Source of the DNA: Candidatus Parvarchaeota archaeon
GTDB lineage: Archaea; Nanobdellota; Nanobdellia; CSSed11-243R1
Direction of reading: 5' to 3'
DNA length: 64,000 nucleotides
NCBI GenBank assembly: GCA_015522785.1
Contig: WALP01000030.1
Coordinates: 1-64,000, forward strand
The notes under the pieces are model-generated. The model was given only the letters and a program-made list of their open reading frames with translations. It made no database searches and was not told the DNA's origin. Shown here piece by piece: positions 1 to 64,000 of the stretch (its first letter is position 1; the number at the start of each line of letters is the position of its first letter). Made by a program: the position numbers and the translations under genes.

Positions 1-26
1 GATTGTGATTGCTGCTGTGTCTATCA

Positions 27-257
27 TCATTTAAGCGATATCATTGTCGATGTTCTTTCAACTTCGTCCATTGCGCGGACTTGTTTTATCAAAAAGTCCT
101 GAAGTGCTTCCATGCTTTCTTTTTCTATTTTTGCTACAACATCATATTCTCCATAAACTACACTTACATCTTTTACTTCGGGCATTTTAGCTAGCTTGTC
201 CGCCACTGTGCTTTCCTCTCCTGGTTTTACCATGAGCAATACATACGCTGTCACCAA
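27..257 (-). CDS. Stand-alone Lrp/AsnC ligand-binding (RAM) domain protein
   Basis: A 76-residue protein that is only the alpha-beta effector-binding domain of Lrp/AsnC regulators, with no helix-turn-helix. The pattern seen is a first beta strand (AYVLLMV), a helix, then the strands VKDVSVVYGEYDVVAKI, a second helix and a final strand near MISL. Such solo RAM proteins bind amino acids or other small molecules as oligomers and may modulate full-length Lrp proteins. The start is a TTG (GTG one codon later is possible) about 7 nt after an AGGAGGTG ribosome site. It is the third gene of a minus-strand set with a paralogous RAM protein and an MscS-like protein. The ligand cannot be inferred. Confidence 0.8.
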   Translation of the reverse strand: MVTAYVLLMVKPGEESTVADKLAKMPEVKDVSVVYGEYDVVAKIEKESMEALQDFLIKQVRAMDEVERTSTMISLK

Positions 258-270
258 TTTGACACACCTC

Positions 271-498
271 CTATTTAGTACATATTAATGTGGTAGTCTT
301 TTCGACACCACTAATTTTTCTTAATTTCAATATGAATTTGTTCAGTTCCTTAATGTCATTCAGCTGGATTTTCACAACTAAATCATACTTTCCGTAAACT
401 TTTGATATATCCTTTACTTCTTTGGATTTTAAAAACTTAGCTGTTAAATCCACTTTCGTGTTTGTGTTTGTCACAACGAAAATGTACGCTTTTATCAT
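271..498 (-). CDS. Second stand-alone Lrp/AsnC RAM domain protein
   Basis: A 75-residue paralogue of the next gene downstream, again a lone RAM/AsnC effector domain. It shares the VKDISKVYGKYDLVVKI type of core and the short C-terminal strand ending in a Thr/Ile-rich stretch. Its start overlaps the end of the upstream MscS-like gene by 4 nt, so the two are translationally coupled. Two RAM paralogues side by side suggest a duplication, possibly forming a hetero-oligomer. A role as a small-molecule sensor is family knowledge; the target is unknown. Confidence 0.78.
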   Translation of the reverse strand: MIKAYIFVVTNTNTKVDLTAKFLKSKEVKDISKVYGKYDLVVKIQLNDIKELNKFILKLRKISGVEKTTTLICTK

Positions 499-1037
499 TT
501 TTTGCCCCTTTTTGGAATTTTGATTATGTCTCTTTTTATTATGTTTGAATTAGGGATAATATTTAACCTTCCTGTTTTGTCTTTTAGGGTAATACTCATT
601 AAATCTATATCAACAACTTTTCCGCTATATTCTCCGATAATCAATTTGTCCCCTTTTTTTATTGATTTGAAGGTGTTTAGATAGATCCCTGCCGAAGCGT
701 TTGGGATAAAATCTTTTAACCCAAACAGCATCAATACGACGATGAATAAAGCAATTAGTATGATTATTACTTCAATTATAGACTTTGCAAATCCAAATTG
801 GGATAGTGCGATTATGAAAATTATAAAATAAAAAACATATTTGATTATAATTATTATCAGTTCAATGATGGGCTCATCATATCCCATTCTGTTAATTGCC
901 TTTTTAATGTCACTTCTCTTGAAGAAGTTGCCCGCCGCATCGGTGACCATTTTAGTTATAATCAACCCTATTGCTATGACTATGATAAATTGGAGTATAC
1001 TTATAACCTGTGTTTGCAATAATCCTTCAAATATCAT
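495..1037 (-). CDS. MscS-like small mechanosensitive channel family membrane protein
   Basis: A 180-residue membrane protein with three strongly hydrophobic segments (about residues 10-30, 60-82 and 86-106), followed by a soluble beta-rich part. Around residues 107-165 it has the MscS signature: a segment like LKDFIPNASAGIYL, then IKKGDKLIIGEYSGKVVDIDL and a strand TLKDKTGRLNIIPNS. In the family this is the pore-lining helix and beta domain of a channel that opens under membrane tension. It is shorter than typical MscS (about 280 residues) and lacks the C-terminal alpha/beta domain. It heads the RAM gene pair. Channel function is inferred from the family. Confidence 0.75.
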   Translation of the reverse strand: MIFEGLLQTQVISILQFIIVIAIGLIITKMVTDAAGNFFKRSDIKKAINRMGYDEPIIELIIIIIKYVFYFIIFIIALSQFGFAKSIIEVIIILIALFIVVLMLFGLKDFIPNASAGIYLNTFKSIKKGDKLIIGEYSGKVVDIDLMSITLKDKTGRLNIIPNSNIIKRDIIKIPKRGKK

Positions 1038-1062
1038 ACACTTTTAAAGTAAAATATCTTTA

Positions 1063-1479
1063 TTAAATATTACTCAAATGTTTGTATGCCTTCCTAAGAA
1101 CACTTTTTGCATTTTCAAACGTGAGCAAGTTCAGTGCTTCATCATATGGTAACCATATAAAACCTATGTGTTCAAAAGATAATTTTACTTTCTCTGTTTT
1201 GGTTTCGGCGAGGTAAAAAACAACCTCTTTGTACACAACTTCCTTGCCTCTGTGGAAGAAATATTTTATTCTTTCCCTAAATCCATCTATAAATCTTAAA
1301 TCTTTTATTCCTGTTTCCTCTTCTGTTTCACGGACGACTGTTTCTTTTTCAGTTTCTCCCTTTTCTATGTGACCCTTGACGAAGTCCCAGTGTCCGCTGC
1401 CGTAATGGAGCAGGAGAAATATAGGTTTTCCATCAATAATCTTGAAAATTACCGCTCCAGCTGAAATTTCACGCACCAT
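1063..1479 (-). CDS. Nudix hydrolase, Ap4A-hydrolase-like
   Basis: About 138 residues with a complete Nudix box (GHIEKGETEKETVVRETEEETGI type: G-x5-E-x7-R-E-x2-E-E-x-G). The flanking VREISAGAVIF start and the HWDFVKGH segment resemble the bis(5'-nucleosyl)-tetraphosphatase branch. Nudix enzymes hydrolyse nucleoside diphosphates linked to another group, often clearing Ap4A or oxidised nucleotides. An upstream in-frame start at 1569 exists, but the ATG at 1479 aligns with the usual N-terminus and has an A+T-rich TATA-like stretch 20-35 nt upstream, so I prefer it as a leaderless start. It is divergent from the eL15 gene. Confidence 0.85.
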   Translation of the reverse strand: MVREISAGAVIFKIIDGKPIFLLLHYGSGHWDFVKGHIEKGETEKETVVRETEEETGIKDLRFIDGFRERIKYFFHRGKEVVYKEVVFYLAETKTEKVKLSFEHIGFIWLPYDEALNLLTFENAKSVLRKAYKHLSNI

Positions 1480-1567
1480 GATATGAAAAGGGGTATATAC
1501 TTTATTTAATTTTCTACGGATATTATCAAAAGCTTTAAAAAACGGGAAAATTTCTATTAATCTACCC

Positions 1568-1611
1568 AATGATAGGGCAACCCGAAAGGGCAGCTTGATG
1601 GGAGGTTTAAA
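1568..1611 (+). promoter_or_regulatory. Possible leader hairpin of the eL15 mRNA
   Basis: The short interval before the eL15 start contains CCCGAAAGGG, a 3-bp G-C stem closed by a GNRA-type GAAA loop. It can be extended outward by further pairs, with UGAU-like sequence on both sides. The ribosome site GGGAGG lies just downstream and is not inside the stem. A TATA-like stretch near 1528-1541 would place the transcript start shortly before the hairpin. A leader structure is plausible, but only the hairpin is directly seen. Confidence 0.3.
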
Positions 1612-2130
1612 ATGGGAATGTACAAATATTTGACTAAAATGTGGCAGGATGCCAAAAGTAATCTAAATCCTATTTTTAGGGAACGAATTGTTAAATGGAA
1701 AAAGCAGCCAACAGTAATTAAGATTGACAAGCCTACGAGAATTGACAAGGCGCGAAGGCTCGGTTACAAAGCAAAACAAGGATTCACAGTTGTTAGAGTC
1801 AAAGTCAAAAAAGGTGGAAGGAGAAGGCGCTCGATTCCAAAGGGAAGACGCCCAAAGAGATATGGTATGAGACACTTTTCACCTGTCAAGAGTATGCAGG
1901 CTATTGCAGAACAGAGGGCGAATAAGAAGTTTCCAAATCTTGAGGTTCTAAACAGCTATTACGTAATAGATGATGGAGTATATGAGTGGTATGAAGTAAT
2001 AATGGTAGACAAAAACCATTCGGCGATAAAGAAAGATAAAGACGTCAATTGGATAACAACTCAAAGAGGAAGAGCATTTAGAGGATTGACATCCGCCGGA
2101 AAGAAATCCAGGAATTCCAGAAGGAAGTGA
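1612..2130 (+). CDS. rpl15e: Large-subunit ribosomal protein eL15 (L15e)
   Basis: A 172-residue basic protein that starts MGMYKYLTKMW and has the L15e hallmarks: IVKWKKQPTV, a KARRLGYKAKQG segment, the Arg/Lys-rich GGRRRRSIPKGRRPKRYG run, and a C-terminal RGRAFRGLTSAGKKSR tail. The length is slightly below the roughly 190 residues of euryarchaeal homologues. It binds 23S rRNA in the large subunit. The ATG is preceded by GGGAGG at good spacing. The next gene, NAC, overlaps its stop region, so ribosome assembly and nascent-chain handling are co-expressed. Confidence 0.97.
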   Translation: MGMYKYLTKMWQDAKSNLNPIFRERIVKWKKQPTVIKIDKPTRIDKARRLGYKAKQGFTVVRVKVKKGGRRRRSIPKGRRPKRYGMRHFSPVKSMQAIAEQRANKKFPNLEVLNSYYVIDDGVYEWYEVIMVDKNHSAIKKDKDVNWITTQRGRAFRGLTSAGKKSRNSRRK

Positions 2131-2135
2131 TTGCA

Positions 2136-2450
2136 ATGATGCCGGGAATGGATATGAAGAAGCTTAAGAAAATGATGAAAGATATGGAAAATATACCTGC
2201 GGAGAGAGTCATCATTGAAGGTCCGAAAAAGATTGTCATTGAAAATCCCCAGGTGGTTAAGATAAATATGATGGGGCAGGAAACCTTCCAGATAATCGGG
2301 GAAGCACATGAAGTTGAGGACAAGCTTTACTCAGAAGAAGATGTCAATATGATAATGGAGCAGACAGGAAGAAGTGAAGAAGAGATTGTGAAAACCCTTG
2401 AAAAGAATGAAGGTGACATCGCAAAAACAATTCTAGAACTTAAAAATTAA
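2136..2450 (+). CDS. nac: Nascent polypeptide-associated complex protein (archaeal NAC)
   Basis: About 104 residues. The N-terminal helix begins MMPGMDMKKLKKMMKDM, followed by the NAC beta-barrel (residues about 25-60, VIIEGPKKIVIENPQVVKI and FQIIGEA), and the C-terminus is a UBA-like three-helix domain (about 70-104, NMIMEQTGRSEEEIVKTLEK). In archaea it forms homodimers at the ribosome exit tunnel and contacts nascent chains. A GTG overlaps the upstream stop, but the ATG pair at 2136/2139 after AAGGAAG is the more likely start. It is coupled to eL15. Confidence 0.95.
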   Translation: MMPGMDMKKLKKMMKDMENIPAERVIIEGPKKIVIENPQVVKINMMGQETFQIIGEAHEVEDKLYSEEDVNMIMEQTGRSEEEIVKTLEKNEGDIAKTILELKN

Positions 2451-2458
2451 TCTTTTAT

Positions 2459-3919
2459 TTACTTGCTTTTTTCTATTTCTTTGAAGAACATTGCCTTTGT
2501 TAGGGTTAGGTTAACTGCGACGTACACTGCAATAGGTGCGACTAAGCTTGGTATAAACATTATAAGTACCGTTAGAATCACAATTCCAATAATTTCCCAA
2601 TTTGTTATCTTCTTTGAAATCCCAAGTATTTTGCTTGTTATAATCCCTTCTTTTTTGAAGATATATGAGACATAAGAATAAAATAAAGTCATGATAACTC
2701 CAGATAAGATGATTGAAATTATCACACCTGGTGTGATGATTACATTTACTCCCGCAAGCGTACCAATTACAATTAACATCTCAGATGCGCCGAGGATAAC
2801 TGCAAATAATGCTACCTTTATTTTTTTAAGGAATACAAATGAAATTGCTCCTGCTAAAATAACAAGTCCAATTAAGATGTACACAAATGATGATAATATG
2901 AATGAACTTTTTGGAGTATATTTCTCTACACTTTCAACTTTTGCGTCAAGTGGACCGCTTTTTAGTATTGACTGCGAAAGGTGTAATAATTTAGCAGCAT
3001 CTTCTTTTGTTTTTACATCCCCGCCAATTGTCACTTTTTCGTATGGCAATCCCTTACTGCTTGCGTATATTGTTTCTGAACCTATTTTGTTATTGTCCAA
3101 GTAATAATCAATTGTTTCATTAAGAATACATTTATCATACTTACATGATGCGATGCTAAGCCCGTTAGTGAGATTTACAAATCTTTGTCCAGCTTCTTTG
3201 CTTATATCAGTTTCAAATCCATATTTCCACACTATATTCCTTTCTGTTGGTGCACTTTCGTTGTAATGTTGATACATGAACAAGTTACAATTTACACCTG
3301 TTGTACAGATACTTTTAATGTCGGAAGGGGTAAAGAAGGTTTCATTCCCAATTTTTGCGACGAATTGTCCTTTTGTTTCAATAATTGGTATTACTTCATC
3401 TCCCGCGGATGTCAATAAAACTATTTTTCCATTTTCTTTATATATTCCGAAATCATATATATTATTTAACTTCAATCGTTCTTTTATGACATCAACTGCA
3501 TTTGACTGGTTTGATGAGATTATGAATTTATTACCGCCTACAAGTTTGTAACTTAGCTTTAAATTAGAAAACGAAGTTTCTTTTGCAGAAATTCCTATAT
3601 CCGTTTTATTGTTCTTTTCGGATGCGATGTAAGTATAACTAAGATTGACATAAGTGTATGGGAATGTCTCCCTTAGAAAATTTACCTTCACAGTATCATT
3701 GGGATGTATTTGCGAGAGTGCATTGTGAAAATCATCTAAGTTTGTTATTGAATTTCCATTTATAGCAGTTATTATATCCCCTGCTCTTAGCATTAAAGAT
3801 GCAGGCGAAGTCACATCTGTAATGATAACTCCTTCTTTGTAAAAAGGATGAATTATAAATAATAGCCATATAACTAATGCTGCAATTATAACCGGACGAG
3901 CGTATTTTAAATAACCCAT
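2459..3919 (-). CDS. secD: PDZ-containing SecD-like membrane protein
   Basis: A 486-residue protein. There is one N-terminal membrane segment (about 8-25), then a PDZ domain (about 28-95; RAGDIITAINGNSITNL), then a SecD-type P1 region with FVAKIGNETFF and ISKEAGQRFVNLTNGL. The segment SQSILKSGPLDAKVESVEKYTP stands where SecD has its conserved G-x-LPVPL motif. Five C-terminal membrane segments complete the SecD topology. SecD with SecF aids late protein export. Unusual points: the PDZ domain in the periplasmic part, and a C-terminal motif reading TPGVIISIILSGVIMTL without the Asp-containing AVDAN-like sequence. No secF is in this window. The SecD family call is good; activity is uncertain. Confidence 0.72.
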   Translation of the reverse strand: MGYLKYARPVIIAALVIWLLFIIHPFYKEGVIITDVTSPASLMLRAGDIITAINGNSITNLDDFHNALSQIHPNDTVKVNFLRETFPYTYVNLSYTYIASEKNNKTDIGISAKETSFSNLKLSYKLVGGNKFIISSNQSNAVDVIKERLKLNNIYDFGIYKENGKIVLLTSAGDEVIPIIETKGQFVAKIGNETFFTPSDIKSICTTGVNCNLFMYQHYNESAPTERNIVWKYGFETDISKEAGQRFVNLTNGLSIASCKYDKCILNETIDYYLDNNKIGSETIYASSKGLPYEKVTIGGDVKTKEDAAKLLHLSQSILKSGPLDAKVESVEKYTPKSSFILSSFVYILIGLVILAGAISFVFLKKIKVALFAVILGASEMLIVIGTLAGVNVIITPGVIISIILSGVIMTLFYSYVSYIFKKEGIITSKILGISKKITNWEIIGIVILTVLIMFIPSLVAPIAVYVAVNLTLTKAMFFKEIEKSK

Positions 3920-4037
3920 AACTTTTCACAAAAAGTTGCGGTTTAAAAACCTTTTTCTTAAACAAATATCAAATAATTGAGGCAAATGTGGAGGTATATT
4001 TATATATTTTAAATTATTACATCTTTTGGGTGGTAAT

Positions 4038-4433
4038 ATGTTCAATAAACATAAAGATTTAGGTATGATTACTATTGGTGCAATCCCTCTTTTAGGGAGC
4101 ATAAATTATTCAATAGAATACGCGCTTAGGGAAACATACTCAATAAAGTCTTTCGTTTCCACTACGGTTTCAAATGCGGTCGCGGTTTCAGCTACAATGT
4201 TTGATGGTGTTGGCGCTGCTGCAATAGCTATAGGACATCCAAACTACGCCGCGACAATGCTTATTTCTTCAGCACTGCTAAAAACTGCGGCGTATATTTC
4301 TAACACAAAGAAAGTCAGGGAATCGTTGACTGAAGAGTATAATGGATTTTTTCCGTTCGGCACAGTAATAAAATCGTGGATCAACAAAGAAAGCAGCGAA
4401 AACGCGCTCGAATCAATGCTCGACAGCGCCTAA
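4038..4433 (+). CDS. Hypothetical membrane-associated protein
   Basis: A 131-residue protein of unknown family. Hydrophobic stretches lie at about residues 10-28 (GMITIGAIPLLGSI) and 45-90, rich in Ala, Val and Ser, which could be two or three membrane helices; the C-terminus is polar. The start is the ATG after GGTGGTAAT, preceded by a strong TATA-like region (ATTTATATATTTT) near 3997-4010. It stands alone between the SecD-like gene and tRNA-Pro. I do not recognise it. Confidence 0.6.
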   Translation: MFNKHKDLGMITIGAIPLLGSINYSIEYALRETYSIKSFVSTTVSNAVAVSATMFDGVGAAAIAIGHPNYAATMLISSALLKTAAYISNTKKVRESLTEEYNGFFPFGTVIKSWINKESSENALESMLDSA

Positions 4434-4448
4434 AGAAAAAAGTGTGAG

Positions 4449-4639
4449 TGGGACTGCCCAGACTTTCAAACACCCACGGAAGTTTCTTTCCGTGCACGCT
4501 TTCTTTTTGAAAGAAAGGGTGCTTTTGAACTGGGGACCTCCAGCTTTCCCGAAGCCCCCTGAGTTTCTTTCCCTCAAGGCTTTCTTCTCAAGAAAGGCTT
4601 GCCCGAAGCTGGCGTTCTACCAAGCTGAACTACAGCCCC
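4449..4639 (-). tRNA. tRNA-Pro (CGG) with two introns
   Basis: The sense strand begins GGGGCTGTAGTTCAGCTTGG and folds as a tRNA: acceptor GGGGCTG/CAGTCCC, D stem GTTC/GAAC, anticodon stem CCAGC/GCTGG with loop TTCGGGA (anticodon CGG), T stem CCCAG/CTGGG. The discriminator is A and no CCA is encoded. Two insertions must be removed: about 4546-4601 (56 nt) at the canonical position 37/38, and about 4464-4524 (61 nt) inside the T loop at about 58/59. The spliced length is about 74 nt. Intron ends are fixed only within a base or two. Introns at non-canonical sites are known in some archaea and need a broad-specificity splicing endonuclease. Confidence 0.9.
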
Positions 4640-4692
4640 ATAACTTTTAGAAAAACAGACAAATTTTTTAATTTATTGTTTATTAGATATTC

Positions 4693-5184
4693 ATGAAGCT
4701 TTCCGAGAAAGTAAGTATACTGAGGGATATAATAAAACTGCAGTTAAACGCGATAGACAAATACTACCAAAAGTCAAACGTGATTTTGGTTATAAGCGGT
4801 TTGCTTCTTAGCTTTACGCTAAGCGGGCTTCTCAAAAATTTTCCACAAACCCCGATAATAAAGGGGATGACTATTTTGATGATTTTGTTCTCACTTGCAG
4901 CTGTCGCGCTGATTTTGATATTCATACGCCCGCAAATGCTCGAGGGTAGAGCAAAAGGTTTGTTCTACAAGGACCTTCAAAATCCTCCATCTTTTCACAA
5001 ATACTTGAACGAATTGGAGGAGACATTCAAGAGCCAGTCGAAAGTAGTTGCAATGTACACCTCGGAAATTCAGAATCTTGGAGAAATACTAAAACCTTTA
5101 GTTAAGATTGTGAGAGTATCAATTGTTTTGCTGCTTTCGAGTTTAGTGATTGGTTTAATAGCGATAATCCTAAGTTTGTTTTAA
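4693..5184 (+). CDS. Three-helix membrane protein resembling Pycsar effectors (PycTM/DUF5706-like)
   Basis: A 163-residue protein with the layout amphipathic N-terminal helix, two membrane segments (about 29-50 and 58-82), a charged helical middle, and a last membrane segment (about 138-162). The order of features (D-x-Y-x2-K-S-N just before the first segment, an Arg-Pro after the second, a GLFYKDL motif, then a long helix leading into the last segment) matches my recollection of the DUF5706 effector family. In bacterial Pycsar systems that family disrupts membranes on sensing cyclic pyrimidine nucleotides. No cyclase is seen nearby. The family call is tentative and comes from pattern, not search. 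Confidence 0.5.
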   Translation: MKLSEKVSILRDIIKLQLNAIDKYYQKSNVILVISGLLLSFTLSGLLKNFPQTPIIKGMTILMILFSLAAVALILIFIRPQMLEGRAKGLFYKDLQNPPSFHKYLNELEETFKSQSKVVAMYTSEIQNLGEILKPLVKIVRVSIVLLLSSLVIGLIAIILSLF

Positions 5185-5739
5185 TTACCATCCAAGTTCT
5201 TTGAGAACTGCTTCCGTGGCGGAATAAAGTCCTATGAGGATTGTGTTGTTGTTTATCACGAAGTCCGCTTTCTCCTCGCACGTGCTATACAAATCGAATA
5301 ACTTTGCTTCGTTGACTTCCTGCTTTATGAAGTCCGCGAAAATTTCCGTGTCCTTCAGGCTTTTTCTTTTCTTTGTTCTCTCAAACCGCGTTTCCTGTTC
5401 TGCCTTAACCGCCACGAGCTTGAAGTCGTCGCCGAGAGTCCTAAAATAATCAAGCTCCACGCTGTCGCGTATGCCCGAAATAACAACCCGTCTTATATGA
5501 TTCTGCCTTGCGTATTCTATACACGCTTTCGCCCAGATATCATTGCCGTATTTTTCCTTCATCTCCTTTGAGAACTGCTGCATCCTGAACCTGTCGATGT
5601 CCTTTATGTTTTGGGACTCCATCTCCTTTTTGATTATGTCGCTCATGGTAATCTTGACGAAATTGTGCTTTCTTACCAAGTAATCTGCAAGAGTGTCCTT
5701 TCCCGCGCCCACTTTTCCGCATATTCCTAATACTTTCAT
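5185..5739 (-). CDS. P-loop nucleotide kinase of the AAA_18/UPF0200 (dephospho-CoA-kinase-like) group
   Basis: A 184-residue protein. The N-terminal Walker A is GICGKVGAGKDTLA (residues 5-18), followed by a lid/substrate region with ITMSDIIKKEME, then a FSKEMKEKYGNDIWAKA helix as in archaeal UPF0200 kinases, and VVISGIRDSVEL. A basic ERTKKRKS lid lies near residue 135. Relatives phosphorylate nucleotides or dephospho-CoA, but the substrate cannot be chosen from sequence. It converges with the Pycsar-like gene with no spacing. Confidence 0.7.
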   Translation of the reverse strand: MKVLGICGKVGAGKDTLADYLVRKHNFVKITMSDIIKKEMESQNIKDIDRFRMQQFSKEMKEKYGNDIWAKACIEYARQNHIRRVVISGIRDSVELDYFRTLGDDFKLVAVKAEQETRFERTKKRKSLKDTEIFADFIKQEVNEAKLFDLYSTCEEKADFVINNNTILIGLYSATEAVLKELGW

Positions 5740-5818
5740 GTTGGTTCACATATACCTTAATGATTTGATTAACAAAATGATATTTATAAACTATTTTGTA
5801 CAATAACAATAAATATAA

Positions 5819-6868
5819 ATGTTGAATATTTGTTACACAATAAGGGTGATAAAAATTTTTAGCGTGACAGATGTAGGATTAAACTTCCTAAGAGAAAGCG
5901 GGCTTTTGCAAAGAATTGATGAAAACTGGGACAAAATAAATGAAGAAATACCTTATGGAGTCATAGATGATTCTATGATTGAAGAATTGCTTGAAAAAAG
6001 AGACATCTCATCTGAAAGAAAAAGGCAATTAGATAAACTTCAAAAAAGAAGTATAACCTCCAAAGAAGAATTTCTCGTCGCTTCTGGAAAGTGCACAGAT
6101 AGAATCTTAACAAAGGAAGAAGTCGAAAAGATAAAAAGAAATCCTTATTATAATATCTCATTAACTGAATTAGATGGTGTAATTGCTGCATACTGCTTAA
6201 TGAAAGATTATTCTACATCACGCAATTGGTTTGGATGGCTTTCAAAAGAAGAGAAATTTTATACATCTATGTGGGGAGATGTAAATGGGGACTTTCATCT
6301 CCTCCAATTAGACATGCATCCAGAATCTGAGCAAAAAAGAATAGATGGTTCTTATCCTTTATTTGGAGATTTGCCGGCAAAAGGAATATTTTTACATTAC
6401 GATTATTGGAAAACTTTTACATTACTCCCATTTAAATATTCTAAGCAAACAGGAACAGAATTTGAAGAATTGAAGAATTGGAGAAGGTTATTAGATGTTG
6501 AACCTGTAGAATCACGGTACTTTGATTTAGATGAATGTTTATTTGAATTCGAATGTGATATGATAAAAATCCCAGAAAAAATAGAAAATGATATGTTCAA
6601 TATAAAAAAGTGTCCCTTTGGGATGTTGCATGGTGAACATGCAAATTATGTGCCTGCAATTGATAAAGAAAAAAATCTTTGGTTTTATATGTCGTCAAAC
6701 GATGGAATTCTAATAAATAATATTGGTATCTATAAACAATATATGAAAATATCAAAAGAGAATGTGCCCATGATATTAAAAGGAGTTATACACGCTGTAA
6801 AGGACAACCAAACAAGGATGCGACCATCAACACTGGCATACGTACTTGATGGATTAACTACAAATTGA
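5819..6868 (+). CDS. Hypothetical protein, 349 residues
   Basis: A soluble protein of no family I recognise. The N-terminal 130 residues are helical and charged (ERKRQLDKLQKR); the C-terminal half is rich in aromatic residues (GWLSKEEKFYTSMWGD, LHYDYWKTFTLLPF). Cys-Pro and His clusters (KKCPFGMLHGEHANY) could bind metal but form no clear motif. Two starts compete: the ATG at 5819, about 25 nt after TTTATAAACT (leaderless), and a GTG nine codons later. Codon use is A+T-rich like the neighbours. Downstream lies a 160-nt stretch with only a gene remnant. Confidence 0.6.
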   Translation: MLNICYTIRVIKIFSVTDVGLNFLRESGLLQRIDENWDKINEEIPYGVIDDSMIEELLEKRDISSERKRQLDKLQKRSITSKEEFLVASGKCTDRILTKEEVEKIKRNPYYNISLTELDGVIAAYCLMKDYSTSRNWFGWLSKEEKFYTSMWGDVNGDFHLLQLDMHPESEQKRIDGSYPLFGDLPAKGIFLHYDYWKTFTLLPFKYSKQTGTEFEELKNWRRLLDVEPVESRYFDLDECLFEFECDMIKIPEKIENDMFNIKKCPFGMLHGEHANYVPAIDKEKNLWFYMSSNDGILINNIGIYKQYMKISKENVPMILKGVIHAVKDNQTRMRPSTLAYVLDGLTTN

Positions 6869-6870
6869 TT

Positions 6871-6975
6871 TTAACTGAAATCCAGCCCACGCTCCTTAGC
6901 ATATTCCTTCAACGCCTTATCTTTTTCTTTCTTTGTTAAAAATATAGATTTATTGCCCCATATAAAAGTCTTTTA
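6871..6975 (-). pseudogene. Possible remnant of a small gene
   Basis: On the minus strand an open stretch of about 34 codons ends at 6871 and reads like a protein C-terminus (FLTKKEKDKALKEYAKERG), but it has no start codon and is preceded by a stop. Its charged helical character and codon use are gene-like. It may be the tail of a decayed small regulator. I see nothing else in 6980-7028. Confidence 0.25.
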
Positions 6976-7028
6976 TTTAGGTTTATCACCGTTAACTATA
7001 TATAGGAAAATGCCTTGCGAAAGGAATA

Positions 7029-7154
7029 CTAATTAAAGTGTATTTGGCTCTTTAAATTCTGTAAACCATCAAGAAAATCCTCTCTTAAATTTTTTATTAT
7101 GTTTACAACCGCCCAAATTAATGCAACTGATATCGCTAAAACTACCCAAAGCAT
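7029..7154 (-). CDS. Small single-pass membrane protein, 41 residues
   Basis: An ATG at 7154 follows a CAGGAGTGATTAA ribosome site that overlaps the end of the deaminase gene, so the two are probably coupled. The product begins MLWVVLAISVALIWAVVNII, one membrane helix, followed by a short charged tail (KNLREDFLDGLQNLKSQ). It ends in TAG. Function unknown. The good ribosome site, close spacing and helix-then-charged-tail design support a real gene. Confidence 0.6.
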   Translation of the reverse strand: MLWVVLAISVALIWAVVNIIKNLREDFLDGLQNLKSQIHFN

Positions 7155-7158
7155 TTAA

Positions 7159-7653
7159 TCACTCCTGTGGTTTCTCGCCCTGCCAGTGCCCCTCGTATGT
7201 CTGCTGGACTTCGCCTTTTGTGTCAAAAAACATCATTTGGAACCAAAACTCGTCTTTGTGAACGCGGAGCTCTTGAACTGTTATTCTAACTGTCTGTGTT
7301 CCATATCCGGAATATCCAGAATCCCAAACCGCGCTTTCGGATTTTATGACGCCAAAGCGGTTGAATGTGGAACGCGGGAACAGCAAGCCCACGGCGTGCT
7401 TTGGTATATTTACCTTGTTTGCAATTCGGATTTCATAAGTCCCCTTTGGTAGATAATAAAATCCATCATCATCAACATCAATTTTCATCTTTTCGGGAGT
7501 TATTGTTCTCTCCTTTCCGTATATAGTAACAACACCTTCTTCCGGAAGTTTCCATATTTCGGAGACTTTCAAGTCAACCCCATTCGGATTTATCTTTATC
7601 TCCGGCGGCTGTTCAATATATTTCGCAACTTCTTCACCAAGCCAAACTACCAT
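7159..7653 (-). CDS. dcd: dCTP deaminase / dUTPase family protein
   Basis: A 164-residue trimeric-dUTPase-fold protein. Visible motifs: PNGVDLKVSEIW near the N-terminus, GTYEIRIANKVNIPKHAVGLLFPRS (motif with FPRSTFNRFGV), and VWDSGYSGYG, the nucleotide-binding loop. Family members either deaminate dCTP or hydrolyse dUTP, keeping dUTP out of DNA and feeding dTMP synthesis. The WDSGYSG loop is closer to dUTPase than to the DPGW of classical deaminases, so the exact reaction is open. The start is the ATG after GAGGTGGATGAT; an upstream TTG gives 8 more residues. The 41-residue membrane protein follows it. Confidence 0.82.
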   Translation of the reverse strand: MVVWLGEEVAKYIEQPPEIKINPNGVDLKVSEIWKLPEEGVVTIYGKERTITPEKMKIDVDDDGFYYLPKGTYEIRIANKVNIPKHAVGLLFPRSTFNRFGVIKSESAVWDSGYSGYGTQTVRITVQELRVHKDEFWFQMMFFDTKGEVQQTYEGHWQGEKPQE

Positions 7654-7747
7654 ATCATCCACCTCACTATTACCCAAAATTTAATTAATTAATAAACATT
7701 TAGAAAAATAATATAAATGACTAATAAGTAGTAATAATGGTGATAAA

Positions 7748-8065
7748 ATGACTGATGATAAACTGGGATTAATCTTAACACCTAAAGATTTTGAGATTTT
7801 AGAAAAATTAATAAGTGAATTAAAAAAGGACCCAACCATAGAAGAAGTAGCACTGAATCATAAGGATTCAAAGTGGAGTGTTGTTCTTTATGGTAATATT
7901 TCTAATGAACAGCTAGAACAATACAGAAATACATTTGGCTCTGGGGTTGAAGTACATACAAAAGAATCTATCGAACAAAAAGAGCATACTGAGAGATTAC
8001 TTAAGAACTTAAAACTTGGAAGGGTGTATAGCGTTAATGAGCCATTAGAAGAAAGGTATTATTAA
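7748..8065 (+). CDS. Hypothetical protein, 105 residues
   Basis: A charged soluble protein (about residues 10-30 helical; WSVVLYGNI strand) with a clear GGTGATAAA ribosome site and an ATAATATAAAT promoter element about 35 nt upstream. Together with the following gene, which has an identical type of ribosome site 22 nt after its stop, it forms a two-gene unit. No family recognised. Confidence 0.6.
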   Translation: MTDDKLGLILTPKDFEILEKLISELKKDPTIEEVALNHKDSKWSVVLYGNISNEQLEQYRNTFGSGVEVHTKESIEQKEHTERLLKNLKLGRVYSVNEPLEERYY

Positions 8066-8087
8066 TTTTTAGGTAAAAGGTGATAAA

Positions 8088-8804
8088 ATGGTAGTTGTTT
8101 TACGCAAGAGGGATGTTCCATCCGACATCATGAAGCGTTTTGAAAAAGTGAGAAAGGAGGGGAAAAGAAAGGTGAACGTGAAAGTTGTGCCTTTTGAAAT
8201 ATATCAACGAGGCAGGTCCTTAGATGAACTTTGTTCCAATGAAGAACCAATGGATGATTCACCATATACATACTATGTATTACAGGTATATGACAGGCAA
8301 ACCGGCAAAGGGGATTATTCCAAAATATTTAAGGAGGGAGATGTAGGTATAGTAGATGATTTAATTGATGTCGCGTCCGCGTATAGCAATGTGAAAGCAA
8401 TTGGGATCCCAATGTGTATTCGAAAAGGCCCATTAGCAAGTCCGAATTATTCTAGGATACATCTTTTTATATTGACTTATGGTCAGCAAGTGTACGCAAG
8501 CAGAGCTGTAAATACGTCAAGTGAGCGCTTAAAAGATATGGGATTAAACCCAGAAAAACCAATTTCGGAAAACTTAATTTCGCTGCTGACTGAAAAGGGC
8601 TACAAAAAAAAGAAAGAAAGAGGAAGCTTCCCTTTTTTCTACAATGAGGAAAATTCTGAAATTGAATTCAGTGTGCTGACAGAAAGAGATCTTGCAGAAT
8701 CAATACGCAATATGAGGGAAATCCAATCTAAGTTTGATATGATGGACATAGCTACTGAGCCATATAGACGTGCAAATAATAGAATAATGAGAAACTTTTG
8801 GTAG
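8088..8804 (+). CDS. Hypothetical protein, 238 residues
   Basis: Second gene of the unit beginning at 7748. A mixed alpha/beta soluble protein with a basic N-terminus (LRKRDVPSDIMKRFEKVRKEGKRK) and a C-terminal helical region (NMREIQSKFDMMD). The start is supported by AAAGGTGATAAAATG. There are no transmembrane segments or cysteine motifs. I do not recognise the family. Confidence 0.6.
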   Translation: MVVVLRKRDVPSDIMKRFEKVRKEGKRKVNVKVVPFEIYQRGRSLDELCSNEEPMDDSPYTYYVLQVYDRQTGKGDYSKIFKEGDVGIVDDLIDVASAYSNVKAIGIPMCIRKGPLASPNYSRIHLFILTYGQQVYASRAVNTSSERLKDMGLNPEKPISENLISLLTEKGYKKKKERGSFPFFYNEENSEIEFSVLTERDLAESIRNMREIQSKFDMMDIATEPYRRANNRIMRNFW

Positions 8805-8810
8805 ATTTAT

Positions 8811-9290
8811 TTATTTTTTCTTAAGTTTTTTCTTGAATTCTTTTGGCAAATCCTTGGCGTCGGCTATAAAATCAATTGTTTTCTCTTTCTCGTTGAAGTG
8901 AACGAAGCCTATTGTTTTTCCCTTGCGCTTGAGCTCGAAAAGGTTTTCTTTCGCCGCTGGAAGCCCTATCATCCTTCCTATCTCGATATCTTCTACATCT
9001 CCAATATCTAATAGATTTGCGACATTAGTCACAAACATATTATGGTACCTTTCAAGCTCGTTCCGGTAGGCTTTTGGAATATGCTCTTTTTTGACTTTCT
9101 TCTTGAATAGAATTTCGTGAAACTCCTCGGGTGTTAGGAATTTCCCTTTTCTTTCCATGAACTCGAGGTCATTTTCAAGCGCCGCTTTTCTCGACTTCTC
9201 CTCCAACGCGATAATTCCGGAATATAACCATTTCAGCTTTTCAATTTCCTTTTTCTTTATCGGCTTTTCAATTATATTTTTGAGTTTCAT
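8811..9290 (-). CDS. Hypothetical protein, 159 residues, coupled to a Nudix gene
   Basis: A Lys-rich soluble protein: the N-terminal helices are rich in Lys/Glu, the middle has an AYRNELERYHNMFVTNVANLLDI segment, and the C-terminal beta hairpin (GKTIGFVHFNEKEKTIDF) ends in a Lys tail. Its ATG overlaps the stop of the upstream Nudix gene by 4 nt (ATGA). Function unknown; the coupling suggests a joint role. Confidence 0.6.
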   Translation of the reverse strand: MKLKNIIEKPIKKKEIEKLKWLYSGIIALEEKSRKAALENDLEFMERKGKFLTPEEFHEILFKKKVKKEHIPKAYRNELERYHNMFVTNVANLLDIGDVEDIEIGRMIGLPAAKENLFELKRKGKTIGFVHFNEKEKTIDFIADAKDLPKEFKKKLKKK

Positions 9291-9703
9291 TCTCCTCCTC
9301 CACCCAAAAGTATTTTCGCCTTTTCAGCGATTTCAATCAAAATAGGATTTATCAGCTTCATCTTTTTGAGGTCTTTTGGGGACACCCACTTGTAATCAGT
9401 GTGCTCCTCAGACAATTTTACTTTTTTGCCTTTTGGACGGCAAAGGTATGCGACGACCATCGCCTCTTTTTTGTCAACGGTTTTTATCATACTTGAAAAG
9501 AACTGGTATACTATGTCAACATCGAGCCCCGTTTCTTCTTTGACTTCCCGCTTTAGGGATTCCTCATAATTTTCATTTTTCTCAAGAATGCCACCTGGGA
9601 AGGTCCACTTCCCTTTTGTTTCTTTGTCATATACATTTGAGTATTTTAGTGTTAAGAACTGGTCTTTCAAATTGAAAATCAACGCGAGCTGTAATGTTTC
9701 CAT
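9287..9703 (-). CDS. Nudix hydrolase
   Basis: A 138-residue protein with a full Nudix box at about residues 36-58 (GGILEKNENYEESLKREVKEETGL), and the usual C-terminal strand with DYKWVSPKDLKKM. This points to a nucleotide-sugar, NTP or cofactor pyrophosphohydrolase requiring Mg2+; the substrate is not predictable. It is one of two intact Nudix proteins in the window, beside a degenerate one at 53.3 kb. It is coupled to the downstream 159-residue protein. Confidence 0.88.
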   Translation of the reverse strand: METLQLALIFNLKDQFLTLKYSNVYDKETKGKWTFPGGILEKNENYEESLKREVKEETGLDVDIVYQFFSSMIKTVDKKEAMVVAYLCRPKGKKVKLSEEHTDYKWVSPKDLKKMKLINPILIEIAEKAKILLGGGGE

Positions 9704-9732
9704 AAAATAACAATTAAGAGCTTATTTATAAA

Positions 9733-10452
9733 TTATATTAAGTCGAAAAAGTCTGACAAGTTGCGAATAATTTTACCTTCGTGCTGTAAAACATACTCTT
9801 TAAGGTCTGTTGGGGCGTCTTTAAAAGTAAAAGGAATCACGCTATCAGCCCAAAATAATCCAACATCTGCCATGGTGTCTCCGATGGCATAAATACTGTT
9901 ATATCCCTTTGATGAGATTTCTTGTATCGCAAGGTACTTCCCTCTCACGCCCGCGAACAATTGTAATCTATCAAATCCTTTTATAACCCTTTTTTCAACC
10001 TTAAATCTTGTGCCGTAAACTTTTGTGATTTTGTCTTCGAGTCCAATATTTTTTATAATCTCATTTGTTATTTGTGTGGGTTCAGTGGATACAATATAAA
10101 CATTGTGGGTACAGTCTTTAATAGCTTCAATATAACTTTTATTTATTAGTTTAGCATATTCTTTTGTTCTCTCTTCGATGAAACTGATTGGCATGTTTAT
10201 TTTTTTCATAACCAAAATGTCAAATATCTCCATAGATGTTGTTTCACCAGTTATTATTTTGTCATTAAATATCTCTCCAAAAGTAGAAGTTAATCCCAAG
10301 TACGTTTTAACAATGCCATATCTTATTGCTAAGTCTATTTTCGTGCTTATGCTTTGTTCGTTGAAGTAATCCTTCATTAAGAGTTCTAATAACGAAGATT
10401 CTTTCGTTTTTATTAGTGTTCCATCTAAATCTAAAACTACTGCATTCCCCAT
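9733..10452 (-). CDS. HAD-superfamily hydrolase (phosphatase-like)
   Basis: A 239-residue protein with motif I DLDGTLI (residues 8-14), a helical C1 cap (about 20-110), motif II YIVST (S/T), a Lys-rich motif III region, and motif IV AIGDTMADVGLF. These are the full catalytic set of HAD phosphatases using an Asp-phosphate intermediate. Substrate unknown. It is a single gene on the minus strand between the Nudix pair and the helicase. Confidence 0.85.
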   Translation of the reverse strand: MGNAVVLDLDGTLIKTKESSLLELLMKDYFNEQSISTKIDLAIRYGIVKTYLGLTSTFGEIFNDKIITGETTSMEIFDILVMKKINMPISFIEERTKEYAKLINKSYIEAIKDCTHNVYIVSTEPTQITNEIIKNIGLEDKITKVYGTRFKVEKRVIKGFDRLQLFAGVRGKYLAIQEISSKGYNSIYAIGDTMADVGLFWADSVIPFTFKDAPTDLKEYVLQHEGKIIRNLSDFFDLI

Positions 10453-10500
10453 GTGGTGTTAAGAATTTTTTATTTTAAGTAGTTTTTGTGTTGTAATTAT

Positions 10501-11748
10501 TTAGTAGTTCCCTGTCGCATACTTACTGAAGTTCCTTCTTCCGCCCGAGTAACTTTCTCTTCCACGCATTCCGCGATGAGGCCTGTGTTTTTCTTCAGGT
10601 TTTTCCTTTCTTCCCTTGTATTCGCCGAGCTCGCATTTCATTTCCTTTATCTTCATGTCAATGTACCATTCTATGTTTTTGAAAAATTCCATATCCCTGT
10701 CTGTGACAAGAGATATTGCAGTCCCCCATTTGCCAGCTCTTCCCGTTCTGCCTATGCGGTGCACATAATCTTTTGGATCTCTTGGGATATTATAATTTAT
10801 GACGTGACTCACGCCTTTTATGTCAAGTCCTCTTGCGGCAACGTCTGTTGCTACGAGTATGTTGAATTTTCCATTTCGAAATCCTGTAAGCACTTTATTT
10901 CTCCTCATCTGCGAGAAGTTTCCATGTATCGCGTCCGCTTTAAATCCAATTCTTTTGAGAACTCCAACCAGCCTGTCCACGCTGACTTTTGTATTACAAA
11001 ATATTATGACTGACTTTATACGTTCGTGGTTGAGTATGTATTTGACTGCATCTATCTTGCGCCTGTAATCAACCATGCAGTAAAGCTGGTTTATTCCTTC
11101 AACTGTTAACTTATCTTCACTTACTTTTATTACTTCGTGATTGTGCATGTAATCCTTTGCTAAGTTTAGTATCGCTTCGGGCATTGTCGCCGAGAAAAGA
11201 AGAGTTTGTCTGCTTTTCGGTGTGCTGTGTAATATTGTTCGTATATCATCTATAAACCCCATGTCAAGCATTCTGTCCGCCTCATCGAGAACCAAAATCT
11301 TCACATGGTTTAGCTTGAGGTTTCCTCGTTCTATCTGGTCTATGATTCTTCCAGGTGTTCCGACAACTATGTGCACTCCATCGTGGAGTATGTCTGCCTG
11401 CCTTTCTATACTGACTCCACCATATACACAAAGTACATTTAATTTCTTATGTCTGCTTAATTTTTTTATTTCATTGTTTACCTGAATTGCAAGTTCTCTT
11501 GTGGGAGTTATTATTATTGCCTGAACTTCTTTTTTTGAGGCATCAACTTTTTCCACAATTGGTATTGCGAAAGCAAGTGTCTTGCCTGTTCCAGTTTGAG
11601 CTTGTCCTATTATATCTTTACCCTTAAGAATTTTTGGGATGGCTTCCAATTGAATTGGAAACATTTCAGAATGTCCTAATTCGTCTTTCAGCGCCCTTTT
11701 TAGTTCCGGGCTTATATTTAGTTCTTCAAATTTTTTCATTTTTTCCAT
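10501..11748 (-). CDS. DEAD-box ATP-dependent RNA helicase
   Basis: A 415-residue protein with all the core motifs: Q motif (FPIQLEAIP), Walker A AQTGTGKT, PTRELAIQ, TPGRIID, DEADRMLDMGF, SAT, VATDVAARGLDI, HRIGRTGRAG. RecA-like domain 1 spans about 20-210 and domain 2 about 215-370. The C-terminus is a basic Gly/Arg-rich tail (HRPHRGMRGRESYSGGRR), as in RNA-chaperone helicases for ribosome assembly and cold adaptation. The start could be the ATG at 11748 or the one three codons later. It lies downstream of the Ras-like GTPase gene. Confidence 0.96.
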   Translation of the reverse strand: MEKMKKFEELNISPELKRALKDELGHSEMFPIQLEAIPKILKGKDIIGQAQTGTGKTLAFAIPIVEKVDASKKEVQAIIITPTRELAIQVNNEIKKLSRHKKLNVLCVYGGVSIERQADILHDGVHIVVGTPGRIIDQIERGNLKLNHVKILVLDEADRMLDMGFIDDIRTILHSTPKSRQTLLFSATMPEAILNLAKDYMHNHEVIKVSEDKLTVEGINQLYCMVDYRRKIDAVKYILNHERIKSVIIFCNTKVSVDRLVGVLKRIGFKADAIHGNFSQMRRNKVLTGFRNGKFNILVATDVAARGLDIKGVSHVINYNIPRDPKDYVHRIGRTGRAGKWGTAISLVTDRDMEFFKNIEWYIDMKIKEMKCELGEYKGRKEKPEEKHRPHRGMRGRESYSGGRRNFSKYATGNY

Positions 11749-11785
11749 GGTTGCGACTAAGAAATAGTCTTTTAAAAGCTTTGGG

Positions 11786-12532
11786 TTACTCTAATATTTC
11801 CCTTAGAACTCTTTCTGGACTTGTTGTTGAATATATATGCTTTCCAATGGTATTTTCAATTGTTTTTCTTGCTAGGTACTCAAAAGAGTCATCAACGTTT
11901 TTGCTTGTTTTCGCGCTGGTGTATATAATATCTATACCAAGTTCGTTTAGGGGATTTATGTAATTTTCTAAATCATTTTCATCTTTAGATAATGAGAAGG
12001 GGTCAAATGATGGATATGTACCATATTCTCTTTTGAAAAATTCAACAACCTCCTTGTGTTGGTAATTCATCCACAAATTGAAGTCTTGCTTCAAAGTGTC
12101 ATCCAATTTTATAATGCTTGACTCTTCTAATGCTTTCATATACAAAAATTCCTCCACTAAGTCGAGCTTATTTCCAATTACCACGAACGGCGTGTTTTTT
12201 TCCAGAGACATGAGAGATATTTGTTGAGTTAATGGCTTTAAGGTGTATCCTCTTGTCAAGTCAAATACACCCATGACGCCGTCAGCTCCAGTTGTATGTT
12301 TCCTGAACAACTCATTGTTAATTGTTCCATTTGTGTCAAAAATCATCAAGTCAACATTATACGCTTGTTCATCTATTTTAATCTTAATCTCTTTCTTGTA
12401 TGGGATTGTTCCGACAGTTGAGAAATACTTTTCGTCGAAGACACCTTCCACATACTTCCTGATTAGTGAAGTTTTTCCAACTGCGGGAGCACCTATAAGC
12501 GTTATTTTTTTCTTCACTGTTGTTACCACCAT
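11786..12532 (-). CDS. Ras-superfamily small GTPase with an insertion
   Basis: A 248-residue P-loop GTPase with G1 GAPAVGKTS (residues 14-22), a Thr-containing switch region (STVGTIPYK), G3 DTNG, G4 GNKLD (about 118-122) and G5 TSAK. The ordering and the FDLTRGYTLK segment match Rab/Arf-type small GTPases. Two odd points: the usual DTAGQ reads DTNGT, lacking the catalytic Gln, and about 85 residues separate G4 and G5 where about 30 is usual. Archaeal relatives pair with Roadblock proteins; one Roadblock-like gene lies at 59.7 kb. Function unknown. Confidence 0.85.
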   Translation of the reverse strand: MVVTTVKKKITLIGAPAVGKTSLIRKYVEGVFDEKYFSTVGTIPYKKEIKIKIDEQAYNVDLMIFDTNGTINNELFRKHTTGADGVMGVFDLTRGYTLKPLTQQISLMSLEKNTPFVVIGNKLDLVEEFLYMKALEESSIIKLDDTLKQDFNLWMNYQHKEVVEFFKREYGTYPSFDPFSLSKDENDLENYINPLNELGIDIIYTSAKTSKNVDDSFEYLARKTIENTIGKHIYSTTSPERVLREILE

Positions 12533-12632
12533 ATTACAAAGAAATTTAAAATCCTTTATTAAGTTATCCTCTTGGAGGGGATTATCTCAATTATTCCCAA
12601 AGGATATAAACTACTTGATGCTTAGTTGAAAT

Positions 12633-13601
12633 ATGGCAAAACAATATATATCTGATTTAAAAAGCGGGGAAAAAGTTAAGAGTTTTTTTTCTGTAAAGTA
12701 CAAGCACAAGCCCAAGGAATATCAAAAGGGTTACATGTTTGTTATAGGGCTCGCCGACAAGACGGGTGAAGTTGAATTGACTTATTTTGGAAGCAAAAAT
12801 GCGGAGGAAGTCAACAAGATTTACGGCAGCTTTGAAAGCGGTGATGTAATATTCACAGAGGGCATCGCCAAGATGTTCAACAACAAGATGAGGATAAATG
12901 TCAACTCCGACAGCGGGAGAATCAGGAAAGCGGATGCCGGAGAATATGAAGACGAAGATTTTGTGTATATTACTAATCAAAACATTGATGAAATGTTTGA
13001 TTTTATGACTAAAAAAATTGACGAAATTCGAAATCCACATTTGAAGAAGCTTATGAATTATTTTTTCAAAGACGAGGAATTTGTCAAGAAATTCAAGCGC
13101 GCCCCGGCGGCTATGTACATACATCACGCGTGCGTTGGCGGGCTTTTGGAGCACACGTGGGGAGTCTTGACTGTGTGCGAGACGATGAAAGTGCTTCATC
13201 CTTCGCTTGACAACGACCTGCTTGTTGCGGGAGCAGTTCTTCATGACATCGGCAAGATAAAGGAATTTGAGATGACATCAAACATAAAGATAAGCGAAGA
13301 AGGAATGTTGCTTAGCCACACGTTTATCGGCGCAGACATGGTTTCAAAAGCAATCGATAAGATTGAAGGGTTCCCTGAAACACTTAGGAACAAGATACTC
13401 CATATAATAATCAGTCACCATGGCGAGATTGAATACGGGGCGCTGAAGAAGCCGGAGTTCCCAGAAGCCGCAGCAGTCGCCCTCGCGGACCAAATGGACT
13501 CAAAGATAACGCAGTACATAAGAATCAAGAAAGACGCTTCAAAGACAACTGATGACTTCAGAACTTACAGCAAAAATCTCGGCGAAATTTATTTGAGATG
13601 A
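12633..13601 (+). CDS. YhaM-like 3'-5' exonuclease (OB fold plus HD domain)
   Basis: A 322-residue protein. The OB-fold nucleic-acid-binding domain is at about 1-100 (SFFSVKYKH, GEVELTYFG, FTEGIAKMF), followed by an HD phosphohydrolase domain at about 140-300 with paired metal motifs: GGLLEHTWGVL, VLHDIGK, LSHTFIGADMV and IISHHGE. This domain pair is that of YhaM/CBF1-type nucleases, which degrade RNA or DNA 3' ends. The start is an ATG about 25 nt after an ATATAAACT element (leaderless). It is divergent from the GTPase. Confidence 0.9.
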   Translation: MAKQYISDLKSGEKVKSFFSVKYKHKPKEYQKGYMFVIGLADKTGEVELTYFGSKNAEEVNKIYGSFESGDVIFTEGIAKMFNNKMRINVNSDSGRIRKADAGEYEDEDFVYITNQNIDEMFDFMTKKIDEIRNPHLKKLMNYFFKDEEFVKKFKRAPAAMYIHHACVGGLLEHTWGVLTVCETMKVLHPSLDNDLLVAGAVLHDIGKIKEFEMTSNIKISEEGMLLSHTFIGADMVSKAIDKIEGFPETLRNKILHIIISHHGEIEYGALKKPEFPEAAAVALADQMDSKITQYIRIKKDASKTTDDFRTYSKNLGEIYLR

Positions 13602-13629
13602 TTTTTAATAAAAAATAAAGAGAGATAGT

Positions 13630-13962
13630 TTAAACTCCGCTTGAGTACCCAACCATTATGAAGAACATTGCTAATACCAGTATCAATAATATACACAATA
13701 AATCTATCCACCCTACTATGTAGAATAATTTTTGTAGATTTGTTTTCATATGCTTTGCATCAAATAATGACTCTTTTTTGAAGTCACTATTGTTCGAATC
13801 TGCTAGATATAATACTCCTGCTATAAGCCACAAAAGAGGTCCGCTAAGTATTGTTCCAATAATTCCAAGATAATAAATTGGTTTCTTGTATCCTCTGTCA
13901 AACTTCCAAACATTTACTTTTTCTTTTTTGTTTCTCCTTTTTTGTTTTTTTGCTTTTACCAT
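13630..13962 (-). CDS. Small membrane protein, 110 residues
   Basis: Highly basic N-terminus (KAKKQKRRNKKEK), then two membrane segments (about 30-52, YYLGIIGTILSGPLLWLI; and 85-107), with a short loop containing YLADSNNSDFKKESLF between. Family not recognised. It converges with the YhaM-like gene. Confidence 0.6.
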   Translation of the reverse strand: MVKAKKQKRRNKKEKVNVWKFDRGYKKPIYYLGIIGTILSGPLLWLIAGVLYLADSNNSDFKKESLFDAKHMKTNLQKLFYIVGWIDLLCILLILVLAMFFIMVGYSSGV

Positions 13963-14071
13963 ATATACTTCACTTTTTTGATATTTAACTAATTTTCTAG
14001 AAAATATATGTTATATCCCAACGTGCAAAAAGAATTAAAGTAACCCATAATTTATTAATGAAGGTGTTAAT

Positions 14072-15484
14072 TTGACAAAGCTCACATTCTACGGCGGAGT
14101 GAAGGAAATTGGCGGGAACAAAATTCTCCTAGAAGACAGGGGCACTAAAATCTTTCTTGACTTCGGCATGTCTTTTGGGAAGAGAGGAAAATTTTTTGAG
14201 GAATTTCTCACTCCGAGAACTGCCGCCGGAATAAAAGATTTCATAGCAATGGGTTTGCTTCCAGACATACCGGGCGTGTATCGAAATGATTTATTGAAAC
14301 ACATGGGACGAAAGCCAGAGGAGACGGATATTCAGGGTGTTCTTTTGAGCCACGCGCACGCGGACCACGCCAATTACATCTCGTTTCTCAACAAGGACAT
14401 TCCAATTTACTGCGGGGAAACGGCGAAGAGAATACTTGACGCAGTTCAGGAGTCCTCGCAGAGGAATATTGAAAACGAAGTGATTGATTTCAAGGAAAGG
14501 CCTCTTTTCAGGAAGGACTACAGAAAGCCGCCGACAGAAAGAAAGTTCAACCTTTTCAAGACGGGCGACAGGATAAAAATTGATTCTCTTGAGATAGAAC
14601 CTATTCACGTGGATCATTCTGTTCCCGGGGCGTACGGGTTTGTGATTCACACATCCGACGGGCCGATAGTGTATACTGGCGACTTGAGGATGCACGGGCT
14701 TAGGGCAAACGAGACGCTTGACTTCATCAAGAAGGCGGCGGAAAGCAAGCCGATAGCAATGATTACGGAGGGGACGAGAATAAACGTCAGGAGAACAGGG
14801 GAATCCGAGACGAAAGTTTACGAGGATTCAAAGAAAAACATAATGAAAAGCAGGGGACTGAATATAGTTGATTTCAATTTCAAGGATGTGGACAGGTTCA
14901 GGACATTTTACAAGATAGCCCAGGAAACCGGCAAGAAGATGGTGATAAGCTTCAAGCACGCCTGCTATCTTGACAAGTACCACGAGGACAAGAAGCTCGG
15001 CGTTCCAGACTCAAGCGGAAAAGACATTCTTCTTATGAAGCCGAAAAGGATGACGGGAACATACAGCGACGAGGACTATATGGACAAGTACATCAAGAAC
15101 AGGCTGAACAAAAACAACATAATAACCGCGGAAGAGATAAGGAAAAAACCTAACGATTACATGGTTGTACTTAATTTCTGGTACTTCAACCAGCTTGTCG
15201 ACTTGGAGCCCAAGGGCGGCAAGTACATACACAGCCTATCCGAGCCGTTCAACGAGGAGATGGAAATAAGTTTTGACAGGATGATGAACTGGATAAACCA
15301 CTTCAAGCTCGACTTTGTACAGAGCCACTGTTCAGGGCACATAAACGGGGACGACATGAAGGAGCTCATATCAAAAGTCAACCCCAAAATGATTTTCCCG
15401 ATTCACACCGAGCATCCCGGCATGTTCAGGGACTTGAGCATGAAAACAAAAATGGTAAAGGAAGGAAAAGTTTACGAGATTTAA
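14072..15484 (+). CDS. rnj: RNase J-type beta-CASP metallo-beta-lactamase ribonuclease
   Basis: A 470-residue protein with metallo-beta-lactamase motifs FYGGVKEIGGN, FLDFGMSFG, LLSHAHADHANY (HxHxDH), HVDHSVPGAYGF and YTGDLRMHG, and then a beta-CASP domain with C-terminal SHCSGHINGDD and PIHTEHPG. Archaeal RNase J acts as a 5'-3' exonuclease in mRNA turnover. The start is a TTG after AAGGTGTTAAT; no nearby ATG fits. It has richer G+C codon use than neighbouring hypotheticals, consistent with a core gene. Confidence 0.93.
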   Translation: MTKLTFYGGVKEIGGNKILLEDRGTKIFLDFGMSFGKRGKFFEEFLTPRTAAGIKDFIAMGLLPDIPGVYRNDLLKHMGRKPEETDIQGVLLSHAHADHANYISFLNKDIPIYCGETAKRILDAVQESSQRNIENEVIDFKERPLFRKDYRKPPTERKFNLFKTGDRIKIDSLEIEPIHVDHSVPGAYGFVIHTSDGPIVYTGDLRMHGLRANETLDFIKKAAESKPIAMITEGTRINVRRTGESETKVYEDSKKNIMKSRGLNIVDFNFKDVDRFRTFYKIAQETGKKMVISFKHACYLDKYHEDKKLGVPDSSGKDILLMKPKRMTGTYSDEDYMDKYIKNRLNKNNIITAEEIRKKPNDYMVVLNFWYFNQLVDLEPKGGKYIHSLSEPFNEEMEISFDRMMNWINHFKLDFVQSHCSGHINGDDMKELISKVNPKMIFPIHTEHPGMFRDLSMKTKMVKEGKVYEI

Positions 15485-15692
15485 ATATTTAGTTGAAACT
15501 CTTTTATTTCCTTAAATTTTCAACATCTAACATACCCTTAACGGCTGTGAAATCTTTATTAGGAATAAATTGTTTAGCGCGACTGGACAGCAAAAGTTGT
15601 CAAGAAAAGGTTTTCTCTTGTTTGTTTCCAATGTTGTTAGACAGAGGGATATATAATAATATATTTATTTAGTGTTCAGTTAGATTAGATTA

Positions 15693-15887
15693 TTATAACT
15701 CTTTTCTCTTTTCAAGTTCGCGTTTAATTCTGTTTTTAGAAGAGATTAATTCCCTTAATCCATTAATAGCATCTAATTTCGTTTGGGCAGTTGAATTTTT
15801 ACTATCCTTAGCCTCTTTAAGAATTTCTATTGCTTTATTAACAATATCTAATTCCTCTTTCAGTTTCTCAGTACTTTTGTATGTCAT
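15693..15887 (-). CDS. Short coiled-coil protein, 64 residues
   Basis: A helical, charged protein (EKLKEELDIVNKAIEILKEA, then LDAINGLRELISSKNRIKRE) predicted to form a helical hairpin or coiled coil. The ATG at 15887 sits about 25 nt after AGTATAAATCC, a leaderless arrangement. No recognised family. The interval 15485-15692 contains no gene I can support. Confidence 0.55.
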   Translation of the reverse strand: MTYKSTEKLKEELDIVNKAIEILKEAKDSKNSTAQTKLDAINGLRELISSKNRIKRELEKRKEL

Positions 15888-16014
15888 GAATTTAAAAAAG
15901 AACAAAAGGATTTATACTTTTGCTATTTTAACCACTAACCCTCTCAAACTTTTTCAATTCAACAACGTCGATTCTGCCAATTAGTTTTTGAAAATTTTCA
16001 CAGTATGTGTAATT

Positions 16015-16034
16015 GTGGTGTTTGAATACACCAC
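16015..16034. repeat. Perfect inverted repeat (7-bp arms)
   Basis: GTGGTGT and ACACCAC flank a 6-nt loop directly before the first copy of the duplicated 40-nt segment. It may form an RNA hairpin or a protein-binding site; the second copy of the segment lacks it. Confidence 0.4.
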
Positions 16035-16035
16035 C

Positions 16036-16075
16036 TGATACTTTACAGAATGATTAACGCGAGGAAGTATGAAAA
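16036..16075 (+). repeat. Copy A of a duplicated 40-nt segment
   Basis: This segment recurs at 16660-16699, 624 nt away, with about 35 of 40 positions the same and 28 of the last 29 identical. In one frame both copies read YRMINARKYEK, and the Tyr and Asn codons differ only at the third base (TAC/TAT, AAC/AAT), which suggests former or present coding. In this copy the frame is closed by TAA right after the peptide. Confidence 0.6.
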
Positions 16076-16206
16076 ATAATTACAACAATCAACAAGAATT
16101 GTTCATATCTATGCATATGTTACTATTAATTAGTAGTTAAAATAGAAACATTTATAAATAAGAAGAAGATTATATATTCTAATATGATTTAAGAGGTGAT
16201 TTAAAA

Positions 16207-16605
16207 ATGGTGAATGAAATGGGCATATATGAAAACTTCAACAATACTAAAATAGATACTTATCTTAAGCGACCCAGCGAGGTACCTGGAAACTTTGACC
16301 CAGACAATTTAGCAAAATTAAGGATTGATACGTCTTATTCTCCAAACAAAAATAATGTAGAAGAAGCACTGAAAATACTGGGGTATGAGGAAACTGCAGA
16401 AAATATTGCATCGCATCTTGATGCAGTTGCATTAGGAATTACAGATGCACCAATTGAAGATAGATATAAAGCCAAGGCTGACGCCAAGAAAGTGAGAGAA
16501 GGTTTAGGGTACGAAAAAGTTGGCTTGCCATCAATGTTGGAGTATAATACGGCAGGCTTTTTTGAGAGATTAGACAAATTATTAGAAGGATACAACAGAA
16601 ACTAA
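16207..16605 (+). CDS. Hypothetical protein, 132 residues, between direct repeats
   Basis: A soluble, mainly helical protein of unknown family; the N-terminal third is Asn/Asp-rich and the rest has two helical pairs (NNVEEALKILGYEETAENI and KKVREGLGYEKVGLP). It is well expressed by its signals: GAAACATTTATAAAT promoter element about 45 nt upstream and AGAGGTGATTTAAAA ribosome site. It is bracketed by the duplicated 40-nt segment. A recurring KILGYEE/EGLGYEK pattern suggests an internal repeat of about 55 residues. Confidence 0.65.
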   Translation: MVNEMGIYENFNNTKIDTYLKRPSEVPGNFDPDNLAKLRIDTSYSPNKNNVEEALKILGYEETAENIASHLDAVALGITDAPIEDRYKAKADAKKVREGLGYEKVGLPSMLEYNTAGFFERLDKLLEGYNRN

Positions 16606-16659
16606 TTTTTTCTTTTTGATTTTTCATTTTTAATTAATTAAATTTTTACAATTAACCCA

Positions 16660-16699
16660 TGATAACCTATAGAATGATTAATGCGAGGAAGTATGAAAA
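16660..16699 (+). repeat. Copy B of the duplicated 40-nt segment
   Basis: Second copy, 624 nt after the first. Here an ATG just upstream (16659) opens an 18-codon frame containing YRMINARKYEK and closing with TAA at 16715, but it has no ribosome site. See copy A for the comparison. Confidence 0.6.
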
Positions 16700-16872
16700 G
16701 GGAGGTATTATTTAACCTTCCTTCTTTTAAAAAATGCGACAATAATTTTGGTTACATGAATAGTTGTAAATGCTACTGGGCAATTGTAGGTGAAGTACTC
16801 ACTAATTTCCATCCCTCTTCTCCAAACGCATTTAGAAGAAGGGTTTATTAGAAATAAGTTATAGTTATTGTT

Positions 16873-17481
16873 ATGAAAAAGATATACCTCCTTGGAACAG
16901 AACATCACACATTAAAATATGTCAAAAGAGTTACAACTATAATAAAAAGATACAACATTGAATGTATTTTATATGAAACTGTTAAGGGAATAAACAAAAA
17001 AGAGCTATTCTCAATACTACCTTTATATTACATTTCGTTATATGTGTATTCTTATCTCCTTAAATCTATAAATAAAATCGGAGATTTTAATTATGTAATC
17101 TCATCTGCAAAAAGATTATCTATTCCATCATATAGAATTGATTTAACGATTAAGGATGTATTAACCTCAAAAAAATGGTTATATTTCCTACTTCAGACAA
17201 TAACTCCCTCTATTATTTTTTTTACATTTACAAATATTAATAGGCCTTTTATCTCACTGATAATTACAGTAATGATAACACCTATCTTTTTAGTTGGCTC
17301 AGTTGCACTGATAAGTATAAACCAAAGGAATAGAAACTTTGCAAAAAAGATAATAAAATATACAACATCAAAAAAGTACACAAACATATTATTTGTATGT
17401 GGGAAATATCACTTAAAGAGTGTAAAGAAGTTACTAACTAAACAAGAAAGAGATAATATTTCAGTGGAGATTATTACGTAA
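16873..17481 (+). CDS. Divergent TraB/PrgY-like membrane protein
   Basis: A 202-residue protein. The start, IYLLGTEHHTLKYVKRV, resembles the GTAHVS-type motif of TraB/TIKI proteins, and YNIECILYE occupies the place of the conserved V-x-E-L. Two membrane segments are at about 105-125 and 128-150, followed by LFVCGKYHLKSVKKLL, similar to the C-terminal G-x-x-H motif. TraB-fold proteins include putative metalloproteases. The membrane segments lie in the middle and the middle motifs are missing, so this is a shortened or distant relative. Codon use is very A+T-rich and Ile/Lys-rich, unlike the core genes, consistent with transfer or relaxed selection. Confidence 0.45.
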   Translation: MKKIYLLGTEHHTLKYVKRVTTIIKRYNIECILYETVKGINKKELFSILPLYYISLYVYSYLLKSINKIGDFNYVISSAKRLSIPSYRIDLTIKDVLTSKKWLYFLLQTITPSIIFFTFTNINRPFISLIITVMITPIFLVGSVALISINQRNRNFAKKIIKYTTSKKYTNILFVCGKYHLKSVKKLLTKQERDNISVEIIT

Positions 17482-17635
17482 AACTCACCACTCCCTCTCA
17501 TCATCAATTTCTCTGAGCGCTTGAGAAATTTTATTTATGATATTAACGAGAACCATGGCGCTGATAGTTCAAAGAAATAACATTCCCCTTTGAATAGAAG
17601 CAATATATAAACGCGGCTTTTCAATTGAACTTGAA

Positions 17636-17751
17636 AGCCTCGAGAGGGACTCGAACCCCCGACCCCCAGCTATCTTGCTTTCCGTCAACGCTTTCGCGAA
17701 GCGGAAAGGGCTGTTACAAGGCTGGTGCTCTACCAACTGAGCTACCGAGGC
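17636..17751 (-). tRNA. tRNA-Thr (TGT) with a 43-nt intron
   Basis: The sense strand starts GCCTCGGTAGCTCAGTTGG. Acceptor GCCTCGG/TCGAGGC, D stem GCTC/GAGC, anticodon stem CCAGC/GCTGG with loop CTTGTAA (anticodon TGT), T stem GGGGG/CCCTC with loop TTCGAGT. The discriminator is T and no CCA is encoded. An intron of about 43 nt (about 17672-17714) lies at canonical position 37/38 and consists almost wholly of the core sequence shared with introns in tRNA-Pro, Ala and Lys. Confidence 0.93.
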
Positions 17752-17851
17752 ACTTCTTGGCATACCTTCTTTCTAAGAAGGCGGTACCGAGGCTTATAAA
17801 TGAAGTGAGGTTTGACATTATTTAAATATTTTGCTTGTATTCAATTTTAAC

Positions 17852-18073
17852 ATGAAACTAAAGCCGTTCGGCACGAAAGACATAATAAGGATACTGATAA
17901 CTTTCGCGGTTGTGATTTTAGTCATATTCTTTGTGAATCCCTACTCGCAGTGGATTGTTTTCGGGGCGTTGGGACTTTTAGTGTACACCTTAGTTTTGGA
18001 ATTCGTCAAGTTTTACTTGGGCGTCAAGGATTTGAGAACGAAAAAGTACGAGATTGCGACACTTAAATTTTGA
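17852..18073 (+). CDS. Small two-helix membrane protein
   Basis: A 73-residue protein with membrane segments at about 9-28 and 32-54 and short basic ends. The ATG at 17852 follows TTTAAATATTTT by about 25 nt, so it is probably leaderless; an upstream start is less likely. The 3' end overlaps the convergent zinc-ribbon gene by 11 nt. Function unknown. Confidence 0.6.
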   Translation: MKLKPFGTKDIIRILITFAVVILVIFFVNPYSQWIVFGALGLLVYTLVLEFVKFYLGVKDLRTKKYEIATLKF

Positions 18074-18245
18074 TTACTTCCCACCCATTGTCTTTTAATT
18101 CCATAAGGTGTATTGCCCCGCAGACTTCACAGAAGTATTTTACTTCCCCTGTCTTTTTGTTTACAGCCATATAATGTGAATGCCTTCCACATCCAGGACA
18201 TCGCGGTATAGTTTTGACAATCTTTATGTCTTCATTGTAAGTCAT
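18063..18245 (-). CDS. Zinc-ribbon protein, 60 residues
   Basis: A small protein with two knuckles, CPGCGRHSHY and CEVCGAIH, spaced 20 residues apart as in zinc ribbons, with a C-terminal beta strand (GWEVIKI). It may act in nucleic-acid or protein binding; no specific family is recognised. It converges with the two-helix membrane protein. Confidence 0.65.
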   Translation of the reverse strand: MTYNEDIKIVKTIPRCPGCGRHSHYMAVNKKTGEVKYFCEVCGAIHLMELKDNGWEVIKI

Positions 18246-18302
18246 ATTTTAATTCCCTCGTAAATGGGAAACTTAAAATAATTTAAATGTCTTTCTGTGG
18301 GC

Positions 18303-18788
18303 ATGTCAAACGCCCAAGTTCACATTGCCGCAGGCACATTGGTGTCCCTCATACTCGCATTTGTGTTCTATAACTTTATACATATTGGGTTACTAGTGGT
18401 CATTTTGGGGATTATAATTGGAATTGTATCCTCAGAATTTCCTGACATTGACCACCCGAAAGCCCTTCCGAGAAAAATCCTCAGGGGAATAATGCCCGCT
18501 ATTGTTTTATTCACATTCCTTTATCTATTTTTCAAATGGAGAATGTGGGTAAGGGGATTCTGGAAAATTTCCCTGTTTTTGGCAGCTCCAGTTGTGATTC
18601 TTGCGACATATGAATATTTCATACCAAAACACAGGGGTGCCACGCACAAGTGGCCCGGACTTGCCGTCGTTGTTGCTCTAGCATTTTTGCTTTCGACAAT
18701 CGCGGGGCTAAGCGTTGTCAATGTTTTGGTAATCTCTACTTTTGCAGTATTGGGATTTTCAACTCATATTCTGCTTGACCATTTATAA
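18303..18788 (+). CDS. YdjM/DUF457-like membrane-bound metal-dependent hydrolase
   Basis: A 161-residue membrane protein with the family's scattered His/Asp motifs: VHIAAGTLVS near the start, SSEFPDIDHPKALP (about 45-60), KHRGATHKWPG (about 115), and HILLDHL at the C-terminus. Four or five hydrophobic segments separate them. The family is annotated as inner-membrane metal-dependent hydrolase; its physiological substrate is not known. The start is the ATG of MSNAQVH. Confidence 0.8.
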   Translation: MSNAQVHIAAGTLVSLILAFVFYNFIHIGLLVVILGIIIGIVSSEFPDIDHPKALPRKILRGIMPAIVLFTFLYLFFKWRMWVRGFWKISLFLAAPVVILATYEYFIPKHRGATHKWPGLAVVVALAFLLSTIAGLSVVNVLVISTFAVLGFSTHILLDHL

Positions 18789-19109
18789 TGGTGTCTTCTT
18801 TATTGTTTTCAAGAAATTGTCGTCGTTGTTTAATCTCAGGAATACGGCGAGTATATGCTTGCAAAATTTTTCCTTGATGGTGTGCCATCTACAGTCGCAG
18901 TTCCATGACTCCGGAAATTTCCTTTCGCTGAAGTATATGACAGAATGTGTTGTTCCATAGAGCTTGTCAACACAAGTAAATCCTATGTGCTTAGCGGTTA
19001 TATAATCAACTTTTACATCCTTCCACATTCTTTTCGCGGAGTCGTAGCTGGATTTTCCTATGTCTTTGTTTGATTCAATGCTTTTTGTCGAAAGAAATTT
19101 TATTTCCAT
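18783..19109 (-). CDS. SWIM zinc-finger protein
   Basis: A 108-residue protein with the C-x-C-x(n)-C-x-H pattern of SWIM domains (CDCRWHTIKEKFCKHILAV, about 70-90) preceded by SVIYFSERKFPESWN, typical of the strand before the motif. SWIM domains bind nucleic acid or protein in helicases and recombination factors; this is a stand-alone version. The ATG at 19109 is placed about 25 nt after CTTATAAG, supporting a leaderless start; the longer frame upstream is not needed. It overlaps the convergent YdjM-like gene by 6 nt. Confidence 0.8.
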   Translation of the reverse strand: MEIKFLSTKSIESNKDIGKSSYDSAKRMWKDVKVDYITAKHIGFTCVDKLYGTTHSVIYFSERKFPESWNCDCRWHTIKEKFCKHILAVFLRLNNDDNFLKTIKKTPL

Positions 19110-19183
19110 TAAGTATAATCCACTTCTTATAAGAATAAAAATGTTACCCAAATTTAAGAATGAAAAATATAGCAAAGGAAATT

Positions 19184-20116
19184 TTATTTCATATTCTCTT
19201 CATCTATCTTTTTGATTCCAAGTTCCTTATACAAGCTGTCAATGTCTTCCGCGGATAGATTGTTTATTACTCTTTTTATCTCCTTGATTACTTTTGCTTC
19301 GGGCGGAACTTTCTTGTTGCCGCTTTCAAGCTTTTTCAAGTCCTTGGAGATTTCCTGGATGAATTTGGTGTCAATCCCCTCTCCATGAAGGGCATTTATC
19401 ATCTCGCGTAAGGTGTATCCCCTTGCAAGTCCAAGCTTCAAGAACGCCCTTATATCCTCAACTGCATTTGTTCTCCTTATGTGCCTCTTGAAGTGCTTTG
19501 ACAAGTAGTAAATTAGTGCGATTACAACAGCAGCCACGCCGAGAATAGACAAAATTGTCAATATAGGTGTTATGTCAAACACCTTTATCTGCAGCTTTGG
19601 GCAGTCCTGCGGGCAGTTGTTTGATGTTTCTCCGAGCTCGCACACACCATTGCCGCAAAAGATGACACCCTTTGACGGAAGGACGCTCATTATCGTGGTA
19701 TTCGCATTAAATCCGCCAGGATATGTCAGGACAGTCACGAACTCCTGGCTGCCCACATCTTTTGGCTTTAAGGTATAAACGAGCATAGCCTCGGAGCCGG
19801 CTGACAACCCATCCCTAAAACTCCAGTGATATGCCGTTCTTATCTTTCCTTTGTAAGTGTATGTTTTCATGACTTCAAGAACGACGGAATTCTTGTTGTA
19901 CCCATAAACTGTCCAGTTGGATATTGCCCATCCATGCGGAATAAATTCCACCACGTCAAAAGCATCTATATTTGTCGAAGAGGTAAACTTAAGAGATATA
20001 TTAACATCATGTCCGACTTCTATTGGGCTTGGCATCTGCCTGTCGACACTGACGTCTCCAAGCGCCAAAGACAGTGAAACCAGCAGTAGCACTGCTAAGA
20101 TGACATACCTCCTCAT
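19184..20116 (-). CDS. Secreted/membrane-anchored protein with Cys-rich motif
   Basis: A 310-residue protein. The signal peptide covers residues 1-20 (RRYVILAVLLLVSLSLALG). The extracellular beta-rich domain at about 21-150 resembles DUF11-like repeats (VGHDVNISLKFTS, YTLKPKDVGSQEFV). A Cys motif at about 155-176 (CGNGVCELGETSNNCPQDC), one membrane segment at about 185-207, and a cytoplasmic charged C-terminus follow; the C-terminus has ALHGEGIDTKFIQEISKDL, a pattern seen in archaeal membrane-anchored proteins. Probably a surface protein with an inward regulatory tail. The start at the RRYV methionine is chosen for the signal peptide. Confidence 0.65.
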   Translation of the reverse strand: MRRYVILAVLLLVSLSLALGDVSVDRQMPSPIEVGHDVNISLKFTSSTNIDAFDVVEFIPHGWAISNWTVYGYNKNSVVLEVMKTYTYKGKIRTAYHWSFRDGLSAGSEAMLVYTLKPKDVGSQEFVTVLTYPGGFNANTTIMSVLPSKGVIFCGNGVCELGETSNNCPQDCPKLQIKVFDITPILTILSILGVAAVVIALIYYLSKHFKRHIRRTNAVEDIRAFLKLGLARGYTLREMINALHGEGIDTKFIQEISKDLKKLESGNKKVPPEAKVIKEIKRVINNLSAEDIDSLYKELGIKKIDEENMK

Positions 20117-20159
20117 GTGAAATAAGAATAGGTTTATTTTTATAAACATTTGTTTGGGA

Positions 20160-20261
20160 TGTCGGGGGGGAGATTTGAACTCCCGATCACCTGGTCATGA
20201 GCCAGGCATTCTACCAGACTAAACTATCGGGTTCCTCTTCCATGAAAAGGAATACCCCGAC
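20160..20261 (-). tRNA. tRNA with CAT anticodon (Met or Ile2) and an intron at position 8/9
   Basis: Anticodon stem CCTGG/CCAGG with loop CTCATGA (anticodon CAT), D stem GTTT/GAAT, T stem GGGAG/CTCCC with loop TTCAAAT, acceptor GTCGGGG/CCCCGAC, discriminator A. A 28-nt insertion separates the acceptor strand from the D stem. The flanks fit a bulge-helix-bulge (CGGG/CCCG central helix, GTA and ATA bulges), and splicing gives GTCGGGGTAGTTTAG with T8 restored. G1-C72 argues against initiator tRNA; elongator Met and agmatidine-type Ile cannot be separated. A second GTCGGGG lies 9 nt upstream; the TATA box TTTATAAA at 20293-20300 is spaced for a start there. Confidence 0.88.
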
Positions 20262-20330
20262 TTCCCCGACTATCAAAAAGAAAGAATTTGTGTTTATAAA
20301 AGTTGTTGAAAGAAAAAAATGAAAAGGAAT

Positions 20331-20738
20331 CTATCCACTGGTTAGTATCTTTTTTTTGACGTCTCTTATGGCTCTTTGCAAAACCGTTCTTCCGTTTCTA
20401 GTTAAGTATGCTTCTGTTTTAATTATATCCTCTAGAGCTCTTTCAATGTTTGCGGTGTAAATTCTCCCTACCAAACCTTCATTTTTGAGGATATCTTCAA
20501 CATCTTTGGTGCTTCGTTCTAGATAGTCTATGAATTCATCGACGGCAGAATATAGCTTAACTCCATATTTCTTCCCATTTTTGTCTCTTGAAATCATCAT
20601 TCGTTTTGCTTCTTCTTTGACATTGTATAACGCGTGCATATAAGCGTCAATGAAGGATTCTTTTTCTTCTTTCTGTGGTTTATCATAATGAGATGAAACT
20701 GACTCTGTCAATCTAGAATTTAGATCTGGTATTATCAC
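20331..20738 (-). CDS. Hypothetical helical protein, 135 residues
   Basis: A charged, alpha-helical protein (LYNVKEEAKRMMISRDKNGK, FIDYLERSTKDVEDILKN) of unknown family. The start is a GTG preceded by AAAGGTGAATATTA; it overlaps the upstream gene's stop by one base. The pair is probably one operon. Confidence 0.55.
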   Translation of the reverse strand: MIIPDLNSRLTESVSSHYDKPQKEEKESFIDAYMHALYNVKEEAKRMMISRDKNGKKYGVKLYSAVDEFIDYLERSTKDVEDILKNEGLVGRIYTANIERALEDIIKTEAYLTRNGRTVLQRAIRDVKKKILTSG

Positions 20739-21274
20739 TAATATTCACCTTTAATTATATCATCTAATGTTTTGTTAAGTTCATCTAAATGTTCTCCAAA
20801 TTTATCTAAATGTTTTTCAGCCTTATCTAGAGACTTATATAGATATTCTTCAGCTATATCTAGATGTTTTTCAAAATTATCTAAATCTTGATATATTATT
20901 TCAAATTTCGCGTTTGTGATTGCCAATTTGACTACATAGCTAAATGCTTTGAGTGCGTTATATTCTTTTGTTGTTTTATCGATTATCTCAATTAAGTCAT
21001 TTTTATTGTCTTGCATGTATTCTACCGCCAGTTTACTTATTTCCTTCGCTTTGGTTTCTGGTGCATATGTGCCGATTAGAGATAATAATATACTCTTTTC
21101 ATCTTCGCCTTTTTCTTCAAGGCGTTTGAGAAACTCCTCATCGTTGTTTATTTTTGCCCTTGCTTCTTTGTATAATTCTTTTCTTTCCTCATCGCTGAGA
21201 AGTTGAGTGTATATATCAACCAAAGGCATTAAAGGCTTCAAATCAATTGTCTCATTTTCCATTGGATAAACCAT
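20738..21274 (-). CDS. Hypothetical helical protein with heptad-like repeats, 178 residues
   Basis: First gene of a two-gene unit. The C-terminal half repeats an Asp-Leu-x4-Lys-His-Leu-Asp pattern (NFEKHLDIAEEYLYKSLDKA, KHLDKFGEHLDELNKTLDD), typical of a long amphipathic helix or coiled coil. The N-terminal half is acidic and helical. The start is an ATG after GGTGATTAAAT. No known family. Confidence 0.58.
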   Translation of the reverse strand: MVYPMENETIDLKPLMPLVDIYTQLLSDEERKELYKEARAKINNDEEFLKRLEEKGEDEKSILLSLIGTYAPETKAKEISKLAVEYMQDNKNDLIEIIDKTTKEYNALKAFSYVVKLAITNAKFEIIYQDLDNFEKHLDIAEEYLYKSLDKAEKHLDKFGEHLDELNKTLDDIIKGEY

Positions 21275-21321
21275 ATTTAATCACCAATTAGTAGTAGATA
21301 TTTTGATTTTAAATATCTTTC

Positions 21322-21720
21322 TTATCTTAATTCTTTTTTAATTTTATCGGCGATTTCCCTGAATTTTTCTGGTGTGTATTCCTTTGTTTTTCGTATGTTC
21401 ATCAAATCCTCCAGAGAATCGCCCTCAAGCTTTGGGAGGAGCCAGACGTGGGCATGAGGTACTTCATCTCCTATTACATAAGAAAGAACTTGTTCTGTAT
21501 TGAAGGCTTTTCTTATTGCCTGCGCAATTTTCTGTATGACTTTGTAGTATTCGTCTATGTTTGGCACATCCCAAACCCAACGAATATGTTCTTTTGGAAT
21601 CACCAATACATGCCCATCTGTAACCGGACGTATTGAAAGAAAGGCGAGGAATTTTTCATCTTCATAAACTTTGTAAGCATTTAGTTCACCGCTGACAATT
21701 TTGCAGAATGGACATTCCAT
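21322..21720 (-). CDS. HIT-family nucleotide-binding protein
   Basis: A 132-residue protein with N-terminal CPFC zinc-type pair, FLAFLSIRPVTDGHVLVIPKEH, and the histidine triad region reading PHAHVWLLP. The first two histidines of H-x-H-x-H are kept, while the third is Trp, a variant seen in some HIT proteins. Members hydrolyse or transfer nucleotidyl groups (for example adenosine phosphoramidate). It is the last gene of the operon with HEPN, MNT, CYTH and a membrane protein, only 1 nt after the upstream stop. Confidence 0.85.
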   Translation of the reverse strand: MECPFCKIVSGELNAYKVYEDEKFLAFLSIRPVTDGHVLVIPKEHIRWVWDVPNIDEYYKVIQKIAQAIRKAFNTEQVLSYVIGDEVPHAHVWLLPKLEGDSLEDLMNIRKTKEYTPEKFREIADKIKKELR

Positions 21721-21721
21721 T

Positions 21722-22327
21722 TTAATCTTCTAAGAATGGTCTCCCTGCGTTTGATAGGGGACAATCTGGTTTCTCCATGTACCATCTGTCAAGTATATGA
21801 TTTGCCTCCAAGAATGTTGGGAGGTAATACATCAATTGTGCCATAAGCCCTGTTGAAATGAGAGGATTCTGTGTTTTAATCATAAAGACACTGCTGACTG
21901 CGACTAGCGCCATATATGCCGGCGGTGCAACATAAGTAACAAACGCGTCTTTAAGATATTCTTTTTTTAGCTTTTGAACAGTTGAATAATATTCTTTAAG
22001 GCTTTCTTCCGCGAGTTGCCAGTATTTTTCTTCCATCTCTTCTGGAGTATCTTCTTCTTCAGCTAAGTTATGATATTCAGCAGCTTTTAGAAGGTAAGGA
22101 ATTGCAGCTTCTTTCATAGCTAAAGGAGTAATACTCTCTTTTATTGCCATATCTCTTGATAAGAATTCAATTAATTCTTTTTTGTTGCGGTAGTGGTGTG
22201 CCCGCCACCAGCCAACTGTGTCTACTGCCCGCATAGATGCATAACTACTTAGTTTGTCCATCTTTTTTTGTTTATATTCTTTAATTGGTTGTGACACGAT
22301 GTCTATAAGAGATTTAATTATCTTCAT
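21722..22327 (-). CDS. Hypothetical membrane protein in the CYTH/HEPN-MNT operon
   Basis: A 201-residue protein with a mainly soluble helical N-terminal part (VDTVGWWRAHHYRNKKELIEF, then EEKYWQLAEESLKEY) and two hydrophobic segments at about 135-155 and 160-182. The start overlaps the CYTH gene by 14 nt, so it is translationally coupled. Not a recognised family. Its place among nucleotide-handling genes suggests a membrane partner, which is inference. Confidence 0.6.
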   Translation of the reverse strand: MKIIKSLIDIVSQPIKEYKQKKMDKLSSYASMRAVDTVGWWRAHHYRNKKELIEFLSRDMAIKESITPLAMKEAAIPYLLKAAEYHNLAEEEDTPEEMEEKYWQLAEESLKEYYSTVQKLKKEYLKDAFVTYVAPPAYMALVAVSSVFMIKTQNPLISTGLMAQLMYYLPTFLEANHILDRWYMEKPDCPLSNAGRPFLED

Positions 22328-22859
22328 ATTTTACACCCATTTTTTCGAAGAGCAGGCGTACATAGCCCTTATGGATTATATTATCTTTTGGTAATTTAAG
22401 TTTGTCTATGAGATTGAGAATTCTCTTCTTTGCAACCTCACCATTGTCGGAGATTAACTGAAACTCAACAAAGTCGCCAAGTCCTTCAATTCTATCAAGA
22501 TTTATTTCAAAGTCGCCGAATGTTCCCCGCTCACGTGTTTTTATTTTTGAAATAACTTTCACGAAACCCATTTTTTCAAGAATTTTTTTCATATCATCTG
22601 GGTTGGAGATTTTTGTTTCATACTCCTCCCAAATACCCTGTTTACCTGTTAAGACTTTCATAGTGAAAAATGAATCATTATTCTCTCTGCGAATTCTAAG
22701 CAGATAAGAGCCGGATTTTTGTGTCTCTTTTTCTCTGCCCTTTAGTTTGTAGTAGTCATCGATTTGCTTTTTTGGCGCCTCAAATTTTGTTCCTAAATTT
22801 AATAATTTCTTTTTCGCATCTTCCAAGTTGTCGACTTTAACTTTTACTTCTATTTCCAT
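22314..22859 (-). CDS. CYTH-domain protein (class IV adenylate cyclase / triphosphatase family)
   Basis: A 181-residue protein with the CYTH signature EIEVKVKV at the N-terminus (the E-x-E-x-K motif), then QIDDYYKLK, YLLRIRRE, FTMKVLTGKQG and the acidic DFEINLDRIEGLGDFVEFQL strand. These residues line the tunnel that binds triphosphate and metal. Archaeal members can be inorganic or thiamine triphosphatases, or cAMP synthases. Its start overlaps the MNT gene by 23 nt. The reaction cannot be fixed from sequence, but the active-site residues look complete. Confidence 0.9.
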   Translation of the reverse strand: MEIEVKVKVDNLEDAKKKLLNLGTKFEAPKKQIDDYYKLKGREKETQKSGSYLLRIRRENNDSFFTMKVLTGKQGIWEEYETKISNPDDMKKILEKMGFVKVISKIKTRERGTFGDFEINLDRIEGLGDFVEFQLISDNGEVAKKRILNLIDKLKLPKDNIIHKGYVRLLFEKMGVKYEDN

Positions 22860-23469
22860 TTTTAAGCTCCTTTATGACTTTGGATTTAGCTATTCTAGAT
22901 GGGATGATTGCTGGAAATCTAAAGTATTTTATATTCCAACTATCTAAAAACTCTTTGAATTCTTCACTATTTTCAATAGGACTTAAAATTACCTCGTTTG
23001 AAAATTTTATTCCGTTTAGCTTTTCTAACATCCCTTTGTTATTATTTCTGCCATATAATGCATAGTAGAAGGACATTAATCTTGATTTGCTGAGATTTTT
23101 CACATTGTACTTGAATATCTCGTATGTTTCAAATCCTAAACCACTGAATATATATTTTTTATTTATTAGAGAGTATCCTTCAGTTAAGTATGCTTCACGA
23201 GCTAAAAATTTTGGGCTGAATAATTCCCTGTATGTTACTGAGGTAATCTCTATTTTTGGCATTACATTAATTAGTTCTTTGTTTAGTTTCTCTACCAGCG
23301 AATCGTCTATCTTTTTGTTAAAAATCACCATTAAATCTATGTCTCGTGGCGATTCTTTTCCTCTAACTGTAGACCCAAATAAAACTATGTCTACTATTTC
23401 TTTATTTTCTTTGTAAAATTTCTTAATAATTTGCCGGAATATTGAATTTTTTAATAAGTTTTTTAACAA
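22837..23469 (-). CDS. MNT-type nucleotidyltransferase (possible antitoxin partner)
   Basis: A 210-residue protein with an N-terminal minimal nucleotidyltransferase domain: VLFGSTVRGKESPRDIDLMV (G-S-x9-D-x-D), and a third acidic strand at IEITSV. The C-terminal about 100 residues are not assigned. In HEPN-MNT pairs the MNT enzyme adenylylates the HEPN partner and neutralises it. The start lies inside the upstream HEPN-like gene (47-nt overlap), a strong sign of coupling; it also overlaps the CYTH gene. Confidence 0.78.
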   Translation of the reverse strand: MLKNLLKNSIFRQIIKKFYKENKEIVDIVLFGSTVRGKESPRDIDLMVIFNKKIDDSLVEKLNKELINVMPKIEITSVTYRELFSPKFLAREAYLTEGYSLINKKYIFSGLGFETYEIFKYNVKNLSKSRLMSFYYALYGRNNNKGMLEKLNGIKFSNEVILSPIENSEEFKEFLDSWNIKYFRFPAIIPSRIAKSKVIKELKNGNRSKS

Positions 23470-23821
23470 AATTTATCACCTTGTCGCATTTTTGTTTTCC
23501 TATTGACATCCTATATGTATCCCTGTAAATTTTGAATAGCTTGTTGAGTTCTATATATTCATTTGGAAAATATTCTCTTAGCAGTTCAAATCTCTCATTA
23601 TGATCTTTAGGTATTTTGCCAACGCTTGTAAGCAAGACAAAGTCTAATAAAGAAAAACAAACTTTAAACCATAATATTGTTGCTGAGGTATAATCCTTCG
23701 AGTTATAGACTAATTTTGCCGAGTTAATGAATTTGTTTATGTTTGTGAGGAGTTCTTTAGATGCCATGCTGGTTATACCAACAAAATCATTGTTTTTAAG
23801 CTTTTCTGTTGGGTTAACCAA
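23423..23821 (-). CDS. HEPN-like domain protein (MNT partner)
   Basis: A 132-residue helical protein that resembles HEPN domains: INKFINSAKLVYNSKDYTSA as the first long helix pair, then FKVCFSLLDFVLL, and a last helix before the MNT gene. The catalytic R-x4-6-H of toxic HEPN RNases is not seen in the C-terminal part (it reads RDTYRMSIGKQK), so RNase activity is doubtful. Order and the 47-nt overlap with the MNT gene fit an HEPN-MNT unit. It starts 1 nt before the upstream gene's stop. Confidence 0.6.
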   Translation of the reverse strand: MVNPTEKLKNNDFVGITSMASKELLTNINKFINSAKLVYNSKDYTSATILWFKVCFSLLDFVLLTSVGKIPKDHNERFELLREYFPNEYIELNKLFKIYRDTYRMSIGKQKCDKVINFVKKLIKKFNIPANY

Positions 23822-24304
23822 CTATTGTTTATATCCTATTTTTCTTAAAAATTCTTTTCGTTCTTTTATTTTGTCTTTATCTTCGATACCTTTCGGTTTG
23901 CTGCCATCAATCACTCCAAGAATCCCTCTTCCTTGTTCTGTTTCTGCGACGATTACCTCGGTAGGATTGGCTGTTGCCGTAAAAATGTTGCAGACTTCAG
24001 GCACCATTTTGATTGCATTAAGCACATTTATTGGGTAGCCATTTCTTAAGAAAATTATGAATGTATGCCCCGCGCCAATTTTATACGCCTGTTCTGCAGC
24101 TGCATTCTCAAGTTCTTCATCATTTCCGGTGTGCCTGATTAAGCAGTCGCCGGATGCTTCTACGAAACCAATTCCAAATGTTATGTTTGGGTTTGAGGTT
24201 ACAATTGCTTCGTAAATATCTTCCACAGATTTTATAAAGTGTGTTTGCCCCAAAATTAAGTTGGTGTCTTTGGGAGAATTGATTTTGATAATTTTTGTTT
24301 CCAT
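23822..24304 (-). CDS. Adenosine-specific kinase family protein (DUF355)
   Basis: A 160-residue protein recognised by FGIGFVEASGDCLIRHTGND, IGAGHTFIIFLRNGYPINVLNAI, VPEVCNIFTATANPTEVI and QGRGILGVIDG. The family (COG1839) has been described as adenosine-binding or adenosine-specific kinase; its physiological role is poorly known. The start is an ATG after AAAGGTGATATTT. Directly followed by the HEPN-MNT-CYTH operon on the same strand, so it may be the first gene. Confidence 0.88.
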   Translation of the reverse strand: METKIIKINSPKDTNLILGQTHFIKSVEDIYEAIVTSNPNITFGIGFVEASGDCLIRHTGNDEELENAAAEQAYKIGAGHTFIIFLRNGYPINVLNAIKMVPEVCNIFTATANPTEVIVAETEQGRGILGVIDGSKPKGIEDKDKIKERKEFLRKIGYKQ

Positions 24305-24402
24305 AAATATCACCTTTATTATACCTGGTATTGTTACTTTTTATTATTTATTACCACTAATTGATAGTAACATTTATAAATGATGGTGTCTATGTAATTA
24401 AT

Positions 24403-24789
24403 ATGGGTTATAAAGAGGATGGTAAAAGTGAAATATCTTATCTTGTTTTAAATAGGGAAACAGTTGATTTATTTGAGAAATATCTTCCTAAAGTTATAAA
24501 CAAAGCAGACAAGGTGATTTTAATTGGGAATGCTAATGTAACTGCTCATGATTTAATTAATGTTGAAGATGATTGGAAAAATTCTATTAGTTTAGCTGGT
24601 GGATATTCTTTTTCAGGTTCTTCGAATGGATTTAATGTGGGTAATAACTATTTTGTTCTTACTAATCCATATATAATTAAAATTAATCCTGACACATTAG
24701 ATTTAAAAGTTGTCAAATTTTATGAAAAAGTTGATTTGCTTAAAGATGAAGTTGTTAAAACATTGGAAGAAGAAGTTGTTTATTCATAA
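24403..24789 (+). CDS. Hypothetical protein, 128 residues
   Basis: A soluble alpha/beta protein with Gly/Ser-rich middle (LAGGYSFSGSSNGFNVG) and a C-terminal helix (KVDLLKDEVVKTLEEE). The interior segment DKVILIGNANVTAHD looks like a Rossmann-type strand-turn but does not match a family I know. The ATG at 24403 sits about 22 nt after AACATTTATAAAT, so it is read as leaderless. It ends 8 nt before the tRNA-Ala gene on the opposite strand. Confidence 0.55.
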   Translation: MGYKEDGKSEISYLVLNRETVDLFEKYLPKVINKADKVILIGNANVTAHDLINVEDDWKNSISLAGGYSFSGSSNGFNVGNNYFVLTNPYIIKINPDTLDLKVVKFYEKVDLLKDEVVKTLEEEVVYS

Positions 24790-24797
24790 TTTCTTAG

Positions 24798-24960
24798 TGG
24801 ACCCGCCGGGACTTTCACCAACCTTTTTCTTGGAAAGAAAAACGTTGACGAAAAAGAAGTTTTCTTTCGCCAGCGTTTCTTTTCCCAAAAGAAAGGCTGC
24901 TTTTGAACCCGGAGCCTCTCGATTGCCAACCGAGCGCGCCGCCAATTGCGCCACGGGCCC
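24798..24960 (-). tRNA. tRNA-Ala (GGC) with a T-loop intron
   Basis: The sense strand begins GGGCCCGTGGCGCAATTGGC. Acceptor GGGCCCG/CGGGTCC includes the G3-U70 pair that identifies tRNA-Ala; D stem GCGC/GCGC; anticodon stem CTCGG/TCGAG with loop TTGGCAA (anticodon GGC); T stem CCGGG/CCCGG. The discriminator is A. There is no anticodon-loop intron, but about 90 nt (about 24813-24902) interrupt the T loop at position 58/59, the same position as the second tRNA-Pro intron and with the same core sequence. Confidence 0.9.
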
Positions 24961-25020
24961 ACAAGCTAAGTAGAATCATAGAAGTTTATAAACTTTTTAT
25001 AAATTGAGCATAAAAAGAGA

Positions 25021-25148
25021 AGGGCCCGAGGGGATTCGAACCCCCGACCTATTGGTCTCACTCTTTCACTTTTCTTTGGTACAGCTTTCTTTCCCAAAGA
25101 AAGGTGTGTTAAGAGCCAATCGCTCTGACCAGACTGAGCTACGGGCCC
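25021..25148 (-). tRNA. tRNA-Lys (CTT) with a 53-nt intron
   Basis: The sense strand starts GGGCCCGTAGCTCAGTCTGG. Acceptor GGGCCCG/CGGGCCC, D stem GCTC/GAGC, anticodon stem ATTGG/CCAAT with loop CTCTTAA (anticodon CTT), T stem GGGGG/CCCCT with loop TTCGAAT. An intron (about 25057-25109) lies at the canonical 37/38 position; its 5' part is the shared tRNA-intron core. The discriminator reads T, unusual for Lys. It is 60 nt from tRNA-Ala on the same strand, so both may be one transcript. Confidence 0.92.
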
Positions 25149-25279
25149 ATACTACTCTATTGTTTTGTTCGGTTTTTAATTTAAAAATGTTTCTTTTAAA
25201 GAGATGTCATTAATAAGTATATCCAAAAAAGGTATTATTTCCTCTTTCTTTAAAAAAAGAAAAGAAAAAAAAGATTAGC

Positions 25280-25603
25280 TTACTTTTCATAAGCTATAAG
25301 GGCTCCACCTAGTAATGCAATCCATGCACCTATTGTCCAGAAACCCCCATCAAATGGTAGAGTTATAAGTGATAGTATCACAATATTCCATCCAACAATT
25401 TTTGGTTTCTTATTGTAGTAATATGCTGCGCCCATGATGATTAATGATAAAATTATTTCTGTCCATCCTGTTATGATTGGTCCTGTTAAGCTCCACCCGT
25501 ATAATGCTTTTGCTATTAATGCTGCTATTCCATCAATCAAAATAATCACTGCACCTAGAATAGCAACCCAAAGCCCTGTTTGTCCTTCACTTGATTTTGC
25601 CAT
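25280..25603 (-). CDS. Four-helix membrane protein, 107 residues
   Basis: Four evenly spaced hydrophobic segments (about 10-30, 37-57, 62-80 and 85-105), with Gly and Trp (GLWVAILGAVIILIDGIAAL, GFWTIGAWIALLGG), give a compact four-helix bundle in the membrane. No charged motif. Unassigned family. It is A+T-rich but well separated by a 3' poly-T/A stretch. Confidence 0.6.
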   Translation of the reverse strand: MAKSSEGQTGLWVAILGAVIILIDGIAALIAKALYGWSLTGPIITGWTEIILSLIIMGAAYYYNKKPKIVGWNIVILSLITLPFDGGFWTIGAWIALLGGALIAYEK

Positions 25604-25701
25604 TTTGTATCACGACTTGATGGTAAGGGGTAGCAGTATTTAAAGTTTATTCACTATAAGACAGTTCTATACAATATATTGAATATTATCAAAGTAGAAT
25701 A

Positions 25702-26085
25702 TTAAGAAATCAAAACAGCATTAATTGTGCCTTCTTGTCCGGGCTTGTTGGTTACTTTTGCTTTTCCTGCTTTTGTTTCTATTATAGCCCCTTTTGTTAT
25801 TATACCTCTTCTTGCGAAGTGCCTGTTTGCATTATTTTCAAGAATTTTTGTTATTTTCAATTTTTGATATTTATTGTCTTTTGGATTAAAAACATTGGCT
25901 ATATTTGTTCTGAGAAGCTTTATTTTTTCATTGGCTCCTTGCGTCCGCACTTTTACAACTTTTCTTCTTTCGTCAAGCTTCGTGTGCGCCGGATTTCTTC
26001 CGAGTTCTCGTTTTCTTTTATCCCTTAGCTTTTGATATTTGCTACCACTTACTTTTCTTTTTCTTTCTGCGTGCCAAATAACCAT
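25702..26085 (-). CDS. rps8e: Small-subunit ribosomal protein eS8 (S8e)
   Basis: A 127-residue protein with S8e hallmarks: an early KRKVSGSKYQKLRDKRK run, GRNPAHTKLDERRKV, KVRTQGANEKIKLLRTNIANV, and a C-terminal KAKVTNKPGQEGTINAVLI strand. Length and order match archaeal eS8. It binds 16S rRNA in the small subunit. The ATG of MVIWH is chosen because the IWHAERKRK start is conserved; an upstream start three codons earlier is possible. It stands alone. Confidence 0.97.
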   Translation of the reverse strand: MVIWHAERKRKVSGSKYQKLRDKRKRELGRNPAHTKLDERRKVVKVRTQGANEKIKLLRTNIANVFNPKDNKYQKLKITKILENNANRHFARRGIITKGAIIETKAGKAKVTNKPGQEGTINAVLIS

Positions 26086-26134
26086 GCCTATCACAACAAG
26101 AAATCCCTTTTTAAACTTTACTCTATAGGAAATA

Positions 26135-26560
26135 TTAATTAATCATATATCCCAACATTAATAATTCTTCTTCGTTGTAGAAATTATATGCCAATTTATC
26201 CATTGCATTTTTGAATTTATTATCTACTTCAACATATCGTTCAATGGTAGACATCGCTTCATGGACAACTCCATCAGGGCCTTTTAGTATCACTTCTGCA
26301 TTTCCATTTGGAATATTTTGTCTTATCCTAAATGTGTATTCTGTACCTATAAGAGGGAATGTTGTTCCATAAATATCTATTATCTTTTCACTTTCAGTGT
26401 CCATCTTGTCAACTTTTTTGAACACACCTCTTGTTAATTCGGTTATAACTTCATCAATACCCGAATCTTCTACATTATCTAGTGCTAATTCAACCAAATG
26501 ACATGGATATCTTAATATTCCATTTGAATATTCCTTAATTTGTTTAACAGTCGCTTCCAT
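26135..26560 (-). CDS. Hypothetical protein, 141 residues
   Basis: A soluble alpha/beta protein (YRFHTE-like strands such as PLIGTEYTFRIRQNI and NGNAEVILKGPDGVV) with an acidic C-terminal helix. No family recognised. The ATG at 26560 follows AGTTATATTAC by about 20 nt and is preceded by four TAG/CTA triplets, a short microsatellite in the leader. The longer frame upstream is unlikely to be translated. Confidence 0.55.
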   Translation of the reverse strand: MEATVKQIKEYSNGILRYPCHLVELALDNVEDSGIDEVITELTRGVFKKVDKMDTESEKIIDIYGTTFPLIGTEYTFRIRQNIPNGNAEVILKGPDGVVHEAMSTIERYVEVDNKFKNAMDKLAYNFYNEEELLMLGYMIN

Positions 26561-26684
26561 ATAGTAGTAGTAGTAATATAACTTTGGGATATTTAAATCT
26601 TTTTGACAAGTTTGCAAAGAGAAAAGTTTAAAAGGCAATAATAGTGTGTTATGTTTGTTATTAACAGTTAGGAGTGGTTAAAAA

Positions 26685-26912
26685 ATGGAAATAACAAGAC
26701 CTTTGGATTTATTGAATGCATCAAAAGACAAGAGAGTAATGATTGAACTTAAAAATGGAAAGCGATTTATCGGTAAGTTGCTCGCATTTGATATACATAT
26801 CAACTGTGTATTGGATGACGCAGACGAAATGGAAAACGGAGAAACGAAAAGAAAGATTGGTAAGCTATTCCTAAGGGGAGACACAATTATTTTAATCGCA
26901 CCATCAGAGTGA
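26685..26912 (+). CDS. lsm: LSm (Sm-like) RNA-binding protein
   Basis: A 75-residue protein with the Sm1 motif ([29 protein letters not shown]) and Sm2 ([12 protein letters not shown]). It forms a ring that binds U-rich RNA and probably takes part in RNA processing. Followed within 10 nt by eL37, the usual archaeal LSm-L37e arrangement. Start: ATG after GGAGTGGTTAAAA. Confidence 0.95.
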
Positions 26913-26922
26913 GGTAGCAAAA

Positions 26923-27087
26923 ATGAGTAAGGGAACACCATCTAGAGGAAAACACAGCAAGGGAAAGACCCATATAACTTGTAGAAGATGTGGTCACCAC
27001 ACATACCACGTTACCAAAAAAGTATGCTCCTATTGTGGTTTTGGAAAAAGCTCTAAGCTAAGGAGTTATGCTTGGCAAAAAAAGTAA
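26923..27087 (+). CDS. rpl37e: Large-subunit ribosomal protein eL37 (L37e)
   Basis: A 54-residue protein beginning [18 protein letters not shown] with two zinc-binding pairs (CRRCG and CSYCG) and the C-terminal [13 protein letters not shown]. It binds 23S rRNA through a zinc ribbon. The start follows a GAGGTAG ribosome site, 10 nt after the LSm stop. The pairing with LSm is known in archaea. Confidence 0.97.
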
Positions 27088-27100
27088 TAAAAGAAAATTT

Positions 27101-27994
27101 TTATTTCCCTTCACTATAAATTTCTAATGCGTCTAATAATGTATCTAGAATATTATTAAATTCTCTTTTTATACCATAGCATGTTGGAAACTTATATGCT
27201 ATTAAATTTGCATATGTCAATAGCGAATCTATAAATCTGTCAACTTTTGGAATTTCATTTTCGTCAGCGACTTTTTTTATCTCAAATTCTATCTCATCCA
27301 TTTTGTCAATATATCCATCTAATACATCTCTATTAATGCTGGTTTCTCTTTCTACCGCTGTTACTGGAGATAATTTGTACAAATTGTCTTCCTCTGCAAC
27401 TTGCATAAAATAATTTACTACATCACCTATTTCAGGAAATATTTTTAACATGTCATTGTACAACAATTCTTCTAACGAAGTTGAGTATAAATCAACAAAT
27501 TCTTCAATTGAATTTGCCATACCCAATTGTTCAACATTCTTTTTAATCTCTATCCCTTTGTGTTTAATGTAACTATCCCTTTTGGCAAGAATTACTTTTA
27601 GTTCTTTGTCATCTATACTTCCAAGTTTTGTTTTTATACCGCTTGGTTTGTCATATAAAATGTGATATGGTGTAGTATAACCCATATTTGAGATAATTGC
27701 CGCACTTTCATTAGAGATTCCAAAGAAATCTTCTATCCTTTTGGTATTGTTGTTTTTTTCTATGATATAATGTTGTGTTGCGTTGACAAATTTATCTGCT
27801 ATATCTGATGCCCTTTCTGGCGAATATCCTTCATTAAGTAAACCTTTATGTATCTTGCTATACATTCTTCCAATTTCTTTATCCGAATTTGGGTCTTTTA
27901 TCGCGTTTTCAATTTTGCCCCCAAATATACTCCCAACCAGTGTTGCATATGGCCTCACACATGGATCCTGTATCTCACGAAATTCATTTTTCAA
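27101..27994 (-). CDS. Hypothetical protein, 297 residues
   Basis: A mainly helical soluble protein (INKSYSPERASDIADKFVNAT-type segments, a VEQLGMANSIEEFVDLYSTSL helix, an EIEFEIKKVADEN region) without a family I recognise. Likely start is the TTG at 27994, after GGGGGCGAAAGC. An upstream ATG at 28072 would add a hydrophobic extension that looks spurious. It sits convergent to eL37 and divergent from TFB. Confidence 0.5.
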   Translation of the reverse strand: MKNEFREIQDPCVRPYATLVGSIFGGKIENAIKDPNSDKEIGRMYSKIHKGLLNEGYSPERASDIADKFVNATQHYIIEKNNNTKRIEDFFGISNESAAIISNMGYTTPYHILYDKPSGIKTKLGSIDDKELKVILAKRDSYIKHKGIEIKKNVEQLGMANSIEEFVDLYSTSLEELLYNDMLKIFPEIGDVVNYFMQVAEEDNLYKLSPVTAVERETSINRDVLDGYIDKMDEIEFEIKKVADENEIPKVDRFIDSLLTYANLIAYKFPTCYGIKREFNNILDTLLDALEIYSEGK

Positions 27995-28137
27995 GCTTTC
28001 GCCCCCTTTTTTTGCAAAGATAAAAAGAGGAGATGATATATAAATTTTTACCCCTCTAAAATAACTAATCAAATTAGAAACCTTTATAAATCGATTTAGG
28101 CTAAAGTTTTTAAATATTTCGTTTGGGAGGGCGTATT

Positions 28138-29058
28138 ATGAAATCTGGTAAAATTACCAAATGTCCAAATTGTGGTTCTAAAGATTTGTATTGGGATAGA
28201 AAACGTGGGGAAGTTATTTGTAAAAAATGTGGTTTGGTTATCGAAGATAAAGTTATTGATTTTTCACAGGAATGGAGAGAATTTTCTGACCAAGGAGAAT
28301 CAAAAAGGAGAGTTGGTTCGCCTTTGACATATACGAAACATGACAAGGGGCTTTCCACTAAAATAGGCAAGTCTGGGGACTTGTCAAAGATGTCGCCATC
28401 TGAAAAAAGGATGTATTATAGGATGAAAAAATGGCAGACAAGGATTTCTACACCTATTGAAAGAAATTTGAAGTTTGCTTTGGCAGAATTAAAGAGAGTC
28501 GCAAGTTTTCTCGATGTTCCAAAGATAGCAGAAGAAGATGCGGCTATGATTTACAGAATGGCTGCAGAAAAAGGACTAGTTAGGGGACGAAGCATGGAAT
28601 CCGTTGTGGCGGGGGCTCTTTATGCATCATGCAGAAGGCATGGTGTTCCAAGAACTCTTGATGAAATATCAAATGCTTTTCCTCTTGACAAAAAGGAGAT
28701 TGGAAAAACATATAGATTCATATGCAGAGAATTAAGAATTAGGATTTTGCCAACTTCCCCGCAGGATTATGTGCAGAGATTCGCTTCTGAACTGCATTTG
28801 AAGCCTAAAACAGTTTCAAGAGCAGTTGAAATAATTAAAAAGGCAAATAAACTTGAGATAACAAGCGGTAAGGGTCCCATGGGGATAGCTGCAGCAGCAC
28901 TTTATGTCGCCGCTTTGCTTTGTGGAGAGAAAAAGACCCAAAGGGATGTAGCTGACGTGGCGGGAGTCACAGAGGTTACAATAAGAAACAGGTATAAAGA
29001 GCTCCTTGAAAAGCTGAAGCTTGAGGACCAAATCAAAAAAATACGCGAAAAGGCATAA
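28138..29058 (+). CDS. tfb: Transcription initiation factor B (TFB)
   Basis: A 306-residue protein with an N-terminal zinc ribbon (CPNCGSKDLYWDRKRGEVIC, then KKCG), a B-reader/linker (EWREFSDQGESKRRVGSPLT) and two cyclin folds (about 110-200 and 205-300) ending in a helix-turn-helix (VAGVTEVTIRNRYKELLEKL). TFB recruits RNA polymerase to TATA/BRE promoters. The ATG follows GGGAGGG. The promoter near 28075-28095 (GAAACCTTTATAAAT) resembles those of several other genes here. One tfb in this window. Confidence 0.97.
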   Translation: MKSGKITKCPNCGSKDLYWDRKRGEVICKKCGLVIEDKVIDFSQEWREFSDQGESKRRVGSPLTYTKHDKGLSTKIGKSGDLSKMSPSEKRMYYRMKKWQTRISTPIERNLKFALAELKRVASFLDVPKIAEEDAAMIYRMAAEKGLVRGRSMESVVAGALYASCRRHGVPRTLDEISNAFPLDKKEIGKTYRFICRELRIRILPTSPQDYVQRFASELHLKPKTVSRAVEIIKKANKLEITSGKGPMGIAAAALYVAALLCGEKKTQRDVADVAGVTEVTIRNRYKELLEKLKLEDQIKKIREKA

Positions 29059-29086
29059 TTTTTTTCTTTATTCATTTATAGTTTAA

Positions 29087-29989
29087 TTACTCTAGGAATT
29101 CTACACTTTCTATTTTTCCGTTCTTTTCGACGCCGTACACAACTTTTGCCATTACATTCCTATTATACATATTTCCTTTACTTATCTTTGGGAGATACTT
29201 TTTGAAGGCATAAACTGCTGCTTTTGTTCCAGAGGATTCTAATCCCGCAAGCACAATAACACTTTTTGTTTTGTCAAAAGGATTTTTTATCCTACAGATA
29301 AATCCAGTATTTGGTTCGCTATACTCCTCTTTTGAAATTGTTGATATTATTTTATTTCCTGATTTATCGAATTTAATTGGTAAGTATTTGTTTAGTTCAG
29401 CCTGTAGTGTATTAACATGCATTCCTGAAATGACAATTAAGTTGCCTTTTTTTGTGTCAAGGTTCATATCTGTATAAACTAATTGTTCCTCGCTTGAACC
29501 AAATCTTCCAAGAGCCACTGCAATTTCACCAACTATATAAGAAGAACGACTTATTCTTTTCAACTTTCCGTGTGGAATTGTACTTCCAGCTACAATCTTG
29601 CAATTAATTTTACCATCTTCAATAAATCCATCAAGAATATGAGGTGGGGGTAAAAAAGCATTAATTGTTATTTCCTTTAATTTTGTTTTTACCCATTTGG
29701 GTATTATAGAATATGCAACAGGTTTTGTAGTATAATATGTTATTACACCTTCATCCGTTTTTTTTCTTTCTACAAAGTTATTTTTCTCTAACAGACGTAG
29801 ATGATAATATATCTTCTGCTCGTGTAATTTTAAAGATTTTGCAATTTTGAGGGGATACATCGGTTTTTCTGACAGGATTTCAAGTATTTTCCAACGTATA
29901 GGATGAGTAAGCACTTTTATGGCGTTCTTATCCTTTAAAACTTCTGTAGGTATTGCAATTTTACTTTTGATATCATATATATATTTCAT
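29087..29989 (-). CDS. HTH regulator with C-terminal S-layer-like domain
   Basis: A 300-residue protein. An ArsR-type winged helix-turn-helix lies at about 22-90 (LTHPIRWKILEILSEKP, IAKSLKLHEQKIYYHLRLLEK), followed by a domain with VAGSTIPHG, GRFGSSEEQLVYTDMNLDTK, and GNLIVISGMHVNTLQAELNKY, plus GTKAAVYAFKKYL. The latter segments recall the C-terminal domain of archaeal S-layer-type proteins. An HTH fused to such a domain suggests a ligand-sensing regulator. It is divergent from the 30.1 kb operon across a 140-nt A+T-rich gap, so it may control that operon. Confidence 0.6.
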   Translation of the reverse strand: MKYIYDIKSKIAIPTEVLKDKNAIKVLTHPIRWKILEILSEKPMYPLKIAKSLKLHEQKIYYHLRLLEKNNFVERKKTDEGVITYYTTKPVAYSIIPKWVKTKLKEITINAFLPPPHILDGFIEDGKINCKIVAGSTIPHGKLKRISRSSYIVGEIAVALGRFGSSEEQLVYTDMNLDTKKGNLIVISGMHVNTLQAELNKYLPIKFDKSGNKIISTISKEEYSEPNTGFICRIKNPFDKTKSVIVLAGLESSGTKAAVYAFKKYLPKISKGNMYNRNVMAKVVYGVEKNGKIESVEFLE

Positions 29990-30129
29990 ATTTTATCTTA
30001 GCTACTGATTATTTATAAAGTTTTTTATAAATTATAAAAATAATTTTAATAAAAATTTATCAAAAAGGTATATAAATCACTGGTTGTTATTAATCATTAC
30101 TTCAAAGTAGTATAATAAGGTGATATCAT

Positions 30130-31755
30130 ATGAAGTTCGTGTGTTTTGGTGGTGGAAACGCAATGCCAAACGTTGTATTAAGCGAATTGAAAAATTATGG
30201 CGTTGATATAGTGAGTGTTACATCTATGGTTGATAATGGGGGAAGCACTGGCGCTCTAAGGAGAGAATTGGATATTTTACCCCCTGGAGATATTAAAAGG
30301 CACATATTTGCATTATCGGATGCGGAAGAGTGGAAGAAAAAGCTATGGAAATTTAGATTTGCAAATTATCTTGTTTTTGAAGGGGGGCATAAAGGACATA
30401 ATTTTGCGAATATACTAATTGCTGGGCTTGAAAAAACAACAGATGACTATAAAGATGTGCTCTCATTTCTTCATAATTTTATGGAAGTTAGAGGAAAATG
30501 CTTACCCGCAACGATAAGCAAAACAATGCTTTATGCTGAGCTTGAAAATGGGGAAATAATCAAAGGTGAGGATGAAATTGATGTTCCAAAAAAACATGAT
30601 GGAAACTTAAAGATAAGTAGAATTTTTGTAAATCCTCAATCAAAAGCATACCCTTCAGTAATAAAAGAAATTAAAGATGCAGATGTTATACTAATAGGAC
30701 CTGGGGATTTATATTCATCCATTCTACCGAATTTTTTACATGATGGAATCGCAGAGGCAATTAAGAAGTCAAAGGCAAAGAAGATTTTTATATGCCCAGC
30801 TATGACTAAATTTGGGGAAACAAACGGATTCACTGTGGAAGATTTTGCAGATGAAGTTGAAAAGTATATTGGCAGTGAACTATATATTCTATATAATAAT
30901 ACACTCCCTGATGAAAGCAGAATACAATCCTATATGCATGAGGAACCTCTTGTTAGAGAGATTGTTCCATTCAGTAAAAATTTGCCTGAAAAATTTATCA
31001 GTGCGGATTTACTAAAAGATAGTGGTGGGATAGAGTACGATTCTTCAAAGGTAGTCAAGAAGATTCTTGACTTAGTTTATGGAAATAAAGTAAAAGGAAT
31101 CATTTTTGATGCAGACCATACTCTTTATGAGCATAATAAAGAATGGGCATACACTGCGATGCTTAATTACATAGAAGGGGAAGTTGGAGTTCCTAAGAAA
31201 AAGTTAATTCCAGCATGGATTAAAAATTATAATGCACATAAGCAGTATAAAGACTTAAATGCAAGACGCATTGAAAATGTTCTTAGTGATACATTGCAAG
31301 AGTTTTTAGATGTTGTCCCTGAGGAAGTTGTTTCCAAAGGAACCCAAATTTTTTGGGATAATCTGTTAAACAGTCTCGAATTTCATTATAATTTAAGTGA
31401 TGTAGTTGAAAAACTAAAAAAAGATGGGTACAAGCTAGCAATTTCAAGCGACGAATATAGAGATATTCTTGAAATGAAACTTGGAAGAGCCATTCCGAAT
31501 TGGAAAAGATATTTTGAGGTTGTTGTAACCTCTGACGATGTTGGCAGCATGAAACCATCAAGAAAGTTCTTTGATTTGGCAATTGAAAAGCTAGGGCTAA
31601 AGCCAGAAGAAGTTTTGGTTGTAGGAGATTCTTACGAGAGAGATTTAAATCCAGCAGTTCAGGAATGTGGGACTCGTGGATTTCTAGTCAGAAATCTTTC
31701 TGATATCGAAAAAGTACCACATTTGGTTTCAGATATAGGTGATATAAATGGATAA
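30130..31755 (+). CDS. CofD/YvcK-like domain fused to a HAD hydrolase
   Basis: A 541-residue fusion. Residues about 1-320 form a CofD/YvcK fold: CFGGGNAMPNVVL, VSVTSMVDNGGSTGALRREL, LPPGDIKRH, GHNFANILIAGL and DVILIGPGDLYSSILPN. Residues about 325-540 are a HAD phosphatase: IIFDADHTLYEHNKEW (D-x-D), LAISSDEYRDI, SMKPSRKFFDLAIEKLGL and VVGDSYERDLNPA. CofD transfers 2-phospholactate to Fo in F420 synthesis, while YvcK binds UDP-sugars; which branch applies is unclear. First gene of the operon; ATG after AAGGTGATATC. Confidence 0.78.
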   Translation: MKFVCFGGGNAMPNVVLSELKNYGVDIVSVTSMVDNGGSTGALRRELDILPPGDIKRHIFALSDAEEWKKKLWKFRFANYLVFEGGHKGHNFANILIAGLEKTTDDYKDVLSFLHNFMEVRGKCLPATISKTMLYAELENGEIIKGEDEIDVPKKHDGNLKISRIFVNPQSKAYPSVIKEIKDADVILIGPGDLYSSILPNFLHDGIAEAIKKSKAKKIFICPAMTKFGETNGFTVEDFADEVEKYIGSELYILYNNTLPDESRIQSYMHEEPLVREIVPFSKNLPEKFISADLLKDSGGIEYDSSKVVKKILDLVYGNKVKGIIFDADHTLYEHNKEWAYTAMLNYIEGEVGVPKKKLIPAWIKNYNAHKQYKDLNARRIENVLSDTLQEFLDVVPEEVVSKGTQIFWDNLLNSLEFHYNLSDVVEKLKKDGYKLAISSDEYRDILEMKLGRAIPNWKRYFEVVVTSDDVGSMKPSRKFFDLAIEKLGLKPEEVLVVGDSYERDLNPAVQECGTRGFLVRNLSDIEKVPHLVSDIGDING

Positions 31756-32851
31756 AATAATAGAAGCCCTTGGTTATACCTCCTGGTACATTGATGAAAA
31801 GAGAGAACAGTTTGAGAGACAATTAAAATCAATAGGCGCAAAAAATTTAATGATATCCATGGATGTTCAGGGACCTCTTACAAGACTGATAGATGCGGGT
31901 TTCTTTCCGTGGTGGGGTGTTGCAACATCTCTTCATTTTCTTGAGAGTCGCGTTCAGGAATATATACCCATTGCAATAAATTCGGGATGGGACTTGTCCA
32001 CGCTTATAAACTTTAGAGATAAGCGGTTAGGGGATAATTCGATTAATCTAATTGGCGAAGACGGTGCAGTATATCTGAAGGATAACAAGGTTAATGAGGT
32101 AAATCCAATTGCGGAAGATATTTATTATGGTATGATAAGGAATGTTATCGAAAATGCGGCGGAGGAAAATCTGAAAATAGCGTTTCAAGGAAATTTCTCT
32201 AAAAGAGTCGGATGTATATACATCGAGGGCGACGCTCCAGAAAGAGGAGATATACGAAATCATTTTCTTGTCAAGGGAAGCAATGTTCCTACAAGAGACA
32301 TTTATAATGCAATCAAAGAAAGGGATAACAATAACCTTTTTGGATTTGATGGAGAATATGTTGAATTTGAACCTGAAGGTATTGCTTTGCTTGATGAAGT
32401 TATGAGAAAAGAATATCCTCTCCAGTCAATCAGGTTGAGAGAAGAAAATGGTAAATTATACTTTAAGAGGGATGATAAAGAAAATAAAAGCTTCACTCTT
32501 GATGATATGGTTAATTTCTTTGAGGAAAGCGTGCCCGAAAGCTGGAAGATAGATGTGAATCCAGATTACAATGCAGACATCATATATATTGGGGACGGAA
32601 AATCTCCAACAAAGGAAACAACCGCGAACATTTTGGGGAATGAAATTTTTGGCGATGAAGACTTTGCCATAACTCATATCGGAGACAAGCCGGGAGATGT
32701 TTTCAAAGGAAGAAACACAATATTTTTTGCACAATATGGTACTCCAGCACATAAATATTGCGAAGAAAATAACATCCCCCACGTTCCGATTATAAGCGCG
32801 GTAGATTATCTGCTTACAATCACAAGCTATTTAGCTAAAGGGGGTAAATAA
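31748..32851 (+). CDS. HAD-superfamily protein, C2-cap type, with altered motif I
   Basis: A 367-residue protein. Motif I reads MDVQGPLTRL, keeping the nucleophile Asp but replacing the acid/base Asp (usually D-x-D) with Gln. Later come IAINSGWDLSTL (motif II), LIGEDGAVY, and motif IV THIGDKPGDVF. A large insertion between motifs II and IV fits a Cof-type cap. The missing Asp means phosphatase activity is doubtful, so it may be a phosphomutase-like or binding protein. It overlaps the upstream gene by 8 nt. Confidence 0.68.
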   Translation: MDKIIEALGYTSWYIDEKREQFERQLKSIGAKNLMISMDVQGPLTRLIDAGFFPWWGVATSLHFLESRVQEYIPIAINSGWDLSTLINFRDKRLGDNSINLIGEDGAVYLKDNKVNEVNPIAEDIYYGMIRNVIENAAEENLKIAFQGNFSKRVGCIYIEGDAPERGDIRNHFLVKGSNVPTRDIYNAIKERDNNNLFGFDGEYVEFEPEGIALLDEVMRKEYPLQSIRLREENGKLYFKRDDKENKSFTLDDMVNFFEESVPESWKIDVNPDYNADIIYIGDGKSPTKETTANILGNEIFGDEDFAITHIGDKPGDVFKGRNTIFFAQYGTPAHKYCEENNIPHVPIISAVDYLLTITSYLAKGGK

Positions 32852-32852
32852 A

Positions 32853-33635
32853 ATGGTATTTGAAGATTTAGAAGGTAAAAATGCACTTGTTGTTGGCGTC
32901 GGCGGTATCGGCGGAGCAATAGCCAGTGAGCTTTGGAAAAATGATATGGATGTTACAGTGGTTGATAAAAAACCGCTTGAGGAACTGGTGAACGTGTGGA
33001 GTGAATTTGGCATAGAAATTGACGCTGATAAAATCCACTACAATCAATTGGATGTTACAAAAGAAGAATACCTTAATTTTCTGGAAAAAGGCGATTTTGA
33101 TGTTTTTGCGTATTCGGCGGGCGTTGGAGAGCCCACACCTGTTGGAGAAGACAATCAGAGAATATACAGGAAATTGTTTGAGTTAAATGTACTTCCTTTT
33201 ATGAGTAGCGTTGACATTCTTGCTCGTAAGGAACATCATCCATCATCCATAATAGTTGTAAGCAGCATTAATGGATACAGGAGCGAGCATTCTATGGAAG
33301 CGTATGATATGACGAAGGCCGCACTCATACAGTATGTTAGAACGGCATCTTTGGATCTTGGGGAAAAAGGGATTCGCATAAATGCAGTGGCTCCTGGATA
33401 TGTTCGCACGCCGCAGACGATAGAAGAAGTACACAAAGAAGATATAAGAAACACAATTGTTTCTGCGACTCCTCTTGGAAGAATAGGCGAGCCGGAAGAT
33501 GTAGCCCATGTTGCTGCAGCTCTCGCCAGCGACTATTTCGGTTTTGTGACAGGCGCCGTCTATGAAGTTTCCGGCGGGCTCGGACTCGCACAATATCAAA
33601 AGATTGAAAAACAAAATAACTTGGGGGTGAAATAA
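32853..33635 (+). CDS. Short-chain dehydrogenase/reductase (SDR)
   Basis: A 260-residue Rossmann enzyme: VVGVGGIGGAIASEL (NAD(P) binding), DVFAYSAGVGEP (N-N/SAG motif), VVSSINGYRSEHSMEAYDMTKAA (catalytic Ser, Tyr, Lys), and NAVAPGYVRTPQ. The C-terminal DVAHVAAALASDYFGFVTG strand and VSGGLGL end are typical of classical SDRs. It oxidises or reduces an alcohol or keto group on an unknown substrate. Lies 1 nt after the HAD gene stop. Confidence 0.9.
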   Translation: MVFEDLEGKNALVVGVGGIGGAIASELWKNDMDVTVVDKKPLEELVNVWSEFGIEIDADKIHYNQLDVTKEEYLNFLEKGDFDVFAYSAGVGEPTPVGEDNQRIYRKLFELNVLPFMSSVDILARKEHHPSSIIVVSSINGYRSEHSMEAYDMTKAALIQYVRTASLDLGEKGIRINAVAPGYVRTPQTIEEVHKEDIRNTIVSATPLGRIGEPEDVAHVAAALASDYFGFVTGAVYEVSGGLGLAQYQKIEKQNNLGVK

Positions 33636-33636
33636 A

Positions 33637-35046
33637 ATGGTAACTAAAGTCGTTCAACTTGGAGTTGGACAACAAGGTAAAAAGAATTTGGATAAACTCG
33701 CTCATTTGCGAGATAAAGAAGATTACCCAATAGATGTTATTGGGATAGTTGATGTAGACAAGAAAAAACTCGACGGGGTTAAAGACATTTTTCCAGAAGC
33801 AGAATTAGTTGTTGGAAAATCAAACAAAGTATTACCACATTTTAGGGATGCAAATCTTGTTTTTGACTCAACAAACACACCACATCATCTAGAAAACAGC
33901 AGCGTATGGGCAGAAGTAGGAAAAAAAGGAAGTGTTTATTCTTGTGAAAAGCCGTTCGCATTAGCACCACGCAAGGTATTTCTTGACTCATATATTGGCA
34001 ATATGACTGTAGATGGAGGTATTGGCTCGACCATATTAGATATGGACTCTAAAGGAATTACACCAATGGTAAACGCAGTGGAATCTTATATGGATACCAA
34101 AAGAGTTAGCTTAGATTTCATAAAGAAAAACGGATTAAAACTTGAAGAATTCTACTACTTTAGAGGCGGCTCGGTAATCGACAAAATGAAAAAGACAGGT
34201 AGAAATATACTCCGCGACTTCGGCGGAGCATTTGAAGATAAGTTATCGCATGATATATTCAAACTCTTACAAACAATTAAGGCATCCTATGGTATTGAGA
34301 ATAGTATTGAAAATAGATTGTATAATATGGTGTCTCCAAGTGGAAATTTATACACATTGGGGCTTCTTAAAGATGGCAAGATAATTTATGTAACGCCGGA
34401 TGGAGAATTGACGACAGAGTTTAATAGAATGAATAATGACTCTTACGCAGATGTTAATCTGGGGTTATATCGTGGTGATGATTTTAGTATTAGTGGAAAA
34501 TTAGTGGCGACACATCTTGGAATTCCAGAGCCGCACAGAAGCAAGCTTGAAGAAATGCTAACTCCAGAAATTAAGGAAGCGGTGGCAGAATATGCGAGAG
34601 AGAAAGGTGTCGAATTGTCGCCAGGTGATATACATGGCGCATATGGATTTGATGATGGAATAGAAGCACGTATGGAAGAATTGAAACTCAAAGATGGAAG
34701 CAAAATAATTTCGCAGACATACGGAAATTTCTTTACGGTTTATGTGTCTCCCGAAGGAGAGCCGGAAGTACTTCAGTACGGCTGGACAGATGGACATCTC
34801 GGATATGTGAGAAATGCCGTTGAAGTTGCTATGGGAAAAACAGAACCTCTTGCAGGTGCAGAAATTATTGATAAAAGTGAGGATATCTCTACAGCAATTG
34901 GGGCTGTTTACGTTGATGAATCAAAGTATAGTTATGGTGATGTGCATAGTCTTCGTGGCAATCGCATAGAAGTTTTTGACTTGAAGGAATACCCAGAGAT
35001 AGCAGAAATGTTCGAGCCGGATTTGTCGAGAGTGATTAATGGGTGA
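33637..35046 (+). CDS. Gfo/Idh/MocA-like oxidoreductase
   Basis: A 469-residue protein with an N-terminal Rossmann fold (QLGVGQQGKKNLDKL; VIGIVDVDKKKL) and a CEKPFAL motif at about residue 106, the E-K-P hallmark of Gfo/Idh/MocA enzymes. The remainder is longer than usual and carries a RGGSVIDKMKKTGRNIL region and an extra C-terminal alpha/beta part with no match I recall. These enzymes oxidise sugars, inositol, or reduce biliverdin and similar compounds. Only 1 nt from the SDR stop, with GGGGGTGAAATAAA as ribosome site. Confidence 0.8.
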   Translation: MVTKVVQLGVGQQGKKNLDKLAHLRDKEDYPIDVIGIVDVDKKKLDGVKDIFPEAELVVGKSNKVLPHFRDANLVFDSTNTPHHLENSSVWAEVGKKGSVYSCEKPFALAPRKVFLDSYIGNMTVDGGIGSTILDMDSKGITPMVNAVESYMDTKRVSLDFIKKNGLKLEEFYYFRGGSVIDKMKKTGRNILRDFGGAFEDKLSHDIFKLLQTIKASYGIENSIENRLYNMVSPSGNLYTLGLLKDGKIIYVTPDGELTTEFNRMNNDSYADVNLGLYRGDDFSISGKLVATHLGIPEPHRSKLEEMLTPEIKEAVAEYAREKGVELSPGDIHGAYGFDDGIEARMEELKLKDGSKIISQTYGNFFTVYVSPEGEPEVLQYGWTDGHLGYVRNAVEVAMGKTEPLAGAEIIDKSEDISTAIGAVYVDESKYSYGDVHSLRGNRIEVFDLKEYPEIAEMFEPDLSRVING

Positions 35047-35049
35047 TGA

Positions 35050-35478
35050 GTGGTGTTCTACAAAAGAAAAAATAAAGGCGAGGATAATCCTCCACGGGAT
35101 TATCCTTCTAATGTTTACAAATTAACAAAGAAATGGGGTGGACTTCGTCATAAGTCAGAAGAAAAATCTCCAGATGATAACCAAACTGTTTTACTAAATA
35201 CAGCTGATCGTATAATGGATGATATTTTATCACCCATTATAAGAATTGATGGTTTTTCAGAGTATCTTAGATGGTCAGCTACTTTTTTGTATCCAATTTA
35301 TTATATCCTCAATGATATTATTGGATCTCATCCTAGTGGAAGCTCTGGTATTGCAATGATATCTACGATGGGTGCAGCAGATATTTTGTATAACAGATAT
35401 AGAAAGAAGAAGATAGCAAAGGAAACAGATGAAATAATGTGGGAGTTAAACGAATTGGAAAAGAAGTTGGGTGATTAA
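35050..35478 (+). CDS. Small membrane protein at the operon end
   Basis: A 142-residue protein with a basic, disordered N-terminus, one or two hydrophobic segments at about 75-110 (ATFLYPIYYILNDIIG, then GIAMISTMGAADILY), and a charged C-terminal helix (KKKIAKETDEIMWELNELEKK). Starts with GTG immediately after the MocA-like gene (GGGTGATGA ribosome site), so it belongs to the operon. No family recognised. Confidence 0.6.
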   Translation: MVFYKRKNKGEDNPPRDYPSNVYKLTKKWGGLRHKSEEKSPDDNQTVLLNTADRIMDDILSPIIRIDGFSEYLRWSATFLYPIYYILNDIIGSHPSGSSGIAMISTMGAADILYNRYRKKKIAKETDEIMWELNELEKKLGD

Positions 35479-35523
35479 TTATCCCAATGAGAGATAAAGA
35501 AAAACTTCGTAAATAATTGGTGA

Positions 35524-35892
35524 TTAGTTTCTTTCCCAAACATCATCCGACAGGGAGTTGTAAATGTTTTGGTTTTCTGTTTGTTTTTCATTTTTTGTTT
35601 CTTTGGGCTCCAAAAACCAATATGAAAGTTCATTTATGAAATAATAACGTCCAACCATGCGTACCATATGACTTTCGCCTAAAGAAACATTTCTTATTTT
35701 TAAAATTCCGATGTCGTAAAGATAGTTAAACAGTACTCTATCTTCGCTAGTTAGCATCGTATCTACTATCCCCTTATGAAATCCAAATATGTTTAGCAAG
35801 TAAGTCGCGATGCTCTCCGAATCCCCCTCAAATGCTTTACCACCGAGGTGTTCTTTAATTAGTTCAACTAATTCTTCTTTTCTTATATACAT
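35524..35892 (-). CDS. DUF6015-like winged-helix protein
   Basis: A 122-residue protein that from memory matches an archaeal family with the pattern FGF-x-I-D-x-L-T-x2-D-R-x-LF-x-L-x-D-x-GIL; here it reads FGFHKGIVDTMLTSEDRVLF and NYLYDIGILKI, then a YYFINELSYWFLEP strand. The C-terminal tail is Asn/Gln/Glu-rich. Probably DNA- or protein-binding. The ATG at 35892 lies after the Trm1 gene end; a longer frame would overlap it. Confidence 0.5.
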   Translation of the reverse strand: MYIRKEELVELIKEHLGGKAFEGDSESIATYLLNIFGFHKGIVDTMLTSEDRVLFNYLYDIGILKIRNVSLGESHMVRMVGRYYFINELSYWFLEPKETKNEKQTENQNIYNSLSDDVWERN

Positions 35893-35899
35893 AATCTCA

Positions 35900-36970
35900 C
35901 TAAAAAGAGTAGTTTGTCCTAATTCCCTTACCACTAAAATGAGTGCGCGAGGCTTTAAATCCTTCTTTCTTTAATTCCTTAACTACCTCGTCAAGTTTTT
36001 TATCTTCCCATCCAAGCTCCCCAACTTCATAAAAGTAGGGAACATTTATCTTAGACTCTTCGAGCAGGCGGTTGAGGAATTTTTCGTGTTTTTTTGTCAT
36101 TTGCTTTATATATTTTGGATTTTCAAGCGAAATCATCGTTTTAATCAATTTTGAGTCCCACAAATTTCCAATATATAGTGGTCCAGCAAAAGAAAGCTTG
36201 TTTCCACACTTACATTTTTCGTGCATTTCAAATTTTGTCGCAAATCGTCTCTTGCATTTCGGACAGTAATATATAAATCCAATATCTTGGAGAATTTCTT
36301 TTACATGGCTTCTTTTTGACTGAAAATAAATTCTATAATAGTGTTGAGTTGCATGGGCAAAAATTGGTTTTAAAGAAATATTTTGTTTTGCGCCGAGCTC
36401 AATTACCGCTTTCGCAAGGATTCTAATCCCAATTTCGTGTGAAAACTTGGTTTTCAGTGAAAAACTCCCATATTTTCTAAAGCATGTCCATGGGTAAACT
36501 CCAAAAAGTGGGGCTGTGTCCGTCGCTGTGACTGCGAGGATACCGTCTTTTGCTAATCTTGGAATTGCCTGGCTTATGAAATTAATTGGTGAACCAAACG
36601 GGTCGATATCAATGAAATCAAATTTTTCCTTCATTGTCGCCATCAGTTCATTGGCGCGATTGTTTGAGATTTTAATTGGAGTAATTTTGTTGAGTTTTGC
36701 ATTTTTTTTGATTAACTTCACAGCTTCTTTGTTTATATCATTGAACCACACTTTAGCTTTCGCTTCTTTTGCCAAGCGGAGCCCTCTTGCACCGCTTGCT
36801 GCAAGCAAGTCAAGAACTTTCTCTTTGCCAGTTGCTCTTAAGAAAAGAATTGAAATATCCCTATCAAATTCCTTCGCCGGATTGTAAAAAACAGGGAGTT
36901 TCTTTGAAATTTTCCCCAACGGAGCATAAAATTTTGTTTTTCCTTCATTTATAATCTCATATTTTGTCAT
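35900..36970 (-). CDS. trm1: tRNA (guanine26-N2)-dimethyltransferase
   Basis: A 356-residue class I methyltransferase. GKTKFYAP at the start and VFYNPAKEFDRDISILFLRA are Trm1 hallmarks. SAM binding is at VLDLLAASGARGLRLAKE, WFNDINKEAV and FDFIDIDPFGSPINF. Catalytic-loop region TATDTAPLFG and a zinc-binding insert (CPKCKRRF, then CKCGNKL) follow. It makes m2,2G26 in tRNA. Downstream gene start at 35892 is close behind. Well conserved; strong call. Confidence 0.96.
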   Translation of the reverse strand: MTKYEIINEGKTKFYAPLGKISKKLPVFYNPAKEFDRDISILFLRATGKEKVLDLLAASGARGLRLAKEAKAKVWFNDINKEAVKLIKKNAKLNKITPIKISNNRANELMATMKEKFDFIDIDPFGSPINFISQAIPRLAKDGILAVTATDTAPLFGVYPWTCFRKYGSFSLKTKFSHEIGIRILAKAVIELGAKQNISLKPIFAHATQHYYRIYFQSKRSHVKEILQDIGFIYYCPKCKRRFATKFEMHEKCKCGNKLSFAGPLYIGNLWDSKLIKTMISLENPKYIKQMTKKHEKFLNRLLEESKINVPYFYEVGELGWEDKKLDEVVKELKKEGFKASRTHFSGKGIRTNYSF

Positions 36971-37021
36971 GATGTTGTTAGTTTGGCAACATTTTTAAAA
37001 AATTAGGTTATAGTCAATCTT

Positions 37022-37501
37022 ATGAAGCTTAGCGAAACATATCTTTTTAATACATTGAAAAGCTACTATTGCGTACTCATTTTTACCATCGCATTTATAG
37101 CAAGCTACTTTTTAGTTCCCGAAAAAATTTTCTATGGATGGTATACCATTCTTGGGATTTCATTTATGACTGTTTTTGCATTGGTTATAATGTGTATAGT
37201 GAGGAATATCAAGGAAAAAGTGGTGCTTGCCAAGACATATGGTGGTTCGATTGTAAGTATTATTGCAGTTGCTATCGGACTTGCAGCTCTTGAGGTTTGT
37301 GGTGTCGGCGCTCCAGTTTGTGGCGCTACAATAGGAATTGGTATATTTTCCGCATTGCTTCCGAGTGTAGCACTTGGATTCTTTGAAAAGTATGGAACAT
37401 ACATTGTTGTGTTCACTGTAATATTACAAGTGATTTCCCTTTATTTTATGAACTGTTTTAAAAAAATGGGAGCAGAAGTTTCTTTGAAAATCTCAAAATA
37501 G
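37022..37501 (+). CDS. Hypothetical membrane protein, 159 residues
   Basis: Four hydrophobic segments (about 15-32, 40-60, 75-110 with Cys-Gly-rich GVGAPVCGATIGIGIFSALL, and 125-148) and short polar ends. The Gly-Cys-rich segment (two cysteines four residues apart) is unusual. No family recognised. It converges with the next gene with a 9-nt overlap. Confidence 0.6.
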   Translation: MKLSETYLFNTLKSYYCVLIFTIAFIASYFLVPEKIFYGWYTILGISFMTVFALVIMCIVRNIKEKVVLAKTYGGSIVSIIAVAIGLAALEVCGVGAPVCGATIGIGIFSALLPSVALGFFEKYGTYIVVFTVILQVISLYFMNCFKKMGAEVSLKISK

Positions 37502-38089
37502 AGGTATGTTTATTCCCATACTTTTTATAAGAAAATCATAAATGATTATAGTTAACAGTATGATTGTTGCGGTAGCCAGAAGGTTGTATTTAGATACATG
37601 TTTTTGAAACTTCTTTGCCTGGCTGAATTTTGCGACATCAAGAAGCTCATCTCCAAAGTATATAGAAAGGATTGTTCCCACAAATGATAGAATTAAAATT
37701 ATCCAGTAGTATGGGGTGGTTAATATTGCATAAAATAGCTTTAGCAATATAGTTTTTGAGAATAATTTTGTGTATCTCACAAATGCGACAGCTACAAAGA
37801 TTATTGCAACTAAATACGCAGCAAGCTGGGTGTAAATCATTCTAATCTTAAATAAAATCCGAGTTGGAAATGCGACCAAAAATCCCGCATCTGCAATAGG
37901 AGTACAAAATATGAAGAAACTCCAGCTTAATGCAGTTATAAATAAACCATTTGAAGTACCATATTTGTGCATAGCATATACTCCATATACTACCACAATG
38001 AGGATTAATGTTGTAAATCTAAGGGCGCTGTTTTCTTTAGTTTCTTCTTTCATGAATTTGTGGTATCTCTCAGATATTTGTTCAAACAT
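37493..38089 (-). CDS. Multi-pass membrane protein
   Basis: A 198-residue protein with five hydrophobic segments. A conserved-looking patch SWSFFIFCTPIADAGFLVAF followed by PTRILFKIRMIYTQL (about 55-90) is the only distinctive motif and resembles a small uncharacterised membrane family also found in bacteria, as far as I recall. Function unknown. The N-terminal about 25 residues are charged and cytoplasmic. Confidence 0.55.
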   Translation of the reverse strand: MFEQISERYHKFMKEETKENSALRFTTLILIVVVYGVYAMHKYGTSNGLFITALSWSFFIFCTPIADAGFLVAFPTRILFKIRMIYTQLAAYLVAIIFVAVAFVRYTKLFSKTILLKLFYAILTTPYYWIILILSFVGTILSIYFGDELLDVAKFSQAKKFQKHVSKYNLLATATIILLTIIIYDFLIKSMGINIPLF

Positions 38090-38139
38090 AACATTTCAAA
38101 TATGTTTAGTTTTATAAATCTTCTAAAGTTTGAGTATCT

Positions 38140-38733
38140 ATGAAACTCATAAATAAAATTAATTCACTTAAGAAAAGTAAAGTTGGAAAAACTGTCAATG
38201 ATAAAATTAAAGAATTTAAAGAGCTTGGGAAAAAATCCAAAAAAGAGATATTCAAAGAATTATGTTTTTGTATCCTAACTGCAAATTACAGCGCCGCGGG
38301 AGGCATAAAAATTCAAAAGGAAATTGGAAATGGTTTTTTGACATTGTCGGAAAAACAGTTGGCTAAAAAGTTGAGGGAATTAGGGCACCGCTTTCCAAAT
38401 GCGCGTGCGGGATATATTGTTGAGGCTCGAAAGAAACTTAATGATTTGGAATTGAATAGGGATTGGCTTGTCAAAAACATAAAGGGAATTGGGATGAAGG
38501 AAGCAAGCCACTTTCTACGTAATATAGGTTTTGATGATTATGCCATAATTGATTTTCATATAATTGACATACTCGTTAAAAATGGCTTGATTGAAAAACC
38601 AAATACACTGACGCGGAAGCGTTACCTTGAAATTGAAGAAATTCTTCGAAAGCTTGCTAAAAAACTAAATCTCACGCTTGCAGAGCTTGATTTATACCTT
38701 TGGTATTTAGAAACAGGAAAAATTTTGAAATAA
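38140..38733 (+). CDS. ogg: 8-oxoguanine DNA glycosylase/AP lyase (Ogg2 type)
   Basis: A 197-residue protein with a helix-hairpin-helix and catalytic Asp region: KNIKGIGMKEASHFLRNIG (HhH with catalytic Lys) followed by DDYAIIDFHIIDIL (Asp). An early KELCFCILTANYSAA segment matches Ogg2 rather than Ogg1. It removes 8-oxoguanine from DNA and cleaves the abasic site. Beside the oxidative-stress genes downstream. Confidence 0.92.
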   Translation: MKLINKINSLKKSKVGKTVNDKIKEFKELGKKSKKEIFKELCFCILTANYSAAGGIKIQKEIGNGFLTLSEKQLAKKLRELGHRFPNARAGYIVEARKKLNDLELNRDWLVKNIKGIGMKEASHFLRNIGFDDYAIIDFHIIDILVKNGLIEKPNTLTRKRYLEIEEILRKLAKKLNLTLAELDLYLWYLETGKILK

Positions 38734-38745
38734 AAAAAGAAAAAA

Positions 38746-39408
38746 TCACTTCTTCAATTTCTTGTGGCACAGCCACCAGTCAAAGCAGTCATATTCCTTT
38801 GGTCGCTTGGCTGCTGTCTTTTCGTCTGATGCCGGTGGAATAATCACTTCATCTTTTACAAGTTCATTGTTTGGCCAGTTTGCAGGTGTTGCGTAGCCCT
38901 TGTCTGCTGTCTGGAGTGCTTTAACTAACCTCAAAATCTCGTCCATGTTTCTCCCGACTTCTTGCGGATAATAAATTATTGCTCTTATTATCCCTTTTGG
39001 GTCAACTACAAAAACTGCTCTCACTGTGTTGTTTCCCTTTTCAGGATGTATCATCCCAAGCTCGCAGGCGACATCTCCCATGTCATCTGCTATAATTGGA
39101 AACTCAATCTTAACCTTCAAATTGTCTTTTATCCATTCTTTCCATTTTATATGGCTGAATACCTGGTCAATACTTAATCCTATCAGCTCACAGTTTAACT
39201 TTTTGAAATCTTTGTATCTTTTTTGAAATGCGACAAATTCTGTTGTACATACAGGTGTAAAATCTGCCGGATGGCTGAAAAGAACAAACCATTTCCCCTT
39301 AAAATGTTCTGGTAATTTTAGTCTTCCAGCTGTTGTTTGCACAATTAGTTTTGGAAATTTTTCCCCTATTGTCGGCATACCATAACATCCATTTATTGTT
39401 TCTTCCAA
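38746..39408 (-). CDS. Peroxiredoxin (Prx6-type thiol peroxidase)
   Basis: A 220-residue protein with the peroxidatic Cys motif [11 protein letters not shown] (about residue 45), preceding WFVLFSHP, and the Prx6-type long C-terminus ([34 protein letters not shown], with a Cys near DCFDWWLC). It reduces peroxides using thiols. The start is a TTG after GGAGGTGAGAGC; a long N-terminal extension in the same frame is not supported. It is divergent from the Lrp-type regulator across a shared TATA region. Confidence 0.93.
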
Positions 39409-39460
39409 GCTCTCACCTCCAGTGATAAGGTTTATAAGTAAGGTGTGATATATAAACATT

Positions 39461-39880
39461 ATGGTTCGAATTTCAAACTTCAGTATTTTGGAGCTTTTGA
39501 AACAGAACGCAAGAATGTCATACTCAAAGATTGCAAAAAAACTTGGCGTGAGTGAAACTGCAATTAGAAAGAGAATAAAAAAGCTAGAAGAAGATGATAT
39601 AATAAAGGGGTATTCATTGGAAATAAATCCACGCAACGCCGGGATATATGTAGCTATAATAGGGATTGACACTTCTCCAGAAGATTATCTTTCAGTATTA
39701 GAAAAAACCAAGAAGATGAAAGAAGTCATGAAACTTTATTCTTCACGTGGCGACCATATGATAATGATGGAATGTTGGTTTAGAGACAGAAAAAAACTCA
39801 ATGATTTTAACAGAATGATAAGAAAAATAAAAGGGGTAAAAAAAGTTTGTCCCGCAATTTTATCTGAAAAACTAAAGTGA
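39461..39880 (+). CDS. Lrp/AsnC-family transcriptional regulator
   Basis: A 139-residue protein with an N-terminal winged HTH ([35 protein letters not shown]) and a C-terminal RAM domain ([19 protein letters not shown]). Full-length, unlike the two lone RAM proteins at the start of the window. The promoter GGTTTATAAG around 39429-39438 is shared with the divergent peroxiredoxin gene, so it may regulate the oxidative-stress genes. It is convergent with the superoxide reductase gene (9-nt overlap). Confidence 0.9.
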
Positions 39881-40252
39881 ATTCTTCCAAAGCCCATGGA
39901 GGTTGCAGTAAATCCTAACTTCTATTTTGTCTGGATTAACATCAAATTCTGCTTCTGGTTTCTCATGTGGATGCAATTCTTTTTTGTAAATTTTGTCATC
40001 TGTAATTATCTCAATCCATTGTATGTAATGATTCTCTTCCATTGGATGTGGGACTTCTCCAACTTTTACCTTAATCCCATTTTCTGTTTTTTCAATTATG
40101 GGAACGTGCTTCTCATTGCCAACATCATTTGTTTTTTCCTCAAGGAGTTTCATTGGTTTTCCGCAGCAAACTAACTCTCCTCCTCCCTCATTTACAACCT
40201 CAATTATATTTCCACAAACTTCACACTTGTAGATTTGAAGTTTTTTAGTCAT
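39872..40252 (-). CDS. dfx: Superoxide reductase (desulfoferrodoxin)
   Basis: A 126-residue two-domain protein: N-terminal desulforedoxin with Cys pairs (YKCEVCGN, then CCGKPM) and a C-terminal neelaredoxin domain with the iron site: [19 protein letters not shown], and CNLHGLW. It reduces superoxide to peroxide, which the peroxiredoxin can remove. Upstream and overlapping 4 nt is a ferritin-like protein, giving an iron/oxygen pair. Confidence 0.95.
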
Positions 40253-40533
40253 TTTGACAACTCCTCTTCAACTTCTTCCTTGCCTGCCTCAAGCTCTTTT
40301 ACCTGCTCTTTGTCTGTTTTCAGCAAGAGGGTTTGAAATTCTCCAACATGTGTTTTTTCTTCCTTAGCAATATCAAGCAAAACTTTTTTTATGTCTTCGC
40401 TTTGCGCCATCGCCGCCAGCTGTTCATAAAGATTTATAGCATCTAACTCAGCAATTATTCCAACGCGGAGAATTTCCTCGTCAATTTTTTCCTTCTTTAT
40501 TTTTTCCAGATTAATTGGTATTTTAGACATCAT
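40249..40533 (-). CDS. Ferritin-like (encapsulated-ferritin-type) protein
   Basis: A 94-residue protein with two helices and iron-binding residues like EncFtn: [20 protein letters not shown] (E-x-x-A-x-x-x-Y) and [18 protein letters not shown] (E-E-K-x-H). Half-size ferritins form dimers that make the iron site. No encapsulin shell gene is in this window. It overlaps the dfx gene by 4 nt. The second Met is also a possible start. Confidence 0.75.
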
Positions 40534-40594
40534 TTTATCACCATATTCATATAATTTGGCAACTTTTTTAAATGTATCACCCCATTTTATTTCT

Positions 40595-41497
40595 ATGATT
40601 ACTTATTTTAAAAGGACAATTAAAGATAAATCACTTAATGAGTTAGATAAGTTTAGCGTCGGTTGCTGGATAAATGTTACTTCTCCTACAAAAGATGAAA
40701 TGGAGTTCTTAGTCGAAAAATTTAAACTAGACAAACAAAACTTAATCGCGGGGTTGGATATAAATGAAACCCCGAGGATAGACATTGTTGATAAAAAAAT
40801 ATATCTCTTTGTCAAAGATATAGCCTCAGATAAAGAACTTGAAACCATTCTCATTATAGTGAGTAATGATTTTGTATTAACACTATCCAAAAACGAAACA
40901 AGGGTTCTCAGAAAGATAATTGACAATAAAATAAAAATTTATACTACTCAAAAGCTGAAAAGCCTGATAAAAATACTTTCGCAAATGAACAAATCCTTCG
41001 AGAAAGAAACTCTTGAGATTGTAAGGGACGTCCGCCTGCGGAGAAAGAATATAAGGCGTTTAAGAGACAAAGACGTAACGATGCTGTTGGAATATGAGGA
41101 GATTCTTAACAATTTTATTTATTATTACTATCACATGCTAATTTTATACAATAGAATGCTGAAAAAGATAAAATTCTACGAAAAGGACAAAGAAATAATT
41201 GAGGATTTAGTTGTAGAAGCAAACGAGGGATTCAACTTGTGTAAATCCTCGCTTAAGACAATTTCCAACATTCGCGACCACTATATGATTTTGCTTTCAA
41301 ATAAGCTTAACAGAATTCTTACAATCCTGACTATAGTTACGATTTTTATAAGCATACCCGCAGCTATTTCAGGTATTTATGGCATGAATATTTTACTACC
41401 ATTACAGCATAATCCGAATGTTTTTTGGTACATCCTTGGTACCATTGGCGTAATTTGGATTTTGTTTTATATTTATCTAAAAAAGAAATTGTTTTAG
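40595..41497 (+). CDS. corA: CorA-type divalent cation transporter
   Basis: A 300-residue protein with a long N-terminal cytosolic alpha/beta and helical region, then two C-terminal membrane helices (about 240-262 and 275-295) linked by the signature YGMN. It transports Mg2+ (or Co2+) as a pentamer. The ATG at 40595 is about 22 nt after TTTTTAAATG, favouring a leaderless start over the in-frame start at 40556. Confidence 0.9.
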   Translation: MITYFKRTIKDKSLNELDKFSVGCWINVTSPTKDEMEFLVEKFKLDKQNLIAGLDINETPRIDIVDKKIYLFVKDIASDKELETILIIVSNDFVLTLSKNETRVLRKIIDNKIKIYTTQKLKSLIKILSQMNKSFEKETLEIVRDVRLRRKNIRRLRDKDVTMLLEYEEILNNFIYYYYHMLILYNRMLKKIKFYEKDKEIIEDLVVEANEGFNLCKSSLKTISNIRDHYMILLSNKLNRILTILTIVTIFISIPAAISGIYGMNILLPLQHNPNVFWYILGTIGVIWILFYIYLKKKLF

Positions 41498-41505
41498 TAA
41501 AGGGA

Positions 41506-41823
41506 TTGAAAAATGGGAGAAAAAAAGTAGAAATAAAATACCACAACTTTGGTTATTTCAAAAAAGGTGAACTTGAAGAGATAAGAGGTATTTTGGAAAA
41601 TGAGTTGGACGACTTAAAAGCAAGAAAAGCGTCTGGTTTCTGGGTTGTTGTTGAAGGCACCTTAAAAGAAGAAGGTTTGCCAAAAATTTTAGAAGAATTA
41701 AAAGAGCGACATAAAGGAGAAATAACGATTGGATTTAGCGGATATTCCCAAAAAGAAATAGTAAATCTATTGAATGAAACACCGTATGAGCTTAACATAG
41801 AAGCAAGAAAATATTTAGGCTAA
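41506..41823 (+). CDS. Hypothetical protein, about 105 residues
   Basis: A soluble alpha/beta protein (ARKASGFWVVVEGTLKEEGL, then GEITIGFSGYSQKEIVNL), closely following CorA. The start is uncertain: in-frame choices are TTG at 41506 (poor spacing to AAAGGG), or a TTG at 41425 inside corA. No family recognised. It overlaps the convergent L35Ae gene by 9 nt. Confidence 0.5.
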   Translation: MKNGRKKVEIKYHNFGYFKKGELEEIRGILENELDDLKARKASGFWVVVEGTLKEEGLPKILEELKERHKGEITIGFSGYSQKEIVNLLNETPYELNIEARKYLG

Positions 41824-42072
41824 AACTTTGCATTTTTTTCCTACTATTTGCCCTGGAAGCCCTTTTGAAAACTTAGCCCTCATAACACCTTTTTTTCCAT
41901 GCACAGCAATTATCTTACCAATCATCTTTTTTTTCTTCGATACTGTAACTTCAACTTTTTTTCCAAGGAATCCGTGCGCTTTGACAAACCCTATCCCATC
42001 TGCTTTAATTAATATCTGATTTGGGTACTGCTTGTGTCTTCCTCTTTTGTAGCTTGTTATAATTGCTTCCAT
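41815..42072 (-). CDS. rpl35ae: Large-subunit ribosomal protein eL33 (L35Ae)
   Basis: An 85-residue protein with the L35Ae pattern: YKRGRHKQYPNQILIKADGI, KKVEV, GKIIAVHGKKGVMRAKFSKG and the final LPGQIVGKKCKVL. It sits on the 23S rRNA. The ATG is at 42072. Single gene on the minus strand. Confidence 0.94.
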   Translation of the reverse strand: MEAIITSYKRGRHKQYPNQILIKADGIGFVKAHGFLGKKVEVTVSKKKKMIGKIIAVHGKKGVMRAKFSKGLPGQIVGKKCKVLA

Positions 42073-42127
42073 AACATCAACCGAAAGTTTGTTTATTTAA
42101 AAAGGTTTTGGAAAAATAAAAAACAAA

Positions 42128-43279
42128 TTAGCGCTGTCCGAGCTCCTTTTTGATTATTTCATCTGACTTCTCAAGAGATTTTTCTCCTCTGTCAAGCTCG
42201 ATGTCCGTAGGACGCTTAACCTTTAGGTTTTTCTTTTTCTCGACTGCTTCATAGAGGAATGTTTCTCCTTTCTTTTCCCTGATTTTCTTGAGGACATCCG
42301 TCATCTTCTTGACAAAGTCTTCCGTCATCGCAAGGTGTTTGTCCCATTCCTTGCCAGTATACGTTTTTTTGTCTTTATGCTCAATATCTTTATAATTTTT
42401 GACTATTGTTTCCGCGATTTTTGCGTATTTTTCTGGAACAACTTTTGCCTCTTTAACCAATTTGTCAAGAACGAATTTTGGAGTCTCGCTTGGTGTTGGC
42501 GGGCGATATCCTAATTCCATTAAAACTGCCTGCGCGCTCGAAACTACTGCCTGTTCTAAATCATATGACATTTTTGTAAGCATTGTATTTTTGGACAACT
42601 TCAAAAGCTCATTTGCAATATATATATGCTTGTCAATTGATTCCTTGCTCGGCTTTATGTTACCCATCTTCATAAGCATCTGGACGGGCAAAAAGAATCC
42701 CGTATCATACATTATCACGCCATCTCTAAGCACGTTGTAGAGAACAGGGTTTCCTTCAAGAACATACTGCCAAAATTCAGTTAGCAAATAAGGTTGAGGA
42801 TGTATTTTTTTTGATATGGGATATCCCATTTCAAGAAGTCTCTGGAATAATTTGTCCTTTAATTCTCCCCTTGTCATCCTTCTTACATCAGTGTCATCAA
42901 CAATGATTGCTATATCAATGTCATGAACTTTCTTCTTTTTGGCTAATGTCTTCTTTGTTTTTGTACTGCCCCATAGAACCACAGATTTGATATACTTTCC
43001 AAACTTTCCAACTACAGACGCCACATATTGGTCGACTGCTTTCGCGTCTTTGTCATTTAAAAACTGCTTTAGAACTTGTAATACAGGAGTATCACCCGTT
43101 GATAACTTTTGAGCAATAAGCTTGCCGGCAACCTTTTCGGCCTCTTCCTTTGAGATACCTTTCTCTTTTATTAGCCTTTCAACTATTTGCTCTTTGGCTT
43201 TTTTCAGAAGTTCTTCCTTCCCTTTAGTTTGTTTTTTATTAGATTTAACTTTCTTGATTTTTTTGGCCATTTTTTTCAC
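42128..43279 (-). CDS. Large nucleotidyltransferase-domain protein (383 residues)
   Basis: A basic N-terminal coiled region (about 1-60), then a NTase domain with VVLWGSTKTKKTLAKKKKVH and DIDIAIIVDDTDVRR (G-S...D-x-D), and a C-terminal helical domain (about 235-345) that may be HEPN-like. It is paralogous to the gene at 44.2 kb: both share FWQYVLEGNPVLYNVLRDGV / FWENILIGEPVVINVLRYGV and YDTGFFLPVQMLM / IDTGYFEPLQFLL. Function unknown; it may transfer a nucleotide to RNA or protein. Confidence 0.72.
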   Translation of the reverse strand: MKKMAKKIKKVKSNKKQTKGKEELLKKAKEQIVERLIKEKGISKEEAEKVAGKLIAQKLSTGDTPVLQVLKQFLNDKDAKAVDQYVASVVGKFGKYIKSVVLWGSTKTKKTLAKKKKVHDIDIAIIVDDTDVRRMTRGELKDKLFQRLLEMGYPISKKIHPQPYLLTEFWQYVLEGNPVLYNVLRDGVIMYDTGFFLPVQMLMKMGNIKPSKESIDKHIYIANELLKLSKNTMLTKMSYDLEQAVVSSAQAVLMELGYRPPTPSETPKFVLDKLVKEAKVVPEKYAKIAETIVKNYKDIEHKDKKTYTGKEWDKHLAMTEDFVKKMTDVLKKIREKKGETFLYEAVEKKKNLKVKRPTDIELDRGEKSLEKSDEIIKKELGQR

Positions 43280-43381
43280 CAGCTTAATTAATTTTGTCTT
43301 TATTTATAATGTTATCCATAACTAAATCGAAACATTTATAAATACTGATTGTTCTATTTATTACTGTGAGGTGGTAATAAA

Positions 43382-44179
43382 ATGGTGTTGGAAGATATAT
43401 TATCTGAAATTGAAACTCCTATGAAAATAGATGAATTTCTAAAACAACTCCAGTCTAAAGATCCTGAAAACAAAGAAAATGCAAAGAAAGCTCTTATGAA
43501 ATATATTCATATGTATGGATTATCAGGGGAAGTTGGTGCCCTTCCTAGCAATGCAAATATAGCGGATGTTTCCAGAAAGCTGGCAGGAATTTTAGGTGGT
43601 ATACACTTAAATAAAAATCTGCCAAAAATTGCCGAAACCGCATATGAGTCATTTATCAAAGTAGACCCTATATTGGCATATGAGATGTCATTCAAGAAAC
43701 TTACAGAGATTGGGGATTATGCTGGTGTTTCAAGCGTTCTTGAAGACGAGCATTCTAAAACAATCAAAGCCATAGGTGAGGGTAATTTGGAAAGCGATGC
43801 TGCCAAAAACATAGCATCCGAGTACGCAAACAAATACCTCAGAAAAGCCCTTGAAGCAAACAATATGGATAAAGAGGAAATTGATGCGTTGGTTGAGCTT
43901 TACACTGAAGTATGGTCCGACGACGCATGGGACAATACTAAAATTACAAACTACAGAGTAATGTATGGTAAGTTAAAAGTAAAACCATGGCTGGAAAAGA
44001 ATAAAGACAATATCATGGGGTATGCCAATGATGTGTCTAAAGTATTAAGCGAAAGTGGAAAAGCAAAAGAATATAATACCTACAAAATGTTGATGGATTA
44101 CGCAGTTAACACATTAAAAACTTACAAAGGTATATCAAATGAATTACAAAAGCACGGAATGAGCATCGAGGATATTTAA
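43382..44179 (+). CDS. Hypothetical all-helical protein, 265 residues
   Basis: A charged helical protein (KKALMKYIHMYGLSGEVGAL, HLNKNLPKIAETAYESFIKV, ENNMDKEEIDALVELYTE) with tetratricopeptide-like spacing but no clear TPR. It carries a strong promoter (GAAACATTTATAAAT near 43329) and ribosome site GAGGTGGTAATAAA, so it is probably well expressed. It is sandwiched between the two nucleotidyltransferase paralogues but on the opposite strand. Confidence 0.6.
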   Translation: MVLEDILSEIETPMKIDEFLKQLQSKDPENKENAKKALMKYIHMYGLSGEVGALPSNANIADVSRKLAGILGGIHLNKNLPKIAETAYESFIKVDPILAYEMSFKKLTEIGDYAGVSSVLEDEHSKTIKAIGEGNLESDAAKNIASEYANKYLRKALEANNMDKEEIDALVELYTEVWSDDAWDNTKITNYRVMYGKLKVKPWLEKNKDNIMGYANDVSKVLSESGKAKEYNTYKMLMDYAVNTLKTYKGISNELQKHGMSIEDI

Positions 44180-44187
44180 TCCTAATT

Positions 44188-44997
44188 TTACTTTTCTTTT
44201 CTTTTTACCAAATCCTTCATTTTGCTTTCGAAATCTTCTGCCATTTCTCTATATCTATCAAAGTCAACCCCATTACCGCGGAGAATTTCCCCATGAACAA
44301 CGGCTTTTGAAGTTTGCCATATCTCTCTATAATAATTCACGTATTTCTTCTTGAGCATCTTTCTGGAAACAAAAGTATCCATAAGCATCCTTTCTATGTG
44401 CTCCGGAGATGGGGGCACTTTTCCGTATGCCATGAGCGCCGCATGCGCGGAGTCTATCATGACCCAATATAAATCGACTATGCCAGCAAGTATTCTTGAA
44501 TTTGCTCTTGTAAAGTGCCATGGAGCTCTTGTCAGGGCATTGTAAATTGCTTCCTTTGTCGGACGGATTCTGCCCGCAGCGAGAAGAAACTGCAACGGTT
44601 CAAAATAACCTGTGTCTATAAGCGCGACACCATAGCGAAGCACGTTTATTACAACAGGTTCTCCAATAAGAATATTTTCCCAAAATGTTGTCAGCGTGAC
44701 CGTAGTCACATGAAGGCGCGGGTCGCTTTTCCTTATCAAATTCGCAAGCTCGATGTTGTACCAGTCAATGAATTTTCTGTCAGGTGTGATTGAAGTATCA
44801 TCAACAACTACGAGAATATCAATGTCACTGCCTTTCGTCGGCGTTGCTTTCGCAATCGAGCCGAACAGCACAACTGATTTTATAAGTCCTGGAAAAAGCT
44901 CAAAAACGTTTTTGGCAAAACTGTAACCGACTCTATAAGATTCGCCTAATAATCTTTCTTTTTCTTTATGTGTCAATTTTCTTGGTCTATCCATCAC
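44188..44997 (-). CDS. Nucleotidyltransferase-domain protein (269 residues), paralogue of the 42 kb gene
   Basis: NTase domain at about 35-110: VVLFGSIAKATPTKGSDIDI, LVVVDDTS (G-S...D-x-D), and the third acidic-strand region HVTTVTLTTFW. The C-terminal half is helical and includes a RxxxxH-like patch at about 165-170 (RAPWHF) that could be part of a HEPN domain. Shorter than its paralogue because it lacks the N-terminal Lys-rich region and the C-terminal tail. On the same strand. Confidence 0.72.
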   Translation of the reverse strand: MMDRPRKLTHKEKERLLGESYRVGYSFAKNVFELFPGLIKSVVLFGSIAKATPTKGSDIDILVVVDDTSITPDRKFIDWYNIELANLIRKSDPRLHVTTVTLTTFWENILIGEPVVINVLRYGVALIDTGYFEPLQFLLAAGRIRPTKEAIYNALTRAPWHFTRANSRILAGIVDLYWVMIDSAHAALMAYGKVPPSPEHIERMLMDTFVSRKMLKKKYVNYYREIWQTSKAVVHGEILRGNGVDFDRYREMAEDFESKMKDLVKRKEK

Positions 44998-45036
44998 ACC
45001 TCACCTTAATTTCTAAATAAACATTCAATTATTAAA

Positions 45037-46719
45037 TTAACTCATTGGAGTTCCGGAGAATTTCTGCCCGGGCTTTTGCCCGCCTATCTGCGCTCCCGTC
45101 GCATACGGCAGTCCTGAAAATCCGACTCCATAAGTTGAAAAGTTAACATCAGGCAGAATTGGGCCCGTAGTAAATGAGTATCCGGCCTGGAAATACGTGC
45201 CTTCTGCCATCTCCCATCCCGGTCCTCCAGGAACAAGCGGCATGCCCATTTGATACATTGACTGCGCGACTCCAAATCCTTGCCCGCCGTATTGAGTGGC
45301 ACCAAAAGTCTCAAGAATTGCTCTTCCTTTCCAACCTTTTTTCCTGAGAACATCAATCATCTGGTTAACTGGGGCATTTCCCCACCCAACAGGCATATGC
45401 GCATCGTAGTCTCCAAAATTGTCGGTTATGTGAACGTGTTTTATGTATGGATAAACTTTCTTTACCCAATCAATTATCTCTTTATCGGTGTAGGGTTTTC
45501 CTGTTTTTGGGTTTGTGTATTTTTTCCACAAGTTTAAATGCCCGACATCAACATTCATGCCGACAAGCTGCTGCGCCTCCTGCATGGCTCTGTTTTTTGA
45601 AATTCCTTTCTCCTTGACGAGCTTGTTTGCCAGTTCGCCTCTTATTTCATCAATCGTCTTGGCAAGCTTTGTCGGGTCGCTCAAAGTGAATTCAGGATAA
45701 AAGTTTTCAATCACTATCATGGGCTTTGACGGCTTGTCATATGCTTTCAAGCCAAGTTCCACAAAAGTTTTTTTCATTTTTTCCTTCACATATTCTTCGC
45801 TCGGAACAAGAGCATTAAGCTGTCCGTTTCTTTCATATTTCTTTCTCAGATTTTGGGCTTCAGCTTCGAGGGTTCTTTTTTGGTCAAGTAATGCTTCATA
45901 GTTATGAGCTACTTCCGCGGCTTGCCCGCCAATGCTCTTAAGCCGTTCGGCAACCGCCACAGGATTTTTGTCAACATCCCCTACAGCAGAAGTTCCCTGA
46001 ACAAATTGCTTCATCTGTTCCTTGTAATGCCTCAGCCAGTAATCCGCGTGGGCTTCTTCATACTTTAATTTCTGAAGCTGTGATTTTCCATAAATTTTAA
46101 GTTCTGCCTGAGGATACATGTAGTAGTAACCTTGCTTGCCCTCCACTGGCGCGTAATCCACTCCTTCTTTTAATCCGTATCTATCAAAGTATTCCTTTGG
46201 ATATGCGACTTCTTTCTTTTCCAATGGAATTACCTGCCCATTTTCTTGATTAACTGCATATATCATCTCTTTTGGCATGGGATTACCTATAGGCGCCCCA
46301 CTGGAATGAAATGTAACTGGAATATGCTTCCTTCCCGTTTTCTTTCCTATCTGATCCACAAAATCTAGAGTTTGTTCAAATTCCTTCACATTTTTAATGC
46401 GCGCAGTTTCGCTAATTTGATTTCCCTGCAATCCTTCCGGGCTTAAAAGGGGCGCGTGAACAGAGAGATTCACTCTATTTAATTTCGCGAGTCGTATAAG
46501 TTCATCCCTTTCTATTTTTCCAAGCTGCGCAAGATGCCCCGTTTGTTGGTAGTTCATCTGTGTACCAAGATTAACTTCTAAATTTTGAAGCCCCCAGTTA
46601 ATTGCAGTGTTTGTTGTCATCAGCTGAGAGCCCATAGGAGAAACACTAGCCCCAAGGCCGTAGCTACCAAAATCCATAGCATTAAAATGTGCATATTCAA
46701 ACCTCATATTGTCATACAT
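45037..46719 (-). CDS. Xylose-isomerase-like TIM-barrel protein with insertions
   Basis: A 560-residue protein with a barrel in two parts. N-terminal: NLEVNLGTQMNYQQ, LSVHAPLLSPEG, VTFHSSGAP. C-terminal: MIVIENFYPEF, MNVDVGHLNLWKKY, HVHITDNFGDYD and RAILETFGA, which together supply the Glu, Asp, His and Glu metal ligands of the AP-endonuclease-2/isomerase superfamily. Between about 180 and 310 is an inserted helical region, and after residue 480 a Gly/Pro-rich low-complexity tail. Substrate unknown. The third gene of a unit with the two preceding unknown genes (9-nt gap). Start: ATG after GGCGGTAAAA. Confidence 0.72.
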   Translation of the reverse strand: MYDNMRFEYAHFNAMDFGSYGLGASVSPMGSQLMTTNTAINWGLQNLEVNLGTQMNYQQTGHLAQLGKIERDELIRLAKLNRVNLSVHAPLLSPEGLQGNQISETARIKNVKEFEQTLDFVDQIGKKTGRKHIPVTFHSSGAPIGNPMPKEMIYAVNQENGQVIPLEKKEVAYPKEYFDRYGLKEGVDYAPVEGKQGYYYMYPQAELKIYGKSQLQKLKYEEAHADYWLRHYKEQMKQFVQGTSAVGDVDKNPVAVAERLKSIGGQAAEVAHNYEALLDQKRTLEAEAQNLRKKYERNGQLNALVPSEEYVKEKMKKTFVELGLKAYDKPSKPMIVIENFYPEFTLSDPTKLAKTIDEIRGELANKLVKEKGISKNRAMQEAQQLVGMNVDVGHLNLWKKYTNPKTGKPYTDKEIIDWVKKVYPYIKHVHITDNFGDYDAHMPVGWGNAPVNQMIDVLRKKGWKGRAILETFGATQYGGQGFGVAQSMYQMGMPLVPGGPGWEMAEGTYFQAGYSFTTGPILPDVNFSTYGVGFSGLPYATGAQIGGQKPGQKFSGTPMS

Positions 46720-46728
46720 TTTTACCGC

Positions 46729-47364
46729 CTAAATAATGCCTTTTTCAAGCTTTCGCTTGTATTCTTCTTCTTTCTTGTGCATTTCATTTATAGATTTAGT
46801 AATAATCTCTTTACTTTTATATTCTCCCATTGTAGCCTCGACAAATGGGCGCTTTTCCCTTGAGACAGAGGGTTCAGTTTCCAAGCCGCGCGATGATAAA
46901 AACTCTTCAGTTTCATCAATGTTTTCTAAAGCATCTCTTCGCTCATACTCCGAATCCAATTTGGGGGTATAATCTTCCTTGTCAGTTTGTTTGTATGTTT
47001 CCAATTGGATGTATGTTTTATCTTTTAATTCTCCTTCTACAAAGTCAGGAGAAGTTAGCGCATCTTCGCTTGGTAACTCATTCAAATAATCTTTAAGCTC
47101 GATTTTTGATTCATCAAATTTTTCTGTATTGTGTTGTATTACTTCCTCAAGAGATTTTGTCGGTTTTTTCTGCTCGCCATTGTGGATTTCTTCAAAAGAA
47201 AGCCTTTTCCCGTTTTTTTGTATCATTTCTAAAAATTTAATTAGTTGCTCTTTGATTTTTTTGTCCTTTGTCTTGAAGATTATGCCCTCTAAATATTTTA
47301 ATTTACCTTTTTTTGTTTCTATCTTGTTAAGCTCCTCAATTATGAGCTTTAGCTCTAATGCCAT
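46729..47364 (-). CDS. Hypothetical helical protein, 211 residues
   Basis: Glu/Lys-rich helical protein (LKLIIEELNKIETKKGKLKY, LIKFLEMIQKNGKRLSFEEI) with a disordered middle and a C-terminal coiled-coil tail (SINEMHKKEEEYKRKLEKG). A TTG start upstream at 47403 would overlap the previous stop; the ATG at 47364 is the simpler choice. Sits between the 499-residue and TIM-barrel genes, likely one operon. Family unknown. Confidence 0.55.
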   Translation of the reverse strand: MALELKLIIEELNKIETKKGKLKYLEGIIFKTKDKKIKEQLIKFLEMIQKNGKRLSFEEIHNGEQKKPTKSLEEVIQHNTEKFDESKIELKDYLNELPSEDALTSPDFVEGELKDKTYIQLETYKQTDKEDYTPKLDSEYERRDALENIDETEEFLSSRGLETEPSVSREKRPFVEATMGEYKSKEIITKSINEMHKKEEEYKRKLEKGII

Positions 47365-47399
47365 ATGATATACTAAACAATTATCTCTTTTAAAATTGT

Positions 47400-48899
47400 T
47401 CAAAACTCGACTGGATCAGGCGGTTTGATTACCGATTTTTCAGTAGGTTTAATCTCCGGCGGATACGGAAATGATTTGAACCTAAATGCTTTCTTGAAGA
47501 TGTCATATACAGTAAATAAAGCATTCGCCGTTTCTTTCATAGTCAATTCCTTAACCTTCCTCTCCAAAATTTTGTTAGTGGAAAACATTGAGTCAAAAAG
47601 CCCTCCTTTTGAGCCGGGCTTTCTGGAGATTCTATCCAACAACGGAACAAATGAATTTTTCTTTTCCTTCTTCTCAATCATGTCCGCCTCGTCGAGATAT
47701 TTTTCGAGTTCCTCACGCATGGCTTCCAAGCTCTCCGTTGTCATACCTTCTATAAATTTCATGGCTTCATGTTCTTCCTGCTTTTTAAGGGATTTAAATT
47801 CCTCTTCAGTCATTGCATATCCAATAAACTTAATGTCCAGCATTCCCAACTGCCTATATGCTCCTCCTGTTTGAGACTGTGAAACAAGAGCAGGCTTTGT
47901 CCGCCATAAGAATCTTAATTCAATTATAGAATATGCATGAGGCCCGCCTCTTTTTTCTTTCATTTCGCTTTGCTCTTTAGAGGTATAAACTTTTGGCTCG
48001 CTTAAAAGCGGCACCAACGGCTTCTTTATCAGTGGAGGCGAATATTTCACAGGCAACCCCCCAGGCATTTTGAAATTATGCAGATTATATTTCTTTATCC
48101 CTCGAATAACTATTTCTATAACGCTTTGATCAAACGCCTGTATCAAAAAAGGGTCGTTAACTTTAGGCTCCTTAAAACTAAGCATCTGAGCGGCTTTCAG
48201 ATATGGCTTAGCCCATATAGAATACAAACGCAATGCCTCAACTTGTGACTTAAGATAAGCGAGCTCAATTTTCCTACGCTGCGTCAATTCTTTTTCGCTT
48301 TCTTTCTCCCACTTCAAGTACTCTTCGAGTCTTCCTTTTAGAATCCGTTTTACCCTATCATTTAAGTCCATCTTGGCGATAGCGTCCAAACTATTTACAA
48401 CCATGAAAGAATCTCTAAGAGTTGTAAACTCGAGTCCTCTTTGAGCAGTCATGGCATTTATTGAAGCGCCGCCTTTCCTTACATCAACTTCATCCATCCA
48501 TATCCTCTTGAGAGTCAACCTTGCCGCTTCTCTCTTTTTTGGGTCATTGCTATGTAAGTCTTTGTAAACTTCAAGACGCCTGTCAAATTCACGCAAGTCA
48601 TAAAGCAGGTTCACAATTGATTTTATAACTGTATTAATTGTGGCAAGGATTTCCATGCCTCTTCTTTCTAGATGTTGCCTTCTCACGGACATTTCCCCGA
48701 AGAACTGCGAAACCACGCTCGCTGCCATCTGCTCCTTGTCTTTCTCAATTTTATAACCTAATTTACTCACAAAATTAATTAGCCAAAAGTAATACTGCTC
48801 AATGCTGTGAGTAAAGCTTTGGATAATCATTTCGTATTTGTTCACAAAAGAGCGCGTCAGTATTGCTTTAATTTTTTCCCTTGAGTCATCTGCCGCCAT
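47400..48899 (-). CDS. Hypothetical protein, 499 residues, heading a three-gene unit
   Basis: A large, mainly helical protein (INTVIKSIVNLLYDLREFDR, RLEEYLKWEKESEKELTQRR, EEHEAMKFIEGMTTESLEAM). A Pro-rich stretch at about 295-320 (GGLPVKYSPPLIKKPLVPLL) splits two helical halves, the second having RGGPHAYSIIELRFLWRT, which reads like a beta strand. No domain recognised. Start ATG at 48899 (AADDSREK) rather than the upstream one. It heads the set with the 211-residue and TIM-barrel proteins. Confidence 0.6.
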   Translation of the reverse strand: MAADDSREKIKAILTRSFVNKYEMIIQSFTHSIEQYYFWLINFVSKLGYKIEKDKEQMAASVVSQFFGEMSVRRQHLERRGMEILATINTVIKSIVNLLYDLREFDRRLEVYKDLHSNDPKKREAARLTLKRIWMDEVDVRKGGASINAMTAQRGLEFTTLRDSFMVVNSLDAIAKMDLNDRVKRILKGRLEEYLKWEKESEKELTQRRKIELAYLKSQVEALRLYSIWAKPYLKAAQMLSFKEPKVNDPFLIQAFDQSVIEIVIRGIKKYNLHNFKMPGGLPVKYSPPLIKKPLVPLLSEPKVYTSKEQSEMKEKRGGPHAYSIIELRFLWRTKPALVSQSQTGGAYRQLGMLDIKFIGYAMTEEEFKSLKKQEEHEAMKFIEGMTTESLEAMREELEKYLDEADMIEKKEKKNSFVPLLDRISRKPGSKGGLFDSMFSTNKILERKVKELTMKETANALFTVYDIFKKAFRFKSFPYPPEIKPTEKSVIKPPDPVEF

Positions 48900-48978
48900 G
48901 ATTAAAGGTAATAATTGGACATATATAAAATTGTCCTTTATAGAAAACTTAATAACTAAAATAATTTTAATTAAACTT

Positions 48979-49398
48979 ATGGGATTATTTGATTTGTTCA
49001 AAAAGAAAGACGATGACTTGGGAGACTTAGGTGGTGGAGATTTAGGAGCAAATGATTTTGGAACTCAAGCAGCAAATATGAATGCACCAATGAATCCTCA
49101 AATGAATATGCCGCCAGGAAATACTATGCAACAACCTGGGCGTCAGCCTGTCTTTGGAATGCAGGAGCCACCTATACCTCCATCAGCACCGCCACCAATT
49201 CCAACTCAAGCGCCGCCAATGTCACCAACATCAATAAATTTTGGGCAGCCGCAACAACAAACACAACAAACAAACAACAATCAGATTCTAAACAGCAGGA
49301 TTGACGTACTTGCCTCAAAGATAGACACACTTAAATCAAGCATAGATAGAATAAACGAAAAATTAGATTACATCGAGAGGTATTTACTGAAACGGTGA
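48979..49398 (+). CDS. Low-complexity linker protein with C-terminal coiled coil
   Basis: A 139-residue protein: basic N-terminal FDLFKKKDDD, a Gly/Asp patch, then about 75 residues of Pro, Gln, Met and Asn (PMNPQMNMPPG, PPSAPPPIPTQAPPM), and a C-terminal heptad-repeat helix (IDVLASKIDTLKSSIDRINE). The design suits an anchor or scaffold, with membrane or complex contact through the N-terminal amphipathic part. Start: ATG after ATTAAACTT, TATA-like DNA upstream. It is followed at 4 nt by DUF63. Confidence 0.62.
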   Translation: MGLFDLFKKKDDDLGDLGGGDLGANDFGTQAANMNAPMNPQMNMPPGNTMQQPGRQPVFGMQEPPIPPSAPPPIPTQAPPMSPTSINFGQPQQQTQQTNNNQILNSRIDVLASKIDTLKSSIDRINEKLDYIERYLLKR

Positions 49399-49402
49399 AG
49401 GG

Positions 49403-50134
49403 ATGTATACTATATACACGACGCTTTTACTAGGAGTTGTGTTAGTTTTATTAGTTTATTTTACTTACTTATTTTTCAAAAGATATAAAATAAAAATTGA
49501 TAAATACCTTCTAATTGGACTATCTTCATGGGTTTTTCTTTCAGCGATTGTTAGGGTTTTTGAAGATGTAGGGATTTATCCTAAAACATTTTTCACAGTT
49601 TCACCAGGTATACTAATTTTGTTTGCTGCTTTGTTCGTACCTATTACATATCTAGGAATTTGGATTGAAAAAAACAAAAAATTTGAGCTCTGGAAAACAT
49701 TGACGCTGACCGCCGCAATCGGAATATTGATTCATCTTCCTTTCATTAAGCTAAGTAATGTTATAGGTGCACTAATAATAATTACTATTGCAGGGATTAT
49801 AGCTGTGATTATTTACGCTATCAACAAGTATGTTAAAATAGATATTTTTTCCCTTTCAGCTGTTTGGACACACATGTTCGATGCATCGGCGACATTCACA
49901 GCTCTAACATTTTATGGCTATGGAGAACAGCATGTCTTACCTACATTTCTTATAAACTTATTCGGGCCTTCTGCAATGTTCATACTAAAATTATTAGTTA
50001 TCCTCCCAACAGTTTATGTAATCAACAAGTATTCTGAAGATGAAAATTTAAGAAAATTCTTATTACTTGCTGTATTCGCTATTGGTCTTGCACCTGCCTT
50101 AAGAGATACATTAAGGTTGCTTATGGGGGTATAA
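49403..50134 (+). CDS. DUF63 family archaeal membrane protein
   Basis: A 243-residue membrane protein with seven or eight hydrophobic segments. Its conserved motifs are VWTHMFDASATFTALTFYGY followed by GEQHVLPTF and GPSAMFILKLL, and the final LAPALRDTLRLLMG. DUF63 is nearly confined to archaea and its function is unknown. It follows the linker-protein gene by 4 nt. Confidence 0.9.
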   Translation: MYTIYTTLLLGVVLVLLVYFTYLFFKRYKIKIDKYLLIGLSSWVFLSAIVRVFEDVGIYPKTFFTVSPGILILFAALFVPITYLGIWIEKNKKFELWKTLTLTAAIGILIHLPFIKLSNVIGALIIITIAGIIAVIIYAINKYVKIDIFSLSAVWTHMFDASATFTALTFYGYGEQHVLPTFLINLFGPSAMFILKLLVILPTVYVINKYSEDENLRKFLLLAVFAIGLAPALRDTLRLLMGV

Positions 50135-50137
50135 TGT

Positions 50138-51175
50138 TTAATTCAAAAAAATTCTTGTTGATTTACCCTTAAACCCACCGGATGTCAATTCCAATTTTAG
50201 AATCCCAAGTTTTTCCAAATTTTTAGCATATCTCTTAAAGCTCTTATAAGAAAGTTTACCACCTTTCTTCTTATAAAAATCAAATAGTTTTCCTGAAACG
50301 TCGCCATTATGTTCTTTTGTGATATTTATTATCAAAAGTTCATCCTTGTTTAACTTCTCCTCTTCAAGAGTTTTATCAAGCACATTCTCCATCGCCTTCT
50401 TTACATGTTCCTTCGTAATTTTTCTCTTACCATCTTGTTCTGCTATTTTTGCGGATTCTCTCAGAAGATAAATGCCCACGCGTATATCTCTCTTGTTAAA
50501 AGTTATGTTTGCAATTTGCTTTAGTAATGATGTGTCAATAGCATCTTTTCTAAGAGCAATCTTAGCCCTCTCTTTGATAATGCCATAAACTTCATCCAAA
50601 TTATACGGCCTAAATTCTATATGCTTTAGGATTATTCTCGACCTTATTCGGGAGTCTATTTTTGTTATATACTCAAAGTTATTGCTGATGAGATGGATGG
50701 ATGAAGTTGGGAACATTGAAACAATTTGATAAAGAAAGTCTGAATCGTCAATTTTGTCTATTTCATCAAAGACAAAAACCGCCCGCTTGTTTTTTAATTT
50801 GTATACTATCTGCTGTAATACATGCTCGGCACTTTTCCCGGCTGTAAATGATAATTTAAGTTGATTAGCCATTTCAGAGAATATAAAATACTTCGTCTTT
50901 AAGTTCCAACAATTAACATAAATTGGAATTATCTCATCAGTCGATTCCGAAAGTTCGCGAAGTACCCATTTAATTGATGCTGTCTTGCCTATTCCTGGAG
51001 CGCCGTATATAAACAAATTCCTTCCGCTCCTTTCGTAAAGCATGGGTTTTATTGAATCTGCAATTTCTTGTATCTGATTCTCACGGTATGGGATTGTTTT
51101 TGGCACATAATCATAATTTAAAACGTCTTCATTTTTTATTACACTGGTATTCTTTTCAATATCAAACAAACTCAT
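50138..51175 (-). CDS. cdc6: Cdc6/Orc1-type replication initiator
   Basis: A 345-residue AAA+ protein: YRENQIQEIADSIKPML, Walker A YGAPGIGKTASIKWVLRE, Walker B FVFDEIDKID, sensor SIHLISNNFEY, the arginine-finger region with RIRSRI, and a C-terminal winged helix (from about 280; GKLFDFYKKKGGKLSYKSFK). It recognises origin sequences and loads the MCM helicase. No clear origin repeat lies in the gaps beside it. The start is the ATG after CAGTGATATT. Confidence 0.93.
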   Translation of the reverse strand: MSLFDIEKNTSVIKNEDVLNYDYVPKTIPYRENQIQEIADSIKPMLYERSGRNLFIYGAPGIGKTASIKWVLRELSESTDEIIPIYVNCWNLKTKYFIFSEMANQLKLSFTAGKSAEHVLQQIVYKLKNKRAVFVFDEIDKIDDSDFLYQIVSMFPTSSIHLISNNFEYITKIDSRIRSRIILKHIEFRPYNLDEVYGIIKERAKIALRKDAIDTSLLKQIANITFNKRDIRVGIYLLRESAKIAEQDGKRKITKEHVKKAMENVLDKTLEEEKLNKDELLIINITKEHNGDVSGKLFDFYKKKGGKLSYKSFKRYAKNLEKLGILKLELTSGGFKGKSTRIFLN

Positions 51176-51236
51176 AATATCACTGGACAACTACTATGCA
51201 AATGAAATTTAAATATGTTATGTTATTCAATATTTT

Positions 51237-52349
51237 ATGCCAACAAACTACCAAACCGCAGTAATGCTCATTATTGGTGCAGTAATCGGAGCAGGAGTTT
51301 TTGGAATACCTTACTCCATGTCGCAATCAGGAATCTTATTTGGAATTTTAAACCTAATCTTCGTCGGATTTATTGTCTTATCAATGACATTATTCATGGG
51401 TGAAATAGTTCTTAGAACAAAAGGAAAAATGCAATTCACCGCACTGGCTGAAAAATACTTAGGAAAATGGGGAAAGTGGACGATGTTTTTTTCCATGGCT
51501 ATCGGTATCTACGGCGCTTTAACTGCATATTTAGTGGGCATTGGCGAATCAATTACGCATCTACTTGGTGGGAACCCCATTATATACTCAATAATCTTTT
51601 TTGTACTTGCCACTCCTCTAATCTATTTTGGCTTGAAAACAGTAACAAAAGTGGAATTTGGGCTTTCTGCTTTTTTAGTAGCAATTTTTATAATCATAAG
51701 TATATCATTACTACCACATTTGAAATTCCAAAACATATCGTATAACAATCCGAAAAGAGCGCTTTATCCATATGGTGTAATTTTATTCGCAACTCTTGGA
51801 TATCCAATTATACCTGAGGTAACAATGATTCTAAAGAGAAATGAAAAAAAGATAATGTCCGCAATAGCCGTCGCTATGATTAGCTGTTTGTCAATTTATG
51901 CCCTATTCTCAGTTTCTATGATTGGCACTTTTGGAGAAAATGTTTCTGAAATTGCCACTAACTCCTTAAAAGGCACACTCGGGGATTTGGGAACAATAGT
52001 TGCAATTTTAGCTATGGCGACGGGATTTCTAGCGCTCGGAATAGTGTTAAAGGATGTTTACCATCTTGACTTAAGAATAAACCCAAAACTATCTTGGGGA
52101 TTAGTTATTCTAATCCCTATGCTTATTTTCATTTCATTTTCTCCGAGTTTTATAACCGCAATTTTATTAACAGGCACTTATTCAGGCGGGCTCGCGGGAG
52201 TAATAAGCGCACTCATGGTAAAAGAAGCAAGAAAGAAAAGCGAGCTAAAACCAAAATATGTTGTACCAGGAGGAAACTTTTTGATATACTTTTCAATAGC
52301 GGTCTTTGTTTTTGGGATAATTTACCAAACAATACGAATTTTTGCATAA
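51237..52349 (+). CDS. Amino-acid permease (AAAP/aromatic type)
   Basis: A 370-residue transporter with about eleven membrane segments. GAVIGAGVFGIPYSMSQSGI in the first segment is typical of LeuT-fold amino-acid permeases; GATLGYPIIPEV-like and SGGLAGVISAL segments follow. It likely takes up an amino acid coupled to cation flux. Substrate unknown. Divergent from cdc6 with a 61-nt gap; TATA-like TTTAAATATG at 51209. Confidence 0.82.
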   Translation: MPTNYQTAVMLIIGAVIGAGVFGIPYSMSQSGILFGILNLIFVGFIVLSMTLFMGEIVLRTKGKMQFTALAEKYLGKWGKWTMFFSMAIGIYGALTAYLVGIGESITHLLGGNPIIYSIIFFVLATPLIYFGLKTVTKVEFGLSAFLVAIFIIISISLLPHLKFQNISYNNPKRALYPYGVILFATLGYPIIPEVTMILKRNEKKIMSAIAVAMISCLSIYALFSVSMIGTFGENVSEIATNSLKGTLGDLGTIVAILAMATGFLALGIVLKDVYHLDLRINPKLSWGLVILIPMLIFISFSPSFITAILLTGTYSGGLAGVISALMVKEARKKSELKPKYVVPGGNFLIYFSIAVFVFGIIYQTIRIFA

Positions 52350-52403
52350 TCAAAAACTATTAAAAAGTTCATGATAATAAATAATTAATAGGGGGTAAGC
52401 AAG

Positions 52404-53132
52404 ATGGATATTCAAATAATAGTTGAAAAACCAATTCCTAAAAATTCAATAATTCTAGAGGGATTTCAAGGAGTGGGGCTTGTTGGCACACTGGCAGCGC
52501 AGTATATTGTGGACCAGGAAAAAGCAGATGTAGTAGGATATATGGATGTTCCGCAACTCCCACCAATTGCCATTTTGGCAAACGGAAAGATTAGGTTACC
52601 AATTAGAATACATCATTTCAAAAAAGGCAAAAACAACTTTCTAGTTTTTGAATCCGAACTACCAATACCACAAAACCTTGTTAATCCTATCGCAAGAGCA
52701 ATATCAGAGTTCGCAAAGAAAAACAAAGTAAAGGAGATAATATCTTTCGAAGGACTTGCCGTTCCAAAAATACCACTTGAGGCTAAAGTTTATTGGATTA
52801 GCAATAACAGAAGCAAGTTTGAAAAGAGGATGAAGTCTGTAAAACTTCTAAACAGCGGAATAGTAATAGGTGTTTCGGCAGCCTTGCTGATACAATCAAA
52901 AACAAAAAAAGTTCCCGCAGCCGTATTAATGTCAGAAGCACATGCAAATTTTCCAGATGGAATCGCAGCAGCGAGTATAATTAAATCTATAAACAAAATA
53001 TATGGGTTAAATATCAATACATCCCCATTGGAAAAAGAGTCAAAACGCTTCGAAGAGAAAGTTTGGACAATTATCAAGAAAGCCCAGCAGCTTAAAGAAG
53101 CCAAAACTCCAAATGAAACATACATAGGGTGA
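52404..53132 (+). CDS. PAC2-family protein (proteasome-assembly-chaperone-like)
   Basis: A 242-residue protein with the PAC2 pattern: LEGFQGVGLVGTLAAQYIVD, the ADVVGYMDVPQLPPIAIL segment, NFLVFESELPIPQN, IISFEGLAVP, and GIVIGVSAALLIQS with ANFPDGIAAASII. Archaeal PAC2 proteins help assemble proteasomes or act as ATP-grasp-like partners; the precise role is unclear. It precedes a short acidic protein, which starts beside its stop. Confidence 0.9.
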   Translation: MDIQIIVEKPIPKNSIILEGFQGVGLVGTLAAQYIVDQEKADVVGYMDVPQLPPIAILANGKIRLPIRIHHFKKGKNNFLVFESELPIPQNLVNPIARAISEFAKKNKVKEIISFEGLAVPKIPLEAKVYWISNNRSKFEKRMKSVKLLNSGIVIGVSAALLIQSKTKKVPAAVLMSEAHANFPDGIAAASIIKSINKIYGLNINTSPLEKESKRFEEKVWTIIKKAQQLKEAKTPNETYIG

Positions 53133-53137
53133 TGCCT

Positions 53138-53350
53138 ATGTCTATGAAAAAGACTAAAAAAAAGAAGAAAAAATTACATGATAAAGAGGAAGAGGAGATT
53201 ACAATAATACCTTCTGAAGAAAGTAATGATGACATAGATGAAACAGAATTGTTAACAAAGGAATACCTTGAAGAAGGCACTGATGAAGAAGAGCATCCTG
53301 ACGGAGAATATGACGCATACCCCAATGAAGACTACACCGAAGAGGATTAA
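53138..53350 (+). CDS. Small charged protein, 70 residues
   Basis: Strongly basic start (MSMKKTKKKKKKLHDKEE) followed by an acidic tail (EESNDDIDETELLTKEY, EGTDEEEHPDGEYDAYPNED). The ATG at 53138 is preceded by GGGTGATGCC. It overlaps the convergent degenerate-Nudix gene by 4 nt. Polar, disordered; function unknown but it may be a PAC2 partner. Confidence 0.5.
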   Translation: MSMKKTKKKKKKLHDKEEEEITIIPSEESNDDIDETELLTKEYLEEGTDEEEHPDGEYDAYPNEDYTEED

Positions 53351-53763
53351 TCAATGATAATACCTTTTCCGCTCTTTTCTAAAAACCTTAGATAATCCAT
53401 CAAATCCTTGCTCATTGAAGTGGAGAAATATTTAAGCACTTGGGTTGGTTTAATCCACATTAAATGAGCATACTTCTTTGAGGAGATTGGATTTCCAGAA
53501 GCATATTTAAGCTCATAAAAATATTGCTCTACGCTCGGATTTTCTGAAGGGTTGTATTTTACAAGAAGTTTTCCAACATTCACTTTTATACCTAATTCTT
53601 TCTCAAATAAATTTTTTATAATCTTGCGCGGGGATTCTCCATCAACCATCTCTTCAAATGGGAAGGTCCATATAATTCTTGGAATTAATGGATTCGCACG
53701 CCTAAGTTGTCCTATTAGAACATAACCATCTCTGTAAAGTACTCCTTCGACCCATCTTATCAT
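53347..53763 (-). CDS. Degenerate Nudix-fold protein
   Basis: A 138-residue protein with the Nudix architecture (RWVEGVLYRDGYVLIGQLRR, then a strand, a Nudix-like helix and HLMWIKPTQVLKYF), but in the box the catalytic R-E-x2-E-E is replaced: it reads NLFEKELGI, leaving one Glu. It therefore probably binds rather than hydrolyses a nucleotide. Followed by a divergent HAD gene. Confidence 0.55.
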   Translation of the reverse strand: MIRWVEGVLYRDGYVLIGQLRRANPLIPRIIWTFPFEEMVDGESPRKIIKNLFEKELGIKVNVGKLLVKYNPSENPSVEQYFYELKYASGNPISSKKYAHLMWIKPTQVLKYFSTSMSKDLMDYLRFLEKSGKGIIID

Positions 53764-53814
53764 AAATTAAGATATATAGTCAAATTTAATAAACTTTTAT
53801 GATTTCCAGTACGT

Positions 53815-54447
53815 ATGCTAAAAGCAATTGGATTTGATTTAGATGATACATTAATAGATGGTAAAAAAATGCACCATGCTGCAATAATCGAAGCCTTAAA
53901 CAAATTTGGGTATAAAAAAAAGAGAATTAAATGGATTAGAGGAGCCACCACAGAGGAACTCCTAAAATTAAATTTTCCAACGATGAATGAAAAAATGATT
54001 TCTAAGATTGCGTTATACAAACGAAAAATAGTAAAAAAATATATGAATCTTGCAAAGGTATTACCTCATGCGCGGGAGCTTTTAAGAACGCTAAAACAAA
54101 AAGGATTGATTGTGGGAATGATAACCAATAACTCTCGAATAGAACTAAAACATTTTTTAAAATATTTTAAGATTAAGAAATATTTTGACATCGTAGTTGG
54201 GATTGATGATGCGAAACCGAAGCCGAATAGTGACATGCTCAAAATATTCATGAAAAGGGCGAAAGTCAAGCCAAAAGAAATGATTTATGTCGGAGACAGT
54301 GATTATGATATTCTTGCCTGCAAAAAAGCAAAAATAGATATTATATTAAACACAAAGATACATAAAACAAAATTAATGTCAAGCGCGGATTACATAGCAA
54401 AGAACTTAAAAGATATAAAAGATATTATAATGAAATTGGAGGGGTAG
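53815..54447 (+). CDS. HAD-superfamily hydrolase
   Basis: A 210-residue HAD protein with motif I FDLDDTLIDGKKM, a helical C1 cap, motif II GMITNNS, motif III with DAKPKPNS (Lys), and motif IV YVGDSDYDILACKKA. All catalytic residues look present. Substrate unknown, phosphoglycolate-phosphatase-like in layout. It lies 2 nt before the deoxyhypusine synthase gene, probably co-transcribed. Confidence 0.88.
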   Translation: MLKAIGFDLDDTLIDGKKMHHAAIIEALNKFGYKKKRIKWIRGATTEELLKLNFPTMNEKMISKIALYKRKIVKKYMNLAKVLPHARELLRTLKQKGLIVGMITNNSRIELKHFLKYFKIKKYFDIVVGIDDAKPKPNSDMLKIFMKRAKVKPKEMIYVGDSDYDILACKKAKIDIILNTKIHKTKLMSSADYIAKNLKDIKDIIMKLEG

Positions 54448-54449
54448 AA

Positions 54450-55376
54450 ATGCAACCAATAAAAGATATAAAAATAACCAAAAATCAAACTGTGAAAGAT
54501 TTAATAAATCAATTTGAAGAAAGCGGTGGATTTTCAGCCAAAATGTTTGCTGACGGAGTAAAGATATTTAAAGAGATGCAGGACGACAAGGATTGTGTAA
54601 AATTCTTTTCATTTCCCGCATGCACAATCGCCACAGGGATGCGTGGTGTAGTAAAAGATATGGTAAAAGATAGGATGGTTGATGTTATCATAACAACTTG
54701 TGGAACGCTTGACCATGATTTGGCGAGAATTTGGAAAGATTATTACAAAGGAACTTTCTTCGCCGACGACAGGGAACTGCACAAAGAGGGCGTAAACCGC
54801 CTCGGAAATGTTTTTGTCCCAAACGAATCATATGGTATAATACTTGAAGAAAAAATGCAACCTATTCTGCAAAAACTTTACGAGCAAAGGAAAGAGTGGA
54901 ACACCCGCGACTTGATTTGGGCATTCGGAGAAGCAATTAAAGACGAGCCGAAGGCAGAAGAATCTATCTTATATTGGGCGTGGAAAAACCAAATACCTGT
55001 TTTTGTTCCCGGGATAACAGACGGCGCCTTTGGAAGTCAAATATGGCTTTTCTGGCAGATGCATAAAGACCTTAAAATAAATTTACTTGAAGATGAACAT
55101 GCATTATCAGATATAGTTTATTCTGCAAAAAAGACGGGCGCCCTCATGCTTGGCGGAGGAATCTCGAAGCACCATGTTATCTGGTGGAACCAATTCAGGG
55201 AAGGACTAGATTATGCTGTGCAGATAACAACCGCAGTTGAGTGGGACGGCAGCTTGTCAGGTGCAAGAGTGCGCGAGGCAATCTCATGGGGAAAAGTCCG
55301 AGAAGACGCGAAGCAGGTAACTATACCGGGCGACGCGACAATTTTGCTACCTTTGCTTTATGCTTATGTGGTATAA
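54450..55376 (+). CDS. dys: Deoxyhypusine synthase
   Basis: A 308-residue protein recognised by VKFFSFPACTIATGMRGVV, IITTCGTLDHDLARIWKDYY, FVPGITDGAFGSQIWLFW, GALMLGGGISKHHVIWWNQF (catalytic Lys) and AISWGKV. It transfers the aminobutyl group of spermidine to the Lys of aIF5A. This length is slightly shorter than the usual about 340, mainly at the N-terminus. Follows the HAD gene by 2 nt; 5S rRNA lies downstream. Confidence 0.96.
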   Translation: MQPIKDIKITKNQTVKDLINQFEESGGFSAKMFADGVKIFKEMQDDKDCVKFFSFPACTIATGMRGVVKDMVKDRMVDVIITTCGTLDHDLARIWKDYYKGTFFADDRELHKEGVNRLGNVFVPNESYGIILEEKMQPILQKLYEQRKEWNTRDLIWAFGEAIKDEPKAEESILYWAWKNQIPVFVPGITDGAFGSQIWLFWQMHKDLKINLLEDEHALSDIVYSAKKTGALMLGGGISKHHVIWWNQFREGLDYAVQITTAVEWDGSLSGARVREAISWGKVREDAKQVTIPGDATILLPLLYAYVV

Positions 55377-55401
55377 AAAGTTTTATACAATAAAATCATA
55401 A

Positions 55402-55411
55402 ACTTTATAAA
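55402..55411 (+). promoter_or_regulatory. TATA box of the 5S rRNA gene
   Basis: CTTTATAAAT centred about 26 nt before the first base of 5S rRNA, the usual archaeal spacing. Confidence 0.65.
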
Positions 55412-55432
55412 TGCCTTTGAAGATAATTAAAT

Positions 55433-55549
55433 TGCTCGCGGTCATAGGAAAGGGGAAACACCTGGTCCCATTTCGAACCCAGAAGTTAAGCCCTTTCGCG
55501 GTGCTGTTTGTACTTGCCCTTGGCAGGGAAGGCAGCATAGCTGCGGGCA
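55433..55549 (+). rRNA. rrf: 5S ribosomal RNA
   Basis: About 117 nt. The ends pair as helix I (TGCTCGCGG with CTGCGGGCA). The conserved core GGGGAAACACCTGGTCCCAT, then TTCGAACCCAGAAGTTAAGCC, is clear. No 16S or 23S gene is near, so 5S is unlinked from the rRNA operon here, as in many archaea. The last bases lie just before a minus-strand gene. Confidence 0.96.
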
Positions 55550-55550
55550 C

Positions 55551-56120
55551 TCATATTTTAAGTTGATCATTAATTTCGATAAAACCGGGAATAAATTCTC
55601 TTTCATCCAACGTTATGATTAGCGGAAGTTTAGTGATGTGATATACCCCACTAATCTTCTTTGTAAATCCGGAATAAAAATCCCTTATTGTTTCTAACCT
55701 GTGTGGAAGCCCCTCAATTTCTCCAGTTAAGTTTTCAAACTCTACACGAGGGTCATCTTCAGCTAACGGTTTCAAGTAATGATTCTTTAACCCGGTGTAT
55801 TCCAAGAAATCTTCAACCGTCCGCGGAAAAGAAAATCCTCCGCTTTCGATGTTATACATTGAAAAAGGTATATAATCTCCGATATTTTTCAAATACGCTT
55901 CAACATCATTGAGTGTTTCTAAAGAAGAAACTTTAAACGCCCAAGAAGGTATATCTGAGAAGATATTATTAACAATATCCCACAAAAATCTTTTGTCTTC
56001 GCTATCAAAGACACCCTCTTTGTTTAGGATATATTCTTTCGGCACAGCAAATACTCGTCTTGCCATATCTTCATCAAAAAAATCAATTATATATGTACTA
56101 CTATTAGATGGTAATATCAT
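55551..56120 (-). CDS. Hypothetical protein, 189 residues
   Basis: A soluble alpha/beta protein with several aromatic/Pro motifs (IFSDIPSWAFKVSSLETLND, GDYIPFSMYNIESGGFSFP, PLIITLDEREFIPGFIEI). The last strand pair looks complete. No family recognised. Ends 2 nt from the 5S gene. The start codon is at 56120 after a short leader. Confidence 0.55.
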   Translation of the reverse strand: MILPSNSSTYIIDFFDEDMARRVFAVPKEYILNKEGVFDSEDKRFLWDIVNNIFSDIPSWAFKVSSLETLNDVEAYLKNIGDYIPFSMYNIESGGFSFPRTVEDFLEYTGLKNHYLKPLAEDDPRVEFENLTGEIEGLPHRLETIRDFYSGFTKKISGVYHITKLPLIITLDEREFIPGFIEINDQLKI

Positions 56121-56197
56121 ACTTAATTTATAATATTTTCAAGTTATAAATTTTTCTGTATGCTATATTTATTAATCATAAGTATATACCCAATCTT

Positions 56198-56512
56198 ATG
56201 AATGAAAGAAAGATTGCCAAAGAGAGGATAAAAAAACTTTTCGATATGGCTCGCGAGGAAGCCATAAAAGACAATTTGGATAGAAGCAGAAGATATGTGC
56301 AGCTCGCAAGAAAAATCGCTATGAAATTTAATTTATCCTTAAGGGATTATAAAAGAAAATTCTGTAAAAAGTGTAATGTATATTTTACCTCAAAGACATC
56401 AAGAGTAAGGTATCAAAAAAAAGACTTAAGGGTAACATATACTTGTCTTGTTTGTGGAAACGTCCAAAAATATCCATATACAAGAGAAAAGCTTAAAAAG
56501 GGTAAGAATTAG
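56198..56512 (+). CDS. rnp4: RNase P protein component 4 (Rpp21/Rpr2)
   Basis: A 104-residue protein: N-terminal helices with RIKKLFDMAREEAIKDNLDR and a zinc ribbon with CKKCNVYF and CLVCGNVQ, the Rpr2 hallmark. It supports tRNA 5'-end maturation with RNase P RNA. Presence implies RNase P is used here even though some tRNAs seem to have almost no leader. It starts the operon leading to rps19e. Confidence 0.94.
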   Translation: MNERKIAKERIKKLFDMAREEAIKDNLDRSRRYVQLARKIAMKFNLSLRDYKRKFCKKCNVYFTSKTSRVRYQKKDLRVTYTCLVCGNVQKYPYTREKLKKGKN

Positions 56513-56522
56513 TGAGATTACT

Positions 56523-56954
56523 ATGGCAACAGTATTTGATGTTAGTCCACATGAACTTATTGGAAAATTAAAAGATGAACTCAAAAAGATAGATGGGATA
56601 AAAGCTCCGGAATGGTCAAAATTCACGAAGACAGGAAGCTTCAAAAACAAACCACCTGAGCAGGATGATTTCTGGTATATTCGCGCAGCCTCAATTTTGA
56701 GGCAGTTATATGTCCAGGGACGTCCATTAGGAGTCCAAAGGCTAAGAGTAAAATACGGTGGAAAGAAAAAAAGGAAAAGCAAGCCGAAACACTTCGTAAG
56801 AGGTGGCGGAAAGATAATAAGAAATATCCTTCAGCAACTTGAAGCTTCAGGACTGATTAAAAAAGTCACAGTTAATAATCAAAAAGGAAGAATGATAACA
56901 AGTAAGGGAAAAAGTATGATTGACAAGCTCGCCACCCAAATAAATAAAGGGTGA
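56523..56954 (+). CDS. rps19e: Small-subunit ribosomal protein eS19 (S19e)
   Basis: A 143-residue protein: FDVSPHELIGKLKDELKK, PEWSKFTKTGSFKNKPPEQD, FWYIRAASILRQLYVQG, then GVQRLRVKYGGKKKRKSKPK, and the winged-helix core NILQQLEASGLIKK. Length and motifs match archaeal eS19. Start is the ATG after TGAGATTACT, 11 nt after rnp4. Confidence 0.97.
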   Translation: MATVFDVSPHELIGKLKDELKKIDGIKAPEWSKFTKTGSFKNKPPEQDDFWYIRAASILRQLYVQGRPLGVQRLRVKYGGKKKRKSKPKHFVRGGGKIIRNILQQLEASGLIKKVTVNNQKGRMITSKGKSMIDKLATQINKG

Positions 56955-56959
56955 ATAGA

Positions 56960-57229
56960 GTGAATGTCGAAGAATACAAAAAGGAAATTGAACGCCAGCA
57001 AACGGAAGCACTAAAAAAAGCTGCTATGCTAAAATTCATGACAAAAAGAGCAAGAGAAAGACTCAATCGCGTCAAGCTAGTAAAACCAGAAATAGCTGAA
57101 AAAGTTGAAAATGCTCTGCTTCAAGCAATTCAGATGGGGCAAGTAAGCGGAGTGATAACAGAATCCCAAATAATAGGTATACTCAATGAAATAAGCGAAA
57201 AGAAAAAATTCAAGATATTGAGGAGATAA
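56960..57229 (+). CDS. PDCD5-like DNA-binding protein
   Basis: An 89-residue helical protein: EYKKEIERQQTEALKKAAML, then RARERLNRVKLVKPEIAEKV, and the C-terminal VSGVITESQIIGILNEI. This is the archaeal PDCD5/TFAR19 family, a three-helix bundle that binds nucleic acid. The likely start is GTG at 56960, after GGGTGAATAGA; a GTG 9 nt earlier overlaps rps19e. Standard archaeal order S19e-PDCD5-L39e-L31e. Confidence 0.92.
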   Translation: MNVEEYKKEIERQQTEALKKAAMLKFMTKRARERLNRVKLVKPEIAEKVENALLQAIQMGQVSGVITESQIIGILNEISEKKKFKILRR

Positions 57230-57233
57230 CAAA

Positions 57234-57407
57234 ATGGCAAGAACAAAACACATTTCAAGGAAACTAAAGCTTATCAAGGCGACAAAAAGCGCAGTGGCAG
57301 CACCATTTTGGGCTATCCTAAAAAAATTTGGAAAGCGAAAGGTGTACAGGTGGAGATTGAATCCACACAAGAGAAGACACTGGCGCAGAAACAAGTTAAA
57401 GATATAG
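57234..57407 (+). CDS. rpl39e: Large-subunit ribosomal protein eL39 (L39e)
   Basis: A 57-residue basic protein beginning MARTKHISRKLKLIKATKS and ending RWRLNPHKRRHWRRNKLKI, the usual eL39 C-terminus. It lines the ribosome exit tunnel. Only 4 nt after the PDCD5 gene, with an AGGAGATAAC ribosome site. Confidence 0.97.
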   Translation: MARTKHISRKLKLIKATKSAVAAPFWAILKKFGKRKVYRWRLNPHKRRHWRRNKLKI

Positions 57408-57416
57408 GTGTAAACT

Positions 57417-57812
57417 ATGGCTACTAAAAAAAATGAAACATCAGAAAGAAATTATGTTGTTCCGCTTAGGAAAGCAGTTATAAAAACGGCAAGATGGAGA
57501 AGAGCTAAGAAGTCGATTTCTACAATACGCTCTTTCATGAAGAGACACATGAAAGCAGAAATAGTCAAGATAGGCAAGGAATTAAACGAGTTGATATGGG
57601 AAAGAGGCGGAAAAAGAGTGCCGTCAAAAGTCAACGTACTCGCCACAAAAGAAGAGAATATAGTTTATGTTAATTTGTCTGACGCGCCTAAGAAGAAAAA
57701 AGAAGTAAAGAAAGAAGAACCCAAAAAAGAAGAAAAGGCGCCAGCAGAAAAAGAGAAAGAGGAAGAAAAAGAAACAAAAGAAAAGCCAAAAGAAGAGAAT
57801 AAAAGTGAATGA
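57417..57812 (+). CDS. rpl31e: Large-subunit ribosomal protein eL31 (L31e) with acidic/basic tail
   Basis: A 131-residue protein. Residues 10-90 are the L31e domain (RNYVVPLRKAVIKTARWRRA, KKSISTIRSFMKRHMK, IWERGGKRVPSKVNVLATKE). From about residue 91 a Lys/Glu-rich tail of about 40 residues is added, longer than in most archaea. Shares codons with the LX gene at its stop. Confidence 0.95.
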   Translation: MATKKNETSERNYVVPLRKAVIKTARWRRAKKSISTIRSFMKRHMKAEIVKIGKELNELIWERGGKRVPSKVNVLATKEENIVYVNLSDAPKKKKEVKKEEPKKEEKAPAEKEKEEEKETKEKPKEENKSE

Positions 57813-57814
57813 TT

Positions 57815-58000
57815 ATGGAATTTTTAGTTAATGGACAATTCAAAAAAAAGGACAAATACCAAAAGTTTAGTAAAACTGTTTCTGCCAGCACAAAAAATGC
57901 GGCAATAGCAAAAGTGAAAGCAATTCTAGGCTCAAACTACAGGTGCAAGGAAAACCTTGTCAAAGTTGAAAGCGTAGAGGAAATCAAAAATGAGCAATGA
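57815..58000 (+). CDS. rplX: Large-subunit ribosomal protein eL20 (LX)
   Basis: A 61-residue protein with archaeal LX features: MEFLVNGQFKKKDKYQKFSK, SASTKNAAIAKVKAILGSNY. It is half of the eukaryotic L18a fold. The ATG at 57815 is used; a GTG 6 nt earlier overlaps the L31e stop. Its end overlaps the prefoldin gene by 11 nt. Confidence 0.92.
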   Translation: MEFLVNGQFKKKDKYQKFSKTVSASTKNAAIAKVKAILGSNYRCKENLVKVESVEEIKNEQ

Positions 58001-58355
58001 TGAAGATGAAAAACGTGCGATGTTTGAGAATGAAATACTCAAGGCGCACATGAACGAGCTTGAAAAACAGCTTTCTGAAATAGAGTCCAAAAGAGCAGAG
58101 TTGGAATACATCAAGGACGGACTTGAAAATCTAAAGGGTCAAAAAGGCAAAGATATGCTTCTTCCATTCGGCACAGGCGTTCTTGTGAAAGGAAAGATTT
58201 TAGACGACAAGAAAGTTCTTGTGAATATAGGCTCAAACGTGATTGTTGAAAAAACAATTGACGAAGCAAAAGAAATAATCGATGCGCAGATAAAAGAACT
58301 TGAAGCGGTTAAGAAATTAATTGACAAAGAAATACAAAAATATTCCATATTCTAA
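57990..58355 (+). CDS. pfdA: Prefoldin subunit alpha
   Basis: A 121-residue coiled-coil protein: N-terminal helix FENEILKAHMNELEKQLSEI, a beta hairpin pair (MLLPFGTGVLVKGKILDDKK, NIGSNVIVEKTIDE), then a C-terminal helix. Prefoldin alpha forms the hexameric jelly-fish chaperone with beta subunits. The order with LX and FtsY is conserved in archaea. Confidence 0.93.
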   Translation: MSNDEDEKRAMFENEILKAHMNELEKQLSEIESKRAELEYIKDGLENLKGQKGKDMLLPFGTGVLVKGKILDDKKVLVNIGSNVIVEKTIDEAKEIIDAQIKELEAVKKLIDKEIQKYSIF

Positions 58356-58393
58356 TCAAAACCCTTAAAAAACAACAGATTTTGTGAATTCTT

Positions 58394-59743
58394 ATGTTTG
58401 ATTTTTTAAAGAAGAAAATAAAGGAATCCGTTGAGGGAATAAAAAAAGTATTCAATGAACCTCAAAAAGAGGAAGAAATTGAGGAAAAACCAAAGGAGCT
58501 AAAAGAAGAACAGAAAATTGAAGCACCCAAAGAGGAACAGCCACAACAAAAAGAGGAAGAACAAAAAGAAGAGACTAAAAAGGAAGTTGAAGAAGTAGAA
58601 GAAATAGAAAAGAAGCTTGAAGAAAAACCCGCTGAAACCAAAAAAGAAGAAAAAATAAAGAAAATCGAAGAAGAAGTCCTTGAAGAAGTTGAAGAAGAAC
58701 TGAAGGAAGAAGAAAAAGAAATTGAAGGAGAATCCCCTGAAGAAAAACAAGAAGAAGCTGAAGAAAAGACTGAAGAGGAAACCCCAAAAGAAAAAAAGGA
58801 AGGGCTGTTCTCAAAAATTTTCGGAAAGAAAAAGACTGAAGGAAAAAAAGAAACGAAAACAAAAAAATCTGAAAAAAAGCATATCCTACCTTTATTTGAA
58901 AAAAAGCTTTCCGAAGAAGAATTTGAAAAATTCTTCAGAAATCTTGAAATCTCATTCTTAGAAGCAAATATAGCTTATGAGGTTATAACATTAATCAAAG
59001 AAAGGCTGAAAAAAGAGCTTGTAGATAATCCCGTCAAGAGAGGAAAAGTCGAAGACAAAATAGTAGACACCATAAAAGAAATATTTGAGGAAATCCTTCT
59101 CGAGATGAACCCAAACGAATTAATCAAAAAAATAGATGAAAACAAGAAAAATGACAAACCTACAAAAATTCTTTTCCTCGGAGTTAATGGAGTCGGCAAA
59201 ACAACAACACTTGCTAAGATGTGTTATTGGCTTCAAGAAAAAGGATATACATCAGTAATCTCCGCAAGCGACACTTTCAGGGCGGCATCAATAGAACAGC
59301 TGGAAATCCACGCCAAAAATCTTGGTGTAAAAGTAATCAAACACCAGTATGGTGCGGACCCTGCGGCAGTCGCGTTTGACGCAATTGAATACGCAAAGGC
59401 ACACCACATAGACGTTGTTTTGATTGACTCGGCTGGAAGACAGCATTCAAACACTAATTTAATGGACGAGCTCGCCAAGATAAAAAGAGTAGCAAAGCCC
59501 GACTTCACAATATTCGTAGCAGATGCTTTAACAGGAAACGACGCCGTCGAGCAGGCGAAAGAATTCGGCAAAATAGGGTTTGACGCAATAATACTTGGAA
59601 AGGCTGACGTTGACCAGAAAGGAGGAGCAATCCTATCAGTTTCTTATATATCTAGAAAACCAATTATATTTTTGGGAGTCGGGCAGGGATACAAAGACTT
59701 GGAGCCATTCGACAAAAAGAAATTGATATCAAGGATTATATAA
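58394..59743 (+). CDS. ftsY: Signal recognition particle receptor FtsY
   Basis: A 449-residue protein. An N-terminal amphipathic helix (FDFLKKKIKESVEGIKKVF) is followed by about 110 residues of Glu/Lys-rich acidic sequence, then a second amphipathic helix EGLFSKIFGKKK at about 136, then the N domain (from about 165) and the GTPase domain with G1 LGVNGVGKTTTLAKM, DTFRAASIEQLE, DSAGRQHSNTN, LGKADVDQKGGA. FtsY docks SRP-ribosome complexes at the membrane. The second amphipathic helix after the acidic stretch is unusual. Confidence 0.95.
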   Translation: MFDFLKKKIKESVEGIKKVFNEPQKEEEIEEKPKELKEEQKIEAPKEEQPQQKEEEQKEETKKEVEEVEEIEKKLEEKPAETKKEEKIKKIEEEVLEEVEEELKEEEKEIEGESPEEKQEEAEEKTEEETPKEKKEGLFSKIFGKKKTEGKKETKTKKSEKKHILPLFEKKLSEEEFEKFFRNLEISFLEANIAYEVITLIKERLKKELVDNPVKRGKVEDKIVDTIKEIFEEILLEMNPNELIKKIDENKKNDKPTKILFLGVNGVGKTTTLAKMCYWLQEKGYTSVISASDTFRAASIEQLEIHAKNLGVKVIKHQYGADPAAVAFDAIEYAKAHHIDVVLIDSAGRQHSNTNLMDELAKIKRVAKPDFTIFVADALTGNDAVEQAKEFGKIGFDAIILGKADVDQKGGAILSVSYISRKPIIFLGVGQGYKDLEPFDKKKLISRII

Positions 59744-60064
59744 TTCTTTTATACTCTCAACAATGCTTTTCAACATTTCTCTGTTCAACATGTTGGATTC
59801 ATATTCTAATGCTATAACATGATTTCCCGTAGGGTATATAAAAAATTCAGTGTTTTCTAACGTCAGGGTAAGCCCAAATATATCTTCCTTATGAGCAACA
59901 GATATTTGCTCCGCTGCACCACCAAGAACGCCATAGAGAACATCAAAAACTTTAAAGTCAGTATCTTGTGTTGTGTCCAACACCTGTCCGCTCTGAGAAA
60001 AAACAGCAATCTCTTTCAAGTTATATTTATTTTTTATATTTAACAAATCATCTAAATGCCCCAT
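59729..60064 (-). CDS. Roadblock/LC7-like protein
   Basis: A 111-residue protein with the Roadblock alpha/beta pattern: helix, then EIAVFSQSGQVLDTTQ strands, a helix VFDVLYGVLGGAAEQI, and ISVAHKEDIFGLTLTLENTE, FFIYPTGNHVIALEYE. Such proteins act as GTPase partners (MglB-like) in archaea and bacteria. A Ras-like GTPase sits at 11.8 kb. It lies between ftsY and srp54 on the opposite strand, overlapping the ftsY end by 15 nt. Confidence 0.7.
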   Translation of the reverse strand: MGHLDDLLNIKNKYNLKEIAVFSQSGQVLDTTQDTDFKVFDVLYGVLGGAAEQISVAHKEDIFGLTLTLENTEFFIYPTGNHVIALEYESNMLNREMLKSIVESIKELYNP

Positions 60065-60144
60065 GATACCACTACAAGATGAGACAATTTAAACTTTTCT
60101 ATATCAGAAAAGCCTTTTTAAAGAATACAATGTAATGAAATATT

Positions 60145-61488
60145 ATGTTAGACAAACTCTCTAATGCGTTAAAAAGCAGCATGAAGAAATTCATATCTTC
60201 AATATTCTTAGATGAAAAAACCCTTAACCAGTTCGTTAATGAAATCCAAAGGGCGCTTCTGCAGTCAGACGTGTCAGTAGATTTGGTGTTTAAAATAAGC
60301 GAAAACATAAAGAAAAGAGCCCATGAAGAAATTGGTAAGGGGGAAGTCGCAAAAGAATACATTGTCAAAATAGTATATGAAGAATTAGTAAAAATTCTCG
60401 GCGAAGAAGGCTACAAAATTGAGATTACTAAAAAACCCTTCAAGATTCTGCTTATAGGTTTGTTCGGAAACGGAAAGACGACAACCGCCGCAAAAATTGC
60501 CAAATTTTTTAAGAAAAGAGGAAACAAGGTATGTTTACTTGCGCTGGACACATTCCGCCCGGCGGCATACGAGCAGCTTACCCAGCTTGGGAAACAGATA
60601 AGCGTTCCAGTCTTCGGTGACAAGAGCAAAAAAAATCCCGTAGATGTGATAAAAGAATTCGAAAACGAAATAAAAAAATATGATGTCATAATCGCAGATT
60701 CTTCAGGAAGGGACGCCCTCAAGGAAGACATGATTGAAGAAATAACAGCTGTAAGAGATAAATTAAAACCTGACGAAATTCTCCTTGTGCAGGGGGCGGA
60801 CATTGGACAAGGCGCAAAAGAACAGGCGACAGCGTTCAAAAAAGCCCTGAACATAAGCGGAGTTATACTTACAAAAATGGACGGAACCGCGAAAGGTGGC
60901 GGAGCCATAACCGCTTGTGCCATAGCGGGGGCGCCAATAAAGTTCATAGGTGTAGGCGAGAGGATAGATGACTTGGAGGAATTCGAGCCAAAACGATTTG
61001 TCTCGCGCCTGTTGGGAATGGGTGACATAGAAACCCTCCTTGAGAAGGCTAAGGAAATTGCCAAGGAAAAAGCGCCGGACAAGGAAATGGAAAAAAGACT
61101 GATGTCCGGAAAGTTTAATCTTCTTGACTTCAAGGCGCAGTTAGAAGCCATGTCAAAAATGGGTCCGCTTTCAAAAGTCATAGATATGATTCCTGGAATG
61201 GGCATGGCGGGAATTCCAAAAGATATGCTCAATGTACAGCAGGAGAAACTCAAGATTTTCAAGATAATGATGGACTCCATGACGCAGGAAGAACTCGAAA
61301 ATCCAGACATAATAAAATCGAGCAGGATTGAAAGAATCGCAAGAGGAAGCGGAAGGGAGCCAAGCGAGGTGAGGGAACTTTTAAAGCAATACAATCAGAT
61401 TAAAAAGCTCATGAAAGGCCTCAAGGGAAAAGACATCCAAAAAATGGCAAAAAGGTTCGGAAAAGGAGGCATGAAATTTCCTTTTTAG
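60145..61488 (+). CDS. srp54: Signal recognition particle protein SRP54
   Basis: A 447-residue protein with N domain, GTPase domain (G1 GLFGNGKTTTAAKIA, DTFRPAAYEQL, DSSGRDALKED, LTKMDGTAKGGG, GVGERIDDLEEF) and a Met-rich M domain (from about 300: DFKAQLEAMSKMGPL, IPGMGM, SRIERIARGSGR). It binds signal peptides and 7S RNA. The G1 motif reads GLFGNGKT rather than the usual GLQGSGKT. Confidence 0.96.
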   Translation: MLDKLSNALKSSMKKFISSIFLDEKTLNQFVNEIQRALLQSDVSVDLVFKISENIKKRAHEEIGKGEVAKEYIVKIVYEELVKILGEEGYKIEITKKPFKILLIGLFGNGKTTTAAKIAKFFKKRGNKVCLLALDTFRPAAYEQLTQLGKQISVPVFGDKSKKNPVDVIKEFENEIKKYDVIIADSSGRDALKEDMIEEITAVRDKLKPDEILLVQGADIGQGAKEQATAFKKALNISGVILTKMDGTAKGGGAITACAIAGAPIKFIGVGERIDDLEEFEPKRFVSRLLGMGDIETLLEKAKEIAKEKAPDKEMEKRLMSGKFNLLDFKAQLEAMSKMGPLSKVIDMIPGMGMAGIPKDMLNVQQEKLKIFKIMMDSMTQEELENPDIIKSSRIERIARGSGREPSEVRELLKQYNQIKKLMKGLKGKDIQKMAKRFGKGGMKFPF

Positions 61489-61555
61489 GGAAAAATAAGC
61501 CCATTTTATCCTTATTTTGACAATTTAATTATCTTTTAGTGGTAAATATGTCTCT

Positions 61556-61575
61556 TATAAACCATAAGGTTTATA
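61556..61575. promoter_or_regulatory. Inverted repeat overlapping a TATA box
   Basis: TATAAACC and GGTTTATA, 8-bp perfect arms around a 4-nt centre. Its right arm is part of the TATA-like GGTTTATATA about 25 nt before the start at 61600. Position makes it a candidate operator. Confidence 0.4.
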
Positions 61576-61599
61576 TACTCTATTATCAATAGCCCAAAT

Positions 61600-61746
61600 A
61601 TGGATAGCGTAGAAAATATAATCAATGCGGTTTATAGAATGTCTCCACTTGTACTTATTGGATGGGGATTATTACTAGTCGCACTCAAGAAATATCAAAA
61701 GACACACCAAAGCGAGATAGTAGGAAGAGTATTAACATATATTTAG
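61600..61746 (+). CDS. Small single-pass membrane protein, 48 residues
   Basis: MDSVENIINAVYRM, then one membrane helix (SPLVLIGWGLLLVALKK), and a polar C-terminus (YQKTHQSEIVGRVLTYI). ATG at 61600 is about 25 nt downstream of GGTTTATATA, leaderless. Ends with TAG. No family recognised, but the promoter and composition support a real gene. Confidence 0.5.
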   Translation: MDSVENIINAVYRMSPLVLIGWGLLLVALKKYQKTHQSEIVGRVLTYI

Positions 61747-61776
61747 GGGTTAAAGGATGGGAGAGGAGAAAAATTA

Positions 61777-62133
61777 ATGTCCCTCAAACCATATCACAAT
61801 TTTCAAGAAGCCCAAGAGGCAGGTAGATTTAATCCAACTTCTGATGAGATTCTAAATGCGTCATGCGCATATTCCGCGGCTATAAGTTATCTTAGCAATT
61901 ATGGCGGTGGTGAAACTGCAGTAAAAATATTCGAGAATGTTGTAAGAGATTATTACAAAAACAAGGCAATAACTGAAAAAGATTTAATAGATATAGCCAA
62001 GAAAATGGAAGAAAGAGGATTTCTTGTCAGTGAAGATATACGAAAGAAATGGGCAACTCATCTTGCACAAATTGCAAACGCCAGAATTGGAAGAGGCGAC
62101 CCTCTGCAGGGATATTTAATGGGATTTGCATAA
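61777..62133 (+). CDS. Hypothetical protein, 118 residues
   Basis: A helical soluble protein (NASCAYSAAISYLSNYGGGE, FENVVRDYYKNKAITEKDLI, THLAQIANARIGRGDPLQGY) with no known family. The ribosome site GGAGAGGAGAAAAAT precedes the ATG at 61777. Follows the 48-residue membrane protein by 30 nt. Confidence 0.55.
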   Translation: MSLKPYHNFQEAQEAGRFNPTSDEILNASCAYSAAISYLSNYGGGETAVKIFENVVRDYYKNKAITEKDLIDIAKKMEERGFLVSEDIRKKWATHLAQIANARIGRGDPLQGYLMGFA

Positions 62134-62211
62134 ATGCAAATCATTCTACATAAAGTTTATAAAATTGGGATTATTCTTTGAATTCAGCAAATAAAAAGGG
62201 GGTAAGCAAAA

Positions 62212-62388
62212 ATGGCTGAAATGTTAGTTGTCGGCTCAAAAGTAAGAGCTGTAGTAAAGAAAAGTAAAATGAATATGTCAGGTGACTTCTTGAAAGGTCT
62301 CTCAAAAGAAGTCGAAGCAATTGTCAAAAAGGCGGTAGCAAGAGCAAAAGCAAACAAGAGAAAAACGCTTAGACCTACTGATTTGTAA
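62212..62388 (+). CDS. Histone-fold-like small protein (DUF1931 type)
   Basis: A 58-residue protein MAEMLVVGSKVRAVVKKSK followed by SGDFLKGLSKEVEAIVKKAV and ARAKANKRKTLRPTDL. The RKTLRPTDL ending and helical middle match the short histone-fold family (DUF1931) of archaea. It probably binds DNA. A related gene starts at 63971 (MLVVSSKVKE). Start ATG after GGGGGTAAGCAAAA. Confidence 0.8.
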   Translation: MAEMLVVGSKVRAVVKKSKMNMSGDFLKGLSKEVEAIVKKAVARAKANKRKTLRPTDL

Positions 62389-62471
62389 ACAAATTTTAGA
62401 ACTTCTTTTTTCTTTTTCTTATTTTCAAAAAGTTTATATAAAAGAAATACACTTTGTAGTGATGGGTTACT

Positions 62472-63428
62472 ATCGAAATAAAACATATCTTAAGCGTAAA
62501 AGATTTCTCAAAAGAAAAATTTGTTTATTTGTTTGACTTGGCTGACGAAATTAGAAGCCACTGGATTGAACACGAGCATCAGCTCGATGATGAATACAGA
62601 AAAAAACTAAAAGGGAAAATAATGGCTACACTATTTTGGGAGCCATCCACAAGGACTAGAATGAGCTTTGAAGCGGCGATGATGCACCAGGGAGGAAGAA
62701 TTCTTGGAGGATTTACCGCAGAAGGCAGCAGCACAAAGAAAGGAGAAACAATAGCAGACACCATAAGGAACATTTGCGGATACGGCGTTTCAGTGATAGT
62801 GATGAGACACAAACTCGAAGGTGCGGCAAGGGAAGCAGCAAACTATGCGGAAGATTACGGAGTGTCAATAATCAACGGCGGTGACGGAAAGCATGAACAT
62901 CCAACACAGACGCTTTTGGACTTGTACACGATGCACAGGCAATTTGGAGACATAACCGAAAAAAAAGTTGCCATAGTCGGCGACTTGAAATATGGAAGAA
63001 CACCACATTCATTAACATATGGACTTGGAATTTTTGGGGCGGATGTTTACTTGGTTTCTCCAGAACAGCTTAAGATGCCACCAGAGTATGTAAGCGAATA
63101 TGAAAAAACATTCAACAAACAAATAGTGCAACTCGAAAAGCTGGAGGATATAGTTGAAGTCGCAGATGTAATTTATATGACAAGAATACAAAAAGAAAGG
63201 TTTGAATCAATTGAGGAATACCAAAAAGTCGCAGGAATATACAAAATGGATTATAATATGGCAAAGAGAATGAAAGAAGGCGCCATAATAATGCATCCTC
63301 TTCCAAGAGTCAATGAAATAGACCTGAATGTGGATAATCTCCCTCAGGCAAAATATTTCGAACAGTCGCAAAATGGGTGGTTTGTTAGAGCGGCTCTGCT
63401 TCAAGACTTGCTGGGGGTGAAAGAATGA
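62472..63428 (+). CDS. pyrB: Aspartate carbamoyltransferase catalytic subunit, start unclear
   Basis: A protein with PyrB hallmarks: LFWEPSTRTRMSFEAAMMHQ (carbamoyl phosphate), NGGDGKHEHPTQTLLDLYTM, AIVGDLKYGRTPHSL, HPLPRVNEIDLNVD. Conserved N-terminal sequence (IEIKHILSVKDFSKEKF) precedes the first usable TTG at 62529, yet no ATG, GTG or TTG opens that frame upstream; a TGA stands at 62460. An ATG at 62462, about 25 nt after TTTATATAAAAG, is in another frame and would join it by a one-base shift. So I give the homology-based limit of 62472. It heads pyrBI. Confidence 0.9.
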   Translation: MEIKHILSVKDFSKEKFVYLFDLADEIRSHWIEHEHQLDDEYRKKLKGKIMATLFWEPSTRTRMSFEAAMMHQGGRILGGFTAEGSSTKKGETIADTIRNICGYGVSVIVMRHKLEGAAREAANYAEDYGVSIINGGDGKHEHPTQTLLDLYTMHRQFGDITEKKVAIVGDLKYGRTPHSLTYGLGIFGADVYLVSPEQLKMPPEYVSEYEKTFNKQIVQLEKLEDIVEVADVIYMTRIQKERFESIEEYQKVAGIYKMDYNMAKRMKEGAIIMHPLPRVNEIDLNVDNLPQAKYFEQSQNGWFVRAALLQDLLGVKE

Positions 63429-63931
63429 AAGAAAAACCGTGGGAAAAAATGCCTATGATTGAAAATGGAGTAGTCATTGACCACGTGCCAACAGACAGGG
63501 GACCATTGGTGTATCTGATTGTGCTGCCATACATAACAAATGGGATTACAGCAAACATAAGAACAAACATACCGAGCCAAAAATTAGGAGACGGCAAAGA
63601 ATATGGCAAAAAGTGGGTTTTCAAAATAGAAGATGACATAATTGACACAACACTTGAAAACAAAATCGCGCTGACGGGAGAGAAAGAAATTACAATAAAC
63701 CGCATAGTTAACTATGAGGTTGTTGAGAAATATCACCCTGAACTGCCAGAGGAATTAAGCAGCATACTGCAGTGCACAAACCCAAATTGCGTGACTTCCC
63801 ATGATTACCACGCGGGCCAAAGGCAGAGATTCAAATTGGTAAGTGAAGAGCCAGTAGTGTATGAATGCGAATACTGCGGAAATCAACTTTACCAAGAAGA
63901 CATTGATAAATTGCTCCAGAAAGACATTTAA
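63425..63931 (+). CDS. pyrI: Aspartate carbamoyltransferase regulatory subunit
   Basis: A 168-residue protein: NGVVIDHVPTDRGPLVYLIV effector domain, a longer middle (KKWVFKIEDDIIDTTLENKI), INRIVNYEVVEKY, and a zinc domain with CTNPNCVTS and CEYCGNQLY. PyrI lets CTP and ATP tune the catalytic subunit. Its ATG overlaps the pyrB stop by 4 nt. The PTDRGPLVYLIVLPY region departs from E. coli PyrI, so nucleotide control may differ. Confidence 0.92.
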   Translation: MKEKPWEKMPMIENGVVIDHVPTDRGPLVYLIVLPYITNGITANIRTNIPSQKLGDGKEYGKKWVFKIEDDIIDTTLENKIALTGEKEITINRIVNYEVVEKYHPELPEELSSILQCTNPNCVTSHDYHAGQRQRFKLVSEEPVVYECEYCGNQLYQEDIDKLLQKDI

Positions 63932-63970
63932 ATAGGGTAAGAGTTGATTTAAGTATAAAGAGGTGATAAG

Positions 63971-64000
63971 ATGTTAGTAGTTAGTTCAAAGGTAAAAGAA
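63971..64000 (+). CDS. Histone-fold-like protein, cut by the window end
   Basis: Only the first ten codons are present: MLVVSSKVKE, after a GAGGTGATAAG ribosome site. The sequence closely resembles MLVVGSKVRA of the gene at 62212, so this is a second member of the family flanking pyrBI. Confidence 0.6.
   Translation, partial: MLVVSSKVKE

Follow-up and report, generated by a model that had tools for sequence, protein, structure and literature searches.

Background

What would a tightly packed operon, led by a CofD-like protein fused to a phosphatase, make in a small archaeon? The question arises from a locus in the 64,000-nucleotide stretch of archaeal DNA analysed here (the window), which is part of a small archaeal MAG of 578,669 bases that is 69% complete. 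The original prediction for this locus described a single pathway, in which a phosphorylated group would be transferred and removed and two redox steps would follow on a sugar-like or lactate-like compound, perhaps related to a lipid head group or a cofactor.

A functional link between GlmR/YvcK and GlmS is already known from Bacillus. Bacterial GlmR binds UDP-GlcNAc and both interacts with and acts on GlmS, and in B. subtilis residues Y265 and R301 are needed for UDP-GlcNAc binding (PMC7525490). In Listeria, GlmR is an accessory uridyltransferase for which D40, D41 and N198 have been proposed as catalytic residues (PMC10128056). PMC7525490 names CofD as the product of the archaeal glmR homologue. 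In the open-access literature, no title or abstract was found to describe an association of CofD/GlmR with GlmS in archaea/DPANN.

Results and discussion

Layout and genomic setting of the island

All six predicted ORFs, and the operon that five of them form, proved real. The five are tightly packed on the + strand (30130-35478), and a regulator gene (29087-29989) is divergent on the - strand. The gene for the CofD-HAD fusion (30130-31755) overlaps that of P3 (31748-32851) by 8 nt, single-nucleotide gaps separate P3 from the SDR gene (32853-33635) and the SDR gene from P5 (33637-35046), and the last small ORF (35050-35478) follows P5 after 3 nt. Joins by overlaps or 1-nt gaps, as first described, are thus present at three junctions and do not extend to the last ORF.

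The island is flanked by TFB (28123-29058, + strand) on one side and by a DUF6015-like ORF (35524-35934, - strand) and TRM1 (35900-36970, - strand) on the other. In most relatives TFB and TRM1 adjoin or nearly adjoin and the island is absent: they are 30 bp apart in one genome (G002) and approximately 90 bp apart in another (G006), and are separated by just the DUF6015 ORF in a third (G001) and by one different ORF in a fourth (G004). For this reason, the regulator and operon are most simply read as an insertion between these two genes. Because a fifth genome (G003) carries a different insertion there, encoding a 2798-aa putative surface protein (L076:4833-13229), the TFB-TRM1 interval is a site of variable content. 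A recent foreign origin of the island was considered on the basis of composition and rejected, as its GC content and codon usage fall within the range of the window. Elsewhere in the window, Rfam tRNA matches occur at 17636-17751 (116 bases) and 25021-25148 (128 bases); ARAGORN reports neither, and both are possibly intron-containing tRNA genes.

A CofD-like domain of the YvcK/GlmR type

The predicted CofD/YvcK-HAD fusion is borne out by strong Pfam matches of the 541-aa protein to CofD (PF01933; E-value 1.7e-67) and HAD (6e-22), the CofD-family domain occupying residues 1-316 and a HAD subfamily IA phosphatase residues 317-541. The CofD domain scores 233.5 bits against the YvcK model TIGR01826, for which the curated cut-off is 196, and the PDB entries that it matches best are UPF0052/YvcK structures; the F420-type CofD model is not among its 25 best NCBIfam rows. 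Judged by these models, the domain is of the YvcK/GlmR type and not of the F420 type.

Over residues 1-316 the protein therefore belongs with YvcK/GlmR (CuvA) of Firmicutes and Actinobacteria (TIGR01826; PDB 2hzb, 2o2z, 2ppv, 2q7x, 2p0y), from which it differs in being archaeal, in its fusion to a HAD phosphatase and in changes at the proposed active site and the C-terminal RHD motif. At the positions equivalent by eye to the proposed uridylyltransferase residues D40, D41 and N198 (Listeria numbering), the first Asp and the Asn are kept, whereas the second Asp is replaced by Asn. The C-terminal RHD motif reads EYD, and VYD in the closest relatives. In the fused HAD domain, the FDADHTLY motif is intact, and this domain groups with NTase-HAD proteins of relatives.

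CofD relatives belong to an amino-sugar cassette

The CofD-HAD protein was searched against 371 genomes of the phylum, after which CofD loci were fetched and their neighbours mapped. Matches, some of them to the HAD part only, were obtained in 108 genomes. Among 61 CofD loci, an NTP-transferase (a label that takes in generic sugar nucleotidyltransferases) lies within five genes of CofD in 31, a HAD gene in 29 with a further three fused, and GlmS in 13, although the genomes are related and these counts are not independent. By Pfam, the neighbours include GlmS (GATase and SIS domains), a GlmU-like NTP-transferase with hexapeptide repeats, and glucosamine-6-phosphate isomerase-like, inositol-phosphatase-like and transaldolase genes. 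The two CofD domains most similar to that of the window (57-59% identity) both sit in GlmS operons, ordered GlmS-HAD-TAL-NagB+IMPase-CofD-NTase and GlmS-TAL-IMPase-CofD-NagB-NTase. Fusions among the relatives are of the HAD-CofD, CofD-NTase-HAD and NTase-HAD types; one triple fusion, CofD-NTP_transferase-HAD, is a protein of 933 aa (L121:6649-9450). Across the phylum, the cassette around the CofD gene is conserved: its other members encode GlmS, a HAD phosphatase and a GlmU-like nucleotidyltransferase, and they are either neighbouring genes or parts of fusions. The link to GlmS and UDP-GlcNAc that is functional in bacteria is matched in the archaeal relatives by a gene link to GlmS, and in place of the bacterial yvcJ-yvcK pair the archaeal partners are HAD, NTase and GlmS.

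Compared with the cassettes of the same phylum in which CofD accompanies GlmS and HAD and/or NTase (L112, L113, L135, L144 and L160), the window locus lacks GlmS and the NTP-transferase and adds P3, the SDR, P5 and the small ORF. A full GlmS was not found in the 69% complete MAG either.

This context bears on the part of the original prediction in which the CofD activity transfers a phosphorylated group. A true 2-phospho-L-lactate transferase, as in F420 biosynthesis, or a related phosphodiester-forming enzyme would make the operon a source of an F420-like cofactor or lipid head group. The match to PF01933, a family that is named after CofD and shared with the F420 enzyme, would fit such an enzyme, as would the first loop, which reads GGGNAMPN in place of GGGTGxS and contains a Pro that we take to be a CofD feature. 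The domain nevertheless passes the YvcK model, its solved relatives are UPF0052/YvcK proteins, the neighbours of its relatives are amino-sugar genes with no cof gene found at annotated CofD loci, and the operon holds no other F420 gene. On the YvcK model and the gene context we rejected this reading as very unlikely. The transfer step, the lactate-like compound, the cofactor and the lipid head group are not supported, while the sugar-like substrate and the two redox-type enzymes were, in our judgement, rightly foreseen.

The divergent regulator and a candidate operator

The regulator combines an ArsR-like winged HTH (residues 27-74; Pfam E-value 5.6e-9) with an S_layer_C domain (PF05124; 6.7e-6), in agreement with the HTH and S-layer-like domains originally noted. 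Proteins of this family are widespread across the class, and PF05124 is carried by 16 of 17 members; the family profile finds a solved S-layer protein as well (9fsa, E-value 4.6e-4). In 19 of 21 relatives, a gene for GlmS or an NTP-transferase is no more than one gene away from the regulator gene and divergent from it. A divergent regulator also accompanies a CofD-containing operon in five other genomes: at four of the 61 CofD loci (L135, L138, L144 and L160) it faces a GlmS or NTase operon with CofD among its genes, and at one (L165) CofD itself. Three of the GlmS-CofD-HAD-NTase cassettes (L135, L144, L160) therefore share the window's regulator family. The window regulator fits the family pattern in its winged HTH, its PF05124 domain and its position opposite a CofD operon, and has lost the C-terminal DxDGDGxID loop that most members possess. 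In many relatives (L193, L194, L197 and others), a gene of approximately 350 aa that appears pelota-like by eye adjoins the regulator gene.

A 26-bp palindrome, ACCATTATAA-n6-TTATAATGGT, is common to the intergenic regions of relatives (L190-L204, L138, L144, L165 and L112), where it precedes genes for the regulator, GlmS and NTP-transferases, in nine families by our count. In a leave-one-out analysis it was the top match of its locus in all 10 loci used, with scores of 19-32 bits in relatives. When 1.37 Mb of fetched loci were scanned, all picked for holding the regulator or CofD so that the specificity is not genome-wide, 27 matches scored above 15 bits, including two that repeat sites already counted in an overlapping locus. 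Almost all of them are directly upstream of regulator, GlmS or NTP-transferase genes, and one precedes the GlmS..CofD operon whose CofD is closest to that of the window; no match in 1 Mb of random sequence exceeded this score. The palindrome is a candidate operator in the relatives. It is not recognisable in the divergent intergenic region of the window (29990-30129), where the best match reaches 7.2 bits at 30030. This region holds an AT-rich imperfect palindrome of its own, ATTATTTATAAA-gttt-TTTATAAATTAT (approximately 30008-30035), which was rejected as an operator, as approximately 8% of random sequences match it.

P3, the SDR, P5 and the last ORF

The predicted SDR is borne out as a classical oxidoreductase, which matches PF13561 (E-value 7e-38) and has the YxxxK motif. 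P3 and P5 are orphans, with no Pfam, NCBIfam or PDB family match. No relatives of either were found in 371 genomes of the phylum, in genome contig scans that detect close relatives only, in a viral contig scan, or in phage or plasmid searches. Their AlphaFold2 single-sequence models had a pLDDT of approximately 33 and were excluded from fold search.

P3 had been called a second HAD protein. It has type-IIB-like motifs (MDVQGPL as motif I, NSG, IGEDGAVY and GDKPGD), in which the nucleophile Asp, the SG and the GDxxxD are present and motif I has DVQ in place of the usual DxD. Its N-terminus aligns with type-IIB HAD proteins with weak statistics: three true HAD proteins score better, and P3 comes fourth of 101.

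P5 was compared by hhalign with a profile of 25 Gfo/Idh/MocA proteins, which leaves out YcjQ as presumably belonging to a different dehydrogenase family. Residues 2-208 align with a probability of 72% (P 3.4e-5), placing P5 at rank 1 ahead of all window proteins and shuffled controls. The Rossmann glycine motif at the N-terminus, the EKP lysine (CEKP) and GG..D..H (GG..ED..SHDI) follow in order. PF01408 gives no match above cut-off for P5, nor any in the genome. These comparisons support the predicted Gfo/Idh/MocA enzyme, in the form of a divergent member. The last ORF (142 aa, GTG start) belongs to no recognised family and is weakly hydrophobic only, with a best 19-residue hydropathy mean of 0.87; its description as a membrane protein is not supported.

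The tight spacing of these genes also bears on whether the island is a working unit. It could be what remains of a decayed GlmS-CofD-HAD-NTase operon that no longer serves a pathway, in keeping with the missing GlmS and NTase, the unrecognisable operator and the HAD motif I of P3, which lacks its second Asp. The ORFs, however, are all long, intact and closely spaced, and their codon usage is ordinary for the window, which leaves decay a most improbable explanation.

The expectation of conserved gene order held in part. The regulator, CofD and HAD are kept together with amino-sugar genes in relatives, whereas no locus of a relative was found in which P3, the SDR, P5 or the last ORF accompanies CofD or the regulator. 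The amino-sugar module might therefore consist of the regulator, CofD and HAD alone, the remaining four genes being an unrelated catabolic or redox set co-transcribed by chance. That P3 and P5 have no relatives agrees with such a set, but this lack carries no information, and sugars are common substrates of enzymes of the HAD, SDR and Gfo/Idh/MocA types. Furthermore, the 8-nt overlap and 1-nt gaps imply a single transcript. We regard a chance association as unlikely, though well worth weighing.

A probable derived amino-sugar regulon

On balance, we think that the island is probably a derived amino-sugar (UDP-HexNAc) regulon, extended by P3, the SDR and P5, in which a sugar is modified for a surface glycan. 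The cassette context, the position of the regulator and the palindrome in relatives are the reasons for assigning the leading half of the island to such a regulon. The ancestral archaeal set would have comprised GlmS, CofD/GlmR, HAD and an NTP-transferase, with the HTH protein as their divergent regulator. GlmS and the NTP-transferase would since have gone from the locus, CofD/GlmR would have been fused to its HAD partner, and P3, the SDR, P5 and the small ORF would have been appended in the same operon. The GlmR-like domain may bind a UDP-sugar or act as an accessory uridylyltransferase, and in this way sense or feed the amino-sugar pool. The HAD domain and P3 would dephosphorylate phosphosugars of an amino-sugar type, the SDR and P5 would carry out redox changes on the sugar, and the product would be a modified sugar for a surface glycan. 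Since P3 and P5 have no detectable relatives, the complete pathway is a proposal: we infer the ligand binding, the substrates, the order of reactions and the participation of P3, the SDR and P5 in one pathway. Set against this regulon are the missing GlmS and NTP-transferase, the operator that is not recognisable in the window, the second Asp to Asn and RHD to EYD changes in the CofD domain, and the lack of context from relatives for P3 and P5.

A parallel is offered by the kanosamine pathway of Bacillus subtilis (NtdA/NtdB/NtdC), in which a HAD phosphatase acts together with a sugar-phosphate dehydrogenase of the Gfo/Idh/MocA type. The island differs in having an SDR and no aminotransferase, and neither P3 nor P5 matches the Ntd proteins or any related PDB chain in sequence.

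More speculatively, and with limited confidence, we suggest that small archaea of this phylum use the S-layer-domain transcription factor and the 26-bp operator to match amino-sugar nucleotide synthesis to the demand of a glycosylated surface layer. The circuit would include GlmS, the GlmR-like CofD, HAD and the NTP-transferase, and the window island would be a diverged copy whose new enzymes make an unknown modified amino sugar.

Conclusions

The conserved set of GlmR-like, HAD, GlmS and NTase genes in an archaeal phylum suggests that the GlmR-GlmS link is not restricted to peptidoglycan makers. P3 and P5, both orphans, may perform new sugar chemistry. Given the S-layer-domain regulator and a defined candidate operator, the control of sugar-nucleotide supply can be tested directly in these organisms.
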